64,000 nucleotides of DNA from Pseudomonadota bacterium (GTDB lineage: Bacteria > Pseudomonadota > Alphaproteobacteria > Rickettsiales > UBA3002): positions 186,001 to 250,000 of the forward strand of contig JAZKJM010000004.1 in NCBI GenBank assembly GCA_040384265.1, written 5' to 3'. The notes under the pieces are model-generated. The model searched no databases. It had not been told where the DNA came from and saw only the letters and a program-made list of their open reading frames with translations. Below are positions 1 to 64,000 of the stretch, one piece after another. Position numbers and translations under genes: made by a program. The number at the start of each line of letters is the position of its first letter. Within the stretch, counting starts at the first letter, position 1.

Positions 1-1077
1 GTTCAGGCATTCAGCATAATATTCCTGATCCTCGTCCGTCGGGCCGATGATATAGGCTTTCATGTCCGGCGTCGTCTGGCGCAGCAGGCCACAGGCGCGA
101 ATGAAGGTTTTGATGTCCTTGATCGGCACCACGCGGCCAATCAGGCCGATGGTCGGCGTCGCCGCGCGGCGATGGGCGAGGGCGGAGAAGCGCTTGATAT
201 CCACGCCGTTGGGAATAATCTGCATTTTCTCGATGCTGGCGCCGTCTTCGATCTGCGGTTTCTGGTTGCCCGAGAACAGGGTGATGATCTGGTCGCACGC
301 ATCGTAGCAGACGCGGCTGAAATTGCTGATCGAGTCGATCCACATATCGCGCAAATCGCGGCGCGGTTTGTCGATGGTCAGCGCCTTGGAGGAAGTCGCC
401 TCCAGCCAGTCCGCCGAAATCACCTCGATGCGGCGTTCGTTGGTGTAAATCCCATGCTCGGTGACAAACACCGGCTTGCCGGTTTCCACCTTCGCCCGCG
501 CCGCCATCAGGCCCGCATAGCCGGTGGACATCGCGTGATAAATATCAGCCTGTGGCAGGTTCGCCAGCAGCACGGAATAGACCCCGCCCGCAATCGCGCG
601 GTAGGACCAGAAATAATCGAGGAACGAGTGATCCGGGAACGAGACCTCATACAGGGCGAGCAGCTGTTTCCAGGCCTCTTCATGGTCGAGCAGGGCGGCG
701 GTGCCCAGCGTCGCGCGGGTGCCTTTGAGCACGTCCATGATGGTTTTCAAATCGGCCAGCGGCATGGCCTGTTCACTGGTCAGTGCGGCCAGCGGGTCGC
801 GCAGCGCACGGTGCACCCGCGCGGCAAGGTTGGCGTTGATATTGGCGCCTTGCGCCAGGTCGTTCAGGCGGATGGTGGTCAGCCCAATCACGTTGTTCGG
901 CAGGTCGTATTTCAGCGTCAAATCGCCATCGCGCGGCATAATGGCGCACAGGTGGAAGTTGAGATGGCTTTGCTCTTTGATAAGCCCATGCGCCCAGCCG
1001 GAAACGCCACCCGTCACATACGGGTACGTGCCCTCAAGGATGAGGCAGACATCGGCTTTTTGGTTTGATCCACGCAT
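1..1077 (-). CDS. pelF: PelF, cytoplasmic glycosyltransferase of Pel exopolysaccharide synthesis (3' end outside window)
   Basis: PelF-type GT4 glycosyltransferase, expected to polymerise the Pel polysaccharide from nucleotide sugars at the inner membrane. Reading from the ATG whose complement lies at 1075-1077, the N-terminus contains the PelF hallmark VCLILEGTYPYVTGGVSGW, then an HLCAIMPR segment, VFVTEHGIYTNER, and an IIPNGVD nucleotide-sugar loop followed by IGLIGRVVPIKDI at the start of the second Rossmann domain. A total of 359 codons are visible. PelF proteins are usually about 500 residues, so the C-terminal third is missing at the window edge. It is the last visible gene of the minus-strand operon and starts 28 nt after pelE; pelG would be expected next, outside the window. 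The identification rests on the N-terminal signature and on the pelB-pelD-pelE order upstream. Confidence 0.93.
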   Translation of the reverse strand, partial: MRGSNQKADVCLILEGTYPYVTGGVSGWAHGLIKEQSHLNFHLCAIMPRDGDLTLKYDLPNNVIGLTTIRLNDLAQGANINANLAARVHRALRDPLAALTSEQAMPLADLKTIMDVLKGTRATLGTAALLDHEEAWKQLLALYEVSFPDHSFLDYFWSYRAIAGGVYSVLLANLPQADIYHAMSTGYAGLMAARAKVETGKPVFVTEHGIYTNERRIEVISADWLEATSSKALTIDKPRRDLRDMWIDSISNFSRVCYDACDQIITLFSGNQKPQIEDGASIEKMQIIPNGVDIKRFSALAHRRAATPTIGLIGRVVPIKDIKTFIRACGLLRQTTPDMKAYIIGPTDEDQEYYAECLN

Positions 1078-1105
1078 TATCGGTCTCTCACTTCTCATTC
1101 ATGCT

Positions 1106-2239
1106 TCACGCGACTTGCATCCACAGGGATACGGCATCGCGAACATCTTGGGGCAGGGTGTCATGGGCGGCAATGCCGCGGCCATATTCAAGAATCGCGC
1201 GGCGCAGCTCACGGTGCTGGCCAAGGCGGAACAGGCACTCGAAATACCACAGCACCATCGTGTCCACCATCCAGCCGCGATCCAGCGCGTTGCGGAACCA
1301 CTCGGCAGCTTGTTCCCATTGCTGGCTACGGAAGAGCAGACGGCCTACCGCAATCCACGCTTCGGCGGAATTAGGCGAATCCGCCAGATAGGATTTATAG
1401 GACTGGATCGCCCGCTCGCGGTTCAGTTTTTCCAGTTCGGAATCGAGCACGCCGGTGAAGGCGTAATCATCGTAAAACTTGGCGAGCACTAAGGTGAGCT
1501 GGGTGTTGCCGGGCTCTTTCACGCGGGCCAGTTCAATCCGCTCCAGCTTGCTGGCAAACTCGCGCTCCACTTTGGCGATGGCGGTGGCCGCCTGCACGCG
1601 GATGGTGTTGCTGCTATCGGCCAGCGCAACGCGGAACGCAGGCGCAAACCGTGGCGAGAAGCGCGAAGTCATTTTCGCCAGCGCCCGGCGTTTCTGGTTT
1701 TCCGAGCCCAGCCGCATCACATCGGTAAACGGCATCACGCCATAGGCGCTGGGGTTCTCGTCGATCCCCTCGATGATCGTGTCGTAAATCGTCTGCGGGT
1801 CGCTTGGCGTGTCGGTCGGGAAAATGCTCTCGTACCAATCGCCGAAACGCTGCGCGCGGGCGCGGAAAATCAGCGTACTGACAAAGCCCAGCAGCGCCCC
1901 CACCGCCCCGAAAATCCCGGTGACGGATGACACAATCGCCAGCAGCGCCAAATGCTGCACATCCATCCCGCGGCGGTATTGCGTGTAAGCAATGCCCACC
2001 GTGAAGGCCGAAACCAGCAGGTGGATCAGCAACGGAATCACCGGCCACACCGTGGTGCCGATGAACAGGTACAGGGTGAACCCATGCACGATGACAAGGA
2101 TGATGGCGATGATGATGAACAGCCCGTTCAGGGCCGTCGCCTGGCTCACCATGTTGGCGTCATGCACGTCCTCGGGGACGAGCACGTCCTCGACATACTG
2201 ATCGTAATCGGCCGGTGCGATGGTGCTAGCGGACTTCAT
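1106..2239 (-). CDS. pelE: PelE, inner-membrane TPR protein of the Pel synthase complex
   Basis: The 377-residue protein has an acidic N-terminus, hydrophobic segments at about residues 38-60, 64-85 and 97-125, and then a soluble alpha-helical region with TPR-like repeats at about 225-350 (for example AEAWIAVGRLLFRSQQWEQAAEWFRNAL, shown here only as the landmark AEAWIAVGRLLF). This is the PelE layout: membrane anchor plus cytoplasmic TPR, acting with PelD, PelF and PelG. The ATG at 2239 lies inside the last codons of pelD, a 14 nt overlap, which suggests translational coupling. A TTG at 2254 could add five residues. Assignment is mostly from topology and position between pelD and pelF, because PelE sequences diverge strongly. 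Confidence 0.82.
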   Translation of the reverse strand: MKSASTIAPADYDQYVEDVLVPEDVHDANMVSQATALNGLFIIIAIILVIVHGFTLYLFIGTTVWPVIPLLIHLLVSAFTVGIAYTQYRRGMDVQHLALLAIVSSVTGIFGAVGALLGFVSTLIFRARAQRFGDWYESIFPTDTPSDPQTIYDTIIEGIDENPSAYGVMPFTDVMRLGSENQKRRALAKMTSRFSPRFAPAFRVALADSSNTIRVQAATAIAKVEREFASKLERIELARVKEPGNTQLTLVLAKFYDDYAFTGVLDSELEKLNRERAIQSYKSYLADSPNSAEAWIAVGRLLFRSQQWEQAAEWFRNALDRGWMVDTMVLWYFECLFRLGQHRELRRAILEYGRGIAAHDTLPQDVRDAVSLWMQVA

Positions 2240-3584
2240 GAAGCGCCTGCACAATATAGTTGAAGGTCACGCCGCTCTTGCCACGCAGCGCGCGGTCCAT
2301 ATCCTTGGCGATCTTGTCGCGCACGATGGCGGCACCGGCTTGCGCCGTGGCCGGCAGCAGGATGGAATATTCCTCGCCATCCGTCTGGTAATCGAACGCG
2401 AGATCGACGCTACGCAGCACCGCTTTCACTGACTCACCAATCTGGCGGGCAATGGTAATGCGGTCGGCATCCGACAGGGCTTTGGCATCGTTCAGCTTAA
2501 TCACCAGCATCGACAGGTCGAAGCCGACGCGCTTGGCCAGCTTGCTCATATAATCGCTCTGGCGCTTGAAGTAGCTGTAGCTGAGCATGTTGCGCTCGGG
2601 GTTGACGATCGATTCGCTCTTCACGCTCTGGTAGTTGCGGGCGTTGACCAGCGCCGTGCCAATCCATTCGGAAAGCGCGCGGAAGGTTTCCACCGTGTTG
2701 AGCGACAGCGAGGTGAAATCCATCTGCTCGATTTTGAGCATGCCGATCACGCGGCTGGATTCTGCATCCATGACCGGGCCGGCGACAATGCCCTGGCCAT
2801 CAAGCGAGATTTCATGCTGTTCGTTGGCCACCACCAGCAGCTCGCGCTGGCCCACAACGGCCTGATAAAGCGGGCTGAAAGAATCGATTTCCTGGGTGTA
2901 TTTATCACCCGGCGCCCAGCCATGGATGATGGTCGCGCTCAGCTTGTTTTCATTGAACAGGTAGAGCGAAAATTTCTGCGGCCCCAGCACCGATTTCACG
3001 AGGCGTTCCACGCCCTGCATGACCGATTTGGGATCAAGCGTCTCCACCGCTTTGGCGGCGCGATAGGCTTCGATGGACGACGACAACTGGCCCGACACCT
3101 GCACTTCGAGCGATTCCTTGCGGTGCTTGACGAATTTATAGGAATCCGAAATCAGGTCTTCGCGCTGGTGCGATTCATCCAGCTCTCGCGTCAGCATGCT
3201 GCGCTCGCGGATATGGCGCTGGCGCAATTCGCCAACCACCCAGCCGCCGATGAGCCACAAAATCGGGTTGACCGAGATGGTGTAGATCCAGTCATAGTGG
3301 TTCACGCCTTCCGCCGGGGTCAGCACGCTGGTGTTGCCGATCAGGTAGAAACAGGTCGCAAACAGGGCTGCGAGCAGGCCTTCCGCCGCGCCATATTGCG
3401 CCGCCATCAGTAGTACCGGAATCCAGAACGGATGCGGATTCATATCCCAGAAGCGGTGGCCGTTGAGGACAAAAGCATCAACCAGCGTCAGGATGACAAG
3501 CAGCACCAGCATCTCGACGATGGCACTAACGCGCATCCCGAAGAAGCGTGCGTGTTCTTTTTCAACAGAAGGGGTGGGGTTCAT
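2226..3584 (-). CDS. pelD: PelD, membrane c-di-GMP receptor with GAF and degenerate GGDEF domains
   Basis: PelD is the inner-membrane receptor that turns on Pel synthesis when it binds cyclic di-GMP. The 452-residue product matches the usual length. It has four hydrophobic segments between about residues 25 and 135 (DUF4118-like), a linker helix, a GAF domain at about 165-315, and a C-terminal GGDEF-like domain. In the latter, the catalytic motif is degraded to TDGEEY, while an RSVD tetrad at about 391-394 sits where the RxxD inhibitory c-di-GMP site lies in GGDEF proteins. This supports a receptor rather than a cyclase. The ATG at 3584 follows AAGGTAG. The gene lies directly after pelB, where Pseudomonas operons carry pelC between them. 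Confidence 0.92.
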   Translation of the reverse strand: MNPTPSVEKEHARFFGMRVSAIVEMLVLLVILTLVDAFVLNGHRFWDMNPHPFWIPVLLMAAQYGAAEGLLAALFATCFYLIGNTSVLTPAEGVNHYDWIYTISVNPILWLIGGWVVGELRQRHIRERSMLTRELDESHQREDLISDSYKFVKHRKESLEVQVSGQLSSSIEAYRAAKAVETLDPKSVMQGVERLVKSVLGPQKFSLYLFNENKLSATIIHGWAPGDKYTQEIDSFSPLYQAVVGQRELLVVANEQHEISLDGQGIVAGPVMDAESSRVIGMLKIEQMDFTSLSLNTVETFRALSEWIGTALVNARNYQSVKSESIVNPERNMLSYSYFKRQSDYMSKLAKRVGFDLSMLVIKLNDAKALSDADRITIARQIGESVKAVLRSVDLAFDYQTDGEEYSILLPATAQAGAAIVRDKIAKDMDRALRGKSGVTFNYIVQALHEVR

Positions 3585-3602
3585 ATGCTACCTTTGCTTC
3601 AC

Positions 3603-6600
3603 TTAAAATTTGTAGATGATGTCGGCGCCCACATCGAGCGCCTGGTTGTCGGTGTTGTTGGTTTCCTGCGCGTAACGGGCGCGGGCGCCAACCTGCCAGT
3701 TCTCGGCGATGTCCTGGTCGATATGCGCTTCCGCCAGCGGGCTGAACCCGCCATTGATGCGGTCATACGCCGCACCGCCGACCAGTAGCGCATGGGTGGT
3801 TGGCGTCCAGTCGTCGCGGTAAATACCGGTCAGCGCGTGCACTTCGCGGGTGCGCACGGGCAGCAGGTAATATTCCGTGCCGAACGCATCGGTGCGCGAA
3901 TCCGGTTTGCCGCCGGTGATATATTCCCCGTCAAACCCGTAGCCAACGCCGAGATACGGCTGCGTTGCCGTCATCGGTTGGATTTCCTGGATCAGGTTGG
4001 CACGCACCAACGCGGTCTGCGCCACATCCATCTGCAGGTCGGTGCCGTAATTGTTGTACGACGCTTCGAGGCCCAGCGACGTGGTTGGCGTCAGGTTGGC
4101 ATAATGGGTGAAGCCAACGCGGTCGCGCGTCGCATGCTCATACACCGCCTCGATGAAGTCCCAATACGGCCGCTTGTATTCGCCGATCAGCTTGGTGCGG
4201 CCAAGTTCGGTGGTGAAGTCGTAATACGCGCCGCCGCCTAGGGCCTTATTGTTGCTGAACAACGATGCCTGTGCCCGCTCCCCATCCGCGAAATTATAGG
4301 CGGCATACAGTTCGCCGCGTTGGCGAGTGCCGTCATAATTGCGGACCCTCCCGTCGTCTGCTGCGCGGGTTCTGTGGGTGTTGAAGTAATCGTTCTGCAC
4401 GTTGGCGCCGATCTCCGCACCGCTGCGGCTATGAACAATCGTCGACAGGGTGGTGATCTGCTCATCGTTCTCGCCAAGGCCACGATACTGGTGGTCAAGC
4501 TTCACGTAATTGGCTTCCGGCGACGCGGCATTGCCGGTGCTGGTGATGTTCTGCGCCTGCAGGGTCAGCCCTTCGTTTTCCGGTGCCACGCGGCGTGCCT
4601 GCTCCACCAGCTGGATCGCCTGCGTGCGGTTGCCTGCCGCACTGGCCAGCGACGCTTCGTAGCTCAGCAATTGCGGGTCTTGCGGGTAATATTGTTTCAA
4701 CGCAGTGACGCGTTCTTGCGCTTTGTCCGGCTGGCCGGAATCCTGCTCGATGCGGGCATAGAGCAGCTGCAGGCGCAGGTCTTGCTGGCGCTGTTCTTCT
4801 ACCAGCGGCGAATAGTTTGGCTCGGCTGCGGGAACCACCATGAACTGCTGTTCCGCCGTCGGCACATAGCGCACGACATAGCCGGGCTTGGCCGAAATGG
4901 TCATGCTGTCATAGCCGGTTTCGCTGCCTTGCAGCCATGCCAGCTGGTCGGCTTTCGCAAGGTTAATGGGCGAGGTGCCTTCGATCGGTTTGTTAAAGCC
5001 GATGCGCAGTTCACGCCCACCGCTCAGCCGCTCCACCGATGCCACATGCGCCGACATGCCCTGCAGGGAAACGCCCTTCTGGTAGTACGGCGAATTCTTG
5101 TCATACTGGTTGGCGATTTTGGTGGCCTCATCGACATAATGGTATTCGATCAGCGCGCTCATATAATCCGCCAGCACGCCCTTGTTATCGGGGTATTGGG
5201 CGAGCAGTTCGTTGAACCCTGCTTTTGCCTGCGCATGCTGGCCAAGGCGGAATTGCGACGTATACAGGCGCGACAGCGCGTCCGGCGCCGTAGTGCTGGC
5301 GGCGGGGGTCAGCACCACCACCTGGTTATATTCCATCAGCGCGGCAGGCATGTTGCCTTCGCGGCGATGCAGCTCGGCCTTATAGAAATGCGCCTGCGCC
5401 GGGTTGGATTCCGCATCCGGAGTGGCAGTCTGCGACTGGGTGTAGAGATACTGGTCGAGATTGTGGTCAGCCGCGCTGAACTTACCCTTCGAGAAATCAA
5501 GCGCTGCCGACTGGCTGAGCGCCTTGGCGTTGGTTGGCTCGAGCGCCAGCACGCGTGCGTAGCCGCTCACCGCGGCGTCGCGGAAACCATAGGCCTGCGC
5601 GGCGCTTGCGTAATCGAGCAGGGCGGGCACATCGGTGGTTTGAGCCACCCAGCCGCGCATCGCGACGTCGTAGTTACTACGGTTGCCGCTGCTGGCCAGC
5701 ATGCGGAAATATTTCTGGCGCAGCGGGCGGTTATAAAGCGCCTCGGGCGTGGTGCTGACATACTGCATCAGGTCGCCGTCGGTAGCCGTGTTGCCGATAA
5801 TTTCCGACCAGCGTTGCTTGTCATACGCGTTCGCGCTGGCGGCGCGTTGCTGCACCCATGCCAGCTGTTCGCTGTTCAGCTTGCCGCCCCACAGATAGAC
5901 CAGATCCTTCACTTCCTGCGAATCCGGGCCTTTATCTTTCGCCAGCTCCTTGAACAGCACCACCGCGTCGGCTTTGTGGCCGTCATTCAGCAGTTGGAAA
6001 GCAATCTGGCGTTTGTTGGATTGGCTGATGGTCGGGCTGCTGCTCATCGCCACCAACTGCTCGCGCGTCAGCTTCACCGGCAGGCCGCTCGCTTTATACG
6101 ACGCTTTCTGTGTCAGCTGCGCATACATTTTCTTCCACTCACCGCCGCGTTCGCTCGCATAGCCTTTCGCAATCGGGATCACCGCATCCTTGCGGCCATT
6201 GTTGATCATCACATAGGCATAATTCAGCTGCTGGCGGGCATCGCCACGGCCTGCGCGCAGCGCGGCCTCGGCATAATCGGCCAGTTCCTTGCGGGCATTC
6301 GCATCCTTGCGCGCCATTTTGCTCAGCGTGGAAATATACAGCCCGTCATTCGCGCCGCTGTCTTTCACCTGCTCGCGCAGCAGCGGCAGGGCTTTGTCAT
6401 AGGCCCCGGCGGTGATGTAGCCGTTGGTCATGATATCGCGATTCATCGGCGACGGGTCACGCGCATAGAGGCGCTCGGCGATGTCCATCGCCACGTCGCC
6501 ATGGTGGCGGTCATTGGCGAGGTAGAACAGCTCCTGCAATTGCGACGCGGGCACAATGTTGGCCTTTGCTTCCAGCCACGGTTTCAGCACATCCATGCGG

Positions 6601-8120
6601 CCGCTCGCGGCGGCAAGGCGGTGATGGGCAATCACCACATCGGCATGCGCATCCGGCAGTGCGGCTTTGGCGCCGACCGGGTCCACCAGCTCACCCGCGC
6701 GCTCAGCGATGATGAACAGCTGCGCATATTCCGCAATCTGGTTGGGCGCCATGGCATCCAGCGCCGGGAATTGTTTCAGGATCGCCTCGAAACAGGCGGT
6801 TTTCTTCGCACGCGCGCAGGATTCCGCCAGGCGGATGCGCTGGGTGGAACCAAGCTGCGTGTTCAGCGCGGTTTCAATCCGCGCGTCCTGCGCTTTGTCG
6901 TTGCTGAGGATGGCGATCACCGCTGCCAGCACCGGCTTGCCTTCCAGCACCACCGCATCGTTGAAGCGGGTGGTGAGGGTGGTGACGATGGCAGGCGCAT
7001 TATTCGCCCGTGCCACTTCAATGATGTTGAGCGCCTGCTCCTCGGTGAAGAGCTGCACATCCAGTTTGGTCGCAATCGCCTGCGCTTCCGCCATGTCCTC
7101 GCGTTTGATCGCAAGGTCGAGATAGGGCTGGTAGAGCAGCGGCGTCATTTTTCCAGCCACATCCATTTTCTGCAGGATGGCATAGGCATGATCCGCGCGG
7201 CCCGCGTTGATGTTGGCGTTCACATAGGCGACCACAAGGTCGATGTTGGTATCGAGCATCGCCACATGCGGCTCCACCAGCGCCACCGCCTTATCCGGGT
7301 GGCCGCTATAGTTGAGGATGTTACACAGGTCGGCCAGCTGGGCCGGGCGCGGGTCAGTCTGCAGTAGCGGTGCGGCACCGTCCGCCGTCGGCGCAACTGG
7401 AGCAGGGATGGGGGCAGGCAGGGGCGATGGCACCGGCGCGCTTGGGCTATTCACCCACTCCTGCGCGGCTTTGAAGGCTTCATCCACCCGGCCCTTATCG
7501 GCCAGCACGCTGACCATGATGCGGGTCATCGGATAGCTGGAGAAGGTCGGGTGTTTTACTTTCAGCGCCTCGACCGTTTTCAGCGCGCCATCGGTGTCGC
7601 CAATCACTACCTGAATGGTCGCAAGGTCAACAAATGCCTCAGGTTTTTTGCCCTCGGTCACATCGATAATACGTTGCAGCACGGCGGCTTGTTTCGGGTA
7701 ATCCTTATTGGCGTTATAAATATCCGACAGCACGCGCAGATTATCTTCCGTCGGTGCGGCTTTGGCGATTTCTTCCAGCTGCAGGCTATAGCCCGCCTGG
7801 TTGCCGGCCAGCTGATACTGCTCGGCCAGTTTCTTGCGGCCGTTCACATCCGCCGGGTTGGCGGTCACATATTCCTCAAGCAGCGTGATTGCTGCCGGAC
7901 GGTCGCCCGCCGCCACGCGTTTGTCCGCCAGCGCCGCCACAATCGGGTAGCTACGGTTGCCTTGCGTATATTCCGCCTCAACATCCGTCGTGCTCAGATC
8001 GACCGTTTGCGCGCCGCGGTTCTGCGTTGCCGCCACTTCACCGGCGGTTGGCAGCACATACAGGCTGATCGCAATCCCGCTGACGAGAAGAACCAGAGCG
8101 ATGATAATATACTTACGCAT
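3603..8120 (-). CDS. pelB: PelB, periplasmic TPR scaffold with outer-membrane beta-barrel for Pel export
   Basis: Very large 1505-residue protein. An N-terminal hydrophobic helix (about residues 4-23) is followed by roughly a thousand residues of TPR-type helical repeats (landmarks such as GDTDGALKTVEALK and DPQLLSYEASLASAAGNRTQAI), then a C-terminal region rich in alternating aromatic strands ending in IIYKF, the terminal-Phe signature of outer-membrane barrels. PelB exports the polymer and uses its TPRs to hold PelA. It is longer than the approximately 1190-residue Pseudomonas protein, mainly in the repeat region, and has Pro/Ala-rich spacing around residues 230-250 (repeats of PAPIPAPVAP). 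It starts 37 nt after the hydrolase gene and ends 18 nt before pelD, with no gene between. Confidence 0.92.
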   Translation of the reverse strand: MRKYIIIALVLLVSGIAISLYVLPTAGEVAATQNRGAQTVDLSTTDVEAEYTQGNRSYPIVAALADKRVAAGDRPAAITLLEEYVTANPADVNGRKKLAEQYQLAGNQAGYSLQLEEIAKAAPTEDNLRVLSDIYNANKDYPKQAAVLQRIIDVTEGKKPEAFVDLATIQVVIGDTDGALKTVEALKVKHPTFSSYPMTRIMVSVLADKGRVDEAFKAAQEWVNSPSAPVPSPLPAPIPAPVAPTADGAAPLLQTDPRPAQLADLCNILNYSGHPDKAVALVEPHVAMLDTNIDLVVAYVNANINAGRADHAYAILQKMDVAGKMTPLLYQPYLDLAIKREDMAEAQAIATKLDVQLFTEEQALNIIEVARANNAPAIVTTLTTRFNDAVVLEGKPVLAAVIAILSNDKAQDARIETALNTQLGSTQRIRLAESCARAKKTACFEAILKQFPALDAMAPNQIAEYAQLFIIAERAGELVDPVGAKAALPDAHADVVIAHHRLAAASGRMDVLKPWLEAKANIVPASQLQELFYLANDRHHGDVAMDIAERLYARDPSPMNRDIMTNGYITAGAYDKALPLLREQVKDSGANDGLYISTLSKMARKDANARKELADYAEAALRAGRGDARQQLNYAYVMINNGRKDAVIPIAKGYASERGGEWKKMYAQLTQKASYKASGLPVKLTREQLVAMSSSPTISQSNKRQIAFQLLNDGHKADAVVLFKELAKDKGPDSQEVKDLVYLWGGKLNSEQLAWVQQRAASANAYDKQRWSEIIGNTATDGDLMQYVSTTPEALYNRPLRQKYFRMLASSGNRSNYDVAMRGWVAQTTDVPALLDYASAAQAYGFRDAAVSGYARVLALEPTNAKALSQSAALDFSKGKFSAADHNLDQYLYTQSQTATPDAESNPAQAHFYKAELHRREGNMPAALMEYNQVVVLTPAASTTAPDALSRLYTSQFRLGQHAQAKAGFNELLAQYPDNKGVLADYMSALIEYHYVDEATKIANQYDKNSPYYQKGVSLQGMSAHVASVERLSGGRELRIGFNKPIEGTSPINLAKADQLAWLQGSETGYDSMTISAKPGYVVRYVPTAEQQFMVVPAAEPNYSPLVEEQRQQDLRLQLLYARIEQDSGQPDKAQERVTALKQYYPQDPQLLSYEASLASAAGNRTQAIQLVEQARRVAPENEGLTLQAQNITSTGNAASPEANYVKLDHQYRGLGENDEQITTLSTIVHSRSGAEIGANVQNDYFNTHRTRAADDGRVRNYDGTRQRGELYAAYNFADGERAQASLFSNNKALGGGAYYDFTTELGRTKLIGEYKRPYWDFIEAVYEHATRDRVGFTHYANLTPTTSLGLEASYNNYGTDLQMDVAQTALVRANLIQEIQPMTATQPYLGVGYGFDGEYITGGKPDSRTDAFGTEYYLLPVRTREVHALTGIYRDDWTPTTHALLVGGAAYDRINGGFSPLAEAHIDQDIAENWQVGARARYAQETNNTDNQALDVGADIIYKF

Positions 8121-8157
8121 GCGTGTAGCCTCTTACGACGGGAGTACAATGAGATCG

Positions 8158-9021
8158 TTAACGATGGTCGCGACGGACTGGCACTGCTTCCGGGGTGAAA
8201 TGCTGAAGGTCGGGCAGGGTGACATAGGGAATAAAACCCTGTGCACGCTGCATGGCGTAGATACGTTCCAACCCTCGAGCATCATCCTGATACCAGTAAT
8301 CCAGTGTAAATACCTGCAGATGCGGTGCGAGCGCGACTACGTTTTGCAGCTTTTTAGCCACTTCAGCCACCGTCTTTGGCGGAAATAGCTCAAAATGTCC
8401 AGTAGAAACATTGGTGTTAGCCAGAATGCTCTCGGCGAGGACATAGTCGATGTCCGGGGCCACATCCGTTAACACACTGAAGCCTCTGTTTAACATTATC
8501 TTCATCTTTGGGTGCTTGGCGCGAATGGCGTGGATCAGCATCGCCGCCCCCTCGCGCATGGCGTCCACCCGGCCCGGAGCATTCACCTCGGCCCAGTGCA
8601 GCGGCGCATCCACCGTGTCGAGCATCACCCCGTCGAAGCCCTTGCTGGCAGCGTCATCCACATAACTCAGCACCATGTTGCGCCAGATCGGCGAGGTCAG
8701 GTCAACCGCGTGGCTTTTCCAGACAGGATGCTGGGAAAGAAGCAGTTTTTTGCCCTTGAGGATGTCTTTTTCCGGCACATCGTCATACACTTCGCCCATG
8801 CTGACATAGGCCAGCACCAGCGTATCCCCTTTTAATTCCTTGAATTTTGGGTATGAGCGGCGGTCGAACACCACCAGGTCCATGCTGGAAAACGCGCTGG
8901 CGGGCAGTTTCGTGTCGTAATACACCGCCCATGCCTGCATGTCGGTGCCCGTGCGTGTCAGCGGGGTGCAGCCGGTCAGGCATAAAAGGGCGGTGAGTGC
9001 CTGTTTCAGCCGTTTACGCAT
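8158..9021 (-). CDS. pelA: PelA-like glycoside hydrolase lipoprotein, lacking the deacetylase region
   Basis: The 287-residue product starts with a lipoprotein signal ending in LTGC (Cys at residue 18), followed by one TIM-barrel glycoside-hydrolase domain of the GH114/GH166 type: WAVYYDTKLP, VLAYVSMGEV, GFDGVMLDTVD, KIMLNRGF, DYVLAES and FTLDYWYQDD. This corresponds to the N-terminal Pel hydrolase domain of PelA. Pseudomonas PelA is about 950 residues and also has a polysaccharide deacetylase region, which is absent here and not encoded next door. The ATG at 9021 overlaps the end of the epimerase gene by 8 nt; pelB follows. Role inferred: trimming Pel-like polymer in the periplasm while anchored to the outer membrane. 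A TTG-type upstream start is unlikely. Confidence 0.85.
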   Translation of the reverse strand: MRKRLKQALTALLCLTGCTPLTRTGTDMQAWAVYYDTKLPASAFSSMDLVVFDRRSYPKFKELKGDTLVLAYVSMGEVYDDVPEKDILKGKKLLLSQHPVWKSHAVDLTSPIWRNMVLSYVDDAASKGFDGVMLDTVDAPLHWAEVNAPGRVDAMREGAAMLIHAIRAKHPKMKIMLNRGFSVLTDVAPDIDYVLAESILANTNVSTGHFELFPPKTVAEVAKKLQNVVALAPHLQVFTLDYWYQDDARGLERIYAMQRAQGFIPYVTLPDLQHFTPEAVPVRRDHR

Positions 9022-9919
9022 CGGCCAGCAGCGCAGCAAGCCCCTCAGCCAGCGTCGTTGGTGCTAAAAATCCGAGACGCGCTTGCGCCAGCGCCGGGTC
9101 GCCCAGCGAATGGCGAATATCGGCGATGCGGGCCGGGCCGTGGGCGGTCGCAATCGCATGGCCAAGCGCTGTGCCGATCTGGTCGGCCAACTGTTTGAGG
9201 CTGATCGCCTGCCCGCTGCAGCCGTTGAAAATCTGCGCGCCGGCCATATGCTCCAGCGCCTGCGTGATAAGCGTCACCACATCGCCGACATAGATAAAGT
9301 CGCGCGTTTGCTCGCCATCGCCGAAAAAGGTGAGGGGGCGCCCGGCCTGCGCATCGGCCACAAACCGGCTGATAACGCCCGAATAGGGCGATGTCGCATC
9401 CTGCCGCGGCCCGTAAACATTGAAAAACCGCAAGCCGACACTCGGCACGCCATGGAAATCCCATGCAATCGCAGCGTTGCGTTCGCTGCTATATTTATCG
9501 AGCCCATAGGCGGAAAGCGGGTGGGGCGTCGCGGTTTCAGCCAGCGGCAGCACCGGCTGGTTGCCATATACCGCGGCCGACGAGGCATACACCACCGGCG
9601 TGCGCATCGCCCGCGCCGCGTCGAGAATCGTCACTGTGCCGGTGAGGTTGGTGCGGTGCGCGTTCAGCCAATCCTGCGTGCAGCGCTCAACGGACGCCAC
9701 CGCCGCCAGATGGATCACCGCATCCGCCGCTGCGACGAGGGGCTGCACCAGCGCCGCGTCCGCCACATCGCCCACAACCAGCGTGGCCCCGGCCGCGAGC
9801 TGTGCGCGTGTGCCGGTCGAAAGATCATCGAGCACCGTCACCCGGTGGCCCGCTGCGACCAGCCGATCCGCCGTGTGCGACCCAATAAACCCGCAGCCGC
9901 CTGTGAGGAGTATATGCAT
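9014..9919 (-). CDS. NAD-dependent sugar-nucleotide epimerase (PelX/GalE/WbpP-like)
   Basis: Extended short-chain dehydrogenase of 301 residues. The NAD-binding TGGCGFIGSH motif is at residues 6-15, an acidic DDL follows strand 2, catalytic Ser is at 113/114 (YASSAAVYG) and Tyr138-x3-Lys142 lies in SAYGLDKY. RFFNVYGPRQ and FFGDGEQTRDFIYVGD are typical of UDP-glucose/UDP-GlcNAc 4-epimerases. As the first gene of the pel operon, overlapping the hydrolase gene by 8 nt, it most likely supplies UDP-GalNAc for Pel, as PelX does in some pseudomonads; this substrate is an inference from context. A general GalE role is the alternative. Confidence 0.85.
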   Translation of the reverse strand: MHILLTGGCGFIGSHTADRLVAAGHRVTVLDDLSTGTRAQLAAGATLVVGDVADAALVQPLVAAADAVIHLAAVASVERCTQDWLNAHRTNLTGTVTILDAARAMRTPVVYASSAAVYGNQPVLPLAETATPHPLSAYGLDKYSSERNAAIAWDFHGVPSVGLRFFNVYGPRQDATSPYSGVISRFVADAQAGRPLTFFGDGEQTRDFIYVGDVVTLITQALEHMAGAQIFNGCSGQAISLKQLADQIGTALGHAIATAHGPARIADIRHSLGDPALAQARLGFLAPTTLAEGLAALLADA

Positions 9920-10029
9920 GCCCCAGCCATAAAGAATGCGCCCCGCGAAGGCAAGCGCTCCCGCATTTCATCGTTGCGGTGCGCGCCGCTGCATGGCACT
10001 CCATAGGGGCACGATCCCAGGAGCTTTAC

Positions 10030-10593
10030 ATGACCACCGCCCTCGACCTGCTACTCGCCCGCCGTTCCACCTCGGTGAAAGACCTCACCACCCCCGCGCC
10101 GGATGATGCGCAGCTGGAGCAGATCCTGCGCGCCGCCACCCGCGTGCCCGATCATGGCAAGCTGTGCCCGTGGCGCATCCGCATCCTGCGCCATCACGGC
10201 CAGCGCAAACTGGGGGAAATTGCTGCGCAGCATTTTGCACTGCAATATGCCGAAAGCAACGAGGCCCAGCGCACCGCCGAGCTGCATCGCTTCACCCGTG
10301 CGCCGCTGGTGCTGGCGGTGCTGTCCACGCCGGTGCTTGGCACCAAACCCGTGTGGGAGCAGGAGCTTTCCGCCGGGGCCGTCTGCATGAATATTTTGCT
10401 TGCCGCTCACGCATTGGGCTATGGCGCAAAATGGCTCACCGAATGGGTCGCCTACGAACCCGCCATCCTTGCCGCCCTTAGCGCCAGCCCGACGGATAAA
10501 ATCGCCGGCTTCATTTACCTCGGCACCAAAATCACCGAACCCACCGACCGCGACCGGCCTGCGTTGGCAGATGTGGTGAGTGAGTATCTCTAA
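10030..10593 (+). CDS. Nitroreductase-family flavoprotein (YdjA-like)
   Basis: The 187-residue protein has the FMN-binding layout of compact nitroreductases: an N-terminal LLLARRSTSVKDL with the conserved RRS/T, then RVPDHGKLCPWRIRIL, an acidic helical middle, GAVCMNILLAAHALGYGAKWLTEW and a C-terminal GFIYLGT. Such enzymes use NAD(P)H and FMN to reduce nitro compounds or other small electrophiles; the physiological substrate cannot be read. The ATG at 10030 is preceded by CCAGGAGC at good spacing, so an upstream in-frame alternative start at 9979 is not needed. It is divergent from the pel operon (110 nt gap) and convergent with the ferredoxin gene (5 nt gap). Confidence 0.88.
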   Translation: MTTALDLLLARRSTSVKDLTTPAPDDAQLEQILRAATRVPDHGKLCPWRIRILRHHGQRKLGEIAAQHFALQYAESNEAQRTAELHRFTRAPLVLAVLSTPVLGTKPVWEQELSAGAVCMNILLAAHALGYGAKWLTEWVAYEPAILAALSASPTDKIAGFIYLGTKITEPTDRDRPALADVVSEYL

Positions 10594-10598
10594 ATAGT

Positions 10599-12016
<1,418 letters not shown>

Positions 12017-12109
12017 TTATGCGCGCCTGCACCCTCTGGTAATTCCATTTCGCTGCCATATATATGCCTCAGGCGGTACCGATAACCCGTACTGCGCGGA
12101 GTTCTGATA

Positions 12110-12808
12110 ATGCTTGATATCCAACGCTATAACGACCTTGGCCACGCCGATCACGGCTGGCTGAATGCCCATTTCCATTTCTCGTTTTCCGAGTACCATA
12201 ATCCCAACCGCATGGGCCTTGGCCCGCTGCGTGTCATCAACGATGACATCGTGCAGGCCGGTGGTGGTTTCGCGCCGCACCCGCACCGCGACATGGAAAT
12301 CATCACCTATGTGCGCGAAGGCGCGATCACCCACGAGGATTCGCTTGGCAACAAAGGCAAAACCAACGCCGGTGACATTCAGGTCATGAGCGCCGGCAGC
12401 GGCATCACCCATGCCGAGTGGAACGAGGAGAAGGGCCGCACGCGCCTGTACCAAATCTGGATCCACCCGCGCACCAAAGGCGCCACGCCACGCTGGGAAG
12501 CCAAGCAATTCCCCAAAACCGAAGGGGCGCTGCACCTGCTCGCCAGCGGCCGCGACGGCGACGCCGACAAAGGCGCGCTCTGGATCGATCAGGACGCCAC
12601 CATCTGGGGCGGGACACTGCGTGTCGGGCAAGAATGGGTGCAGCCGCTCAATGGCCCGGCCTATTTATTGGTCTCCACCGGTGAAATCACCCTGGGCGGC
12701 GAAACGCTGGTCGCGGGCGATGGCGTGGCCATCACCGATCTCGCGCAACTGGCGGTCACCGCCACGGCGCCCGCCGAGCTGGTGCTGATCGACCTGCCGA
12801 AAGCATGA
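12110..12808 (+). CDS. Pirin-family cupin protein (YhhW/quercetinase-like)
   Basis: The 232-residue bicupin has the pirin metal site H57, H59, H101 and E103 (FAPHPHRDMEII and GITHAEWNEE), with GLGPLRVINDD in front. YhhW-type pirins bind one iron and can cleave quercetin; in many bacteria they are linked to oxidative stress, and the natural substrate is uncertain. It is followed 75 nt later by dps, consistent with a stress context but not proof of co-regulation. A weak 8-bp inverted repeat (AAAGCATG/CATGCTTT, 12800-12825) spans the stop codon without a T-run. Confidence 0.9.
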   Translation: MLDIQRYNDLGHADHGWLNAHFHFSFSEYHNPNRMGLGPLRVINDDIVQAGGGFAPHPHRDMEIITYVREGAITHEDSLGNKGKTNAGDIQVMSAGSGITHAEWNEEKGRTRLYQIWIHPRTKGATPRWEAKQFPKTEGALHLLASGRDGDADKGALWIDQDATIWGGTLRVGQEWVQPLNGPAYLLVSTGEITLGGETLVAGDGVAITDLAQLAVTATAPAELVLIDLPKA

Positions 12809-12883
12809 AAAAAACGTCATGCTTTGCCTATGGAAAATTTATAACGAAACGCTATACTTGCGGCCTAACCCAAGGAGAAGATC

Positions 12884-13351
12884 ATGTCGAATAAACCCGT
12901 TACCGAAGCCCTCAAAAAAGTGCTCGCCGATAGTTACAACCTGATGACCAAAACCCAGAACTACCACTGGAACGTCGAAGGCCCGAACTTCCGCGGCCTG
13001 CACCTGCTGTTTGAGGAGCAATATAACGAGCTGTTCGCCGCCATCGATGTCATCGCCGAGCGCATCCGCGCGCTGGGCGAAAAAGCCCCCGGCGGCGGTG
13101 CCGAGTTCGCCAAGCTCTCGAAAATTACCGATGGCAACAGCGACTTCGATAGCGACCAGATGGTAAAAGACCTGCACGACACCAACCAGACCGTGCTTGC
13201 CACCATCAAGAAGGCCTTTGCGGTTGCTGAAAAAGCGGGCGACGATTCAACGGTCGATCTGCTCACCCAGCGCATTGGCGTCCACGATAAAGCGGCCTGG
13301 ATGCTGCGCAGCAGCCTGCCGAAACAAACCCGCGTCAAGCTGGCAGTTTAA
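12884..13351 (+). CDS. dps: Dps-family DNA-binding ferritin
   Basis: Dps proteins form dodecamers that oxidise and store iron and protect DNA. In this 155-residue protein the intersubunit ferroxidase ligands are visible with family spacing: H28 (NYHWNVEG), H40 (LHLLFEEQY), D55 and E59 (AIDVIAER). The N-terminus is short and moderately basic (KPVTEALKK), which could provide limited DNA contact. AAGGAG precedes the ATG at 12884. The gene's last 4 nt overlap the tail of the convergent DUF3137 gene. Promoter elements could not be assigned with confidence. Confidence 0.94.
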   Translation: MSNKPVTEALKKVLADSYNLMTKTQNYHWNVEGPNFRGLHLLFEEQYNELFAAIDVIAERIRALGEKAPGGGAEFAKLSKITDGNSDFDSDQMVKDLHDTNQTVLATIKKAFAVAEKAGDDSTVDLLTQRIGVHDKAAWMLRSSLPKQTRVKLAV

Positions 13352-14598
13352 AGGCCGGTGGTGCTGTCGAGTTGCAGCACATCCACGATGCCAAACAGCT
13401 GATCCATCTGCGCAAGAATGCTGTTGATGTCGGCGATGAACGTCGCGCGTTTGAAGACCGATCCGGTCGAAAACCACGGCTTGTCCATCGGCAGCATCAG
13501 CAGCATTTTTCCGTCGAGGAACGCGCATTGCAGCGCGCATTTGCCACGAAATGATCCGTGCCCCATCTGCTGTTCCAGCGCCATCAGCCGTTCGATGAAA
13601 CGTGGCTTCAGCAAGTGGCGGGCCTGCACCTGATCGGTGCTGAGCGCCTCGTATTTTTTCTCAAAGCGAGGATCTTCAAGATGCACCGGCTTCAGCGTGG
13701 AGCGCTGGCGGGCCAGCCAGTTGAGCACGCGGCCATAATCGCGGCGGATGACGGTGTGGCCGCTAAAGGGCTTGGGCACATCCATGGTGATGAGCAGCCC
13801 TTCAAACACCGTCGTAGCGCCTTCGCCGTAGGTGTTGTCTAACGTGCACTGCACCAGCGTGATCGGTACATCCTTATAGCTGCCATCGAGATAGTCGGTG
13901 ATTTTGGCCCGGGTGTGGTAGGGAATAATGCCATACGCCTCATAAGGCACCATGGATCGGGTGGTTCTGGTAGAGCGGGAAAGGGGTTTTTTCATGTGCA
14001 CGACCTGTCTTGGCCGCCGCACATACCGAACGATCATCCGTACGATATTCATGTCCTGCGCGCCCAGCCCATCGCCCGTGCGGTAGTGCCATTGCGGCCC
14101 AAAGAAACGGAACACTTCCGGAAAAACCTTCTCGCGGATGCTGCCTTCATAGCAGTCCGTCGGCCATAGGGTGGCAACAGCCATGAAAATCGCGGTGATT
14201 TTTCCGACCCCATAGATCAGCTGCAGGAGGACATGGTTCACCCAAGGGGGTGTCAGCTCCGGCAACATCCAAAAAATGAGGACGAGGGAAATGGCAATCA
14301 GCACCCGCTTGCGCATGATGCGCAATGCCGCCTTGCGCGAGGCTTCAAATGCTGCCGTCAGCGGGCGGATGGTGCTTTCGTAATGCGCCGCAATCCGCGG
14401 ATCGATGCTGGCGTTATCCGGCACGGCAGTGGTGTTCCCATCGACCAGCAGCCCTTTCAGCCCGTGCAGCGAGGAGGGCTGCTCGGGCATTTGCGGGGGC
14501 ACATACGATGGGTCGCGCGCCCGGTCATAGGCCGGTTTGAAAATCAATAACCCAAAGGCCACGATGGCCACCACCACAAAGAACAGGAAGAGCAGCAT
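13348..14598 (-). CDS. DUF3137 membrane protein
   Basis: The 416-residue protein has an N-terminal membrane segment (residues 2-20), a second hydrophobic hairpin at about 100-145, then a soluble C-terminal domain. The latter carries the DUF3137 signatures: an FEGLLITMDVPKPFSGHTVI strand pair, a PVHLEDPRFEKKYEALSTDQVQAR segment (shortened landmark EDPRFEKKYEALSTDQ), HLLKPRFIERL and a C-terminal beta-rich LLMLPMDKPWF. No function is established for this family. It is convergent with dps, sharing 4 nt, and stands as a single gene. Confidence 0.85.
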   Translation of the reverse strand: MLLFLFFVVVAIVAFGLLIFKPAYDRARDPSYVPPQMPEQPSSLHGLKGLLVDGNTTAVPDNASIDPRIAAHYESTIRPLTAAFEASRKAALRIMRKRVLIAISLVLIFWMLPELTPPWVNHVLLQLIYGVGKITAIFMAVATLWPTDCYEGSIREKVFPEVFRFFGPQWHYRTGDGLGAQDMNIVRMIVRYVRRPRQVVHMKKPLSRSTRTTRSMVPYEAYGIIPYHTRAKITDYLDGSYKDVPITLVQCTLDNTYGEGATTVFEGLLITMDVPKPFSGHTVIRRDYGRVLNWLARQRSTLKPVHLEDPRFEKKYEALSTDQVQARHLLKPRFIERLMALEQQMGHGSFRGKCALQCAFLDGKMLLMLPMDKPWFSTGSVFKRATFIADINSILAQMDQLFGIVDVLQLDSTTGL

Positions 14599-14840
14599 AC
14601 TAATCCAGATCCATCGCTACGGTTGCAAAGAATGCCATTCCATGGAGCTCCCATTGGTTGAGGCCTTAAGGATTCGTGCAGCGCGATGGAAAGTCAACGA
14701 AAACACCGCCCGCGTCCGCGCGGGCATTTATTATCATGATGGCATGTGCCCTGGCAGGCATTAAAGTGGCGTTAGCGGCGCATGCCCCCTTGACCGCTGC
14801 CGGGGGCTGGGGTAACTTACCGCACCGTTTATGGTAACGA

Positions 14841-14915
14841 GGCTGGGTAGCAAAGTGGTAATGCACGGGACTGCAAATCCTGTATTCGGGAGTTCGATTC
14901 TCCCCCCGGCCTCCA
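14841..14915 (+). tRNA. tRNA-Cys (GCA), CCA encoded
   Basis: Complete cloverleaf: acceptor GGCTGGG pairs with CCCGGCC (one G-U), a short D arm GCA/TGC, an anticodon stem CGGGA/TCCTG with loop CTGCAAA giving anticodon GCA, a T arm GGGAG-TTCGATT-CTCCC, discriminator T and encoded CCA at 14913-14915. It is a single tRNA with no integrase or att-like duplicate nearby. The 240 bp before it and the 220 bp after it hold no gene; a small AATCCT/AGGATT hairpin lies near 15064-15082. Confidence 0.96.
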
Positions 14916-15139
14916 ACCGCAAATCATCCCCATAGTTGTTTGTTGTGCCCATATAAAATATTGGTGGTTGTGCGCACCGAAAGGCTGGCCGAGGGTGTTT
15001 TTCTATAAAAACTGTGGGCTTACTGCATCGGTGCCACATATTTTGAGCCCCGCATCCGTAAAAAATCCTATCATTAAGGATTCTTTCGAAATTTCACGCT
15101 ATGCTCCCCCATACAGTAACCGTATCCATGATGGGTGAT

Positions 15140-16489
15140 ATGATTTCCAAACCGTTACGTTTCGCGCTCCTCACCTGCAGCATGGTGGCCTTGCTCGCCG
15201 GTTCTGCCGCCGCTTCCAGCTTCGAGGACGCGCTGACCGCCGCCTATCAAACCAACCCGCGCATTAAATCCGAGCGCCAGAAGCTCGAAGGGACGGATGA
15301 AGGCGTCGCCCAGGCCGTCTCCGGCTTCCGCCCCACCGTCACCGCCAATTATAATCCCAGCCGCCAGCGCACTTCCTTTGGTGGCGCACCGGATGTGGAG
15401 GGCAACGGCACCACCAAAAGCCTGACTGTCAGCCAGCCGATTTTCCGTGGCGGCGGGACATGGTCGTCCTGGCAGGCCGCAAGCCAACGCGTCAAAAGCG
15501 GGCAATACGAACTCTCCGCGGTCGAACAGCAGGTGATGCTGAACGCCGTCACCGCCTATATGAACGTCGTCGCCAACAGCGCCATCCTCGATCTGTCGCG
15601 CAAGAACATGGGCGTGCTGGATGAGCAGCTCAAAGCCGCCACCACCCGGTTCGAGGTGGGCGAAGTCACCCGTACCGATGTCGCACAATCCGAAGCGCGC
15701 TTATCTGCCGCCAAAACCGGCGTCATTGCCGCCGAAGGGCAGCTGCTTTCCTCCATCGCAGCCTACGAGCGCACCATGGGCGGCAAGCCCGAAGGCACGC
15801 TGACCGTGCCCGACAAGCTGCCCGAATTGCCCGTCACGCTGGATGAAGCGCTCGAGCGCGCACGCGGCGCCAACCCGCAGCTGCTCGCCGCCCTGCATAA
15901 TGCCCGCGCCTCGGAATACGATGTGCGCACCAACCAGGCCCAACTGCTGCCGCGCGTGTCGCTCGTCGGCTCGCTCAGCCGCCAGGACGGGGCAGGGGCC
16001 AACGGCAGCACCAAGTTCGAGCAGGACAGCATCGGCCTGCAGGTCGCCATCCCGCTCTACCAATCGGGCGCCGAATATTCCCGCGTCCGCGAGGCCGAAG
16101 CCATCTCCCGCCAGCGCAAGCACGAAACCATCGACCAGCGCATGACCAACGACGAAGCCGTCACCCAGAACTGGGAGCAGCTCGAAAGCGCTATCGCCAC
16201 CATCGTTAGCCGCAACGACCAGATCAAAGCCTCCGCCCTTGCCCTCGACGGCGTAAAGCAGGAGCAGCAATATGGCTCGCGCACCGTGCTCGATGTGCTC
16301 GATGCCGAGCAGGAACTGTTCACCGCCCGCACCAACCTCGTGCGTGCGCAACGCGATCGCATCGTCGCGGCCTACAGCCTCGCCTTCACGCTCGGCCAGT
16401 TGACGCCGACCAACCTCGGCCTGCAAGTCGCGCAGTATGATCCGCAGGTGCATGCGGATGATGTCGAATGGAAATCCATCGGCTTCTAG
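15140..16489 (+). CDS. tolC: TolC-family outer-membrane efflux/secretion channel
   Basis: The 449-residue protein has a signal peptide (MISKPLRFALLTCSMVALL, cleavage after AASA-type residues) and two outer-membrane efflux protein repeats: the first starting SFEDALTAAYQTNPRI, the second LDEALERARGANPQLL. The GEVTRTDVAQSEARLSAA and GSRTVLDVLDAEQELF sections are typical of type I secretion TolC proteins in alphaproteobacteria. Such trimers span the outer membrane and periplasm and dock to HlyD-type adaptors. It is the only TolC homologue seen in the window, so it could serve the transporters at 56.7-62 kb, an inference. Alternative starts exist at 15101 and 15128; 15140 places the signal peptide best. 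Confidence 0.92.
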   Translation: MISKPLRFALLTCSMVALLAGSAAASSFEDALTAAYQTNPRIKSERQKLEGTDEGVAQAVSGFRPTVTANYNPSRQRTSFGGAPDVEGNGTTKSLTVSQPIFRGGGTWSSWQAASQRVKSGQYELSAVEQQVMLNAVTAYMNVVANSAILDLSRKNMGVLDEQLKAATTRFEVGEVTRTDVAQSEARLSAAKTGVIAAEGQLLSSIAAYERTMGGKPEGTLTVPDKLPELPVTLDEALERARGANPQLLAALHNARASEYDVRTNQAQLLPRVSLVGSLSRQDGAGANGSTKFEQDSIGLQVAIPLYQSGAEYSRVREAEAISRQRKHETIDQRMTNDEAVTQNWEQLESAIATIVSRNDQIKASALALDGVKQEQQYGSRTVLDVLDAEQELFTARTNLVRAQRDRIVAAYSLAFTLGQLTPTNLGLQVAQYDPQVHADDVEWKSIGF

Positions 16490-16631
16490 CGGCGTGGCCA
16501 GCAATGGATTTCTATGGTCGATTTCGTCGTCGTCGCCGTGCGCGGTCGGTCACGTAGCGCGGCTACGCTCCCTCCCTGTGCGCGGGGACTCCTAGAACTC
16601 GCCGCATAGAAATCCATTGCTGGCCACGCCG
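16490..16631. repeat. 142-bp element with perfect 27-bp inverted repeats after tolC
   Basis: The 27 bases at 16490-16516 are the exact reverse complement of 16605-16631 (core CAGCAATGGATTTCTATG / CATAGAAATCCATTGCTG). The 88-bp centre contains a smaller GTAGCGCGGCTAC palindrome. The left arm begins one base after the tolC stop codon. There is no T-run, so a simple intrinsic terminator is unlikely; a palindromic repeat or MITE-like insertion fits better. It contains no ORF that looks coding. The remaining bases to popZ (16632-16788) show nothing else identifiable. Confidence 0.9.
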
Positions 16632-16788
16632 GGATGCCTTGCGAACAGGAATCATTTTCTGGAAGGCGCCCATCGCAAATCGGCAACGTTTTGAGGCGGT
16701 GTGATAATCGCGGTGTACGCCGCTCGAAAATTCCTTGCATATGCATGTTACCGTAGCGTAACGTGCGTCGATAGTCAGGGAGAGTAAA

Positions 16789-17367
16789 TTGGCCGAGCCT
16801 TCCAAAGATACGGATCAGTCGATGGAGGATATCCTCCAGTCCATCAAACGCATCATTGCGGATGAGGGCGAAGCATCGCCTGCTGCCGATGTTTCGGGCG
16901 TGTTGGAGCTGACCGAGCTGCTCGCCGAAGACACCGCCCCACGTCCCGCTGCCGAACAACCGGTTTCCCGTCCGATGTCGATCGAGGAAATCATGGCTGC
17001 CCCCATTTCCTCCGGCGTGGTTGATGAAGAACCTGCGCCCGCGCCAACACCCGCACCGGCTCCGGCGGCCCCCGTGGTCGCCCCGGCACCTGTTCAGGCA
17101 GCGCCTGCTCCCGTGGCAGCCCCTGCGGCGGATGCGTTGATGTCCGAAACAACCCTCTCGGCATCGCTTGCCGCGCTGAATGCGCTCAGCGGTGCCCCGG
17201 CAGCGGTTTCCGCCCCTGCCGGCCTCCAGCTACGTTCGGGCCTCACGGTCGAGGATCTGGTGGTCGAGGCCCTGAAGCCCCTGCTCAAAGAATGGTTGGA
17301 TGGCAACCTGCCATCCCTCGTCAGCGCGCTGGTCGAAAAAGAGATCCGTCGCCTCGGCGCCCATTAG
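16789..17367 (+). CDS. popZ: PopZ-like polar organising protein (DUF2497)
   Basis: PopZ self-assembles at the cell pole of alphaproteobacteria and anchors the ParB-parS centromere and signalling proteins. The 192-residue product has the three-part PopZ plan: an N-terminal helix SMEDILQSIKRIIADEGE, a Pro/Ala/Glu-rich disordered linker (about residues 80-110, with PAPTPAPAPAAP), and the conserved C-terminal oligomerisation segment VEDLVVEALKPLLKEWLDGN ending in VEKEIRRLG. The start is a TTG at 16789, chosen because AGGGAG lies at ideal spacing and the N-terminal helix would otherwise be cut. The lone parS-like site near 28.4 kb is a possible functional partner through ParB. Confidence 0.9.
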   Translation: MAEPSKDTDQSMEDILQSIKRIIADEGEASPAADVSGVLELTELLAEDTAPRPAAEQPVSRPMSIEEIMAAPISSGVVDEEPAPAPTPAPAPAAPVVAPAPVQAAPAPVAAPAADALMSETTLSASLAALNALSGAPAAVSAPAGLQLRSGLTVEDLVVEALKPLLKEWLDGNLPSLVSALVEKEIRRLGAH

Positions 17368-17557
17368 GCCGCGACGCGTGCCCTGGCGTCTGCCGTTAAG
17401 GTAATCTTAACATCCCCATGCTAACCTTCCCGTTTAGCGATGATGCGCGCCTGTTTTGTGGCGCGCGCATCACAGCAGTGCTATTTTGCAGCAAATTAAA
17501 TTGGTTGATGCATATTTTTAATGCAGGACGCAAGGGCAGGGGTTACGAAAGTATCTT

Positions 17558-18448
17558 ATGAGAAACGCATCTCAGTATATTGAAATTACACTGAAAAGAC
17601 TAAGTTTGATGATTCTCCTTACGTGGGGTCTGGGCGTGAATGTTCATGCGCAGACCTCGCCTTTTTCAGTCCCCGCGCTGCCACCCTTGCCCACGGTTCC
17701 CTCCGCCTCCGCCGCGCCGTCACCGGCGTCGCCCGGTTCGGGTGCCGCACCGGCACAAGCCACCGCACTCGCCAATCCTCCCGCCGTGGAAGGCGAGGGT
17801 GCCCCCACCATCACCACCGCCCCGGCGAAATCCAAGGGGCTGCCCCTTGGCGCATTGCCGCCGTTGCCAGAAATCGCTGCCCCACCGGAACCGGAATCGG
17901 CCGAGGCGGGTTCCCAAGTGGCCACCCCAACCCCCGTCATGCCGCTGGGCGGCATGCCCAAGCCCGATATCGCTAAACTCCCTGCGGGCATGCCCATGCT
18001 CCCACTGCCGGGCGGGGCCACCCCCATGGCGCCCTTGTCAACCGCCACCACCCTGCCTGCCGGCCTCACCCCATCCATCCCCGAAATTACGGTGGAGCAG
18101 GACAAACCCGTCGCAAAAAGCTGGATGACGACGCTCGCCCCACCGCCGCCGCCGCCACAGACGCGTTTTAATTACCGCCGCAACGTGCTGCCCCCTGTGC
18201 TCTACCGCACCGGCGAGCGGGATTTGCAAAATCCTCACCTGCCAGCCCTCTATACCCGGGATGATTACGCCAACCTGCTGTTTCGCAGCATTGCCAGCAA
18301 TGATGTGGAGGCCACCCGCGCCCTGCTGAACGCGGGCACCGGGGTCAATGTCACCAATGTGGCTGGGGAAACCCCGCTCGCACTCGCCCGCCGCACCGGC
18401 TCGGTCGAGGTCGCCGCCCTGCTCATCGCCCGCGGCGCGCGTCCGTAA
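17558..18448 (+). CDS. Exported Pro/Ala-rich protein with C-terminal ankyrin repeats
   Basis: The 296-residue protein has an N-terminal signal peptide (hydrophobic MILLTWGLGVNVHA, cleavage near HAQT), a long Pro/Ala/Gly-rich low-complexity region (about residues 28-215, with PALPPLPTVPSAS and LGALPPLPEI), and two ankyrin units at the C-terminus (NLLFRSIASNDVEATRALLNAG and ETPLALARRTGSVEVAALLI, given here as landmarks). The layout suggests a periplasmic or surface protein with an extended spacer and a binding domain; the partner is unknown. The 3' end overlaps the convergent small gene by 26 bp. The start at 17558 is not marked by a strong ribosome-binding site. Confidence 0.75.
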   Translation: MRNASQYIEITLKRLSLMILLTWGLGVNVHAQTSPFSVPALPPLPTVPSASAAPSPASPGSGAAPAQATALANPPAVEGEGAPTITTAPAKSKGLPLGALPPLPEIAAPPEPESAEAGSQVATPTPVMPLGGMPKPDIAKLPAGMPMLPLPGGATPMAPLSTATTLPAGLTPSIPEITVEQDKPVAKSWMTTLAPPPPPPQTRFNYRRNVLPPVLYRTGERDLQNPHLPALYTRDDYANLLFRSIASNDVEATRALLNAGTGVNVTNVAGETPLALARRTGSVEVAALLIARGARP

Positions 18449-18737
18449 CGGGAGTGGCCGGTGTGTCCTGCACCGGCGGATGGGTCATCAGGCATTCAAC
18501 AAACATCGGCAGTTCCGGATGGCTGGGGCTGTTGATGGTGGCGATCAGGTTTTCAATCCCACCCACCGCAAGCGTCACATCTTCCAGCGTAACAAGGGCC
18601 TTCTGCAGCTCCTCGTAGGGCACCGCGCCCCCAACGGCAAGAGGGCGCCCGACATTATACATATAGTGTTGAGAATGTGCCTCAATCACACATTTCTCAA
18701 AGGTGTTTAATTCCTCGTAGGTTTTATAGCGTTCCAT
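18423..18737 (-). CDS. Small protein of unknown function, paralogue of the next gene
   Basis: The 104-residue soluble protein has no family I recognise. It shares a clear ancestor with the neighbour at 18766-19062: both begin MExYxTYEqL, then FEKCVI, and both carry the block VTLAVGGIENLIATIN followed by a P-x-HPE-x-P motif (here SPSHPELP). Between these blocks the two diverge. The ATG at 18737 is preceded by AGGAGCCCTAGCAGG. The C-terminus is a short Pro/Thr/Arg tail. It is probably co-transcribed with its paralogue, 28 nt upstream. Confidence 0.7.
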   Translation of the reverse strand: MERYKTYEELNTFEKCVIEAHSQHYMYNVGRPLAVGGAVPYEELQKALVTLEDVTLAVGGIENLIATINSPSHPELPMFVECLMTHPPVQDTPATPVTDARRGR

Positions 18738-18765
18738 CCTGCTAGGGCTCCTGCGAAGCGCGGAC

Positions 18766-19062
18766 TTAACGGGCGTTGGCAGGTGTGCTGCGGCTTGGCG
18801 TATACTGCTGTGCGCAACGGGGCAGGATAGGGGCCTCTGGATGGCCCGGCGTGTTGATGGTGGCAATCACATTCTCGATACCGCCTACAGCAAGCGTAAT
18901 ATCGCGCATCCGTAACATGGCTGCATCGAGGGTTTCCGGAGACAAGCGGCCATTGCCATCCTTGGCGGCCATTGAGATCATAGGGGCATAATAGATGGTA
19001 TGATTCCGAATCACACATTTTTCAAACGGTGTTAACTGCTCATAGGTCTGATATTTTTCCAT
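18766..19062 (-). CDS. Small protein of unknown function, tandem paralogue
   Basis: The 98-residue paralogue of the preceding entry has the same blocks: MEKYQTYEQLTPFEKCVI, then DITLAVGGIENVIATIN and NTPGHPEAP. One conserved Cys lies in FEKCVI in both copies. There is no signal peptide or membrane segment. The start at ATG 19062 is chosen because similarity to the paralogue begins there; the open frame upstream to 19200 has no counterpart in the paralogue. It is divergent from ilvD. Confidence 0.7.
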   Translation of the reverse strand: MEKYQTYEQLTPFEKCVIRNHTIYYAPMISMAAKDGNGRLSPETLDAAMLRMRDITLAVGGIENVIATINTPGHPEAPILPRCAQQYTPSRSTPANAR

Positions 19063-19214
19063 CGGTCGTGCTCCAGTATCGGGTGATAGGCAAACTATAG
19101 CAGCCCTCCATGACAGTTTCATGACGGCGCGCGAAGATTCCGGCGGCCCATCAAGCTTCTTGACCTCGCCTCCCGCCTGCGGCATTGGTTTGCCTGACAA
19201 ATCATGAGGAATTT

Positions 19215-20936
19215 ATGACCAAAACCTACGGTAAATCCACCCTCGTTTCCCGCCACACCACCTTCGGGCCGGAGCGCGCGCCGCACCGTTCGTATCTCTA
19301 TGCGATGGGGCTGGGCGAAAAACAGATCAACGCCCCGCTGGTCGGCGTCGCCACCACCTGGAACGAAGCCGCGCCGTGCAACATCACCCTGGCCCGCCAG
19401 GCGCAGGTCGTCAAAAAGGGCGTCGCGGCGGCGGGCGGCACCCCGCGTGAATTCACCACCATCACCGTGACCGATGGCATCGCCATGGGCCATCAGGGCA
19501 TGAAGTCCTCGCTCGTCAGCCGCGATGTGATCGCCGATTCCGTCGAGCTCACCATGCGCGGCCATTGCTACGATGCGCTCGTCGGCCTTGCCGGCTGCGA
19601 CAAATCCCTCCCCGGCCTCATGATGTCGATGGTGCGCCTCAACGTGCCCAGCGTCTTCATCTATGGCGGCAGCATCCTGCCGGGCAAATACAACGGCAAG
19701 GACGTCACCGTCGTCGATGTGTTCGAAGGGGTCGGCCAGCTCAACGCCGGTAAAATGACCGAGGACGAACTGCGCAAGCTGGAGCAGGTTGCCTGCCCAT
19801 CGGGCGGCAGCTGCGGTGGCCAGTTCACCGCCAACACCATGGCCTGCGTGAGTGAGGCCATCGGCCTCGCGCTGCCCGGTTCCGCCGGTGCGCCTGCGCC
19901 ATATGAATCGCGCGATGCGCTGTGTTTCGAATCCGGCGAGGCGATCATGCGCCTCATCAAAGACCGCCTGCGCCCGCGCGATATCGTCACCCGCAAGGCG
20001 CTGGAAAATGCCGCTGCGGTCGTCGCGGCCACCGGCGGCTCCACCAACGGCGCGCTGCATCTGCCCGCCATCGCCCACGAAGCGGGGATTGATTTTGACA
20101 TTCACGCCGTCGGCAAAATCTTTAAACGCACGCCATACCTGGCCGATCTCATGCCCGGCGGCCGCTACACCGCGAAGGATCTCTACGATGTCGGCGGCGT
20201 CGAAATCGTCATGCGTACGCTGCTGGATGGCGGCTTCCTGCATGGCGACTGCATGACCGTCACCGGCAAAACCATCGCCGAAAACCTCAAGCGCACCAAA
20301 TTCCCTAAAGGGCAGGACGTGGTCTACCACTACAGCAAACCGCTGCGGAGCGAAGGCGGCGTGGTGACGCTGAAAGGCAACCTCGCGCCCGAAGGCGCCA
20401 TCGTGAAAGTCGCGGGCATGAAAAACCTCGTCTTCACCGGCCCGGCGCGCTGCTTTGATTCCGAGGAAGACTGCTTCGCCGCCGTCAGCGCTAAAAAATA
20501 CAAAGCCGGCGACGTGCTCGTTATCCGTTACGAAGGGCCCAAAGGTGGCCCCGGCATGCGCGAAATGCTCTCCACCACCGCGGCGCTTTATGGCCAGGGT
20601 GTCGGCGAAACCGTCGCCCTCATCACGGATGGCCGCTTCAGCGGCGGCACGCGCGGCTTCTGCATCGGCCATGTCGGCCCGGAAGCAGCGGTCGGCGGCC
20701 CTATCGGGCTGCTCAAGAATGGCGACAGCATCACCATCGATGCGGTTAAGGGCACGATCTCAGTGGATCTCTCCCCCAAAGAAATCGCTGCGCGTCGCAC
20801 GCGCTGGAAGCCGCGGGTGAATGATTACCAATCCGGCGCCCTGTGGAAATATGCCCAAACTGTCGGCAGTGCCGAAAACGGTGCGGTCACCCATCCGGGC
20901 GCGGCAGCGGAGAAGCATATTTTCGCTGATATGTAA
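19215..20936 (+). CDS. ilvD: Dihydroxy-acid dehydratase
   Basis: IlvD dehydrates 2,3-dihydroxy acids to 2-keto acids in valine, leucine and isoleucine synthesis. The 573-residue protein shows the Fe-S ligand regions [11 protein letters not shown]-like [10 protein letters not shown] and [16 protein letters not shown], plus the substrate/metal segment [21 protein letters not shown] near the C-terminus, all at full length. The ATG at 19215 follows TGAGGAAT. It is not flanked by other branched-chain genes. It is transcribed away from the tandem small genes, sharing an intergenic region of about 150 bp. Confidence 0.96.
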
Positions 20937-21018
20937 GCGGGTTATTTCCTAGTTGATAATCGTTCGCAATTCTGATAGGTTAAATCTATTGGAAACACTA
21001 AAACGATAGGTATCAACC

Positions 21019-21219
21019 ATGGTCGCTCTCATCCGCAAACACCCGGTGCTCGCCAAAACCGCCACCTACAGCATGACGCACGTCACCGTCGCGATCACGG
21101 TCGCCTATGTGCTTTCCGGCAATTTCGCGGTGGCGCTGTCGATCGGGCTGATCGAGCCGATGGTGCAAACCTTCACCTTTTACTTCCACGAGCGCGGCTG
21201 GAAAAAATTCCTGGGTTGA
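21019..21219 (+). CDS. DUF2061 small membrane protein
   Basis: The 66-residue protein has two hydrophobic segments (about residues 18-34 and 36-53) and ends in FYFHERGWKKFLG, the aromatic/basic tail typical of DUF2061. The family is found as solo small membrane proteins and fused to adenylylsulfate kinases; its function is unknown. It ends 31 nt before the carbonic anhydrase gene and is likely in the same transcript. Confidence 0.85.
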   Translation: MVALIRKHPVLAKTATYSMTHVTVAITVAYVLSGNFAVALSIGLIEPMVQTFTFYFHERGWKKFLG

Positions 21220-21250
21220 ATCTCGCCCCCATGTGCAATAGATGGGGGGT

Positions 21251-21907
21251 ATGAGCGAAGAACAACAGTTGCTACCGGAAGGCCTCGCCAAGGGTTACGC
21301 CAAGTTTCGGCAGTTCAAATATGCCCGCCATGCCCAACGCTACATGCGCCTTGCGGTCGAGAGCCAGAAACCGCACACCATGGTGATCGCCTGCTGCGAC
21401 AGCCGCGCCGCGCCGGAAACCATTTTTGACGCCAGCGCCGGTGAGCTGTTCGTGGTGCGCAACGTCGCCAACATCGTCCCACCCTATGCGCCCGATGGTG
21501 AGCGCCACTCCACCAGCGCCGCGCTCGAATTCGCGGTGCATTCCATCGGCGTCAAAAACATCGTCGTCATGGGCCACGGCAAATGCGGCGGCATCGCGGC
21601 TGTCGTCAGCGATATGAACCCGCTGACCAAAGGCGACTTCATCGGCAAATGGATGGCCGAGGTGAAAGAGGTGGTCGATACCGTCGCCGTGCCGCAGGAC
21701 TGCTCCGACCATGACCGCCACACCATCGTCGAGCGCGCCTCCGTGGTGCAATCCCTCAAAAATCTCGAAGCCTTCCCATGGATCGCCCGGCTGGTCGAAG
21801 CCGCCGAACTCACCGTCATCGGCGCCTGGTTCGACATCGCCCTGGGCGAGCTCTATGTCTACGATGGCACCAGCGACGCCTGGGTAAAAGCGGGCGAGAA
21901 CCAGTAG
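21251..21907 (+). CDS. Beta-class carbonic anhydrase
   Basis: Interconverts CO2 and bicarbonate. The 218-residue protein has the zinc ligands of the beta class: CCDSRAAPE (Cys plus the Asp-Arg dyad) and MGHGKCGG (His and Cys). GELFVVRNVANIVPPY and a C-terminal GAWFDIALGELYVYDG complete the fold signature. The start at 21251 is preferred over 21242 because the G-run just upstream works as ribosome-binding site. It follows the DUF2061 gene closely. Confidence 0.94.
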   Translation: MSEEQQLLPEGLAKGYAKFRQFKYARHAQRYMRLAVESQKPHTMVIACCDSRAAPETIFDASAGELFVVRNVANIVPPYAPDGERHSTSAALEFAVHSIGVKNIVVMGHGKCGGIAAVVSDMNPLTKGDFIGKWMAEVKEVVDTVAVPQDCSDHDRHTIVERASVVQSLKNLEAFPWIARLVEAAELTVIGAWFDIALGELYVYDGTSDAWVKAGENQ

Positions 21908-21964
21908 GCTCCACAGCCGAATTTTCATGCAATTGTCATATTCCATCCGCCTATTCTCCCTATA

Positions 21965-22639
21965 ATGGTGCCTATGGAAAAGAAAACCTCCGACCTCTTT
22001 GTTCAGGCCAGCAGCTTTGCCATGGATTTTTTTACAACGCTGGCCACCGTGCCTGCCGTGCTGGCGACAGGCTACAAGCTTTTTGGGGCAAAGAAATTCA
22101 CCACCGAATATGTGCGCCTGCTGAAGAGCCCGACGGTGCTGGCCACCGCGACCACGATGGGTTTAATCGGCGCGATGCTGGAGCGCACGGCACAACGTTT
22201 CGGTCGATTCCATCGTGACGATGAGCGCGCAGAACTCGATGCCTTGCGCGAACATGTCCGTGAAGAGGGGCTGACAGTGTATAGCGACGCTGAAGGCATC
22301 GGTCTGAAAAAATACGTTGATGGCAGGATGCATGCGATCCGTGTGACGAAAGCCGAGAATGGAACCGTGCAGGTCGAGCCTATTGCGAGCGAGTTCTCGT
22401 CGTCTGCAGCTATGAGTTCGCCGGAGCAATTGCAGGCTGAAAACATCGCCATGCGCGCGCAGCTCAATCAAACCGGCCAGATATTGCTGCATGTCGCCCA
22501 GGAAGTTGAAAAGGGCCACCTTGGCAACAGCACCTTGCAGCTGGATGAATCTTCCGCGCCACCGACCCATGTGGCGCGCCTTGAAGCCGAGAAAGCAATG
22601 CAGCAGCTGGCTGCGGTTGCTCCAAGCCTTACCCACTAA
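21965..22639 (+). CDS. Uncharacterised membrane-associated protein
   Basis: The 224-residue protein is not recognised. Its N-terminal part (residues 10-70) is hydrophobic and amphipathic, with TTLATVPAVLATGYKLFGAKK and VLATATTMGLIGAML. A charged, helical middle (RDDERAELDALREHVREEG) and a C-terminal coiled-coil-like region follow. The start could be 21965 or 21974; neither has a strong ribosome-binding site. The gene is closed by a strong bidirectional terminator shared with ntrX. Confidence 0.6.
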   Translation: MVPMEKKTSDLFVQASSFAMDFFTTLATVPAVLATGYKLFGAKKFTTEYVRLLKSPTVLATATTMGLIGAMLERTAQRFGRFHRDDERAELDALREHVREEGLTVYSDAEGIGLKKYVDGRMHAIRVTKAENGTVQVEPIASEFSSSAAMSSPEQLQAENIAMRAQLNQTGQILLHVAQEVEKGHLGNSTLQLDESSAPPTHVARLEAEKAMQQLAAVAPSLTH

Positions 22640-22640
22640 T

Positions 22641-22668
22641 AAAAAAGGGAGCCACTGGCTCCCTTTTT
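22641..22668. terminator. Bidirectional intrinsic terminator
   Basis: AAAAAAGGGAGCC-ACT-GGCTCCCTTTTT forms a GC stem with A- and T-runs on either side, so it can stop transcription in both directions. It lies between the convergent hypothetical gene and ntrX. Confidence 0.93.
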
Positions 22669-22688
22669 CAGTCCGGCGTGGCGTTACG

Positions 22689-24083
22689 TTACGCCGCGTG
22701 TTTGTCTTCGTTGCCGATGCCGAGCATTTTCAGCTTACGGTGCAGGGCGCTGCGCTCCATGCCAACAAAGTTGCTGGTTTTGGAGATGTTGCCGCCAAAG
22801 CGGTTGATCTGCGCGGCGAGATACTGCTTCTCGAACGTCTCACGGGCCTCGCGTAGCGGCATGCTCATGATGTCGTTGGAGAGTTCCGGACGCAGCACGG
22901 TGATGTTGGAATCGATCAGCTCCGGCGGCAGCGAATCGGCGGTGATTTCGCCATTCGCACCGACCTGCGCCATGATGATCAGCCATTCCATCACATTGCG
23001 CAGCTGGCGCACATTGCCCGGCCAGTTATAGGATTGCAGCACGGTGAGGGCATCCTCGCCCAGCACGCGGGTGGCAAGGCCCATCGCATCCGCCGCGCGC
23101 TTGAGGAAGTGCGTGGAGAGGGCGGCGATATCGTCGCGGCGCTCGCGCAGGTTTGGCATCCGCAGCGGCACCACGTTGAGGCGGTAATAGAGATCCTCGC
23201 GGAAACGGCCGGCGGTGATTTCTTCCTGCAGGTCCTTGTTGGTCGCCGCAATCACGCGCACATCCACGCTGACGCGCTTGTTGCCACGCACGCGCTCGAA
23301 GCTTTGCTCCTGCAGGGCGCGCAGCAGGCGGCCTTGCGTTTCCATATGCATATCGGCCACTTCGTCGATAAACAGCGTGCCGCCATGGGCGCGCTCCAGC
23401 AGGCCGAGCTTCTCGGCGCCGCCGTTGGGGTTGGTGTCCTCGGTGCCAAACAGCTCCGCCTCAATCCGCGAGGGGGTGAGGGCGGCGGCGTTGAGCACCA
23501 CAAACGCCGCATGCCCACGCATCGAGCGCGAGTGGATGAGGCGGGCGATCAATTCCTTGCCCGTGCCCGGCGCGCCGGTGATGAGAATGCGCGAGTTGGT
23601 CGGCGCCACTTTTTCCACCGTCTGGCGGACAATGTTGATCGCGGCGCTGTTGCCGATCAGTTCGCTTTCGTTGCTGCCGCGCTTGCGCAGCTCGACGTTT
23701 TCGCTACGCAGTTTTGCCGCTTCCAGCGCGCGGCGCACGATGATGAGCAGGCGCTCGGCCGAGAACGGTTTCTCGATGTAATCATACGCGCCCATGCGGA
23801 TCGCGGTGACGGCGGTTTCGATATTGCCATGGCCGGAAATCATGATGACCGGCACATGCGCGTATTTTTTCTGGACGATCTCAAGGATGCCGAGCCCGTC
23901 GAGCTCCGAACCTTGCAGCCAGATGTCGAGGATGATGGCGGCGGGAACCCGCTCGGCCAGGGATTTCAGTGCACGGTCGGAGTTGTTGGCAACCCGTACG
24001 GCGTATTTCTCGTCGGAAAGAATATCGGAAATAAGGGAGGTGATGTCCGATTCATCATCGATGACAAGAATGTCTGCAGCCAT
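22689..24083 (-). CDS. ntrX: NtrX, nitrogen/redox response regulator of the NtrC family
   Basis: The 464-residue regulator has a receiver domain (DDESD acidic pocket, phospho-acceptor Asp in LDIWLQG, KPF switch lysine near residue 105), an AAA+ domain with Walker A GAPGTGKE and Walker B GGTLFIDEVADM, and a C-terminal Fis-type helix-turn-helix (NISKTSNFVGMERSALHRKL). The sigma54-contacting GAFTGA loop is absent: the segment after ELFG reads TEDTNPNGGAEKLG. This is consistent with alphaproteobacterial NtrX proteins that may act without sigma54. It is separated from ntrY by 368 bp holding two copies of a structured repeat. Confidence 0.94.
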   Translation of the reverse strand: MAADILVIDDESDITSLISDILSDEKYAVRVANNSDRALKSLAERVPAAIILDIWLQGSELDGLGILEIVQKKYAHVPVIMISGHGNIETAVTAIRMGAYDYIEKPFSAERLLIIVRRALEAAKLRSENVELRKRGSNESELIGNSAAINIVRQTVEKVAPTNSRILITGAPGTGKELIARLIHSRSMRGHAAFVVLNAAALTPSRIEAELFGTEDTNPNGGAEKLGLLERAHGGTLFIDEVADMHMETQGRLLRALQEQSFERVRGNKRVSVDVRVIAATNKDLQEEITAGRFREDLYYRLNVVPLRMPNLRERRDDIAALSTHFLKRAADAMGLATRVLGEDALTVLQSYNWPGNVRQLRNVMEWLIIMAQVGANGEITADSLPPELIDSNITVLRPELSNDIMSMPLREARETFEKQYLAAQINRFGGNISKTSNFVGMERSALHRKLKMLGIGNEDKHAA

Positions 24084-24290
24084 GTTAACAACCTCTAGCG
24101 TCTGTTTTAAATCAACGTTTCTTGCTTACCGACGCGCATTTTTTGTGCTGTTGCCCAAAAGTTACACGCCGCCATCTATTTGTCCAGCATTAATTATTGT
24201 GGGGGGTGTGATTTCTTTCACCCACTACCTATAGATATTTGCGCGTTACTTGGTGGCGGCAGTTGCCGCAACTACTCGCGCTGTCACCCA

Positions 24291-24365
24291 GCGAGCCGGG
24301 CGAGTCAGCCATGAGCCCGCGATAGTGGCGCGCAGCATTGGTCAGCAGACCAATGTGTAGCAAAC
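24291..24365 (-). repeat. Structured post-stop repeat, copy A
   Basis: About 75 bp, 90% similar to copy B, which is 83 bp away. Contains the perfect hairpin CATTGGTC-AGCA-GACCAATG followed in gene orientation by the GCGGGC/GCTCGC-type GC-rich hairpin. It is preceded in gene orientation by TTCTAG. The rest of the ntrY-ntrX gap (24084-24290) shows no gene or recognised site. Confidence 0.85.
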
Positions 24366-24373
24366 TAGAACCA

Positions 24374-24447
24374 CGAGCCGGGCGAGCGAGCCATCAGCCC
24401 GCGAGAGCGGCGCGCAGCATTGGTCAGCAGACCAATGCGTAGCAAAC
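24374..24447 (-). repeat. Structured post-stop repeat, copy B
   Basis: Begins 4 nt after the TAG stop of ntrY, in gene orientation. Same two-hairpin layout as copies A, C and D: a variable-sequence stem (here CATTGGTC/GACCAATG) and a conserved GC-rich segment AGCCCGCGAGAGCGGCGCGC. Confidence 0.88.
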
Positions 24448-24451
24448 AAGA

Positions 24452-26623
24452 CTACACTACCGGAAACACCATCGTCACCACTGCGCCGCCCTGCGGGCCG
24501 TTGGCAAGCGTAATACTGCCCTTATGCTCCTCGATGCTGCGTTTGACGATGGCAAGCCCAAGCCCTGTGCCTTTGGCGCGGGTGGTGACATACGGCTCCA
24601 TCAACTGCGCGATTTTATCGGCCGGGAAGCCCGGGCCATTATCCGCAAGGGTGAGGGTGATGGCGCTTGCCGTTTCGCTGAGGGTAATGGCGACGGTTTT
24701 TTCGGCCTGCCCCTCCATCGCCTCAGCGGCGTTCTTCAGCAGGTTGAGCAGCGCCTGGCCCAGCTGTGCCTCGTCGCACAGCAGCGTCACCGCTGTCGCG
24801 GGCAGCGTTTGCGTGTAGTGAATATCCGCATGCGCCGTCTGCGCTGAAAACACCGTCTTGCGGATGATGCTGACCAGATTCTCCGCGCGGAACACCGAGG
24901 CGGGCAGGCGGGCATAGGCAACAAATTCCTCCACCATCCGCCCAATGTCGCGGGTGTGGCGGGCGATGGTGTCGAGATAACGGTCGAAGGATTCGCGCTC
25001 CTCGCTGCCTGCTTCCGGCCCGAATTTCTTGCGCAACCGCTCGGCAGAAAGCGTGATCGGTGTCAGCGGGTTTTTGATTTCATGGGCAATGCGGCGCGCC
25101 ACATCCGCCCAGGCGGCGCTGCGCTGCGCGGCGACCAGCTCCGTCACATCATCGAACGTCACGATATAACCTTCGATCGCGTTGCCGAACTGCTCGGCCG
25201 TCACCTGCACATGCAGGGTGATGCGCTTTTCATTCTGCTGCAAAATCACATCGCCGCTGGCAATGCGGTCGGGCTTTTTCTCAGCTTGCATGACCAGCGC
25301 TTCCACATCCGGCAACACCGCCGCAATTGGCTCGCGGATGATGGCGTCTTCGCGGCCCAGCAGCTCAAGCGCCGTGCGGTTATGCAGCGTCACCTTGCGC
25401 GCACCATCCAGCGCGATGATGCCGGCCGAAACACCCAGCAGCACCGCTTCGGTAAAGCGGCGGCGCTCATCCGCCAGGCGGTTGGCATCGATCAAATCGC
25501 GCCGCTGGGTTTCCAGCTGGCCGATCATGCGGTTGAAGGTGCGGCCCAGATTGGCGATTTCGTCATCCGTGCGGCCTTCCGGCACGCGGATGGAATAATC
25601 ACCACCGCGCACATGTTCGGTCGCCGCCATCAGCGCGCGCAGCGGCTCAATCAGCCGCACCGCAAGCAGCATCCCTGCCCACAGCGAGGCCAGCAGCACC
25701 AGCAGCGCAATCAGCACAAACACGACAAAAAACTGCTTCTGCAAAATCGCCAGGTCGCGTTGCAGCTGGTGATATTCCGTCACCGTTTCGCGCGCGGCCT
25801 GCATATGATCCAGCACCTTGGGATCGACCACGCGGGCCACCATCAAATACATATCCGGCAGGTGCGAAATTTTCACCACCGCCTGAATCTTATTCTGGTC
25901 GTCGCCGAAAATCGCCACCTGTTCGGCATCGGCGCGGCTGAGCACCTGTTCGGGCAACCGCTCGAAGCTGAGCGAGAAACTCAGCGCCGTGCGCGCCAGC
26001 ACGCGCTGCCGGTCGAACACGATCGCTTCCGAAAGATGGCGCTCGGCGCTTTGCTCCGACAGGAAATCGCTGAATGCGGCGGGGTTGCTGAGCATCAGTG
26101 TGCCGCTGGTTTTAACCGCGTCGCTCATGCCAATCGCATCAGTGCGAATCGCGTCCTTGTGCTCGTCGATATAGGCGGTGGCGACGATGACCGAATCCTC
26201 CAGCGCCGCCGATACCTGATTATCGAACCAGGATTTGATGCCGACATTGAAAAACAAAATCGAGAAACTGGCGACCACGATCGTCGGCAAAATAGCGATG
26301 CCGCAGAACATGAGGATGATGCGCGATTGCAGCCGCGTGCCCAGCATTCCGTCATGCGCGCGGGCCCATAGCAGCTTGGCGCGGTGGTGCACCGCATAAA
26401 CCATCAGCACCAGCAGCGCCGCCAGATCGAACAGCACAAACATCACCGTTTTTTGTGGCGAGAGATGGCCCGTCACCGAACTATCGATCTGCACCACCAG
26501 CGCAATCAGGCCCAGCATCAGCAGCGCCATCGCCACGCCCAGCACCCGCCCGCCGCGCATGCGGTAATGCGCGCGCGGCACCTTCATGAACGAGGCGGCA
26601 GGGGAGGTTTCGCTCACGCTCAT
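24452..26623 (-). CDS. ntrY: NtrY, membrane sensor histidine kinase
   Basis: The 723-residue kinase partners NtrX. Hydrophobic segments occur at about residues 28-48, 62-80 and 105-130, then a periplasmic loop of about 150 residues, a further membrane segment near 295-315, a HAMP linker (RLIEPLRALMAATEHVRGG), a PAS domain (about 390-490), a HisKA box with His in HEIKNPLTPITLSAERL, and an HATPase domain with LLNLLKNAAEAM, DNGPGFP and TGLGLAIVKR. The start overlaps the ntrC stop by 4 nt. Presence of a periplasmic loop separates it from NtrB. Confidence 0.95.
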   Translation of the reverse strand: MSVSETSPAASFMKVPRAHYRMRGGRVLGVAMALLMLGLIALVVQIDSSVTGHLSPQKTVMFVLFDLAALLVLMVYAVHHRAKLLWARAHDGMLGTRLQSRIILMFCGIAILPTIVVASFSILFFNVGIKSWFDNQVSAALEDSVIVATAYIDEHKDAIRTDAIGMSDAVKTSGTLMLSNPAAFSDFLSEQSAERHLSEAIVFDRQRVLARTALSFSLSFERLPEQVLSRADAEQVAIFGDDQNKIQAVVKISHLPDMYLMVARVVDPKVLDHMQAARETVTEYHQLQRDLAILQKQFFVVFVLIALLVLLASLWAGMLLAVRLIEPLRALMAATEHVRGGDYSIRVPEGRTDDEIANLGRTFNRMIGQLETQRRDLIDANRLADERRRFTEAVLLGVSAGIIALDGARKVTLHNRTALELLGREDAIIREPIAAVLPDVEALVMQAEKKPDRIASGDVILQQNEKRITLHVQVTAEQFGNAIEGYIVTFDDVTELVAAQRSAAWADVARRIAHEIKNPLTPITLSAERLRKKFGPEAGSEERESFDRYLDTIARHTRDIGRMVEEFVAYARLPASVFRAENLVSIIRKTVFSAQTAHADIHYTQTLPATAVTLLCDEAQLGQALLNLLKNAAEAMEGQAEKTVAITLSETASAITLTLADNGPGFPADKIAQLMEPYVTTRAKGTGLGLAIVKRSIEEHKGSITLANGPQGGAVVTMVFPVV

Positions 26624-28122
26624 GCGGCGTCTTTCAGCATCAGCGATTTGGCGTCGATGCCCAGCTCGCGCATTTTTTTGCGCAGCGTGTTGCGGTTGAG
26701 GCCGAGGATTTCCGCGGCCTTGATCTGGTTGCCGCCGGTCGCGCGCAGTGTCGTCACAATCAGCGGCCGCTCGATGCGGATCATCAGCCGGTCATACAAA
26801 CCCGGCGCCGGCAATCCATCCTCATGCGCTGCGAAATAGGCGCTAAGCTGGGTGGCCATAAAGCTCTCGATGCAGGTCGGGATCGATTCCTGCGAATTGC
26901 TGTGCAGCGTAATCGCCGGACGCGTTTTTGCCTCACCGCGCGGCGATGTCGCGCTCAGCAACGGTGCAATGTCGCGCGCCGTAATGCTGCTGCGCTGCGT
27001 CAGCGCGCATAGGCGATAGATCAAATGCTCCAGCTCGCGCACATTGCCCGGCCAGTCATGCTGGCCCAGCAGCGTGAGGGCTGCGGCATCCAGCGTCTTC
27101 GGTGCAAGCCCGCGCGCCTGCGCCAGCGTCATAAAATGCGTCACCAGCGCCGCAATATCTTCCGGATGGTCGCGCAGCGGTGGCAGTGCGAGGGGCACCA
27201 CATGCAGGCGGAAATAGAGGTCTTCGCGGAACTGGCCATTCGCGACCAGCGCCGTCAAATCCCGGTGCGTCGCGGCAATGATGCGCACTTGCGTTTTCAC
27301 CGCCTTGGTCGCGCCAATCGGCGTCACTTGTTGTTCCTGCAGCACCCGCAGCAAGCGCGTTTGCGCCTCCATCGGCATGTCGCCGATCTCATCGAGAAAC
27401 AGCGTGCCGCCATGGGCCTGCTCGAACGCGCCGGTCTGTTTGGAATGCGCGCCCGTGAACGCGCCTTTCTCATGGCCAAACAGCGCCGATTCAATCAGCT
27501 CGCGCGGGATCGCTGCCATGTTCAGCGCCACAAACGGATGCGCCTTGCGCCGCGACAGCTCGTGCAGCGCGCGTGCAATCCGCTCCTTGCCGGTGCCGGA
27601 TTCCCCGGCAATCAGCACCGTCAAATCATTGCCGATCAGCTTGGCCAGCGTGCCAAACACCTGCTGCATCGCGGGCGATTTACCAATCAGCACCAGCTCG
27701 TCGCTAATGCGCACAATGCCATCTTCCGCATCCTTGTTGGCGGCCGGCGACTGGTGGCGGCAGGCTTTCTCCAGCGCTTCCATCAGCTCGTTCAAATCAA
27801 ACGGTTTGGGCAGGAACGTCACCGCGCCGAGGTCTTGCGCTTTCGCCGCGTTGAGCAGCGTGTTATGCGCGCTCATCACAATCACCGGCAGCTCCGGCCG
27901 CAGCGCCTGCCAGCGTGCCAACCCATCAAGCCCGTTGCCGCGCGGCATGGTCACATCCGTCACCACCGCATCGCCAAGCCCGGCGCGCACCCACCCATCC
28001 ACATCCGAAATATGTTCCGATGCCATCACCGTATAGCCCTGCGCCTTCATCGCGCGGGTCAGCACCATCAGAATGCTCGCATCATCATCGGCGAGCAGGA
28101 TCGTTTTGGGTTGCTTGGTCAT
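26620..28122 (-). CDS. ntrC: NtrC, sigma54-dependent nitrogen response regulator
   Basis: The 500-residue activator has a receiver domain (DDDAS pocket, phospho-acceptor in [12 protein letters not shown], switch Lys in LPKPFDLNE), an AAA+ domain with Walker A GESGTGKE, an intact GAFTGA sigma54 loop ([14 protein letters not shown]), Walker [14 protein letters not shown], and a C-terminal Fis helix-turn-helix with [21 protein letters not shown]. It controls nitrogen-assimilation promoters when phosphorylated by NtrB. Start ATG at 28122. It is separated from ntrB by a 396-bp gap that holds a palindromic repeat, a parS-like site and repeat copy C, so it probably has its own promoter or reads through. 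Confidence 0.96.
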
Positions 28123-28146
28123 GCGTGCCTCGTTTCATGGTATGCC

Positions 28147-28255
28147 GTCATTGCGAGCGAAGCGAAGCAATCCAGCGTGCCGAGTCTTCGGCGCCAATAA
28201 CTCACCCCTGAGCCAAAGGACTGGATTGCTTCGGCCTCAAGGGCCTCGCAATGAC
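28147..28255. repeat. Dispersed GTCATTGCGAG-type palindromic repeat
   Basis: Outer arms GTCATTGCGAG (28147-28157) and CTCGCAATGAC (28245-28255) and inner arms GAAGCAATCCAG / CTGGATTGCTTC form an imperfect inverted repeat around a 45-bp centre. Elements with this sequence are common intergenic repeats in several alphaproteobacterial groups. No coding frame is evident. Confidence 0.85.
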
Positions 28256-28391
28256 GATATTGCCTAATTTTTAGGCATCTTCTACCAAGCCCCCCGCCGC
28301 GATGCAAGCACAACCGCACCACCCACCCGCGCCGATAGCGCAGCCTAGCATGCCATACGATGTTCAGTAAGTATCTGTATAAAATAAATAA

Positions 28392-28407
28392 TGTTTCACG
28401 TGAAACA
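28392..28407. promoter_or_regulatory. parS: parS-like centromere site
   Basis: TGTTTCACGTGAAACA is a perfect 16-bp palindrome identical to the bacterial parS consensus bound by chromosomal ParB. It lies in the gene-free stretch between ntrB and ntrC. No parA or parB is adjacent, so it would be a satellite parS. Flanks are A/T-rich on the left (ATAAAATAAATAA). Confidence 0.85.
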
Positions 28408-28438
28408 TTCGCGGATTGATCCCGCCGCAATCAAAAAA

Positions 28439-28513
28439 GCGAGCCGGGCGAGCGAGCCATCAGCCCGCGAGAGCGGCGCGCAGCATCAGTCAGTAGACCA
28501 AACCGAAGCAAAC
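28439..28513 (-). repeat. Structured post-stop repeat, copy C
   Basis: Begins 5 nt after the ntrB TAG stop in gene orientation. The GC-rich block is identical to copy B; the variable stem is weaker (TTTGGTC-TACT-GACTGA with G-U pairs). In gene orientation it ends in a T-run (CGCTTTTTTG), so this copy may also terminate transcription. Confidence 0.85.
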
Positions 28514-28518
28514 CAACG

Positions 28519-29259
28519 CTACGCCACCGGCAAATACAGCGTGAACCGTGCGCCGCCCGCATCCGGTGCGTCATAGGCAATCAGCCCGCCATGTTCCTCG
28601 ATGATTTTGGCGACGATGGCGAGACCCAGCCCCTTGCCATGTTCCTTGGTGCTGTTGAACGGCGTGAACAGCCGCCCCACCACGTCCTCCGCCACGCCCG
28701 GCCCATTGTCGGTGATGCTCACCTGAATGTTCAGCTTGCCACCGCCATGGCGCTGCATGCGCTCGCCCACCAGGTAGCGCGTGGCGATGGTGATGGTCGG
28801 GTTCGGCACCGCCGCCAGCGCCTCCACCGCATTTTTGACAAGGTTGATCAGCGCCTGAATCAGCGCCTCGCGCACCCCCGTCACCTCGGGCAGGGAGGGG
28901 TCGTATTGCGTCGTGATCGTCACCCCACCGGCGAAGGAGCGCGCCGCGAGCCGCACATATTCCGTCACCTCGTGAATGTTGAGCGCTTCGCTAACCTGGC
29001 TGGGGTTGGGCGTCAGCGGGTCCATCGTCGCCACCAACTGCTCGATGCGCCCGGCCTCGGCGATAATCAGCCGCGCCAGTTCTTTGTCGTCCTCGCTCAC
29101 CGCCTGCTCCAGCAGTTGCGCCGCCCCCTTGATCGCTAGCAACGGATTGCGGATTTCATGGGCGAGCGAGGCCGCCAGCGATGCCGAAAGCAGCGTCCAT
29201 TCCGGCGCCGGGAAAACATGGTGGGCTTTGCTTGGTGCGTGCTCAGTGGGCTTGCTCAT
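28519..29259 (-). CDS. ntrB: NtrB-type histidine kinase lacking the PAS domain
   Basis: The 246-residue soluble kinase has a HisKA box (SLAHEIRNPLLAIKGAAQLL), an N-box LINLVKNAVEAL, DNGPGV, and a G2 box GKGLGLAIVAKII, so the transmitter is complete. Canonical NtrB is about 350-380 residues and begins with a PAS domain of roughly 110 residues. Here only about 28 residues precede the HisKA domain, and the gene start is 7 nt after dusB, leaving no room for it. Its position in dusB-ntrB-ntrC and similarity of the transmitter identify it. Control by PII proteins usually involves the transmitter and PAS, so sensing may be altered. Confidence 0.92.
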   Translation of the reverse strand: MSKPTEHAPSKAHHVFPAPEWTLLSASLAASLAHEIRNPLLAIKGAAQLLEQAVSEDDKELARLIIAEAGRIEQLVATMDPLTPNPSQVSEALNIHEVTEYVRLAARSFAGGVTITTQYDPSLPEVTGVREALIQALINLVKNAVEALAAVPNPTITIATRYLVGERMQRHGGGKLNIQVSITDNGPGVAEDVVGRLFTPFNSTKEHGKGLGLAIVAKIIEEHGGLIAYDAPDAGGARFTLYLPVA

Positions 29260-29266
29260 GCAGCGC

Positions 29267-30307
29267 TCACCCTTCGCCTTCCGTCACCCGCTCATGCGCC
29301 CGCGCGGTGACGCCGCTTTGCAGCAAGCCGTCATAAAACACACGGATGGTTTCTTTCACTTCCTGCGGCTCGGTCATGCGGTTCACCGTCTGGCGGAATT
29401 GCGCGCCATTATGCAGCCCGCTCGAATACCAGCCAATATGTTTGCGCGCCACGCGCACCCCGTTCACCGTGCCATACAGCGTCAGCATCTCGTCGTAATG
29501 GGCGAGCACAATATCCGCCTGCGCCGCCAGCGACGGCTCCTCCGTGCGGATGCCTTTCAGGTGCGCACAGGCCTGCGCCACAAACCATGGCCGCCCATAC
29601 GAGCCGCGGCCAATCATGATCCCATCCGCGCCGGATTCAAGCAGCGCGCGGTCCACATCCGCCAGCGTCGTGATGTCGCCATTGGCGATCACCGGCAGGC
29701 TCACCGCCTCTTTCACCGTGCGGATGAACGACCAGTCGGCCGAGCCCTTATACATCTGGCAGCGCGTGCGGCCGTGGATGGTAATCATCTGAATGCCCAC
29801 ATCCTGGGCGATTTTTGCCAGCTTGGCGGCGTTGAGCGATTGGTGGTCCCAGCCCATCCGCATCTTCAGCGTGACGGGAATTTTGACCGCTTTCACGGTC
29901 GCTTCCAGAATTCGTGCGGCGAGGCCTTCCTCGCGCATCAGCGCCGACCCGGCCATGCCGTTGACCACCTTTTTCACCGGGCAGCCGAAATTGATATCGA
30001 TGATATCCGCGCCGCGCTCTTCGTTCAGCCGCGCGGCTTCCGCCATGATTTCCGGGTCACACCCGGCCAGCTGCACCGAAAACGGCCGCTCGGTCGGCAC
30101 CGAGCGCGACATGCGCTCCGCATTGCGCGTCTCCAGCACCACCGCCTTGCTCGCGATCATTTCGCTGACCACCAGCCCCGCACCGAAGGATTTCACCAAC
30201 TGCCGAAACGGCAAATCCGATACCCCCGTCATCGGCGCAAGAATGGCATTATCGGTGAGCGTAATGTCGCCGATGCGGATGGGGTTCAAGTTGTGCGTTG
30301 CCGCCAC
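29267..30307 (-). CDS. dusB: tRNA-dihydrouridine synthase (DusB/NifR3)
   Basis: The 346-residue flavoenzyme reduces uridine to dihydrouridine in tRNA D loops. It has the TIM-barrel signature [12 protein letters not shown], the catalytic-Cys motif [10 protein letters not shown], the RNA-contacting MRMGWDHQ and [15 protein letters not shown], and the FMN phosphate site [12 protein letters not shown] and [13 protein letters not shown]. It heads the minus-strand ntr cluster, the classical nifR3-ntrB-ntrC order in alphaproteobacteria. It is divergent from ispDF across a 66-bp gap that must hold both promoters. Confidence 0.95.
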
Positions 30308-30373
30308 GGTAAAATCCTTTTAAAAGGCTTCAGCCGCCGCGCATAACCGATTTTCACAGGATCCGCAACGTTC

Positions 30374-31543
30374 ATGACCACCGCGCCCCGCATATTCGCC
30401 CTTATCGTCGCTGCCGGAACCGGCACGCGGGCCGGGCAGGGCGTGCCGAAGCAATATCGCCCCATCGCCGCAAAGCCGCTGCTGCGCTATAGCTGCGAGG
30501 CTTTCCTGCGCCACCCATCCATCGCCGGGGTGCAGGTTGTCATCCATCCGGACCATGCGCCGCTTTATCAGGTGGCCACCAGCGGGCTGATGCTCCTTCC
30601 CCCCGTTGCGGGCGGTGCCCAGCGTGCGGATTCCGTGCTGGCCGGGCTCACGGCACTTGCCCCCCACCGGCCGGATTACGTGCTGATCCACGACGCCGCG
30701 CGGCCCTTCCTGCGCGCCTCGACCATCGATGCGCTGATCGCCGCGCTCACCCCTGTGCAAGCTGTGTTGCCCGCCCTGCCAATGGCCGATACCGTGCGCC
30801 GGTTCGAGGGCCATGGCTGGCTCGAAGTCCCGCGCGAGGGGCTGATGCGCATGCAAACGCCGCAGGCCTTCCCGTTCACGCGCCTGCTCAGCATGGTGCG
30901 CGGCGGCGACCCTGCCGCGACCGATGAAGCCGCCATCTGGCTTGCCGCCGGCGGGCTCTTGGGCTATGTACCCGGCGATGAGGAGTTACGCAAAGTGACC
31001 AATGCTGCCGATATCATCTGGGCTGAACGCACCGCCGGTGGCGCACAGCGCACTGCTGTCGGCATGGGTTTTGATGTGCATGCGCTGATGCCTGCGGGCG
31101 AGAAAAATGTGATCCGCCTCGGTGGGATCGATATTGAGCACCACCACAAACTCCACGGCCATTCGGATGCGGATGTGGTGCTGCACGCCATTGTGGATGC
31201 GTTGCTCGGCGCCATCGGCGCGGGCGATATCGGCAGCCATTTCCCGCCATCCGATCCGCAATGGCAGGGCGCGGATTCAGCGTTGTTCGTCGAGGAGGCC
31301 CGCGCACAAGTGGCGCAGCGCGGCGGCGTGATCAACCATGTGGATGTCACGCTGATGTGTGAAGCGCCAAAAATCTCACCGCACCGCGATGCCATGCGCG
31401 CCGCCATCGCCGCCATGCTGCAACTGCCGCTCAGCCGCGTCAGCGTGAAGGCGACCACCACCGAAAAACTCGGCTTCACCGGCCGTGAAGAAGGAATCGC
31501 CGCGCAAGCGGTCGCCACCATCCGATTACCGGAGGATGTATGA
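30374..31543 (+). CDS. ispDF: Bifunctional IspD-IspF isoprenoid enzyme
   Basis: Catalyses two non-consecutive steps of the MEP isoprenoid pathway: CTP-dependent activation of methylerythritol phosphate (IspD) and cyclisation (IspF). The 389-residue fusion has an N-terminal IspD domain (residues 1-225; VAAGTGTRAGQGVPKQY and VLIHDAARPFL) and a C-terminal IspF domain (about 230-389) with GMGFDVHAL, the zinc HSDADVVLHA and GAGDIGSHFPPSD, and ATTTEKLGFTGREEGIA. The intermediate enzyme IspE is not in the window. The stop overlaps pgpA by 4 nt. Confidence 0.96.
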   Translation: MTTAPRIFALIVAAGTGTRAGQGVPKQYRPIAAKPLLRYSCEAFLRHPSIAGVQVVIHPDHAPLYQVATSGLMLLPPVAGGAQRADSVLAGLTALAPHRPDYVLIHDAARPFLRASTIDALIAALTPVQAVLPALPMADTVRRFEGHGWLEVPREGLMRMQTPQAFPFTRLLSMVRGGDPAATDEAAIWLAAGGLLGYVPGDEELRKVTNAADIIWAERTAGGAQRTAVGMGFDVHALMPAGEKNVIRLGGIDIEHHHKLHGHSDADVVLHAIVDALLGAIGAGDIGSHFPPSDPQWQGADSALFVEEARAQVAQRGGVINHVDVTLMCEAPKISPHRDAMRAAIAAMLQLPLSRVSVKATTTEKLGFTGREEGIAAQAVATIRLPEDV

Positions 31544-32088
31544 GAAAAACCACCCTTGCGACCATGTATGGCATCGGCCTGATCCGCATTGCACCGGGCA
31601 CGGCGGGCTCGCTGGTTGCGGCGCTGCTGGCCTATCCCATCCTGCTGCTGCCGATGGGCTGGGCGTGGCTCACCGTGGGTGCGCTGCTGTTCACGGTGCT
31701 TGGCACCCGCAGCGCTTCCAAATACATGCGCCGCTATGAAACCAGCCACGACCCGAGCGAAATCGTGGTGGATGAGCTGGTCGGCCAGTGGCTCACCTAT
31801 AGCTGCCTGTATGGTTGGCTGGCCGCCATTGCGGGCAACCAGGGTGTCGCCGTGCGCCTCATCGGCGAAGTGGCGCCGCAGCCGCTTTATATCGTGCTCG
31901 GCTTTGTGCTGTTCCGCTTTTTCGACATCCTGAAACCCTGGCCGATCAGCTGGGCCGACCGCCGCGTCAAAGGCGGTTTCGGCGTGATGTTCGATGACAT
32001 CCTCGCCGCCATTCCGGCGGGCACCGTGCTCTACCTGATCTATTTCTTCATGCCCGTGGTGCTGGGTAATATGGAAACGATTCCGTGA
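31540..32088 (+). CDS. pgpA: Phosphatidylglycerophosphatase A
   Basis: The 182-residue membrane enzyme removes phosphate from phosphatidylglycerophosphate to give phosphatidylglycerol. Signatures are GIGLIRIAPGTAGSLVA, the acidic VVDELVGQWLTY, and GFVLFRFFDILKPWPI with DRRVKGGFGVMFDDILAA, each in membrane-adjacent positions. Four hydrophobic segments are visible. Overlaps at both ends (4 nt with ispDF, 4 nt with the next gene) show translational coupling. Confidence 0.94.
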   Translation: MRKTTLATMYGIGLIRIAPGTAGSLVAALLAYPILLLPMGWAWLTVGALLFTVLGTRSASKYMRRYETSHDPSEIVVDELVGQWLTYSCLYGWLAAIAGNQGVAVRLIGEVAPQPLYIVLGFVLFRFFDILKPWPISWADRRVKGGFGVMFDDILAAIPAGTVLYLIYFFMPVVLGNMETIP

Positions 32089-32582
32089 GCCTTTTTGCAG
32101 CCGAGCTGCGCGTTGCGGCGATGCATCTGCTCGATGGGTTACGCGCCAACGGGCTGACCGCCTGCACTGCGGAATCCTGCACCGGCGGCCTGATTGCAGC
32201 GCTGCTCACCGACATTCCCGGCAGCTCGGATGTGTTCACCCATGGCTACGTCACCTACGCCAACACCGCCAAAACGGCGATGATCGGCGTGCCGCCCGCC
32301 CTCATCCAAACCCATGGCGCCGTCAGCGAAGCGGTCGCAGTGGCGATGGCGGAAGGGGCGCTTGCCGCGTCCGGCGCAGGCCTCAGCATTGCCGTCACCG
32401 GCATCGCCGGGCCGGGCGGCGGGACGGCGGATAAGCCGGTGGGTTTGGTGCATCTGGCCAGCGCCCGCCGCGGGGCCGCAACGCGCCACCAGCAGCATCA
32501 CTTCACGGGCGATCGCACACAAGTGCGCCTGCAAGCGGTTGCTGCCGCATTAGCGCTGATGGAGCTTCAGCTGACGCCGTAA
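32085..32582 (+). CDS. pncC: CinA C-terminal-domain nicotinamide-nucleotide amidase
   Basis: The 165-residue protein consists only of the CinA C-terminal amidase domain: TAESCTGGLIAALLTDIPGSS with the active-site Ser, THGYVTYANTAKTAMIGV, THGAVSEAVAVAMAEGA and VTGIAGPGGGTADKPVGLV. It deamidates nicotinamide mononucleotide in NAD salvage. The start is a GTG that overlaps the pgpA stop (GTGA). The N-terminal MoCF-like CinA domain is absent, as in stand-alone PncC proteins. It is convergent with glmU with no gap. Confidence 0.93.
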   Translation: MSLFAAELRVAAMHLLDGLRANGLTACTAESCTGGLIAALLTDIPGSSDVFTHGYVTYANTAKTAMIGVPPALIQTHGAVSEAVAVAMAEGALAASGAGLSIAVTGIAGPGGGTADKPVGLVHLASARRGAATRHQQHHFTGDRTQVRLQAVAAALALMELQLTP

Positions 32583-33953
32583 TTACTTCTTTTTGCGCTT
32601 TTCATCCGCCTTGCGGGCGCGGAATTCTTTGGCCCATTGGGGCTTGGATTCCTGCGGGCCGCGGGTCATGGCGAGGGCGTCTTTCTCGACATCCTCGGTG
32701 ATGGTGGAGCCGGCGGCGACCATCGCGCCATCATGGATGGTGACGGGCGCAATCAGCGCCGAGTTGGAGCCGATGAACACATCCCGCCCGATGGTGGTTT
32801 TGTATTTCAGATAGCCATCGTAATTGCAGGTGATGGTGCCCGCACCGATATTGGCGGATGCACCAATGCTGGCGTCACCAATATAGCTTAGATGGCTGAT
32901 TTTCGCGCCATCCGCCACGTCGCTTTGCTTGATCTCGACGAAATTGCCGACCCGCACATCCGCGCCGAGCGTGGCACCCGGGCGCAGCCGCGCGAACGGG
33001 CCGACGCTGGTGTTGGCGCCGATTGTCGCGCCCTCGATATGCGAAAATGCCTTGATATGCGCGCCGCTGGCGATGGTGACGCCGGGGCCGAAAAACACGC
33101 TCGGCTCGATGATGACATCACTGCCGATGATGGTATCGGCCGCGAAAAACACACTGTCAGGGTCAATCAGTGTCACACCCGCATCCATATGCATTTTGCG
33201 CGCGCGGTATTGGAAAATCGCCTCGGCAACGGCAAGCTCGCTGCGCGAATTCACGCCCAGCACTTCGTCCGCATCGCCTTCGACCGCGATGCCGAAATAA
33301 CCCAGCGTCGCGGCGAGGGCGACGATGTCGGTGAGGTAATATTCGCCCTTGGCATTTTTGTTATCGACCTTGGTCAGCAGCTCCCAGGCGATGCTGCCGC
33401 GAATGGCCATGACACCGGAGTTGCACAGCGGAATAGCAAGCTCATCCTCGCTTGCTTCCTTGGCTTCAACGATGCGTTCAAGCGTGCCATCCTCCGCCTC
33501 GACCAGGCGGCCGTAATCGCCCGCTTCATCGGGGATGAAACCGAGCACCGCGACGCCGCATTTGGGATCGGCATCGAGCGCATCCAGCACGCGGGCGAGG
33601 GTGGCGGTGGTGAGCAGCGGCGTGTCGCCATAGAGGATGAGCAGGTGGCCTTCCAGCTCGCCCAGCACCGGGCGGGCGGCAAGCACCGCGTGGGCGGTGC
33701 CGAGTTGATCCTTTTGAATGGCGACATCCACATCCCCAGCAATATCGCGCGCGACGGTGACGACCGCATCCATCCCCGGTGCGGTGACGATGGCGATGGG
33801 CGCGGCACCCAGCTCCAGCGCGCGGGCAACGACATGGCCGACCATCGGCACGCCCGCAACGGCATGCAGCACTTTGGGGGTGGCAGATTTCATCCGCGTT
33901 CCCTTGCCCGCGGCAAGGATAATGGCGGCGATCGATGGGGCGGGGGCAGACAT
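32583..33953 (-). CDS. glmU: Bifunctional GlmU, UDP-GlcNAc synthesis
   Basis: GlmU acetylates glucosamine-1-phosphate and uridylylates the product to UDP-GlcNAc for peptidoglycan and LPS. The 456-residue protein has an N-terminal pyrophosphorylase domain (LAAGKGTRMKSATPKVLH; QKDQLGTAHAV; ILYGDTPLL) and a C-terminal left-handed beta-helix of hexapeptide repeats (VFFGPGVTIASGAHIKAF; FARLRPGATLGADVRVGNFVE) with NYDGYLKYKT near the acetyl-CoA site. The C-terminus is a lysine-rich tail. ATG 33953 is used; an upstream alternative at 33980 adds nine residues. It could also feed UDP-GlcNAc to the Pel locus. Confidence 0.95.
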   Translation of the reverse strand: MSAPAPSIAAIILAAGKGTRMKSATPKVLHAVAGVPMVGHVVARALELGAAPIAIVTAPGMDAVVTVARDIAGDVDVAIQKDQLGTAHAVLAARPVLGELEGHLLILYGDTPLLTTATLARVLDALDADPKCGVAVLGFIPDEAGDYGRLVEAEDGTLERIVEAKEASEDELAIPLCNSGVMAIRGSIAWELLTKVDNKNAKGEYYLTDIVALAATLGYFGIAVEGDADEVLGVNSRSELAVAEAIFQYRARKMHMDAGVTLIDPDSVFFAADTIIGSDVIIEPSVFFGPGVTIASGAHIKAFSHIEGATIGANTSVGPFARLRPGATLGADVRVGNFVEIKQSDVADGAKISHLSYIGDASIGASANIGAGTITCNYDGYLKYKTTIGRDVFIGSNSALIAPVTIHDGAMVAAGSTITEDVEKDALAMTRGPQESKPQWAKEFRARKADEKRKKK

Positions 33954-34018
33954 ACAAAACCTCGTGAAACGTTGGCGCAACAGTGCTATGGTCGCGCGAT
34001 AGAGTCAAGGGAGAGCGT

Positions 34019-35398
34019 ATGTTAGCCGCTGTTTTAGCCATTGTTGCCGCCGTTTTATGCGTCGCGGTGTTTGCCGTCTGGCGTAGCAAATCCGCGCTGG
34101 AAGAACGCGTGCGCGGCGATGTGACGGCGCGCGCCGCCGCCGAAGCCACCCTCGCCCAGATGGCGCTGGAGCTGGATGCGACCAAGGAAAACCGGGACGC
34201 CGTGGGCAGCGAGCGCGACGCCATGCGCGATCGGCTGAACGCGAGCGAGCGCAACGAAGCCCTCGCCCGCCAGAAGCTGGAAGTGATGGAATTGCGCCTC
34301 GCCGATTTTGAAATCCTCAAAACCCAGTTCGAGCAATATGCCAAATCGGCCGCGCTTGAAACCGGCAACCAGCTCAGCAACAAGCTGATGGCCGACCATG
34401 TGCGCGCCCGCGAGGAAACGCACAAACAGTTCGAGCAATTCACCAAAACGGCAAGCGAGCAATTGCTGCAGAAACAGCAGGAATTGGCGACGACGCTGGG
34501 CACCGTGCAGGGCCAGGTGAACGACTCGCGCAACCAGCTTTCGATGCTGGTGCGGGCGATGCAAAACCCTATCGGCGCCGGTGCCGAGGGCGAGATTGTG
34601 ATGGGCAATATTTTGCAGCAGCACGGCTTCACGCTTGGCCAGGATTATGAGCTGCAGGTGCATCTGGCGACCGAGGATGGCAACCTGCGGCCCGACTGCG
34701 TGATTTACCTGCCGCACCAGCATGCGATCATTGTGGATTCCAAGGCCTCGCAGCATATTTTTGCGCTGTTTCGCGCCGAAGGCACGCCGGAGTTCGACGC
34801 GGTGTTCCGCGACATTCAGGCGAGCATGCGCGCCCATGCCAAAGCGCTTGGCGGCAAAGCCTATCAGGATAGTCTGCGCAAACTGAAAAACCGCAATGGC
34901 CAGCCGATTACGCGCACGACGCTGGTGATGTTCGTGCCCAACGACGAGGTGGTGACGCGGTTGATGCATAAGGACCCGAACCTGATGCAATATATGCGCG
35001 AGCACGACATTGTGCTGGCCGGGCCCGTCACACTTTCAGGCATTTTCCTGACCGCGCGGGCGTTGGTGCAGGAAGCCAAACATATCGACGAGCACCACGC
35101 GATTTTGGAGCTGACCAGCGAGCTGATGGCGGATCTCTCGACGGCGCTGGGCTATGCTGAGGATGTGATGAAGGGCGTGCGCGGCAGCGCGACGGCGTAT
35201 GACAAATTCGCCGCTAGCATGAACCGCGGCGTGATGGCGCGGCTCAAGCGCCTGCAAGCGAAGGGTGTGCGCCCGGCGAAGAACAAACAGCTCCCGCCCA
35301 TGCTGGCGCGCTACGACATCACCAAAGCGGATGAAACCATCCAGGGCGATGCGGAAGAAGTGGTGGAGCTGCTGACCCTGCCGAAGGATGCGGCCTAA
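34019..35398 (+). CDS. rmuC: RmuC-family DNA recombination protein
   Basis: The 459-residue protein has an N-terminal membrane segment (residues 2-22), a long coiled coil (about 25-185, with many Glu/Ala/Lys/Gln), and the RmuC nuclease-like domain: GEIVMGNILQQHGF, LRPDCVIYLP, IIVDSKAS with the PD-(D/E)XK-type core, FVPNDEV and GPVTLSGIFLTAR. RmuC limits sequence inversions and is also linked to anti-phage activity in some hosts. The ATG at 34019 follows AGGGAGAG. The 3' end overlaps recR by 4 nt. Confidence 0.93.
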   Translation: MLAAVLAIVAAVLCVAVFAVWRSKSALEERVRGDVTARAAAEATLAQMALELDATKENRDAVGSERDAMRDRLNASERNEALARQKLEVMELRLADFEILKTQFEQYAKSAALETGNQLSNKLMADHVRAREETHKQFEQFTKTASEQLLQKQQELATTLGTVQGQVNDSRNQLSMLVRAMQNPIGAGAEGEIVMGNILQQHGFTLGQDYELQVHLATEDGNLRPDCVIYLPHQHAIIVDSKASQHIFALFRAEGTPEFDAVFRDIQASMRAHAKALGGKAYQDSLRKLKNRNGQPITRTTLVMFVPNDEVVTRLMHKDPNLMQYMREHDIVLAGPVTLSGIFLTARALVQEAKHIDEHHAILELTSELMADLSTALGYAEDVMKGVRGSATAYDKFAASMNRGVMARLKRLQAKGVRPAKNKQLPPMLARYDITKADETIQGDAEEVVELLTLPKDAA

Positions 35399-35988
35399 TA
35401 CGCCAGCCGCGCATTCAGTGCGGCGCTGAGGGTGCCGTCGTCCATGTAGTCCAGCTCGCCGCCCATGGGCAGGCCGTGGGCGAGGCGGGTGATGGTGACG
35501 GCGCAATCGGTGAGGCGTTCGGCGACATAATGGGCGGTGGTTTGGCCGGCGACGGTGGCGGAAAGCGCGAGAATCAGCTCGCGCGTGTCGCCGTTTCTGG
35601 CGCGGGCGACGAGCGGCTCGATGCGCAGCGCATCCGGCCCGCGGCCATCGATCGCCGATAGCGTGCCGCCGAGTACATGGTAGCGACCGCGAAAGGCGCG
35701 GGAGCGCTCCATCGCCCACACATCGGCCACATCCTCGACCACGCAGATGACGGTCGCATCGCGTGTTTCGTCGGTGCAGGTGTGGCAGGGGTCGGCTTCA
35801 TCCAGCGCGCCGCAGAGGCTGCAGGTTTTGACATGCTCCAGCGCGTGCGACAGCGCGGCGACCAGCGTTGGGATGCGGCGCGTGCGTTCGCGCAGCAAAT
35901 TGAGCGCGAGGCGGCGCGCCGAACGCGGGCCAACGCCCGGCAGCTTGGCAAGTTCGGCGATGAGGCGGTCGATGGAGCTGGTAGCCAT
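35395..35988 (-). CDS. recR: Recombination mediator RecR
   Basis: RecR works with RecO (and RecF) to load RecA at gaps. The 197-residue protein has the N-terminal helix-hairpin-helix (LAKLPGVGPRSARRLAL), a C4 zinc finger CSLCGALDEADPCHTC, and a Toprim domain (VICVVEDVADVWAMERSRAF; VTRLAHGLPMGGELDYMDDGTL). ATG 35988 is preferred over an upstream start at 36003 because it gives the conserved N-terminus. It belongs to the dnaX-ybaB-recR cluster but is separated from ybaB by repeat copy D. Confidence 0.95.
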   Translation of the reverse strand: MATSSIDRLIAELAKLPGVGPRSARRLALNLLRERTRRIPTLVAALSHALEHVKTCSLCGALDEADPCHTCTDETRDATVICVVEDVADVWAMERSRAFRGRYHVLGGTLSAIDGRGPDALRIEPLVARARNGDTRELILALSATVAGQTTAHYVAERLTDCAVTITRLAHGLPMGGELDYMDDGTLSAALNARLAY

Positions 35989-36003
35989 GTAAACTTCTGT
36001 CAC

Positions 36004-36076
36004 GCGAGTTGGACGAGCGAGCCATCAGCCCGCGAAGCGGCGCGCAGGGCTCGTCAGTAGACGAGCCCGTAGCCAC
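36004..36076 (-). repeat. Structured post-stop repeat, copy D with compensatory stem
   Basis: Begins 5 nt after the TAG stop of ybaB in gene orientation. The GC-rich block (GAGCCATCAGCCCGCGAAGC) matches the other copies. The variable stem is GGGCTCGTC-AGTA-GACGAGCCC: both arms differ from CATTGGTC/GACCAATG yet still pair perfectly. Confidence 0.88.
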
Positions 36077-36081
36077 CAAAA

Positions 36082-36402
36082 CTAGAAGGGAAGCTTCATG
36101 CCTGCGGGCAGGTTCAGGCCGCCGGTGAGCGAGCCCATGGCATCGGCCATCGCGCCATCTGCCTTCTCTTTCGCGTCGCGGTGGGCGACGGTGATGAGGT
36201 CTTCCAGCATGTCTTTTTCCTCGGCGACGAGCAGCGATGGATCAAGCGCGATACGCAGCATCTGGCCCTTGCCGGTGAGGGTCACCTTGACCGCGCCGCT
36301 ACCGGCGACGCCTTCGAATTCGCGCGCTTCCATCTCGCTTTGCAGGCTGCCGAGTTTGGATTGCATTTCCTGCGCTTGCTTGAGCATTTTCTGGATGTTC
36401 AT
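36082..36402 (-). CDS. ybaB: YbaB/EbfC nucleoid-associated protein
   Basis: The 106-residue protein shows the YbaB signature: MLKQAQEMQSKLGSLQSEME, then EGVAGSGAVKVTLTGKGQML, ALDPSLLVAEEKDMLEDLI and a C-terminal MGSLTGGLNLPAGMKLPF. YbaB dimers bind DNA as a nucleoid factor. It sits between dnaX and recR, the near-universal arrangement. AGGAACCC precedes the ATG. A dispersed palindrome fills most of the gap to dnaX. Confidence 0.95.
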   Translation of the reverse strand: MNIQKMLKQAQEMQSKLGSLQSEMEAREFEGVAGSGAVKVTLTGKGQMLRIALDPSLLVAEEKDMLEDLITVAHRDAKEKADGAMADAMGSLTGGLNLPAGMKLPF

Positions 36403-36422
36403 GGTGGGTTCCTTTTCGGTTT

Positions 36423-36507
36423 TGTCATTCCCGCGAAAGCGGGAATCCAGCTTCTAAAGTATCGCTCGCGCTTCGCGCACTGGATTCCCGCTTTCGCGGG
36501 AATGACA
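36423..36507. repeat. Palindromic repeat with perfect 28-bp arms (TGTCATTCCCGCG type)
   Basis: Arms 36423-36450 and 36480-36507 are exact reverse complements, and each arm contains its own CCCGC-GAAA-GCGGG hairpin. The 29-bp centre is unstructured. It lies between ybaB and dnaX and could fold in either strand; similar sequences are widespread intergenic repeats in proteobacteria. Confidence 0.92.
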
Positions 36508-36511
36508 AGGG

Positions 36512-38221
36512 TTAGGGGGTTGTTGGTTGTTTCGGGTTGGGCGTAAAATCAATTACCGTGGCGCCCTCGAACATGCCAAGCACGGCCTGAACTTTTGGGT
36601 GCTGGATCGCGTAGTCGCGCTGCTGTTTGAGCACGGCATTGCGCTGCTCGCGGATGGTGGGCTCGCCTTCGGCCTGCTCGCTATAGACGATGTTCCAGCG
36701 CGTGCCGGTCCATTCGGCGAGGCGGCGGTTGATGCGAGCGGCGACATCCGCCGCCATATGGCCGACGGGCTTGATTTCAATGCGGCCGGGCGCGAAGGCG
36801 ACCAGGCGCATATCGTTGATGAGGTGCGAGCCCAGAACAGCTTCGCGCTTCTCTTCGAACAGTTGCACCACTTCGAGGAAGGAATGCAACTCGACCACCG
36901 GCTGCGGCTCGATGTTGACGGCGGTGGCAAGCGATGTGGCGGCCATCACGGTCGCCCCGGCGGGGCTGCCGCTGGCGATGGCGCTGCTGCTGAGCGCGTT
37001 GCTGGTGCTGTGAATGCTGGCGCTTGCGCCGCGCGTGGGGGCGGGGCCGGAAGGCAGCGGGCCGTTGCTTTGCACCGCGCGCACCAGCTCGGCGGGCGTG
37101 GGCAGGGCAGCGGCATACCCGAGGCGGACGAGGATCATTTCCAACGTGGCGCTGGCATGGGCGGCGTGGCGCATTTCTTCGGCGCCCTTGGTCAGGATTT
37201 GCCAGGCGCGGGTGAGGGCGGGAACGGAGAGGCTGGCGGCCATTTCTTTGGCGAGCGCCTGCTCGGCGGGCGAGTAATTGAGGTTGCTGACGAGCGGCGG
37301 CGCGACCACAATGCGCGTGAGGTAATGGGTGATGTCGAGCAAATCCGACAGCAGCATTTGCGGGTCCGCGCCTTGATGGTGGAGGGCCTGCACCGCGCCC
37401 AGCGCCTCATCCGCTTTGCCGGTGAAGAGCATTTTGAGCAGCGTGAAGCTTTGCGTTTTGTCGGCAAGGCCGAGCATGTCGCGCACCGATTCGGCGGTGA
37501 TGGTGACGGCGCCCTGCGCATCCGTATGCATGGCGATGGCCTGGTCGAGCAGCGACAGCGAATCGCGCACGGAACCTTCGGCGGCAGCGGCAATCAGCGT
37601 CGCGCAATCGGCGGGCAGGGTGATATTTTCCTTCACCGCCACGTTGACGAGATGCTGCGCGAGCTCGTCCATCTCCACGCGTTTCAGGTCGAACTTCTGG
37701 CAGCGCGAAATGATGGTGACGGGGATTTTGCGGATCTCGGTGGTCGCGAAGATGAACTTCACATGCGGCGGTGGCTCTTCCAGCGTTTTCAGGATCGCGT
37801 TGAAGGCGCTTTTGCTGAGCATGTGCACTTCATCGATGATGTAGACTTTGTAGCGGGCGCTGGTCGGTGCGTATTGCACGGAATCGATCAGGTCGCGCAT
37901 GTTATCGACGCCGGTGTTGGAGGCGGCATCCATCTCGATCACATCCACATGGCGGTCTTCGGCGATGGCGATGCAGTTGGGGCAGATGCCGCACGGCGTG
38001 GTGGTGGCCTCGCCCATGCCGTCGGGCCCGATGCAGTTGAGGCCGCGGGCGATGATGCGTGCGGTGGTGGTTTTGCCGATGCCGCGAATGCCCGTCAGCA
38101 GGAAGGCATGCGCAATCCGCCCCGACGCGAAGGCGTTGGTGAGCGTGCGCACCAGCACCTCCTGGCCGATAAGATCGGCAAAGGTCTGCGGGCGGTATTT
38201 ACGAGCGAGGACGCGGTACAT
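36512..38221 (-). CDS. dnaX: DNA polymerase III subunit gamma/tau
   Basis: The clamp-loader ATPase has 569 residues. It begins YRVLARKYRPQTFADLIGQ and has Walker A GIRGIGKTTTAR, a zinc site built from C-GICPNC (and the preceding Cys in GLNC), Walker B YIIDEVHMLS and the SRC motif ISRCQKFDLKR. Domain III with a collar (about 240-360) is followed by an Ala/Ser-rich linker (about 385-435) and a C-terminal tau-like domain. It opens the minus-strand dnaX-ybaB-recR cluster; the SRP RNA gene lies upstream on the same strand. Confidence 0.96.
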   Translation of the reverse strand: MYRVLARKYRPQTFADLIGQEVLVRTLTNAFASGRIAHAFLLTGIRGIGKTTTARIIARGLNCIGPDGMGEATTTPCGICPNCIAIAEDRHVDVIEMDAASNTGVDNMRDLIDSVQYAPTSARYKVYIIDEVHMLSKSAFNAILKTLEEPPPHVKFIFATTEIRKIPVTIISRCQKFDLKRVEMDELAQHLVNVAVKENITLPADCATLIAAAAEGSVRDSLSLLDQAIAMHTDAQGAVTITAESVRDMLGLADKTQSFTLLKMLFTGKADEALGAVQALHHQGADPQMLLSDLLDITHYLTRIVVAPPLVSNLNYSPAEQALAKEMAASLSVPALTRAWQILTKGAEEMRHAAHASATLEMILVRLGYAAALPTPAELVRAVQSNGPLPSGPAPTRGASASIHSTSNALSSSAIASGSPAGATVMAATSLATAVNIEPQPVVELHSFLEVVQLFEEKREAVLGSHLINDMRLVAFAPGRIEIKPVGHMAADVAARINRRLAEWTGTRWNIVYSEQAEGEPTIREQRNAVLKQQRDYAIQHPKVQAVLGMFEGATVIDFTPNPKQPTTP

Positions 38222-38266
38222 GGGCGCACTATAGTGGGGGGCATAGGGGGATGCAAGTGCGCGGGG

Positions 38267-38731
38267 CTATTTTTCTATCGCGTAGAACATCTCTTTTTTT
38301 GGTTCAAAAGAAATTTGGTTCTTATTTAGGACGTTGAACCCAATTTTGCCACATTCTGCATTGGATGGATTGCACTCAAAGACAGATTGAGCGGTATCTG
38401 GAGATAGGATCACGACTGTGTTGCGGCTGTCGGTCAAATGATCAAAAGAAAGAAACGTTTTTCCTATTAGGTCTTTGGGATCGCCACCTGACTTTGATGG
38501 GTCACTCACGATCGTTTGCACGGATGTTTTTGCAGTATCTTTGCTAAGAGAAAGAAGAAAAACGGTAACGCCATTCCCGATGTTTGACTTCACGCCAGCA
38601 GTGCCGGGTATGGGCGAATCAGCGCCGCTGACCGGTATGAGTGCTGGTGCCGCAGGGACAGTAGCCGCGCCCGCGCTACCGCATGCTGCGATGCTGGTGT
38701 AGGCGAGTGCAAAAATCGTTAAAATTTTCAT
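38267..38731 (-). CDS. Small putative lipoprotein of unknown function
   Basis: The 154-residue product has a signal peptide with a lipobox-like IAAC (Cys at residue 17), a short Pro/Ala-rich spacer, then a globular region (VTVFLLSLSKDTAKTS; GKTFLSFDHLTDSRNTVVILSP; CNPSNAECGKIGF with two further Cys). It is not recognised. Base composition is visibly more AT-rich than in the flanking dnaX and ftsK genes, which suggests later arrival. The ATG at 38731 has no clear ribosome-binding site. Confidence 0.65.
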   Translation of the reverse strand: MKILTIFALAYTSIAACGSAGAATVPAAPALIPVSGADSPIPGTAGVKSNIGNGVTVFLLSLSKDTAKTSVQTIVSDPSKSGGDPKDLIGKTFLSFDHLTDSRNTVVILSPDTAQSVFECNPSNAECGKIGFNVLNKNQISFEPKKEMFYAIEK

Positions 38732-39193
38732 ATACCGCCCTATTCTGATCGAGAGCATGATTTTTGTTGAAGAGAGCCAACTTTCTATCAGTCAGCATTG
38801 CTGCCAGTCAATGGCAGTGTGTGCCTCATTTCCTCCCCATTGTCATACCCGCGCCGGCTGGCATCCATCGCGCGTGAGCGTCAGGAATACCACCGACAAG
38901 AAAGCGGGACCCCGTCGTGCGATGGGGTGACGTGGTGGGAGGAGGCTCCAGGTGTGGGGTGGTCATATGGGTTGCGCTTGCGCGCGATGGATTCTGAGAC
39001 ACTCGTAGCGAAGCGCAGAGAGGCGAAGCCAACCTCAGGATGATGTGGAGAGGATGGGGGACGCGAGGGAACAATAAAGAAAATGGATGGCCGATGTTTA
39101 TCGGTGCGTAGCCCTCCGGGCGAGCCGGAGCGTCAGCGAACGAGGGGGAGCGGCAGCTGGGGGCGGCTTCGCCCCCACGCGGCAAAGCCGCTG
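38732..39193. other. Gene-poor region with decayed and palindromic repeats
   Basis: No convincing CDS. TGTCATACCCGCG at 38841-38853 resembles one arm of the palindromic repeat at 36423, without a matching partner. Further on, GGGGGCGGCTTCGCCCCC and GCGGCAAAGCCGC hairpins lie at about 39158-39193. Open frames here show no homology signal or ribosome-binding site. Confidence 0.6.
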
Positions 39194-39221
39194 AAACAAA
39201 GACCTAATCGCTACGCGATTA
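39194..39221 (-). terminator. Intrinsic terminator of the SRP RNA gene
   Basis: In minus-strand orientation TAATCGC-GTA-GCGATTA is followed by GGTCTTTGTTT. It begins immediately after the closing stem of the SRP RNA. Confidence 0.8.
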
Positions 39222-39222
39222 A

Positions 39223-39313
39223 GTGGCTGGCGGACGACCCGGTGCGTATTCGATACGGTTGCTGCCTTTCGGCCCTGGCCGGGTTTTCAAAGGACACCGC
39301 CCGCCGCCAGCCG
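39223..39313 (-). ncRNA. ffs: Signal recognition particle RNA (4.5S-type)
   Basis: Minus-strand RNA with terminal stem GGCTGGCGG (39312-39304) pairing with CCGCCAGCC (39233-39225). Its apical part carries the universal Ffh-binding domain: CCAGGGCC-GAAA-GGCAGCAACC, i.e. the CAGG / GNRA / AGCA symmetric-loop pattern. Length about 91 nt fits the small bacterial SRP RNA. It lies upstream of dnaX on the same strand, a common association, and is divergent from ftsK. Ends are estimated from pairing. Confidence 0.9.
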
Positions 39314-39479
39314 CGAATAGTGTTCGCATAGATACACTGGCCGCGCAAGTGGATTTGCGAGGGATTTTCGGCCGCACGGCGCTTGTTTCAGGCCGTGGGG
39401 CTGGTATGATAGCGGCGCGAAGGCGCTGGGTTATCCACAGCGCGGGCAACGGAATTTTATGCAGTAGGGATGAATAGCC

Positions 39480-41801
39480 ATGATGGGTCGGATTGTCGGG
39501 GCGATGCAGATGCCGCCGTTTATTAAGCGGCGGGCAGGCGAGATTACGGCGCTGGCGCTGGCGCTTTTTGGCGGGCTGATGCTGGTGACGCTGGGCACCT
39601 ACCATGCGGGCGACCCGTCGCTGAACCATTTGAGTGACGCACCGCCGCGCAACGCGCTGGGCTTTTTCGGCGCGAATGTGGCGGATACGATGAAGCAAAC
39701 CATCGGCTGGATGAGTGTGTTGCTGGTGTTTGCCAGCTTCGGCTGGGCCTGGCGGCTGGTGCTGAAGGACCGCGGCGTGCGCATGGCATGGCGGGTGGTG
39801 GCGCTGCTGTTTGCCATTCTCGGCGGGGCGACGCTGCTGGCGCTGTTGGCGGCCAAAACGCAGGCGGGCTTTATGCATCAGGCCGGCGGTGCGGTGGGGA
39901 TTCTGATCGCGTTTAAGCTGGTGCCGCTGCTGAGCGTGTGGGGCACGGGGCTACTTGCCACGCTGGTGCTGCTGGCGAGCCTGCCGATTGCGCTGGGTAT
40001 CAAAATGCATGAATGGGCGGCGATGGGCTATGTGATGCGCATCGTCGGCGGGTTTGTGGCGGATGCGGCACGCGGGTTTGTTGGCCTGTTCCGCAGCCAT
40101 CCGCAAGCGGAGGAAGACGAGGAAGAGGACGAGGAATACGAAGAGGAAGACGCAATCGACGAGGAAGAGGACGAAGAGGAGGAAGACGCGCGCGACGGGC
40201 TGCTGGGGCCGCGCATCGAGGCCAAGCCGAAGAAGCGCATCGAAACCAAGAAGGTGAAGAAAGCGACCGACCAGAGCGCGCTCGACCTGCGGGCGCGGAC
40301 GGGGGATTATTCCATGCCGTCGCTGAGCATGATGCAGAAATCGCCCACCAAAGGGCCCAAGCAGCTGAGCGAAGCGGCGCTGGAGCAGAACGCGCGCCTG
40401 CTGGAATCGGTGCTGGGGGATTATGGCGTCAAAGGCGAGATCACGCGGGTGCGGCCGGGGCCGGTGGTGACGCTGTATGAGTTCGAACCGGCGGCGGGGA
40501 TTAAATCGAGCCGGGTGATTGGGCTGAGCGACGATGTGGCGCGCTCCATGAGTGCGATTTCGGCGCGTATTTCGGTTATCACGGGGCGCTCGGCGCTGGG
40601 GATTGAACTGCCCAACGTGCACCGCGAAACCGTCTATATGCGCGATTTGTGCGAGGACGCGACGTACGAGAACACCGAGGCGAAACTGCCGCTGGTACTG
40701 GGCAAGGATATTTCCGGCGAGCCGATCATTGCCGATCTCGCCAAGATGCCGCACGTGCTGGTGGCGGGGACGACGGGCTCGGGTAAATCGGTGGCGATTA
40801 ACACGATGATTATGTCGCTGATCTATCACCACACGCCCGAGACCTGTAAGTTCATCATGATCGATCCGAAGATGCTGGAATTATCGGTCTACGATAACAT
40901 TCCGCACCTGCTGGCACCGGTGGTGACGGAGCCGGGCAAGGCCGTCGTCGCGCTGAAATGGGCGGTGAAGGAGATGGAGCAGCGCTACCGGTTGATGAGT
41001 AATCTGGGCGTGCGCAATATCGACAATTACAACAAGCGGCTGGAGGAAGCCCGCAAGAAGGGCGAGGAGCTGACGCGCAGCGTGCAGACCGGGTTTGACC
41101 CCGAGACCGGCAAGCCGATCATGGAGAAACAGGCGATGGATATGACGGCGCTGCCGTTTATCGTCGTCATTGTCGATGAGATGGCGGATCTGATGCTGGT
41201 GGCGGGTAAGGATATCGAAACCTCGATCCAGCGCCTTGCGCAGATGGCGCGGGCGGCGGGGATCCACATCATCATGGCGACGCAGCGGCCATCGGTGGAT
41301 GTGATTACCGGCGTTATCAAAGCCAACTTCCCGACGCGGATTTCGTTCCAGGTGACGAGCAAAATCGATTCGCGCACCATTCTGGGTGAGCAGGGCGCGG
41401 AGCAATTGCTGGGGCAGGGCGACATGCTTTACATGGCGGGCGGTGGGCGTATTACGCGCGTTCACGGGCCGTTCATTTCGGATAAGGAAGTCGAGAATAT
41501 CGTCGCCTATTTACGCACGCAGGGCACACCGCAATACGACATGGCGGTGACGCATGACCCAGAGGCCGAAGGCGAGGATGGTGAGCTGTTCGAGGAAGAA
41601 GAAACCGAAGCCGAGCGCGCGCTCTACGAGCAGGCGATGCAGTTTGTGATCCGCGATGGCAAAGCGTCGGTCAGCTATGTGCAGCGGCGGCTCAAAATCG
41701 GTTATAACCGTGCCGCGCGCATCATCGAGAAGATGGAAGCCGAGGGCATTGTGGGCGCCGCCAACCATGTCGGCAAACGCGAAGTGCTGGTGCGGGAGTA
41801 A
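39480..41801 (+). CDS. ftsK: FtsK/SpoIIIE DNA translocase
   Basis: FtsK pumps chromosome termini through the division septum and activates XerCD. The 773-residue protein has four membrane segments in residues 15-170, an acidic Glu/Asp-rich linker (about 210-240), an alpha domain (LSEAALEQNARLLESVLGDYG and RPGPVVTLYEFEPA), the motor with Walker A GTTGSGKS and Walker B IVVIVDEMADLM, the signature ARAAGIHIIMATQRPS, and a C-terminal gamma winged helix (DGKASVSYVQRRLKIGYNRAA). The ATG at 39480 is followed at once by a second ATG. lolA follows 46 nt after the stop. Confidence 0.96.
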   Translation: MMGRIVGAMQMPPFIKRRAGEITALALALFGGLMLVTLGTYHAGDPSLNHLSDAPPRNALGFFGANVADTMKQTIGWMSVLLVFASFGWAWRLVLKDRGVRMAWRVVALLFAILGGATLLALLAAKTQAGFMHQAGGAVGILIAFKLVPLLSVWGTGLLATLVLLASLPIALGIKMHEWAAMGYVMRIVGGFVADAARGFVGLFRSHPQAEEDEEEDEEYEEEDAIDEEEDEEEEDARDGLLGPRIEAKPKKRIETKKVKKATDQSALDLRARTGDYSMPSLSMMQKSPTKGPKQLSEAALEQNARLLESVLGDYGVKGEITRVRPGPVVTLYEFEPAAGIKSSRVIGLSDDVARSMSAISARISVITGRSALGIELPNVHRETVYMRDLCEDATYENTEAKLPLVLGKDISGEPIIADLAKMPHVLVAGTTGSGKSVAINTMIMSLIYHHTPETCKFIMIDPKMLELSVYDNIPHLLAPVVTEPGKAVVALKWAVKEMEQRYRLMSNLGVRNIDNYNKRLEEARKKGEELTRSVQTGFDPETGKPIMEKQAMDMTALPFIVVIVDEMADLMLVAGKDIETSIQRLAQMARAAGIHIIMATQRPSVDVITGVIKANFPTRISFQVTSKIDSRTILGEQGAEQLLGQGDMLYMAGGGRITRVHGPFISDKEVENIVAYLRTQGTPQYDMAVTHDPEAEGEDGELFEEEETEAERALYEQAMQFVIRDGKASVSYVQRRLKIGYNRAARIIEKMEAEGIVGAANHVGKREVLVRE

Positions 41802-41847
41802 CGCGATTCTACTGGAAAACTTATGCGCGGCATTCTATAGCTCGCGC

Positions 41848-42558
41848 ATGACGAAATCATGGATGATGGGCTGGGTGAGCGTGGCGCTGTGTGCGGCAAG
41901 CGCCGTGGCGGCGACACCGGGCAACTATAACCTGCCGGATGCGCCAAGCACCGCTGTGGCCAAGCCGGTCGCTACCTTCACGCCCATTAAGCCGATCCGC
42001 GCGGCCACCGAGGCCGATGCGCCGGATGTGGCGCGGGTGGAGGCATATCTCAGCACCATCAGCAGCATTGTCGCGGATTTCACGCAGATTTCGGCCGATG
42101 GCAGCGTGGGGGCGGGCAAGTTCTACCTCAAGCGGCCGGGCAAAATGCGCTGGCAATATGCGCCGCCAACGCCGATCCTGCTGGTCAGCGATGGCAAGGT
42201 CATCACCTATTATGACGCCGGGCTCGACCAGGTGAGCTATATCGGGATCGATGATACCTTGGCTGGGTTCCTTGCCAAAAAGGACATTTTGCTCAACAGC
42301 GCCTCGACACGGTTGACGAATTTTGAGGTTAAAGACGGGTTTATCCGCGCGACGGTGGTGCAAAAGGCCAAACCGGCGGAAGGCAGCCTGACGCTGGAAT
42401 TCACCGATAAACCAATACAATTCAGCAAGATGATGGCGATTGACGCGACCGGGAATGCCACCACCATCCAGCTCAGCAACGCCCAGTTTGGGCCGGTGCT
42501 GGATAATAAGATGTTCATCTTCGAGGATTCCCGCAGCGTTCATCGGAAACGACGTTAA
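41848..42558 (+). CDS. lolA: LolA-like periplasmic lipoprotein carrier
   Basis: The 236-residue protein has a signal peptide (MTKSWMMGWVSVALCAASAVA), then a short Pro-rich spacer and the LolA fold: VEAYLSTISSIVADFTQIS, GKFYLKRPGKMRWQYAPP, ILLVSDGKVITYYD and LTLEFTDKPIQFSKM. LolA carries lipoproteins from the LolCDE transporter to the outer membrane. An ftsK-lolA order is frequent in proteobacteria. The upstream in-frame extension overlaps ftsK in another frame and is not used. Confidence 0.9.
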   Translation: MTKSWMMGWVSVALCAASAVAATPGNYNLPDAPSTAVAKPVATFTPIKPIRAATEADAPDVARVEAYLSTISSIVADFTQISADGSVGAGKFYLKRPGKMRWQYAPPTPILLVSDGKVITYYDAGLDQVSYIGIDDTLAGFLAKKDILLNSASTRLTNFEVKDGFIRATVVQKAKPAEGSLTLEFTDKPIQFSKMMAIDATGNATTIQLSNAQFGPVLDNKMFIFEDSRSVHRKRR

Positions 42559-42639
42559 TACATTTCACACAACTGTCACACTCAATACCCCTGCAATCCG
42601 TTACATTGGGTTTAAGAGAAAAAACACCAGGGGAACTAC

Positions 42640-42852
42640 ATGCAACAGCTGGAACGCACCAAACTTGAAGAGCTGATGATGGCGATGGTCGGGCTTGAGA
42701 CCATGGCCTACATCAAGCCGGTAATGGAAGGTGCGCTGACCAATTACGCTGTGTTTGCGGCCGATGGCACCCAGCTGGCGATTTTCGAATCCGAAGAAAA
42801 AGCCTATTACAACGCTGTGAAGCATAACCTCGCACCCGTTAGCATTCACTAG
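42640..42852 (+). CDS. DUF1150 small protein
   Basis: The 70-residue protein has the DUF1150 pattern: LAYI-KPV-type MAYIKPVMEG, YAVFAADGTQLAIFES, and the C-terminal LAPVSIH. The family is restricted mainly to alphaproteobacteria and is of unknown function. CAGGGG lies upstream of the ATG at suitable distance. It is not overlapped by neighbours. Confidence 0.85.
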   Translation: MQQLERTKLEELMMAMVGLETMAYIKPVMEGALTNYAVFAADGTQLAIFESEEKAYYNAVKHNLAPVSIH

Positions 42853-42927
42853 CCTTTCGTTGCCGACCAAAAACAAAAAATACCGCAAACCATGTCCCTC
42901 TTTTCGATTGTTCAAAGGACATGAACC

Positions 42928-43029
42928 ATGCTGATTGCCATCACCGCTTGCGTTAGTATTCTCTGGGTTGCGGCCCTTGGCATTTACCTGAGCCCCGCCT
43001 ATAGCCGCGTGGATGCGCGCAAGGAATAG
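42928..43029 (+). CDS. Possible 33-residue single-pass membrane peptide
   Basis: Short frame MLIAITACVSILWVAALG with a hydrophobic N-terminal helix of about 20 residues, followed by a polar tail ending VDARKE. AAAGGA lies about 10 nt before the ATG. The tail and ribosome-binding site resemble real small membrane proteins, but the length allows a chance frame. Confidence 0.45.
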   Translation: MLIAITACVSILWVAALGIYLSPAYSRVDARKE

Positions 43030-43063
43030 GGCTTTCTCTCACTATCGTTTTTAGCGCACCGTC

Positions 43064-43160
43064 GCTTCGCGCGTCGCCTCTCGGCGACTTCCCCTCACCC
43101 AGCTGTGTCTAGGCGGCTTGCGCCGCCAAGACTGCGCAGCCCTCTCCCGCAGGCGGGAGA
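43064..43160. repeat. Cluster of short GC-rich hairpins
   Basis: The gap before xthA holds GTCGCCTCTCGGCGAC, GGCGGCTTGCGCCGCC and CCCTCTCCCGCAGGCGGGAGAGGG hairpins, an intergenic repeat pattern without coding potential. Confidence 0.7.
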
Positions 43161-43218
43161 GGGGAAGAAGGGGGCGGTTGGTGGGGGCATGCGCGTCTAT
43201 AGATATAAAAGAACCTTT

Positions 43219-43305
43219 GTCATCCCGGGTTTATCCCGGGATCCGGCCTCACCATGGGCACCGAGTGTGCTGAGCGGCCGGATCCCGGCACAGGGCCGGG
43301 ATGAC
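43219..43305. repeat. GTCATCCCGGG-type palindromic repeat
   Basis: GTCATCCCGGG ... GGATCCGGC at the left is mirrored by GCCGGATCC ... CCGGGATGAC at the right. It shares terminal GTCAT/ATGAC with the elements at 28147 and 36423 but has different inner arms. Confidence 0.85.
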
Positions 43306-43354
43306 AGGGTGTGGGGGTTGATATGGGTAATCGGCCTTCGTGTGGCGTACCCGC

Positions 43355-44152
43355 TCAGGCGAGCGTGACCATGACGGGCACGTGATCCGACGGCGTATCG
43401 AAGCCGCGGGCGTCGCGGTAGATGAGGCCGGATTTCAGGTCGCTCTTCAGGGCAGGCGATAGCCAGATGTGATCGAGGCGGCGGCCGCGGTCGGAGGCGG
43501 CCCAGTCGCGGTTACGGTAGCTCCACCAGCTGTAGAGTTTCTGGTCGTGCGGGACGAGGGCGCGCATCGCATCCACCCAGCCGCCGCTCTGGCGCATGAG
43601 GTCGTTGAGCTTATCGACCTCGATGGGCGTGTGGCTGACGATTTTGAGCAGCTGCTTGTGCGACCACACATCATGCTCCAGCGGTGCGATGTTGAAATCC
43701 CCCAGGATGACGACGCGGTGGTGTTTTTTCACCTCCTGCTGCGACCAGTCGCGCATGGCATCGACGAAGCGGAGTTTCTCATCGAATTTGGAGTTGAGCG
43801 CGGGGTCGGGGATGTCGCCACCGGCGGGGACGTAGAAGTTGTGCAGCTGGATGCCGCCTTCAAGCTCGGCCGCGATATGGCGCTTCTGGCCGTTGCCGAT
43901 CATGTCGTGCGTCGCCACCAGTTTCAGCGGAATTTTGGAGAGGATGGTGACGCCGTTATAGCTTTTCTCGCCGGTGAACACGATGTGCTTGAAGCCAAGG
44001 CGGGCCACCAGCTCGTGCGGGAAATGCGCATCTTCGACTTTGGTTTCCTGCAGGCACAGCACATCGGGCGCGTGGGCGGCGACGAAACGGCTAAGCATAT
44101 CCTCGCGGATGCGGATGGAGTTGACGTTCCAGCTGGCGATTTTTATGGGCAT
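43355..44152 (-). CDS. xthA: Exodeoxyribonuclease III
   Basis: AP endonuclease and 3'-5' exonuclease of base-excision repair. The 265-residue enzyme shows all four motif regions: IASWNVNSIR, VLCLQETKVED, VILGDFNIAPLEHDVW (with the active-site Asp and Asn) and a C-terminal DTPSDHVPVMVTLA with the catalytic His. The ATG at 44152 gives the conserved MPIKIASWN start. It is a single gene. Confidence 0.95.
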   Translation of the reverse strand: MPIKIASWNVNSIRIREDMLSRFVAAHAPDVLCLQETKVEDAHFPHELVARLGFKHIVFTGEKSYNGVTILSKIPLKLVATHDMIGNGQKRHIAAELEGGIQLHNFYVPAGGDIPDPALNSKFDEKLRFVDAMRDWSQQEVKKHHRVVILGDFNIAPLEHDVWSHKQLLKIVSHTPIEVDKLNDLMRQSGGWVDAMRALVPHDQKLYSWWSYRNRDWAASDRGRRLDHIWLSPALKSDLKSGLIYRDARGFDTPSDHVPVMVTLA

Positions 44153-44194
44153 GCGCGCGACTATAGTGCCTTCACCCAAAAAGGGGAGGGGTTT

Positions 44195-44689
44195 TTACGC
44201 GGCGTCGCGGTGTGTTTTTGCGGCCTGAAGATCCACCAGCTGCTGGAGCTTGCCATAGTCGATGTTGCCTTGGGTATCGACCACCTGATCGGCGCCGCTG
44301 ACGCCAACCTGCGGGCTCACCTCGCGTTTGGCTTTGGTGACTGCTTCCGAGACAGAATCGTAGGTCACCGCACCACCGACAGGTGCGCCGCCGCCACCGG
44401 CCGCGGTTTGGCCGGGAGGGCTAAGGTCGAGCGTGACGGCGGGGCCAAACGGGTCGGTCTGGGCGAATGGTTCGAGGTTGAAGCCCTTGGCTTCGATCGC
44501 GGCGACCACTTCCTCGGTGGCGCTGATACCGGCTTTTTGGAGGTCTTCATCCAGCGCGAGGAAATCAGTTTGGGTAAAATTTTCGGGGGTGTATTTTTTC
44601 AGGATGTCATCAAGCGCGGTGGGCGACGGGGTGGAAATAAGCGGACTTTGCGTCAACGCAGCACTGACAATACCAGCGATGGCAGTCAT
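44195..44689 (-). CDS. Hypothetical protein
   Basis: The 164-residue protein is not recognised. It has no clear signal peptide; the start MTAIAGIVSAALTQSPL is mildly hydrophobic. The middle is acidic and helical (DDILKKYTPENFTQTDFLALDEDLQ), followed by a Gly/Ala-rich linker (TAAGGGGAPVGG) and a helical tail. A strong AGGAGGCCC ribosome-binding site precedes the ATG at 44689, supporting expression. Confidence 0.65.
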   Translation of the reverse strand: MTAIAGIVSAALTQSPLISTPSPTALDDILKKYTPENFTQTDFLALDEDLQKAGISATEEVVAAIEAKGFNLEPFAQTDPFGPAVTLDLSPPGQTAAGGGGAPVGGAVTYDSVSEAVTKAKREVSPQVGVSGADQVVDTQGNIDYGKLQQLVDLQAAKTHRDAA

Positions 44690-44841
44690 AAGGGCCTCCT
44701 ACATAGAGTGTTCGGTCGCCGTACATGGCAACGTTCTCTTATTAGCAGAATCAAATAAAAAGTCTTCAGCTAATTGAAGGGTGTCAACAGCTTTGTGTCA
44801 TGCTGCTCATTTTTCATCGCTTTTGTGGCGCACAAATCACG

Positions 44842-45624
44842 CTAGTTGAGGAAGAAACGCAAACTGCAGCCGATATCGGTCACGGTGAGCAGGTAGGCCG
44901 CGGTCTCGGTTACATCCGTATCGGTGCAGGCACCCAGATCCCGGCGGCCCATGACCTTGCCGCTGCCGGGTTTGCCATCATCCATTTTGGTATCGACGTT
45001 CCATGCGTCTTCCGGAGTGATGGCCGCGACCCGGGTTTCGCTGACGGTGTAGCGTTTGCCGAAGGAAAGCAGGTTGCCGCCTTTGTTTTTAAACCATGAG
45101 CCGGTTTCGGACGTGACGGGATCGCTATACATCAGGGTGAAGCCCGCGTTGTTGACGCGGCTTTGCGGCACGTTGAGCCCGGGGGTGGCAAGGTTGGCGC
45201 CTGCCGGGTCGGCAATGCCGGAATAGGTGCCCTCGACCAGCCCGGCGCTGGTAAGGTGCTGCCAGGCGCGGAACCATTCGCCGCCGACAACTTTGCCATC
45301 ACCGTCGCCATTGCAGGTTTGGGTGCCGGTGCCGGTATCGGTCAGCGGTGCGGCACACTGGCCACCGGCGCCGCCGGTGTTAATCATGCCCCAGAATTGG
45401 CCGGCATTGGCCATGTCGCCGGGCACGGCGAAATATTTATCGCGGAAAGTATACATAGCGGTGAGGTAGCGGTTGGCATCGGTGCTGATGCTGCGGATCT
45501 CGGAAGCGCGTATGAGTGATTTTCCCGACAGTACGCCGCCCACCAGCAGGCCAAGGATGACAAGCACAATCGACAGCTCCACCAACGAAAAGGCGCGTAC
45601 GCGGTTCCGCTTGGAATGAGGCAT
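44842..45624 (-). CDS. Type IV pilin-like / type II secretion pseudopilin
   Basis: The 260-residue protein begins with a short basic leader (MPHSKRNRVRA) and a prepilin-peptidase site before FSLVELSIVLVILGLLVGG; the residue before the cut is Ala instead of the usual Gly, while Glu at +5 is kept. The long C-terminal domain has two pairs of cysteines (GGQCAAPL/TQTCNGDG and LGACTDTD/IGCSLRF). No pilus or type II secretion genes are nearby, so it is an orphan in this window. The start may lie at 45657; neither has a clear ribosome-binding site. Confidence 0.82.
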   Translation of the reverse strand: MPHSKRNRVRAFSLVELSIVLVILGLLVGGVLSGKSLIRASEIRSISTDANRYLTAMYTFRDKYFAVPGDMANAGQFWGMINTGGAGGQCAAPLTDTGTGTQTCNGDGDGKVVGGEWFRAWQHLTSAGLVEGTYSGIADPAGANLATPGLNVPQSRVNNAGFTLMYSDPVTSETGSWFKNKGGNLLSFGKRYTVSETRVAAITPEDAWNVDTKMDDGKPGSGKVMGRRDLGACTDTDVTETAAYLLTVTDIGCSLRFFLN

Positions 45625-45749
45625 GGCTATGGAGCGTGTGGGCGATGCATTCATCATGGTTGTGCAATGTTACGCGAATGCGCAAGCGGATGCAAAGTGA
45701 AATTGGTTCGGGCATACTGCGAGGATATGAGGGGGTGGAAAACCGCGTT

Positions 45750-46163
45750 ATGACGATGCATCTGATCAAGCTCTCCGTTGGGCCACAGCGGCTTGCCGAC
45801 CTTGCGGCATGGCAGGCCGCGCGCGTGGCGCAGGGGTTCGAGCTGATGCATGTGACGCGCCATATGCCCAAGCGTGCGGCGGAGGTGCTGGATGGCGGGT
45901 CGATCTATTGGGTCATCAAGGGTTGGTTATGCGCGCGGCAGCGGTTGACCGAGCTGCGGCCATTGCTGGTCGATGGGGTGCCGCATTGCGGGCTGGTGCA
46001 TGATGCGACGCTGGTGCGGGTGCGTCCGCGCAAACATCGCCCGTTCCAGGGCTGGCGCTATTTCGACCCAAAGGACGCGCCGCCCGATCTCATCATGAAC
46101 GCGGGGGAGGACGATATGCCCGAGGCGCTGCGCCGCGAGCTGACGGTGCTGGGGTTGCTGTAA
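45750..46163 (+). CDS. DUF1489 protein
   Basis: The 137-residue protein carries the family pattern: MHLIKLSVG, then TRHMPKRAAEVLDGGSIYWVIKG, and RKHRPFQGWRYFDPKDAPPD near the C-terminus. DUF1489 is a single-domain alphaproteobacterial family of unknown function. A GAGGGGG ribosome-binding site precedes the ATG at 45750, so the longer upstream frame is not used. Confidence 0.88.
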   Translation: MTMHLIKLSVGPQRLADLAAWQAARVAQGFELMHVTRHMPKRAAEVLDGGSIYWVIKGWLCARQRLTELRPLLVDGVPHCGLVHDATLVRVRPRKHRPFQGWRYFDPKDAPPDLIMNAGEDDMPEALRRELTVLGLL

Positions 46164-46175
46164 GCCGGGCGCGGG

Positions 46176-46739
46176 CTAGCAGCCCTTGGGGGTGAGGAAG
46201 CAGCCGCCCTGATGGTCGTTCACCAGCCCGACAGCTTGCATATAGGCATAGATAATGGTTGAGCCGACAAAGCTCATGCCCCGTTTTTTGAGGTCTTTGG
46301 AAATTGCATCCGATTCCGCCGTGGTGGTGACCATGGTGGCCGGGCGGGTGATTTTGGGCGCGCCGCCGACAAACCGCCAGAGATAGGCATCGAAGGAGCC
46401 ATACTCTTTTTGGATGGCAAGGAAGGCGATTGCGTTTTTGCGCGCAGAAAAAACCTTGAGGCGATTGCGGATAATGTCGCCGGTGAGCAGCACGGTTTCA
46501 AGCTCGGCATCGCTCATCTGCGCGACCCGCGCGGGATCGAAATGATGGAATGCACGGCGATAGCCGTCGCGGCGTTTGAGGATGGTGTACCAGCTGAGCC
46601 CGGCTTGCGCGCCTTCGAGGATCAGCATTTCAAATAGCTGCTGGTCGTCATGCACGGGCACGCCCCACTGCGTGTCGTGGTAGTGGATGTAATCCGCCTT
46701 ATCGGCGGGCACCCAGTGGCAGCGTGGTTTATCAATCAT
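46176..46739 (-). CDS. tag: DNA-3-methyladenine glycosylase I
   Basis: Removes 3-methyladenine from alkylated DNA. The 187-residue protein has the HhH-superfamily Tag signatures: CHWVPADKADYIHYHDTQWG at the start (shortened CHWVPADK), FEMLILEGAQAGLSWYTIL, and the C-terminal zinc motif NDHQGGCF. Convergent with DUF1489 (12 nt gap). It ends the core block before the accessory island. Confidence 0.94.
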   Translation of the reverse strand: MIDKPRCHWVPADKADYIHYHDTQWGVPVHDDQQLFEMLILEGAQAGLSWYTILKRRDGYRRAFHHFDPARVAQMSDAELETVLLTGDIIRNRLKVFSARKNAIAFLAIQKEYGSFDAYLWRFVGGAPKITRPATMVTTTAESDAISKDLKKRGMSFVGSTIIYAYMQAVGLVNDHQGGCFLTPKGC

Positions 46740-46859
46740 GGCCGCAGGGTATGGCGGGCCCGCACAAAAAGCAAAAGCTTTGCATGCGCCGGGCGGGTTA
46801 CTGCGAAGAATGCCCAACAAACCGCCACCATCGACAAATCCGCCGAAGAGCTGCTGCAC

Positions 46860-47105
46860 ATGGCAAAGAACCGCGCTTCCGGCAGCAAAGTGCGTCACCA
46901 GGAGCGCCAGCGCATCCACCGCCTGCAGAATGAGCTGAAAGACTGGGAAGCCAGCAACCGCATCCGCGCCTTCATCTTCGCGATGCGCGCCTCCGGTCGT
47001 GCCGCCGCGCCCGAGCAGGCCGAACATCTCGCATGGGCTGCTCGCTATGCCGACCACCTCGACCCCACTATGGACTTCCGCATCGAGGTGCTGGAAGAAG
47101 TATAA
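46860..47105 (+). pseudogene. Probable 5'-truncated gene remnant
   Basis: The frame ending at 47105 looks coding: helical, charged and proline-poor, with ELLHMAKNRASGSKVRH and ERQRIHRLQNELKDWEASN and a C-terminus YADHLDPTMDFRIEVLEE. Coding character appears to begin near 46800, before the first usable ATG at 46860, and stops abruptly where tag starts in the other direction. It looks like the tail of a longer protein cut at the island edge. No family identified; an intact 81-residue gene is the alternative. Confidence 0.5.
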
Positions 47106-47168
47106 GGGATGATATGGTGGCCACTAAGGCCAGAAATCAACGATAAGAGATAGCCTGTTATCCCTTAT
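47102..47168. repeat. 9-bp inverted repeat between remnant and hipA
   Basis: ATAAGGGAT at 47102-47110 and ATCCCTTAT at 47160-47168 enclose 49 bp, and overlap the stop codons of both convergent genes. May act as a weak terminator. Confidence 0.5.
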
Positions 47169-48415
47169 TTCAGCGCTAGCTTCAGATCATCATGCTCGAA
47201 CGCGGACTCCATGCGAGCGATTTCCTTTGCTGTCAGGCCGAGCACAGCGGCGCGGTCGCGCCAGATAGAAACAGCGCGACCGACTTCGGCAGCAATCGCT
47301 CTGGCTTCTTCCGGCTTAAGCCCGAATTGCGGCGCTACTTCGAGCGCAAGAGGTAATGAAGCTGCGGTATCTACCTCATCAACCGCCAGACTCAAGTAAC
47401 GTGATTTAATATCGGTTGGCGTCGGGTTGAGATCATAGGCAGGGGAAAGCTGCCAGCCAGCGGCACGATAGAGAAAGCCATGATTGCGCAGATGGTCGTC
47501 AGTATTTGAAATAAGAATGTTGAACACGATGCGCCGCCATAATTGCCTCGCATCTTCTTCGGGCTGCACACCGTGCTGGCGCAGCGCATCCACGATTTCC
47601 AGATAGCTGTGCTGCTCGTTATCCTGCGCGGCCAGCATGCTCATCGCGGAAAGAAAGGGTATTCGTGCGCCATCTTCGCGGTCGAACCGGCGCAACAGCA
47701 GCACATTACGGCCTTCTATCTTTACGATGCGCCAGTCCGGCACAGGAATGCCAGCCGCGCTGGCAAGATCAAGCGCGACCGCTTCCCATAGCGTCACTTG
47801 CCAAGTGTCGTCGCTTTGCGGGAACTTGGCAATGGATAGCCGCCCATCCTGATCCATGACCGATGCTTTCGGCCGTGCACCGCCCAGCGATGATCCCGGC
47901 GCAAGGAGTAGTTGCAGCTCGTGCTCGCTTTCTTCTCCCGCTGCAGTGTGCATGGCGGCGTTCAGCAATTCGCCCAGGCGAACTAACGGCGGAATAGATG
48001 CCGTATCCTGTGGAGCCAGAAACTCTCCGCCTTCCTGTTCTGCAAAACGCAGCGCGCCTTGGCGCGCGATGTCACCGACGCCTAACAGATAATCGGCTTC
48101 GCTCAAGGTACGCGGCGCGCGCTTTTCTGTACGCGCTTTGCGCTGCTCTTCGCGCTGAATCAGGACGCGTCCCCAGCGATCCGGCGCGGAATCGCCGATA
48201 GCGCCGAAAAGCGCTCTTCCGCCAAACGTATGCTGCGTTCCAGAACCAAGCGCAAGCGCTGGCTCCAGCGCGAACTTTCCTGAGTGCGCAAGCCAGCTTT
48301 CATTATATTCGAAGCTCGCGCTTTCCTTGCCCTTTGCCTGACGCGTCCATAGCCGCCCCACCAGATGCGACGCGCCCTTCAAATCAACGTAAACGAAGAT
48401 ACTGCGTTCCATCAC
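47165..48415 (-). CDS. hipA: HipA-type serine/threonine kinase toxin
   Basis: The 416-residue HipA homologue has an N-terminal coupling domain (residues 1-110; FVYVDLKGASHLVGRLW, ALFGAIGDSAPDRWGR), then the kinase: LAPGSSLGGARPKASV (P-loop-like), SIAKFPQSDD with the ATP lysine, NVLLLRRFDRE, the catalytic ISNTDDHLRNHGFLY and metal-binding AYDLNPTP. HipA kinases phosphorylate translation factors such as glutamyl-tRNA synthetase and cause dormancy. The start overlaps hipB by 4 nt. Confidence 0.94.
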   Translation of the reverse strand: MMERSIFVYVDLKGASHLVGRLWTRQAKGKESASFEYNESWLAHSGKFALEPALALGSGTQHTFGGRALFGAIGDSAPDRWGRVLIQREEQRKARTEKRAPRTLSEADYLLGVGDIARQGALRFAEQEGGEFLAPQDTASIPPLVRLGELLNAAMHTAAGEESEHELQLLLAPGSSLGGARPKASVMDQDGRLSIAKFPQSDDTWQVTLWEAVALDLASAAGIPVPDWRIVKIEGRNVLLLRRFDREDGARIPFLSAMSMLAAQDNEQHSYLEIVDALRQHGVQPEEDARQLWRRIVFNILISNTDDHLRNHGFLYRAAGWQLSPAYDLNPTPTDIKSRYLSLAVDEVDTAASLPLALEVAPQFGLKPEEARAIAAEVGRAVSIWRDRAAVLGLTAKEIARMESAFEHDDLKLALK

Positions 48416-48741
48416 TTCGTCTCCTTATGCGACCGCATGCGCCGGACGCGCTTCGGCAAGCGTTCATCTTCAAGCTGGAGCCCAAGCGTATCGTTCCTGA
48501 CATCCACCAGTTCTTCCAGGCGAGATGCGAGACCAAGAATAAACAATATGGTGGCGTAGGTGCCCAGCGAAACACCCGGATCACCCTTTTCCACTTTGCC
48601 AAGCGTCGTGCGGGTAATGAAGGCGCGCTCCGCCATCAACGTCGCCGTGATGCGGCGACGCAGGCGCGCCGCGCGGATATCCTCTCCTAGTTTGGAAAGC
48701 GCCCGTTTGACCGGAAGTGGCAAAGGTGGGTTGGTTCGCAT
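48412..48741 (-). CDS. hipB: HipB-like antitoxin, XRE-family repressor
   Basis: The 109-residue protein has a Cro/C1-type helix-turn-helix (GEDIRAARLRRRITATLMAERAFITRTTLGKVEKGD; landmarks LRRRITATLMAERAF and TLGKVEKGDP) followed by a dimerising helical tail and a basic C-terminus (RVRRMRSHK). Antitoxin for the following hipA, and probable repressor of the pair through the boxes upstream. Confidence 0.92.
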   Translation of the reverse strand: MRTNPPLPLPVKRALSKLGEDIRAARLRRRITATLMAERAFITRTTLGKVEKGDPGVSLGTYATILFILGLASRLEELVDVRNDTLGLQLEDERLPKRVRRMRSHKETK

Positions 48742-48755
48742 GAATATCTCCTATC

Positions 48756-48802
48756 GTCCATTATTATAGACAATAAAGCCAATAATGTCCATTATAATAT
48801 GC
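48756..48802 (-). promoter_or_regulatory. Candidate HipB operator boxes
   Basis: GTCCATTATTATAGAC at 48756-48771 is an imperfect palindrome (12 of 16 positions symmetric). GTCCATTATAATATGC begins 31 bp away at 48787, about three helical turns. Both lie just upstream of the hipB ATG in very AT-rich DNA, which fits promoter and operator overlap. The pattern alone does not prove binding. Confidence 0.55.
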
Positions 48803-48889
48803 ACTTAATAAAAACGGGGATGTGGGGATATAGCAGATAATTGCATGATATTTCCATAAAAATACATGCAATAACATAGCGAACTTCGA

Positions 48890-49165
48890 TTACTGAACCG
48901 CCGCCTTATATTGCTCCGCCCGGCCAGCCACCACTTCGCCCGCGAACCATAAGCCAACGTCATCGGCAACATTCTGCATCTGTTCCGGCGTTAGTGCTGC
49001 TTTCTGCGCTTCGGTCATACGCACCACGCGGTCCAGTGCCTTCGCCACGCTTTTCAAAACCGCTTTGCGTTCATTGCGCGAGCAGCTGGAGAAATGCGCC
49101 ACGGCTTCTTCCAGATGCGCATCCAGCACATCGACGACCAATCCATTATAACTCACGCGCGGCAT
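48890..49165 (-). CDS. Hypothetical island protein
   Basis: The 91-residue helical protein is not recognised. The segment HLEEAVAHFSSCSRNERKAVL and an amphipathic MTEAQKAALTPEQMQNVADDVG are visible; no membrane segment. The ATG at 49165 follows CGAGAGA and begins MPRVSYNGLVV; an upstream in-frame ATG at 49204 is weaker. It is divergent from the AlkB-like gene. Confidence 0.6.
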   Translation of the reverse strand: MPRVSYNGLVVDVLDAHLEEAVAHFSSCSRNERKAVLKSVAKALDRVVRMTEAQKAALTPEQMQNVADDVGLWFAGEVVAGRAEQYKAAVQ

Positions 49166-49288
49166 ATTTTCTCTCGGTTCGGCAAATCCAGTTGAATGTA
49201 ACATAGTGCTTATAATCCATTCTGAAATGCAGAAGTCATATAAAAGCAGCTGGTTTTCATATCGGCTGAGCGTAGTATTATTTCCGAT

Positions 49289-49885
49289 ATGACCCAACCA
49301 TTATTACAATCAGCGCTGTTTGAAATACCTGAGGCAACGGTGCCAGGGCTTACCTACATCGCAGATTACATCGATGCGGCGGCCGAGAACGCATTGATGC
49401 AGCATATTGATGCCCTGCCATGGATCACGGATTTGAAGCGCCGTGTGCAGCATTATGGTTACCGCTATTATTACGAGGCGGGCAATACCACCGGGACTTC
49501 GCTCGGCCCGCTACCGGATTGGCTAATACCGTATTGCATCCGTTTGCATGAATCCGGCGCATTCCGCGAAGTGCCCGATCAGGTGATTATCAATGAATAT
49601 CTTCCAGGGCAAGGCATCGCACCACACATCGACAGAACCCGTTTCGCCCGCACCGTGGCCTCCCTAAGCCTGGGGTCACCCTGCGTCATGGACTTTACAC
49701 ATAGCGAAACAGCCGAGAAAACATCACGCCTGTTGGAGCCACGAAGCCTGCTTCTGATATCCGATGATGCTCGCTACCTATGGAAGCATGGAATAGCGCC
49801 GCGCAAAGCGGACCGCTATCAAGGCGCCGTCTTCCCGCGCGGGCGGAGAGTGTCGCTGACGTTCAGGAAGATGATAACCGCCTAA
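49289..49885 (+). CDS. AlkB-like Fe(II)/2-oxoglutarate dioxygenase
   Basis: The 198-residue enzyme has the metal triad H113-x-D115 (IAPHIDRT) and H167 (YLWKHGI), and the 2-oxoglutarate arginines in RRVSLTFR (187-193). NEYLPGQGIAPHIDR matches the AlkB/ALKBH fold. Eukaryotic ALKBH8 and bacterial island homologues act on nucleic acids; whether this one repairs alkylated DNA/RNA or modifies tRNA is open. It is placed among toxin and nuclease genes, so a defence or RNA-repair role is possible. Confidence 0.9.
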   Translation: MTQPLLQSALFEIPEATVPGLTYIADYIDAAAENALMQHIDALPWITDLKRRVQHYGYRYYYEAGNTTGTSLGPLPDWLIPYCIRLHESGAFREVPDQVIINEYLPGQGIAPHIDRTRFARTVASLSLGSPCVMDFTHSETAEKTSRLLEPRSLLLISDDARYLWKHGIAPRKADRYQGAVFPRGRRVSLTFRKMITA

Positions 49886-49974
49886 AAACCGCAATCATCC
49901 ACCGCGAAAGACCGCTAGCCAATCGGCAATGCCTGGAATAGATTCAGTAAATTAGAATTTATCGGGGGCAGAGC

Positions 49975-51735
49975 ATGGCAAAGAAGACCGACATTCCCAT
50001 CAAAGACCTGGTCAGCATGATTCAGCACGGCGAGCTGCGGCTGCCGGAGATGCAGCGGCGCTATGTATGGACATCGACGCGCGTGCGCGATCTGCTGGAT
50101 TCACTCTATCGCGGTTATCCGTCTGGCTCCATTCTCGTCTGGGAAACCGATCTGGAACAGCCGGTGCGCGATCTAGCCGTATCGCAATCCGACACGCCAT
50201 TTTCCACCTATAAGCTTCTGCTCGACGGCCAGCAGCGCCTGACTTCGCTCTCGGCCGTTATCCGTGGTGAGCCGGTGATGGTGAAAAACCGCCAGCGTCC
50301 TATCGATATCGCCTTCAATCTCGATCATCCGGAAGGCTCGCCGGTGGAGCTGATGGAAGTGGAGGACGATGAAGAATCGCCGATGATCAAAGCGGATGAG
50401 ACGCAAGAAGAAGATGCCGAGACCGCTGAACGCCAGGACTCGGTCATCGAGCGCTTGAATAAGCGCACCTTTGCCGTAGCATTCCGCAATCTGCTGGCGC
50501 AGCCCAACTGGGTTAGCGTTACGGAAGTGTTTAATGGCCAGAAATCGGACTGGGAGTTGCTCAAAGATTTGGTTGGCACACCGGACAATGCCAAATTCAA
50601 ATTCTATTCCGACCGGCTACAACGACTGCGCAATATCTGCCAATACTCCTACGTCATGCATGTTTTGGGCCGCGATCTTTCCTATGAGGAAGTAGCAGAG
50701 ATTTTCGTGCGCGTGAATTCGCTGGGCGCCAAGCTGCGCGGCTCCGATCTTGCGCTGGCGCAGGTCACCGCGAAATGGCGCAACTCGCTCAAGCTATTCG
50801 AAGAGTTCGCCGAGGAGTGCGAGGAGCAACAATTCACCATCGATGTCGGCTTGCTAGTGCGCCTGATGGTCGTATTTGCCACCAAGCAATGCCAATTCAA
50901 AACCGTGTCTTCCATCCCACTTCCAACCATGCAGGAATCATGGGAAAAAGCCAAAGAAGGCATGCGCTACGCCATCAATTTCCTGCGCGCCAACGCCGAT
51001 ATCGAGGATGAATCGCTATTATCTTCGCCGTATTTTATCATCCCTATCGCCACTTACGGCATACTGAAAGACGGCAAGATTTCCCCCGCTGATGAAACTG
51101 CCATGCTGCGCTGGCTCTATGTCGCCAATGCCAAAGCGCATTATTCCGGCTCCAGCGAGAGCAAGCTGGATTATGATGTTGGCCTGTTGTTCAAGGGCAA
51201 TAGTTTTGATGCACTGATTGAGCCGCTGCACCAACGTTATGGCAGGCTGCACGTCGAGGCCGGAGATTTCGCCGGGCGCGATCCGCGCAACGCGCTCTTC
51301 TCTCTAGCCTACCTCGCACTCAAACACAGCGGCGCTAAAGATTGGCGCACAGGCCTCGGGCTATCACTCACCCACCAAGGCAAGCTGCACTATATCGAAT
51401 ATCACCACATCTTCCCTAAATCGCTGCTGCAGAAAGCGGGCTACGAAAAAGCGGAGATTAACGAGATCGCCAACATGGCGTTCATCAGCGGCCGCGCCAA
51501 TCGCGGCATTTCCAACAAAGAGCCGAAGGACTATTTCCCAGGCATCATCAAGGAGCGCACCGAAAACGCATTGTCGTCGCAGTACATCTCGTTGGATAAA
51601 GAAATGTGGGAGGTCACCGCTTACCCGCATTTTCTGCAGTATCGCCGTCAGGAGCTAGCCAAGGCAGTGAACGAGTTCATCGAGAGCGCCTGCAAAGCTG
51701 GCCGTGCGACAACACTTGCCAGCAAGGCGGCTTGA
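49975..51735 (+). CDS. GmrSD-like DUF262/HNH nuclease, probable defence protein
   Basis: The 586-residue protein starts with a DUF262 (GmrS/ParB-like NTPase) domain: ELRLPEMQRRYVWTSTRVRDLLDSLYRGYPSG-type block (landmarks LPEMQRRYVW and LLDGQQRLTSL at 82-92). A long helical middle follows, and a C-terminal HNH-type region of DUF1524 character with EYHHIFPKSLL and ANMAFISGRANRGISNKEP. Single-chain GmrSD proteins are type IV restriction enzymes cutting modified phage DNA. The Glu/Asp-rich insertion near residues 120-150 is unusual. A GGGGGCAG ribosome-binding site precedes the ATG. Confidence 0.9.
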   Translation: MAKKTDIPIKDLVSMIQHGELRLPEMQRRYVWTSTRVRDLLDSLYRGYPSGSILVWETDLEQPVRDLAVSQSDTPFSTYKLLLDGQQRLTSLSAVIRGEPVMVKNRQRPIDIAFNLDHPEGSPVELMEVEDDEESPMIKADETQEEDAETAERQDSVIERLNKRTFAVAFRNLLAQPNWVSVTEVFNGQKSDWELLKDLVGTPDNAKFKFYSDRLQRLRNICQYSYVMHVLGRDLSYEEVAEIFVRVNSLGAKLRGSDLALAQVTAKWRNSLKLFEEFAEECEEQQFTIDVGLLVRLMVVFATKQCQFKTVSSIPLPTMQESWEKAKEGMRYAINFLRANADIEDESLLSSPYFIIPIATYGILKDGKISPADETAMLRWLYVANAKAHYSGSSESKLDYDVGLLFKGNSFDALIEPLHQRYGRLHVEAGDFAGRDPRNALFSLAYLALKHSGAKDWRTGLGLSLTHQGKLHYIEYHHIFPKSLLQKAGYEKAEINEIANMAFISGRANRGISNKEPKDYFPGIIKERTENALSSQYISLDKEMWEVTAYPHFLQYRRQELAKAVNEFIESACKAGRATTLASKAA

Positions 51736-52142
51736 GAATGGAAGCCAGATAATGGCATAGAATGCCACCTCTGCTTAACGCAGCAGCTGCTTCCGACCAT
51801 TAAAGTCGTGCAAGCTGTCTAATATTTTAAGCAGCTGGAAGCTCCGACCATTGAGCCTTCCCGCGCCCATATCTGTGAACATGGGCGCGAGTATCGCCTT
51901 CTTTAAATTGGGCAATATATAGGCTTGGCCCAGCATCACGCGCCGTCCGTTTCAGGCAGGCGAGACGTTCATAGTCGGCAGAGCATATCCAGGCAGTGGA
52001 CCAAATCGCATTTCGAGGCTCAAATTTTAGGAACTGGCGGGACTTAGTTGACGATTTTCGACAGAACGAGGTGAAGCGAGCTTATATTATTTTGTTTCAT
52101 GAACGATTTAATTTGAAGCATCGTCATTGGTATAAATTATAA
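51736..52142. other. AT-rich gene-free stretch with one inverted repeat
   Basis: No credible CDS on either strand. CGCGCCCAT (51862-51870) and ATGGGCGCG (51881-51889) form a hairpin with a 10-nt loop. Its last 100 bp are AT-rich and lie beyond the stop of the DUF4375 gene. Confidence 0.7.
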
Positions 52143-52529
52143 TTACGACTTTGCTTTTAGCCATTTTTGCAACTCTCTTTTCGCTGCAGCCTGATCTTGT
52201 TCATAAAGCTCTTCTACAGAAGGCGAAGCTGCGAGCATTGCCTCATAAGCATCTCCCTGACTCGCAAGTACGGCGTCAAAGTGGTCAATAGTTTTAGTAA
52301 ATGATGGAACTTTTTCCGTAGACCACGTGTTTTTTAATTGCTGCCAACGCTCGGTGCCTTGATTGGCGAAATATTGTGATGCACCCCCATTGCGAAGCTC
52401 GCAATCAAGGCATCCCAACTCATAAAGAAAGTTCTCTGCTTGAGTAAGTGAAGCTGGTGCTTCACGTTTTTCCATAACTTGCTGATATGAATTAAGAAAC
52501 CAATCCTCTAATTCCCAATCATCAGCCAT
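52143..52529 (-). CDS. DUF4375 (DMP19-like) protein
   Basis: The 128-residue protein has the DUF4375 core LGCLDCELRNGGASQYFANQG followed by a helical tail (VEELYEQDQAAAKRELQKWL). The family is seen in phage-related and intercellular-competition contexts; no activity is assigned. ATG 52529 follows GAGG at 5 nt; a second ATG three bases earlier is possible. The low-GC codon use is like the rest of the island and unlike core genes. Confidence 0.75.
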   Translation of the reverse strand: MADDWELEDWFLNSYQQVMEKREAPASLTQAENFLYELGCLDCELRNGGASQYFANQGTERWQQLKNTWSTEKVPSFTKTIDHFDAVLASQGDAYEAMLAASPSVEELYEQDQAAAKRELQKWLKAKS

Positions 52530-52578
52530 CATTGCCTCGTAATTGTACAATTTTACAGCGACTTACTTGTTCGAACAA

Positions 52579-52666
52579 TGGCGGAAGCGGTGAGATTCGA
52601 ACTCACGGAGGCTTGCACCTCGCTAGTTTTCAAGACTAGTGCCTTAAACCACTCGGCCACACTTCC
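52579..52666 (-). tRNA. tRNA-Ser (TGA), CCA encoded
   Basis: Acceptor GGAAGTG pairs with CGCTTCC, the discriminator is G and CCA is encoded. Anticodon stem CTAGT/ACTAG with loop CTTGAAA gives anticodon TGA. The long variable arm (GCGAGGTGCAAGCCTCC) and T arm GTGAG-TTCGAAT-CTCAC are typical of serine tRNAs. It borders the accessory island. Confidence 0.96.
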
Positions 52667-52708
52667 GGTGGGTTGTGCATAGGATATTTGCGGCGGTGCG
52701 GCAACTGG

Positions 52709-53374
52709 CTATTTGCGGAGGGTTTTGTTGAGGGTGTAGGTGCCGACCACTTCGCCCTGGGCGAGGATGCGCTTGCTGGTGACGAGGCGCGCATAGGTGG
52801 CGGCGGCGCTGGTTTGGTTGCCGGGGGCATCCAGCGGTGCATCTGCGCCAAGGGCCATCACGATGAAGTGGTAATGATGGAGGCGCTTATCGTTCCACGG
52901 TGGGCAGGGGCCGCCATAGCTGGTTTCGGTGGGGACGTATTTGTTGATACCCATATCGTTGAGCAGGGGCGTGCCGATGGCGGTATCGGTGGCGGCAAGG
53001 GCGCGCGTGGCGGCGGGAATGTTGATGCGCGCGAAATGGAAGAAATCCTTGCGCGGGGCATCGGCGGGGATGGTTTTTCCTTCCTTGCCGGCATCGGTGA
53101 AATCGGCCGGGACATCGGGATCCATGACGAAGATGGCGAAGGATTTGGTTTCCTTCGGCGCATCGCCCCACTGGATGGTGGGCTGGAGGTTTTTGCCATC
53201 CGTGCTGCGGCCGCGGGCAGTGGGCTTGCAGCGCACATTGGCTTCGGGCACGGGCTTGCCGGGGCGGATGCCATCGACCGTGACATCGAGCGGCACGGTG
53301 GCGGCGTGGGCGAGGGTGCTAAGGCCGAGGCTGAGGATGCAGGTGGCAGCGAGGCGGGGGAGGGACAGGATCAT
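52709..53374 (-). CDS. YbhB/YbcL (PEBP) family exported protein
   Basis: The 221-residue protein has a signal peptide (LPRLAATCILSLGLSTLAHA) and the phosphatidylethanolamine-binding fold: LQPTIQWGDAPKETKSFAIFVMDPDVP (landmarks), FFHFARINIPAATR with the invariant pocket His, GGPCPPWNDKRLHHYHF and a C-terminal GTYTLNKT. Bacterial PEBPs are thought to bind small anionic ligands; function here unknown. Periplasmic by prediction. Confidence 0.9.
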   Translation of the reverse strand: MILSLPRLAATCILSLGLSTLAHAATVPLDVTVDGIRPGKPVPEANVRCKPTARGRSTDGKNLQPTIQWGDAPKETKSFAIFVMDPDVPADFTDAGKEGKTIPADAPRKDFFHFARINIPAATRALAATDTAIGTPLLNDMGINKYVPTETSYGGPCPPWNDKRLHHYHFIVMALGADAPLDAPGNQTSAAATYARLVTSKRILAQGEVVGTYTLNKTLRK

Positions 53375-53437
53375 GCGGCGCTCCAGGGGATGGCGTGGGT
53401 GATACGCCTGAGGCCATAGCCTATCGCTGGCGGTGCG

Positions 53438-53785
53438 TCATCGGTTTTTTGTGGCGCGGCTGGTGGCCGGTGGGCGGATGAGTGCGCGCAGCAGCTCGGC
53501 AGCGTCGTCGGCTGGGCCGAACAGATGGTGGTTGATGAATTGATCCTTGGCCGATTCGTGAAAATTCATATCGACCGCCCAGTGCACCATGTCTTCGCGC
53601 GCGGTGCTGAGGATGCGCGCGGCGGTGCCAAGGCCGCTGGTTTGGGCATGCGCCATGAGCAGGCCAAGGCCGCGAATGAGGGGGGCGATGGCATCATCCG
53701 GGCTGGTGGCGCGCGGCAGGGGGCGTCGCTTGGCTTTTAACGGTTGCAGGCGTTTGCTGGTGGCGCGCTTGATGTGTTGTTCCAT
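53438..53785 (-). CDS. Hypothetical protein
   Basis: The 115-residue protein is not recognised. It has a Lys/Arg-rich start (KRATSKRLQPLKAKRRPLPR) and a helical domain (GLGLLMAHAQTSGLGTAARIL; DDAAELLRALIR). No signal peptide. It precedes the divergent export module by 230 bp, a stretch that shows no other gene. Confidence 0.55.
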   Translation of the reverse strand: MEQHIKRATSKRLQPLKAKRRPLPRATSPDDAIAPLIRGLGLLMAHAQTSGLGTAARILSTAREDMVHWAVDMNFHESAKDQFINHHLFGPADDAAELLRALIRPPATSRATKNR

Positions 53786-54014
53786 GTGCGAGTGCCCCCG
53801 ATGGTTGAGTGGTTGAAAGTGCTGCTATTGCTTGCTTTATTACTTCTTTCGGGGGCGCAAGGTCAAGATAAATACACCAATTAGTTGCATCATTGGGCGC
53901 AACGTGTGGTTGATATGGCACAGGGAATGGCTTCGGGTATTTTAGCGTCTGTTAAGGATATATTAACCTTATGGGAGTTTAATCACATTAATTAATCAAC
54001 CAAAGGGAGTGTTT

Positions 54015-56594
54015 ATGGCGACCATGTTTTTTGCAGGGATACCACTGGAAGGCAGCGGCAGCCGCCCGCTCGAAGCCGATTTATATGGTGCCGAGCAACA
54101 GGGGGTCGATGCGGAGAATATCTCGGCGACGGGCAACCTGAATATCGGCAATGTGATCAACTATGATGCGCATGTCCAACGCTATCTCACTGGCGCAGCG
54201 GTGGGGGGCAACCATGCCGACGCATCATTGGCAAGCACGCCCGATACGACGAGCGGCCTCATCACCTCGCCGGATGGGGGCCGTGCGCGCACGGTGAATT
54301 ACGATGGTGACAGCGCGATCACCAACAACGCAGCGGCGGCGAACGATGCCGCGCCGCAAAACCCGCAACTTGCGGCGCCGCGTGGGCCGGATGCCCCCGC
54401 AAGCCCCAGCGCGCTGCCCGCAGCGGATGCGCCGGTGACGGAAAGCACGGGCGGTGGTGACTCGTCGAGCACGATCAACAACTATGCAAGCGATAGCGCC
54501 AGCAGTAGCAGCACCAGCGACAGCCACGACGTTACGAATAGCAATAACACCAATAACTATTCGAATAACGTGGTCACGATCAGCAACAGCGAGCAGAATT
54601 ATACGGTGAATAATTATTACAACGATTCGCATAACAGCCTTATCTCGATTGGCGATATTACGCTGATTAATAATAGCGGTGGCGGCTCGACGACGAATAA
54701 TTTCCTGAACCTCGACCTCACCATCCTGAACACGGTCACGACGCAGACGATCACGAATATTTTTGGCAATGGCGGCGGCGACTCGCCGTGTGGCCTTGAT
54801 GTCTGCGCGCTGATTCAGAATACATTGCAGCAGGTGACGACCGTGCTGGGCGGCGGTGGCGATGGGCTGCAGCTGGTGGCGATTATCGAGAATGCGCTGG
54901 GGCAGGTGACGACGCTGCTTGACCTGCATGGTGGCAATGGCCTGCTGGCGACGTTGGTCACGCAGCTGGGCGATACGCTGCATGACGTGGGCGATTTGCT
55001 CAGTGGTGGCGGTGACCTCAACGTGACGCAGCTGCTTGGCACGGTGACGACGCCGCTTTCGGATGTGGTGTCGCAGCTGGTGGCGGGCGGCGCGGAACAG
55101 ACGCTGGCGGCCGTGGTGAGCGAGCTGAACAGCACGCTGGCGCAGCTGGGCGAGGGAATTGGCGAAGCGCTGCCCAGTGAGGTGACGCAGCTGGTTGGTC
55201 ATGCGCTCGACCAGGTGACGGCGATTGTTGGCGGTGATACGGGGGCGCTGCTGACGGCGCTGAATGGGATTGGCGACCTTGTGGGCGGCTTGCCGCCGGG
55301 CAACGGTGTGCCGCTGCCGGCGTTGCCGGATGTGGTGGGCGTGATCGGCCAGGCACCAGCGGCGATTGGGATGGAAGTGCAATCGCTACTGAACGCGGTG
55401 GGCGGCGGATTGCCAGGGTTGCCAGGTCTTCCCGATATTGGTGGGGTGCCTGGCGGCATTGGCCTGCCACCGTTGCCGGATGTGACGGCGCTGCTAACGC
55501 AAGTGCCGCCGGCACTGGTGGGTGAGGCGCAGGTAGTAGTAAATATGGTGACAGGCGGTGTGCCGCCGCTGCCCGATGTGCTGGGGGCGGTGGGTAGCGT
55601 GCCGCTGCCAGCCTTGCCGGATGTGGCGGGCATGCTTTCGCACATTCCGCCAGCGGTTGTCGGTGAGATTCAGTCGGTGCTGAACGGGGTGACGGGGCAA
55701 TTGCCTGCGCTGCCAGATGTGGCTGGCACGCTGACGCCGGTGCTGGCAGCGGTTGGTGGCGAGGTGCAATCGATCATCGGTGGGGTGGAAGGCGTCGCGG
55801 CGCAGATTCCATCGGCGCTCACAGGCGAAGTGCAATCGGTGATTGGTGGAGTGGAGGGTGTGGTTGCACAAATTCCGTCGGCGCTGGTGGGCGAGGTGCA
55901 TTCGGTGCTGGGCGGGTTGGAGGGCACGGTGGCGGCGTTGCCGGTGCAGGCGATGCTCGATGCGGTGGGCGGCACGGTCGCCAGTGTGGCGACGCCGTTG
56001 GTCGATACGTTGAGCAACGCATTGCATGGCCATCCGCTGCTGGATGCGAATGCAAACCTGCTCTCGCCCGCATTGGCACCGGCGGATGACCATGCGCTGA
56101 TTAATGCCGACCTGTCGCTGCTCAGCCCGGCGGGCGATGCATCGCCGCATGCGGCGGGGATTGGCTTGCTGGATGTGAGTGGCACGATTCTTTCTGACCC
56201 CACGAGTGGTGGCAGCGCGCATGACGGTATTTCCATCAGCCTGAATGCAAACACGGTGACGGATCTGCTGCTGCCGCAGAATGCGCTGCCGGTGGTGTCG
56301 TATGATATTCCGCTGCCAAACCTTGTACAGGCGGTGCCGCTGGCATCAACCGTGTTCGATACGGTGGCGCAGGCGAGCAATGATGTGCATGGTGCGGCCA
56401 GCCAGCTGCTTGACCCGCTGGTACATCTCTCCGTGTTGGCGGATGCAGGCCACGCGGTGGCGGCGGTGGATGCGGGCGTGCTGTTTGGCGGCAGCCAGGC
56501 GGCAGTCGGCGGCCATGCGGAAGCGCCGCCCGCCGCCGCGCCGGTGCTGCATATCGAGCATCTCGCCAATGCGTTCCTTGGCCATCACGCGTAG
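54015..56594 (+). CDS. Large repetitive low-complexity protein, probable type I secretion substrate
   Basis: The 859-residue product is not recognised. Layout: a compact N-terminal part to about residue 65 (NISATGNLNIGNVINYDAHV); a Ser/Asn/Thr-rich section (about 145-245; SDSHDVTNSNNTNNYSNN, NNYYNDSHNS); Gly/Leu/Val-rich helical repeats (IQNTLQQVTTVLGG, IENALGQVTTLLD); then PALPDV-type repeats of about 33-36 residues (LPALPDVAGMLSHIPPAVVG, QSVIGGVEGVVAQIPSALVG), and a C-terminal segment ending AFLGHHA. Cysteine is almost absent (one pair in PCGLDVCA). There is no N-terminal signal peptide and no RTX nonapeptides. ATG 54015 follows AAAGGGAG. Export is inferred only from the transporter genes directly downstream. 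Confidence 0.7.
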   Translation: MATMFFAGIPLEGSGSRPLEADLYGAEQQGVDAENISATGNLNIGNVINYDAHVQRYLTGAAVGGNHADASLASTPDTTSGLITSPDGGRARTVNYDGDSAITNNAAAANDAAPQNPQLAAPRGPDAPASPSALPAADAPVTESTGGGDSSSTINNYASDSASSSSTSDSHDVTNSNNTNNYSNNVVTISNSEQNYTVNNYYNDSHNSLISIGDITLINNSGGGSTTNNFLNLDLTILNTVTTQTITNIFGNGGGDSPCGLDVCALIQNTLQQVTTVLGGGGDGLQLVAIIENALGQVTTLLDLHGGNGLLATLVTQLGDTLHDVGDLLSGGGDLNVTQLLGTVTTPLSDVVSQLVAGGAEQTLAAVVSELNSTLAQLGEGIGEALPSEVTQLVGHALDQVTAIVGGDTGALLTALNGIGDLVGGLPPGNGVPLPALPDVVGVIGQAPAAIGMEVQSLLNAVGGGLPGLPGLPDIGGVPGGIGLPPLPDVTALLTQVPPALVGEAQVVVNMVTGGVPPLPDVLGAVGSVPLPALPDVAGMLSHIPPAVVGEIQSVLNGVTGQLPALPDVAGTLTPVLAAVGGEVQSIIGGVEGVAAQIPSALTGEVQSVIGGVEGVVAQIPSALVGEVHSVLGGLEGTVAALPVQAMLDAVGGTVASVATPLVDTLSNALHGHPLLDANANLLSPALAPADDHALINADLSLLSPAGDASPHAAGIGLLDVSGTILSDPTSGGSAHDGISISLNANTVTDLLLPQNALPVVSYDIPLPNLVQAVPLASTVFDTVAQASNDVHGAASQLLDPLVHLSVLADAGHAVAAVDAGVLFGGSQAAVGGHAEAPPAAAPVLHIEHLANAFLGHHA

Positions 56595-56621
56595 GTTCCC
56601 CTCCCTGCGACCGTGACCGAA

Positions 56622-56656
56622 ATCCCACGTAGTGGCGAATAGTCGCTACGTGGGAT
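56622..56656. terminator. Hairpin between substrate and transporter genes
   Basis: ATCCCACGTAG (56622-56632) pairs perfectly with CTACGTGGGAT (56646-56656) around a 13-nt loop. It has no long T-run, so it may act as an attenuator or as an mRNA-stabilising stem that lowers transporter expression relative to the repetitive protein. Confidence 0.6.
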
Positions 56657-56728
56657 GGGTTGTATCCGATTAGCGATTGCAACCAATGGGTGTGTAATTA
56701 TAATAATTGGGAAACCAATGGGATTCCT

Positions 56729-58414
56729 ATGCTCGGTCAAAACACATTCATCCACCCGCGCCATCTTGGCTTATTACTGGCGTCCTCGCTGGCGGTGAAC
56801 ACGCTGGCATTGGCGTTGCCGCTGATGACGATGCAGATCTATGATCGCGTGCTCTCCAACCGGGCGGAAGATACGCTGCTGGTGCTTTCGGTCGGGGTGA
56901 TGATTGCGGCCTGTGTGGAATGCACGCTGCGCATTTGCCGCAGCATGATGGTGGGGCTTAACGGCGCGCATTTCGAGCATGATGCGGCGGTGCGCGCGCT
57001 TGGGAAGGTGTTGGAGGCGGAGCCGCGCGCCATCGGCTCCACAACGCCTTCGGTGATTGCGCAGGACATTGGAGCCGCCGCACGGCTCAAGGATTATTTC
57101 GGTGGGCAGATGATGGTGACGCTGCTGATCGACTCGCCGTTTATTATCGTATTTTTGGCGTTGGAGGCCTATCTCGCCGGGTGGCTGGTGGTGGTGCCAT
57201 GCGCGGTGCTGGCGCTGTTTTTGCTGATGTCATGGCACCAGGGCGTGCAGGTGCGCGAACTGATCGACGCGCGCGAGAACCATGACGATGCGCGCTACAG
57301 TTTTATCACCCAGGCACTGCAAGTGGTGCACACGATCAAGACCTTCTGCCTTGAGGCATCGATGGCGCGGCGCTTCGAGGAAGTGCAGCGTGAAAGCGGC
57401 CAGACTAATTATGCGCTGGCCTGCAAGCATGGGCAGGCGGGCTCGCTCAGCTACGGGTTTTCGCAAGCGATGACGGTGGCGGTGATCTGCGCCGGCGCGC
57501 CGCAGGTGATGCATGGGCATATCACGGTGGGGACGCTGATTGCCTGCGTGCTGCTGTCCGGACAGGTGATGCAGCCGCTGCAGCGCGGGCTGGCGATGTG
57601 GATCCGCTTTCAGGATATTGCGCTCGCCAAAGAGCGGCTGACGGGGCTGATGGAACTGCCGCCACGGCCGTTTTTGCTGCCTGAGAAAATGGCTGCCAAC
57701 CATGGCGCGCTGCGGCTCGACAAGGTGCGCTTCAGCTATGCCGACGGGGTGCCGGTGCTGGATGGGGCGAGCCTTGCCGTGGCGCCGGGGGACATGGTCG
57801 GCATCACCGGCGCATCCGGCAGCGGCAAGACGACGCTGCTGGAATTGATGGCCGGCATCGCGATGCCCGATCGTGGATCGGTGACGCTTTCGGGCATGGC
57901 GGTGGCGGGCATTCCGATGGCGGAGCGCGACCGCTATATCGCCCATCTGTCGATGAGTGGGCTGATCCTGCGCGGCAGCATTATGGATAACCTCACCGGC
58001 TTCCGCCCGGAATTGCGGGCGCAGGCGCGCCATGTCGCCGACCAGCTGGGGATTGAAGACGCGGTGGCGCTGCTGCCTGCGGGCTATGACACGCCGCTCG
58101 AAGGCCACACGACGGATGTGGTGTCACCGGGGCTGAAGCAGCGCATCAGCATTGCGCGGGCGCTGCTGCACAAGCCGCGGTTGATCCTGTTCGAGAATGC
58201 CGATCATGGGATGGACCATGATAGCTACAGCCGTATTTTTGCGCTGCTGGCGCGCCTTAAAGGCAAGGCGACGATGGTGGTGGTGTCGGAGGATCGCAAT
58301 ATTTTGAGCCTGGTCGATCATATTTACGACCTGCGCCACGGGCAGCTGACGGCGATGAGCATGCCATCCATGCTGGTCAACGATCGCCGGATTGTCAGGG
58401 GAGCCAGCGCATGA
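56729..58414 (+). CDS. Type I secretion-like ABC transporter 1 with degenerate ATPase motifs
   Basis: The 561-residue protein fuses six membrane segments (about residues 10-300) to an ATP-binding domain (about 330-545). The start matches type I secretion permease/ATPases (LALPLMTMQIYDRVL). Walker A GASGSGKT is intact at about 359-366. The signature motif is VSPGLKQRIS instead of LSGGQ, and Walker B reads LILFENADHG, with Asp replaced by Glu and the catalytic Glu by Asn. The H-loop position is also non-canonical (VVSEDRN). The subunit therefore probably binds ATP without efficient hydrolysis. The ATG at 56729 is weakly marked; a TTG at 56660 would extend it. ATGA overlap joins it to the second transporter. 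Confidence 0.85.
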   Translation: MLGQNTFIHPRHLGLLLASSLAVNTLALALPLMTMQIYDRVLSNRAEDTLLVLSVGVMIAACVECTLRICRSMMVGLNGAHFEHDAAVRALGKVLEAEPRAIGSTTPSVIAQDIGAAARLKDYFGGQMMVTLLIDSPFIIVFLALEAYLAGWLVVVPCAVLALFLLMSWHQGVQVRELIDARENHDDARYSFITQALQVVHTIKTFCLEASMARRFEEVQRESGQTNYALACKHGQAGSLSYGFSQAMTVAVICAGAPQVMHGHITVGTLIACVLLSGQVMQPLQRGLAMWIRFQDIALAKERLTGLMELPPRPFLLPEKMAANHGALRLDKVRFSYADGVPVLDGASLAVAPGDMVGITGASGSGKTTLLELMAGIAMPDRGSVTLSGMAVAGIPMAERDRYIAHLSMSGLILRGSIMDNLTGFRPELRAQARHVADQLGIEDAVALLPAGYDTPLEGHTTDVVSPGLKQRISIARALLHKPRLILFENADHGMDHDSYSRIFALLARLKGKATMVVVSEDRNILSLVDHIYDLRHGQLTAMSMPSMLVNDRRIVRGASA

Positions 58415-60564
58415 ACGCGGATGTCTGTGCCAATGCATTTGGGCAATCGGGGAAATGGCTGTGCCAGCTGGGGCTGCACGGCATGCTGCGCTGGCAGCAC
58501 GGCAATAATAACTATGGGCTGCTGCTGCCGGTGCTGCTGGAGCTGAACGGCTGGCAGGGCGATATTTTATCGCTGTCGGATGCGTTGCCCTGCACCGCGC
58601 GCGAGATCGGTGTGCAGGATGTGCTGGCGGTGATGACGGCGCTGGGCTACCGCGTGCGGCGCGAGCGCATCCACACCCAAAACCTCAAGCCCGAAGACCT
58701 GCCGGGGCTGTTTATCCCGGCGGGCAAACAGGCGCGGCGCGAGGGGCTGGTGATCCGCGAAATCGGCGCCTATGGCATGGTGTGGCATGATGGGCGCGAG
58801 CAGGAGCGCGGTGTGTTGCCGCCGCAGGAAGGCGCGTTCTACCGTTTCGAGCGGCTGAGCGTGGGCGAAGCCAACGAGGAGCAGCTAGGCTGGTTGCAGC
58901 AAATGGGTGAGCGCTTCAAACCGCTGATGTGGTATGCGGCGGGCTTAAGCCTGGTGATGCATGTATTCACCCTCGCCATGCCGCTGTTTTCGATGGCGGT
59001 GTATGACCGCGTGATCGCGGCGCATTCGCTTTCGACGCTGCCGCTGCTGGTGATTGGTGTGGTCTTGGCGCTTTTGGTCGAACATATGATCCGCTGGATG
59101 CGGGTGCGGATTGCGGGCTGGATCGGCTCGCGCGCGGGGTTGCTTGCCAGCGCGGCGATGTTCGAGCGGTTATTGTTTTTACCGGCCTCGATCATCGAGC
59201 AGGCGTCGATTTCGTCGCAGCTGGCGCGCATTCGGGCGTTTGAATCGATCCGCGATTTTATCACCGGGCCGGTGTTTCTGACCATCCTCGAAATTCCGTT
59301 TTTGTTTGTGCTGATTGGCATTATCGCGCTGCTGGCGGGGCCGGTGGCGTTTGTTTCCATCGTCATCATGGCGGTGCAGGCGGTGATGCTGCTGGTGCTG
59401 CGCGCGCGCTGGAAACGGCTGGGCCGCGAGACGGCGCACGCCTCGGCGCAGCGGCAGCAAATTCTCATGGATACGATTGAAAACAGCAAGGCGATGTATG
59501 CGGCGGGCCTCAGCGCGCGAATGCTGCAGCGCTTCAAAGCGGTGAGCTGGCAGGCGGCGAAATCCAATTACCGCTTCGGTCTGAATGCGGCGGTGGTGCA
59601 GCATTGCGCGGGGCTGGTGACAGTCATTGCGGGCGTGGCAACCATTGGCATGAGCCTTAGCCGCATCTGGGATGGGCAGATGACCGGCGGGGCGATGGTG
59701 GCGACGATGATTATCACCTGGCGGGTGCTGTATCCGCTGCAGGCGCTGTGCGGGGTGATGCCGCAGCTGGAGCAGATCATCGCGGCGCTGAAGCAGGTGT
59801 CGCAGCTGATGTCGTTTACGCCCGAATCGCACGCGGCGAATGTGGTGCTGGCGGAGCATAAACTGCAGGGAAAAATCAGCATCCAGAATCTTGGGCTGCG
59901 TTATGGGCGCAAGAGCGACCCGGTATTTATGGGGCTGAATTGCGAGATTGAGATTGGCGAAATTGTCGCGGTGCATGGTGGCAATGGCTCGGGCAAATCG
60001 AGCGTGCTGCGCTTGTTGCTCGGGCTCTATGCGCCGGCGATGGGCAGCATTCGGCTGGATGGGGTGGACCATCGCCAGTTCGACCCGCGCTCGCTGCGCC
60101 GCCAGATCAGCTATTTGCCGCAAGCGCCGGAACTGCTGCCGGGCACGATTGCCGATAATCTGCGCGTGCATGATTTGCTGGCGGACGATTACCAGCTGCG
60201 CCAGGCGCTGCTATGGGCGGATGCGTGGGAGATGGTGGAGCAACTGCCCGCCGGGCTCGATACGCGCCTTGGCGAGGGCGGCTATATTCCATCGAGCGGG
60301 CTGGCGGCACGGCTGTGTTTGGCGCGGCTGTACCTCAGCGAGAGCCAGGTGATTTTATGCGATGAGCTGGCGAGCCAGCTGCTCAATAGCTCCACCGGTG
60401 AGCGGTTCCGCCATTTCCTCAATGAATGCCGCGGCAAACGCACGGTGCTGTTTGTTACCCACCGCGAGGACTGGCTGCACTATGCCGACAAGGTGATTTA
60501 CCTGCAGGCGGATGCGCGGCCGGTGGTGGCGCGGCCCGAACGCTGGGTAGAAAAAGTGGCATGA
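58411..60564 (+). CDS. Type I secretion-like ABC transporter 2 with inactive C39-like N-domain
   Basis: The 717-residue protein has an N-terminal region of about 150 residues resembling the non-cleaving C39-like domain of type I exporters, six membrane segments (about 170-430; FTLAMPLFSMAVYDRVI) and an ATPase domain. Walker A GGNGSGKS is at about 523-530, and Walker B VILCDELAS at about 646 keeps DE. The signature is IPSSGLAARLCLARLY, missing the usual SGGQ. The H-loop VTHREDW is present. It probably pairs with transporter 1 as a heterodimer, with one competent catalytic Glu between them. Confidence 0.88.
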   Translation: MNADVCANAFGQSGKWLCQLGLHGMLRWQHGNNNYGLLLPVLLELNGWQGDILSLSDALPCTAREIGVQDVLAVMTALGYRVRRERIHTQNLKPEDLPGLFIPAGKQARREGLVIREIGAYGMVWHDGREQERGVLPPQEGAFYRFERLSVGEANEEQLGWLQQMGERFKPLMWYAAGLSLVMHVFTLAMPLFSMAVYDRVIAAHSLSTLPLLVIGVVLALLVEHMIRWMRVRIAGWIGSRAGLLASAAMFERLLFLPASIIEQASISSQLARIRAFESIRDFITGPVFLTILEIPFLFVLIGIIALLAGPVAFVSIVIMAVQAVMLLVLRARWKRLGRETAHASAQRQQILMDTIENSKAMYAAGLSARMLQRFKAVSWQAAKSNYRFGLNAAVVQHCAGLVTVIAGVATIGMSLSRIWDGQMTGGAMVATMIITWRVLYPLQALCGVMPQLEQIIAALKQVSQLMSFTPESHAANVVLAEHKLQGKISIQNLGLRYGRKSDPVFMGLNCEIEIGEIVAVHGGNGSGKSSVLRLLLGLYAPAMGSIRLDGVDHRQFDPRSLRRQISYLPQAPELLPGTIADNLRVHDLLADDYQLRQALLWADAWEMVEQLPAGLDTRLGEGGYIPSSGLAARLCLARLYLSESQVILCDELASQLLNSSTGERFRHFLNECRGKRTVLFVTHREDWLHYADKVIYLQADARPVVARPERWVEKVA

Positions 60565-60580
60565 TGCTGAGGAGAAACGC

Positions 60581-61978
60581 ATGAAAAATAATAACACGAT
60601 GCTGTCCTACACGGTGGGTCAACAGATGCGGATGATGGGGCAATCGCTGCGCAGCAAAGTGCGGGTGTGGTGCGTGGATGACCTGAACGCTGTCAGCCAG
60701 TCGATGCGGGTGGAGGAGACACGGTTGCCGCGCTTGCTGCGGCTGATGGTGCTCACCCTTTCGGCGGCGACGGGGCTGTTTATTCTCTGGGCGGCGCTGA
60801 CGCCGGTGAAGGAATTGGCGCGCACGGATGGGCAGGTGCTGCCCAGCGGCTATAGCCAATTGGTGCAGCATCTGGAGGGCGGGCTGGTACGCCAGATCCT
60901 CATCCATGAAGGCGATTTTGTGCAGAAAGACCAGCTGCTGGTGCAGCTGGACGGCGCCGGGCTGGAGGAGGATTTCAAGGAGCAGCAGGCACTGGTGGAT
61001 GCGCTGGCGATGCAGGTGGAGCGGTTGCATGCGCTGCTTGAAGTGCGCGAGCTGAACTTCACGGGGATGAACCTCGATGCTGCCGCCATCGCCCAGCAGA
61101 AGCGGATGTTTAATGAAATGCGCACGACGCGCGCCTCCGAGCGCTCGGTGCTGGATGAGCAAATTGCGCAGAAGAAAATTGCGATCACGCGGTTGTCGCA
61201 ATCGCTCAACACGGCGCGCAGCACGCTTGGCACTGCGACCGAGGGCAAGAATATTTACGCGGGCCTGAGCGACAAGGGGCTGGCGACGCGCTCGACCTAT
61301 CTCAAACGGCAAGAGGAAGTGTATGCGCGGCAGGGCGATGTGAACAGCATCGCCAAGCAGATCGAGGAGGGGCAGCGCGAGCTGATCGAGTTTGCGCAGC
61401 GGCGCGAGGCGCTGGCCGGGCAGCAGCGCGACAGTGCGTATAACGAGCTGCGCAAGGCGGAATCCGACCTCGCGCAGGCGCGTGAATCGCTGAAAAAACG
61501 CAACGACCGCGTGGGGCGGCTGGAAGTGCGCGCGCCGGTGATGGGCTATGTGAAAGGGCTCAAGCTCAACACCATCGGCGCAGTGATTCCCGCCGGGCAA
61601 ACGCTGATGGAGATTGTGCCGGTGGATGAGAAGCTCATTGTGGAAGCGCATATTACGCCGCAGCAAATTGGCCGGGTGGTGCCCGGGCAAGAGGTGCGGG
61701 TCAAGGTCGATTCCTATGATTATGTGCGCTACGGCGCGATTGAGGGCACGCTCGAATCCATCTCCGCGATGACGTTTGTCGATGAGATGAAACGGCAGGA
61801 TTATTACAAAGGCCGGGTGGTGCTGAAGCGCAATTACGCTGGCGCAACGGCGGGAAGTCACCTGATTTTACCGGGCATGACGGTCGATGCGGATATCGTC
61901 ACCGGTGAAAAAACGGTGCTGGGGTATTTGATGAAGCCGATCCAGGTCGCCGTGCATAACGCGATGAGCGAACAATAA
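60581..61978 (+). CDS. HlyD-family periplasmic adaptor
   Basis: The 465-residue membrane-fusion protein has one N-terminal membrane segment (about residues 50-68), a barrel-sandwich half (DGQVLPSGYSQLVQHLEGG; ILIHEGDFVQKDQLLVQLDG), a long coiled-coil hairpin (about 125-305) and the closing VRAPVMGYVKGLKLNTIG-type half with EIVPVDEKLIVEAHI. HlyD-type adaptors join the inner-membrane ABC exporter to a TolC channel. AGGAG precedes the ATG. Ribosome spacing and 16 nt gaps suggest one operon. Confidence 0.93.
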   Translation: MKNNNTMLSYTVGQQMRMMGQSLRSKVRVWCVDDLNAVSQSMRVEETRLPRLLRLMVLTLSAATGLFILWAALTPVKELARTDGQVLPSGYSQLVQHLEGGLVRQILIHEGDFVQKDQLLVQLDGAGLEEDFKEQQALVDALAMQVERLHALLEVRELNFTGMNLDAAAIAQQKRMFNEMRTTRASERSVLDEQIAQKKIAITRLSQSLNTARSTLGTATEGKNIYAGLSDKGLATRSTYLKRQEEVYARQGDVNSIAKQIEEGQRELIEFAQRREALAGQQRDSAYNELRKAESDLAQARESLKKRNDRVGRLEVRAPVMGYVKGLKLNTIGAVIPAGQTLMEIVPVDEKLIVEAHITPQQIGRVVPGQEVRVKVDSYDYVRYGAIEGTLESISAMTFVDEMKRQDYYKGRVVLKRNYAGATAGSHLILPGMTVDADIVTGEKTVLGYLMKPIQVAVHNAMSEQ

Positions 61979-61998
61979 TCACCACAGGGAGAAACCGA

Positions 61999-62957
61999 AT
62001 GCCACACGCCGCACTGACCCAATGGCCCAGCAATTCCAGCAGCCCGCTGCCGATGCCGCGCATTTTGCTGGCCGATGATGATCGCATCATGCGCCTCGTG
62101 CTGCGGCAGGCGCTGCAGCATAATGGCTACGATGTGAATATTGTCGAGAGTGGCGAGGAGGCGCTGGCGATCCTCGCCGAGCACGGCGCGAACGTGGATA
62201 CGGTGATTCTCGATCGCGAAATGCCGGGGCTGAAAGGGCTCGAAGTGGTGGAGCGGATGAAGGCGCACCCGCAGATGCGCAATATCCCGGTTATCATGCT
62301 CACCGGCACGGGCGAGCAGGATAAGATTCAGGAGGGCATTGATGCGGGGGTGTATTATTACCTCGTCAAACCGGTGGATAATACGCTGTTGCGCAGTGTC
62401 ATTGAATCGGCGCTGCGTGAGCGGCGGCAGAAACAGGCGCTGATTGGCGAACTCACCCGTTATGGCGCGGCACTCAAAGCGATGCGCTTCTGCCAGATTG
62501 CGGTGCGCACGATGACGGAAGCCGAAGACACGGCGTGTTTTTTGGCGTCCTGCTTCCCCGACCCCGAGCGGGTGGTGATGGGCCTGATGGAGCTGCTCGC
62601 CAACGCGGTGGAGCACGGTAATCTCGCAGTCACGTTCGAGGAAAAAAACAAGCTGCTGACGGATAACACATGGCGCAGCGAGCTCGACCGGCGGGCGCTG
62701 CTGCCCGAGCATGCGGGTAAGCTGGTCGATGTGACCTACCAGCATAAGGAGGAGGGCTACCTTGTGCAGATCAGCGATTGCGGCGCCGGGTTTGACTGGA
62801 AACGTTACTGGCACATTAATCCCTCGCGCGCGACGGCAAGCCACGGGCGCGGCATTGCGCGGGCACGACTGATGGCCTTCGACCGGCTTGCCTATAACGA
62901 GCAGGGCAACCAGGTGACGCTGATGGTGGCGCATGATGCGGGCACGGGTGATTACGC

Positions 62958-62964
<7 letters not shown>
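61999..62964 (+). CDS. Response regulator with C-terminal RsbW-like HATPase domain
   Basis: The 321-residue protein has a receiver domain (LLADDDRIMRLVL, phospho-acceptor Asp in VILDREMP, switch Lys in YLVKPVD) and a C-terminal HATPase_c_2 domain (LLANAVEHGNLAVT, ISDCGAGFDW, ATASHGRGIARARLM), as in anti-sigma-factor kinases and PP2C-partner proteins. No histidine-phosphotransfer motif is visible. AGGGAGA precedes the ATG. Its stop overlaps the following kinase ATG by 7 nt. A partner-switching output with an unseen anti-anti-sigma factor is possible. Confidence 0.88.

Positions 62965-64000
<1,036 letters not shown>

Follow-up and report, generated by a model that had tools for sequence, protein, structure and literature searches.

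In Pseudomonas aeruginosa, the exopolysaccharide Pel is made by the products of a single pelABCDEFG operon, and the literature consulted regards deacetylation of the polymer by PelA as a requirement for Pel and PelC as indispensable for its export. A point mutant in the deacetylase of P. aeruginosa PelA yields no detectable extracellular Pel (PMC10269871), and carbohydrate esterase family CE21 was recently founded on PelA (PMC12022489). PelC, described as essential (PMC12141448), has been proposed to act in P. aeruginosa as an anionic funnel serving the chain, which is cationic once deacetylated (PMC10269871). Published pel loci include rearranged, duplicated and split ones (PMC7112194) and a Gram-positive form that lacks both PelB and PelC (PMC7112168). 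In the latter, pelDEA(DA)FG of Bacillus cereus, the functions of PelA are split and the hydrolase is a separate protein; the deacetylase is retained in the operon and the hydrolase lies outside it (PMC7112168). Judged by P. aeruginosa, a Pel machine deprived of both deacetylase and PelC may fail or depend on parts that have escaped notice. Our literature search found no paper on a Gram-negative pel operon with PelB that lacks both PelC and the deacetylase.

Here we analyse such a locus in an uncultured alphaproteobacterium of the family UBA3002 (order Rickettsiales in GTDB). The window under study is a 64,000-nt stretch of contig JAZKJM010000004.1 (assembly GCA_040384265.1; 2.0 Mb, 95.5% complete), in which the pel genes occupy the left end.

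Results and discussion

Organisation of the pel locus

The operon lies on the minus strand and runs leftwards in the order epimerase, pelA-h, pelB, pelD, pelE, pelF and pelG. Its first gene (9014–9919) encodes an NAD-dependent sugar epimerase of the GalE/PelX-like type (Pfam Epimerase, E 1.5e-56), which scored below the cut-offs of TIGR01179 (galE) and the other SDR models and is syntenic in the window's family and in Azospirillum; it is likely to be the supplier of UDP-GalNAc. PelA-h (8158–9021), a predicted lipoprotein of 287 aa counted from its ATG, consists of a GH114-type hydrolase domain (PF03537, E 1.8e-20). A 37-nt gap separates pelA-h from pelB (3603–8120), which codes for a PelB-type exporter of 1505 aa with a transmembrane helix, TPR repeats and a C-terminal predicted beta-barrel. 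The stop codon of pelB (3605–3603) is followed by the ATG of pelD at 3584, and the 18 nt in between (3585–3602) contain a ribosome-binding-like AAAGG and are too short for any gene; pelC occupies this same position in Azospirillum. PelD (2226–3584) combines transmembrane segments, a GAF domain (PF13492, GAF_3, E 1e-11) and a degenerate GGDEF domain (match to 6d9m) with the I-site RSVD. PelE (1106–2254), a membrane and TPR protein, was assigned on its TPR matches, its position and its homology to PelE of other loci.

The GT4 glycosyltransferase PelF enters the window with its 5' 366 aa (1–1098, minus strand; NF038011, 298 bits for this part). The full-length protein of 505 aa (L002 17581–19098, left of the window) scored 459.9 bits against a cut-off of 100, and the transporter PelG (489 aa; L002 16080–17549, left of the window) is encoded downstream of it. 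A profile built from this PelG and its relatives matched the annotated PelG of Azospirillum with an E-value of 3e-175. To the left of pelG lie two adjacent 132-aa ORFs (L002 15187–16001) which have no homologue in the loci of relatives; considered as a possible PelC or esterase, they resemble neither and are unconserved. Beyond them are an ornithine/lysine-decarboxylase-like gene and a deoxyhypusine-synthase-like gene, both syntenic in relatives. Apart from such unrelated flanking genes, no conserved gene was found to have newly joined the pel loci of the family, and no small conserved neighbour gene was seen.

These results bear out the preliminary description, which had been drawn from the letters of the window and had proposed the order epimerase, PelA-like hydrolase, pelB, pelD, pelE and pelF, an 18-nt pelB–pelD spacing with no pelC in it and a PelA of 287 residues, hydrolase only, with no deacetylase. 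Since the same gene arrangement recurs across the window's family, it is not an artefact of a single assembly.

The operon appears to be functional

Comparison of three congeners gave dN/dS values of 0.09–0.40 for all seven genes, with synonymous sites partly saturated, and on this sequence evidence all seven are under purifying selection. The RxxD motif of PelD (RSVD, residues 391–394) is conserved and the EX7E motif of PelF is kept. PelF is found in all 14 genomes of the family, spanning 9 genera, and the ORFs are long and intact wherever the contig is long enough. Since a gene that Pseudomonas cannot do without is missing, one might suspect an operon in decay, whose polymer is no longer made; set against the retention of PelF across the whole family, the long intact ORFs and the low dN/dS values, this is very unlikely.

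Loss of the CE21 deacetylase

Between pelA-h and pelB, sister families of the order carry a separate ~777-aa gene that codes for a deacetylase with conserved HIDGD and SHxxxH metal motifs. A profile for this protein, which matches the non-hydrolase part of crystallised PelA (9cgy, E 2.7e-82), detected a homologue in 10 of the 11 other PelF-bearing genomes of the order (the exception being G018) and in 13 of the 15 PelF-bearing genomes among 289 sampled from across the Alphaproteobacteria, where the two exceptions were the window genome and G151. The same whole-genome search gave no hit in the window's family, whose 14 genomes all carry PelF. In this class a deacetylase gene is thus the usual companion of pel, and it has been lost cleanly here, with 37 nt between pelA-h and pelB in the window. 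A hydrolase-only PelA, as in the preliminary description, is not in itself odd in the class, where the deacetylase is normally encoded by a gene next door; it is that neighbour which has been lost here.

The preliminary description had also raised the recruitment of a separate deacetylase, and had named pelC and a deacetylase gene beyond the left edge of the window or elsewhere as a finding that would overturn it. Neither gene was found there: the sequence past the left edge completes pelF and pelG, and the genome-wide profile searches were negative, so that this placement was rejected. Recruitment is likewise disfavoured, given that the window genome gave no match to CE21, CE4, DUF2334 or PIG-L. 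We nevertheless weighed the case that some other periplasmic esterase, unrelated or unrecognised and with its gene elsewhere in the genome, still removes the acetyl groups of the polymer. Deacetylation is required in both P. aeruginosa and B. cereus (PMC10269871), and the genome-wide search covered the four deacetylase types named above. Against this stand the negative outcome for each of those four types in the window genome, the absence of CE4 from 13 of the 14 family genomes (the window genome included) and the fact that only unrelated flanking genes adjoin the family locus. Such an esterase is, in our judgement, rather unlikely.

The opposite combination, with PelC kept and the deacetylase lost, was observed in G151, whose locus L098 has pelB, pelC, pelF and pelG, with pelD, pelE and the deacetylase not detected.

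A lipobox in the hydrolase

PelA-h of the window matches the structure of the PelA hydrolase (5tcb, E 3.9e-19), and alignments showed that the catalytic Asp135 and Glu197 are kept. Its N-terminus carries the lipobox LTGC with Thr as the residue after Cys. A lipobox was present in all seven complete PelA-h sequences from deacetylase-less genomes (six from the window's family and that of G018) and in none of the 13 from deacetylase-bearing loci, where the protein begins instead with an ordinary signal peptide, a twin-arginine-like leader or a membrane helix. On a tree of PelF and PelG, these joint changes in lipobox and deacetylase correspond to two independent events, which are too few for a significance test and consistent in direction. 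In E. coli, the absence of Asp after the lipobox Cys predicts sorting to the outer membrane; no deacetylase-less PelA-h has Asp at this position, and the outer membrane is probably where the protein is anchored. Adaptation of PelA-h to a neutral substrate was not seen in its charge, the protein being no less acidic where the deacetylase is missing (mean net charge −6.7 vs −4.3, p 0.11).

Beside the pel locus of G044, a genome of the same order, we observed a gene for a 682-aa protein in which a GH114-like domain is fused to RTX-type calcium-binding repeats; genes for an ABC transporter and an HlyD-like protein come next (L049 13006–18526). The protein may be a Pel hydrolase that leaves the cell through a type I system.

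Absence of PelC

Our PelC profile matches the solved PelC proteins 5t11 and 9h80, which come from other phyla and classes, and it detected PelC strongly in four genomes of the class sample (E down to 9e-52). Across 56 genomes of the order it returned nothing credible, the one hit being a sub-significant fragment (E 0.03) in a 514-aa frame of G050, and a search with the GNA1162 family gave only a sub-threshold match of 41 positions. The pelC of Azospirillum sits between pelB and pelD; in the loci of the order that have both genes on one stretch, pelB adjoins pelD in all but G044, where the pel genes are dispersed. Seven other alphaproteobacterial loci in the class sample also lack PelC, have an alpha-type PelB barrel beside pelD and belong to genomes with a deacetylase gene. 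The absence of PelC that had been proposed for this locus is thus confirmed for both locus and genome, but it is not peculiar to it: being order-wide, and shared with other alphaproteobacterial loci that keep PelB and deacetylase, it is a wider property of alpha-type loci, some of which, such as that of Azospirillum, do have PelC.

A PelC too divergent to be detected, or replaced by another small lipoprotein, would give the same picture; PelC is a small protein, and the outer-membrane parts of the Pel machinery are reported to be more divergent than those of the inner membrane (PMC7112194). The profile nevertheless recognised PelC of other phyla and classes as well as alphaproteobacterial PelC and found nothing credible in the order, the GNA1162 match was short and sub-threshold, and no small conserved gene neighbours the locus, which together make a hidden PelC unlikely. 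A domain at about residues 1020–1095 of PelB was considered as a substitute for PelC and rejected, as it is also found in the PelB of Azospirillum, which has PelC.

The PelB exporter

The window PelB has an N-terminal transmembrane helix and a TPR scaffold (Pfam TPR matches) and a C-terminal predicted beta-barrel at about residues 1205–1505, ending in an aromatic residue. Searched against the PDB, the profile of this barrel found no PelB, whereas a profile of beta- and gammaproteobacterial barrels matched the PelB of 9h80 (E 1.5e-17). A comparison with hhalign gave a probability of 51%, and the alpha-type barrel is not detectably similar in sequence to that of Pseudomonas. When AlphaFold was run on the barrel alone, the model was of low confidence (pLDDT 42.4) and contained 16 predicted long strands; the C-terminal 801 aa of PelB gave a pLDDT of 43.5, both values being low because only two or three sequences were usable. 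With the low-confidence barrel model, Foldseek returned generic outer-membrane barrels, none with E <0.001, and these were given no weight. A shift in charge of the PelB barrel or TPR region with loss of the deacetylase was looked for and amounted to tendencies only, not clean ones, over the two independent losses with a readable PelA-h.

Many alphaproteobacteria encode the TPR part and the barrel of PelB in two separate genes (for example L054 2819–7468, L063 6132–10854 and L099 6265–11000), the barrel gene often with its own export signal; in the window's order PelB is mostly one gene.

Comparison with related loci and a proposed pathway

The window locus shares with P. aeruginosa PelF, PelG, PelE, PelD with its RxxD I-site, a TPR–barrel exporter, the PelA hydrolase domain and their placement in one operon. 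It differs in the lack of PelC and of a CE21 domain, in a PelA-h that is a lipoprotein, in the added epimerase and in a barrel without detectable sequence similarity. The plasmid-borne locus of Azospirillum thermophilum (NZ_CP029356.1, L063) is closer, with the order epimerase, pelA-h, pelB, pelD-E-F-G and an alpha-type barrel, but has a separate deacetylase gene of ~755 aa, a pelC (217 aa, annotated as GNA1162 family), a PelB split over two genes and a PelA-h without lipobox. Loci of the sister families (L041, L046, L050, L052, L037, L054 and L096) have the same genes, with pelB adjoining pelD and no pelC where both are on the contig, and differ in having kept the ~777-aa deacetylase between pelA-h and pelB. 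Compared with B. cereus, the loss is the reverse one, and that organism has neither an outer membrane nor PelB.

On the PelF and PelG tree, the absence of PelC spans the whole order and the loss of the deacetylase is nested inside it, which suggests that PelC was already absent when the deacetylase was lost. The reading we favour, with moderate confidence, is a functional, c-di-GMP-controlled Pel-type operon in a lineage that lost its CE21 deacetylase after the order was already without PelC. Of this, the gene content, the absences, the motifs, the lipobox and the selection are read from the sequence, and the substrate, the acetylation state, export without PelC and anchoring in the outer membrane are inferred. 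A lineage lacking PelC may tolerate such a loss better. In the pathway we propose, the epimerase would supply UDP-GalNAc, PelF would polymerise GalNAc, and PelD, PelE and PelG would drive and gate transport across the inner membrane. The chain would then travel along the long TPR scaffold of PelB and exit via an alpha-type barrel able to work without a PelC ring. With no deacetylase to act on it, the polymer would be exported N-acetylated and roughly neutral, and PelA-h, anchored through its lipobox instead of partnering a deacetylase subunit, would trim or release chains. The suggestion in the preliminary description that the polymer stays acetylated is thereby supported as something we infer from the missing deacetylase and PelC.

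The locus might instead make a different polymer, of another sugar or linkage, to which deacetylase and PelC are irrelevant. The sequence of the epimerase does not define its substrate, its scores with the galE and other SDR models being below cut-off, and PelB is strongly unlike that of Pseudomonas. PelF, however, clears the equivalog cut-off by a wide margin, selection maintains a PelA-type hydrolase whose catalytic residues are intact, and the nearest members of the order pair the same PelF, PelG and epimerase with a PelA-type deacetylase; a different polymer is in our estimate improbable. Returning to the Pel-type reading, its bolder form is that fully N-acetylated Pel is exported in a Gram-negative lineage by a PelB that works independently of PelC, and that the hydrolase became anchored to a membrane in step with the loss of the deacetylase; we give this a little short of an even chance. 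If it is true, Pel export has no intrinsic need of either deacetylation or the PelC ring. The view that they are required finds a natural test in a whole family in which selection maintains the remaining machinery with neither deacetylase nor PelC.

Alphaproteobacterial loci such as this one will escape surveys of pel operons that take PelC or full-length PelA as their starting point. A further arrangement was observed on plasmids of Sulfitobacter and Cereibacter (Rhodobacterales; L065 and L066), where pelF and pelG occur with a Wza-type 'polysaccharide biosynthesis/export' protein that replaces PelB and PelC, and a deacetylase homologue is kept on the opposite strand.
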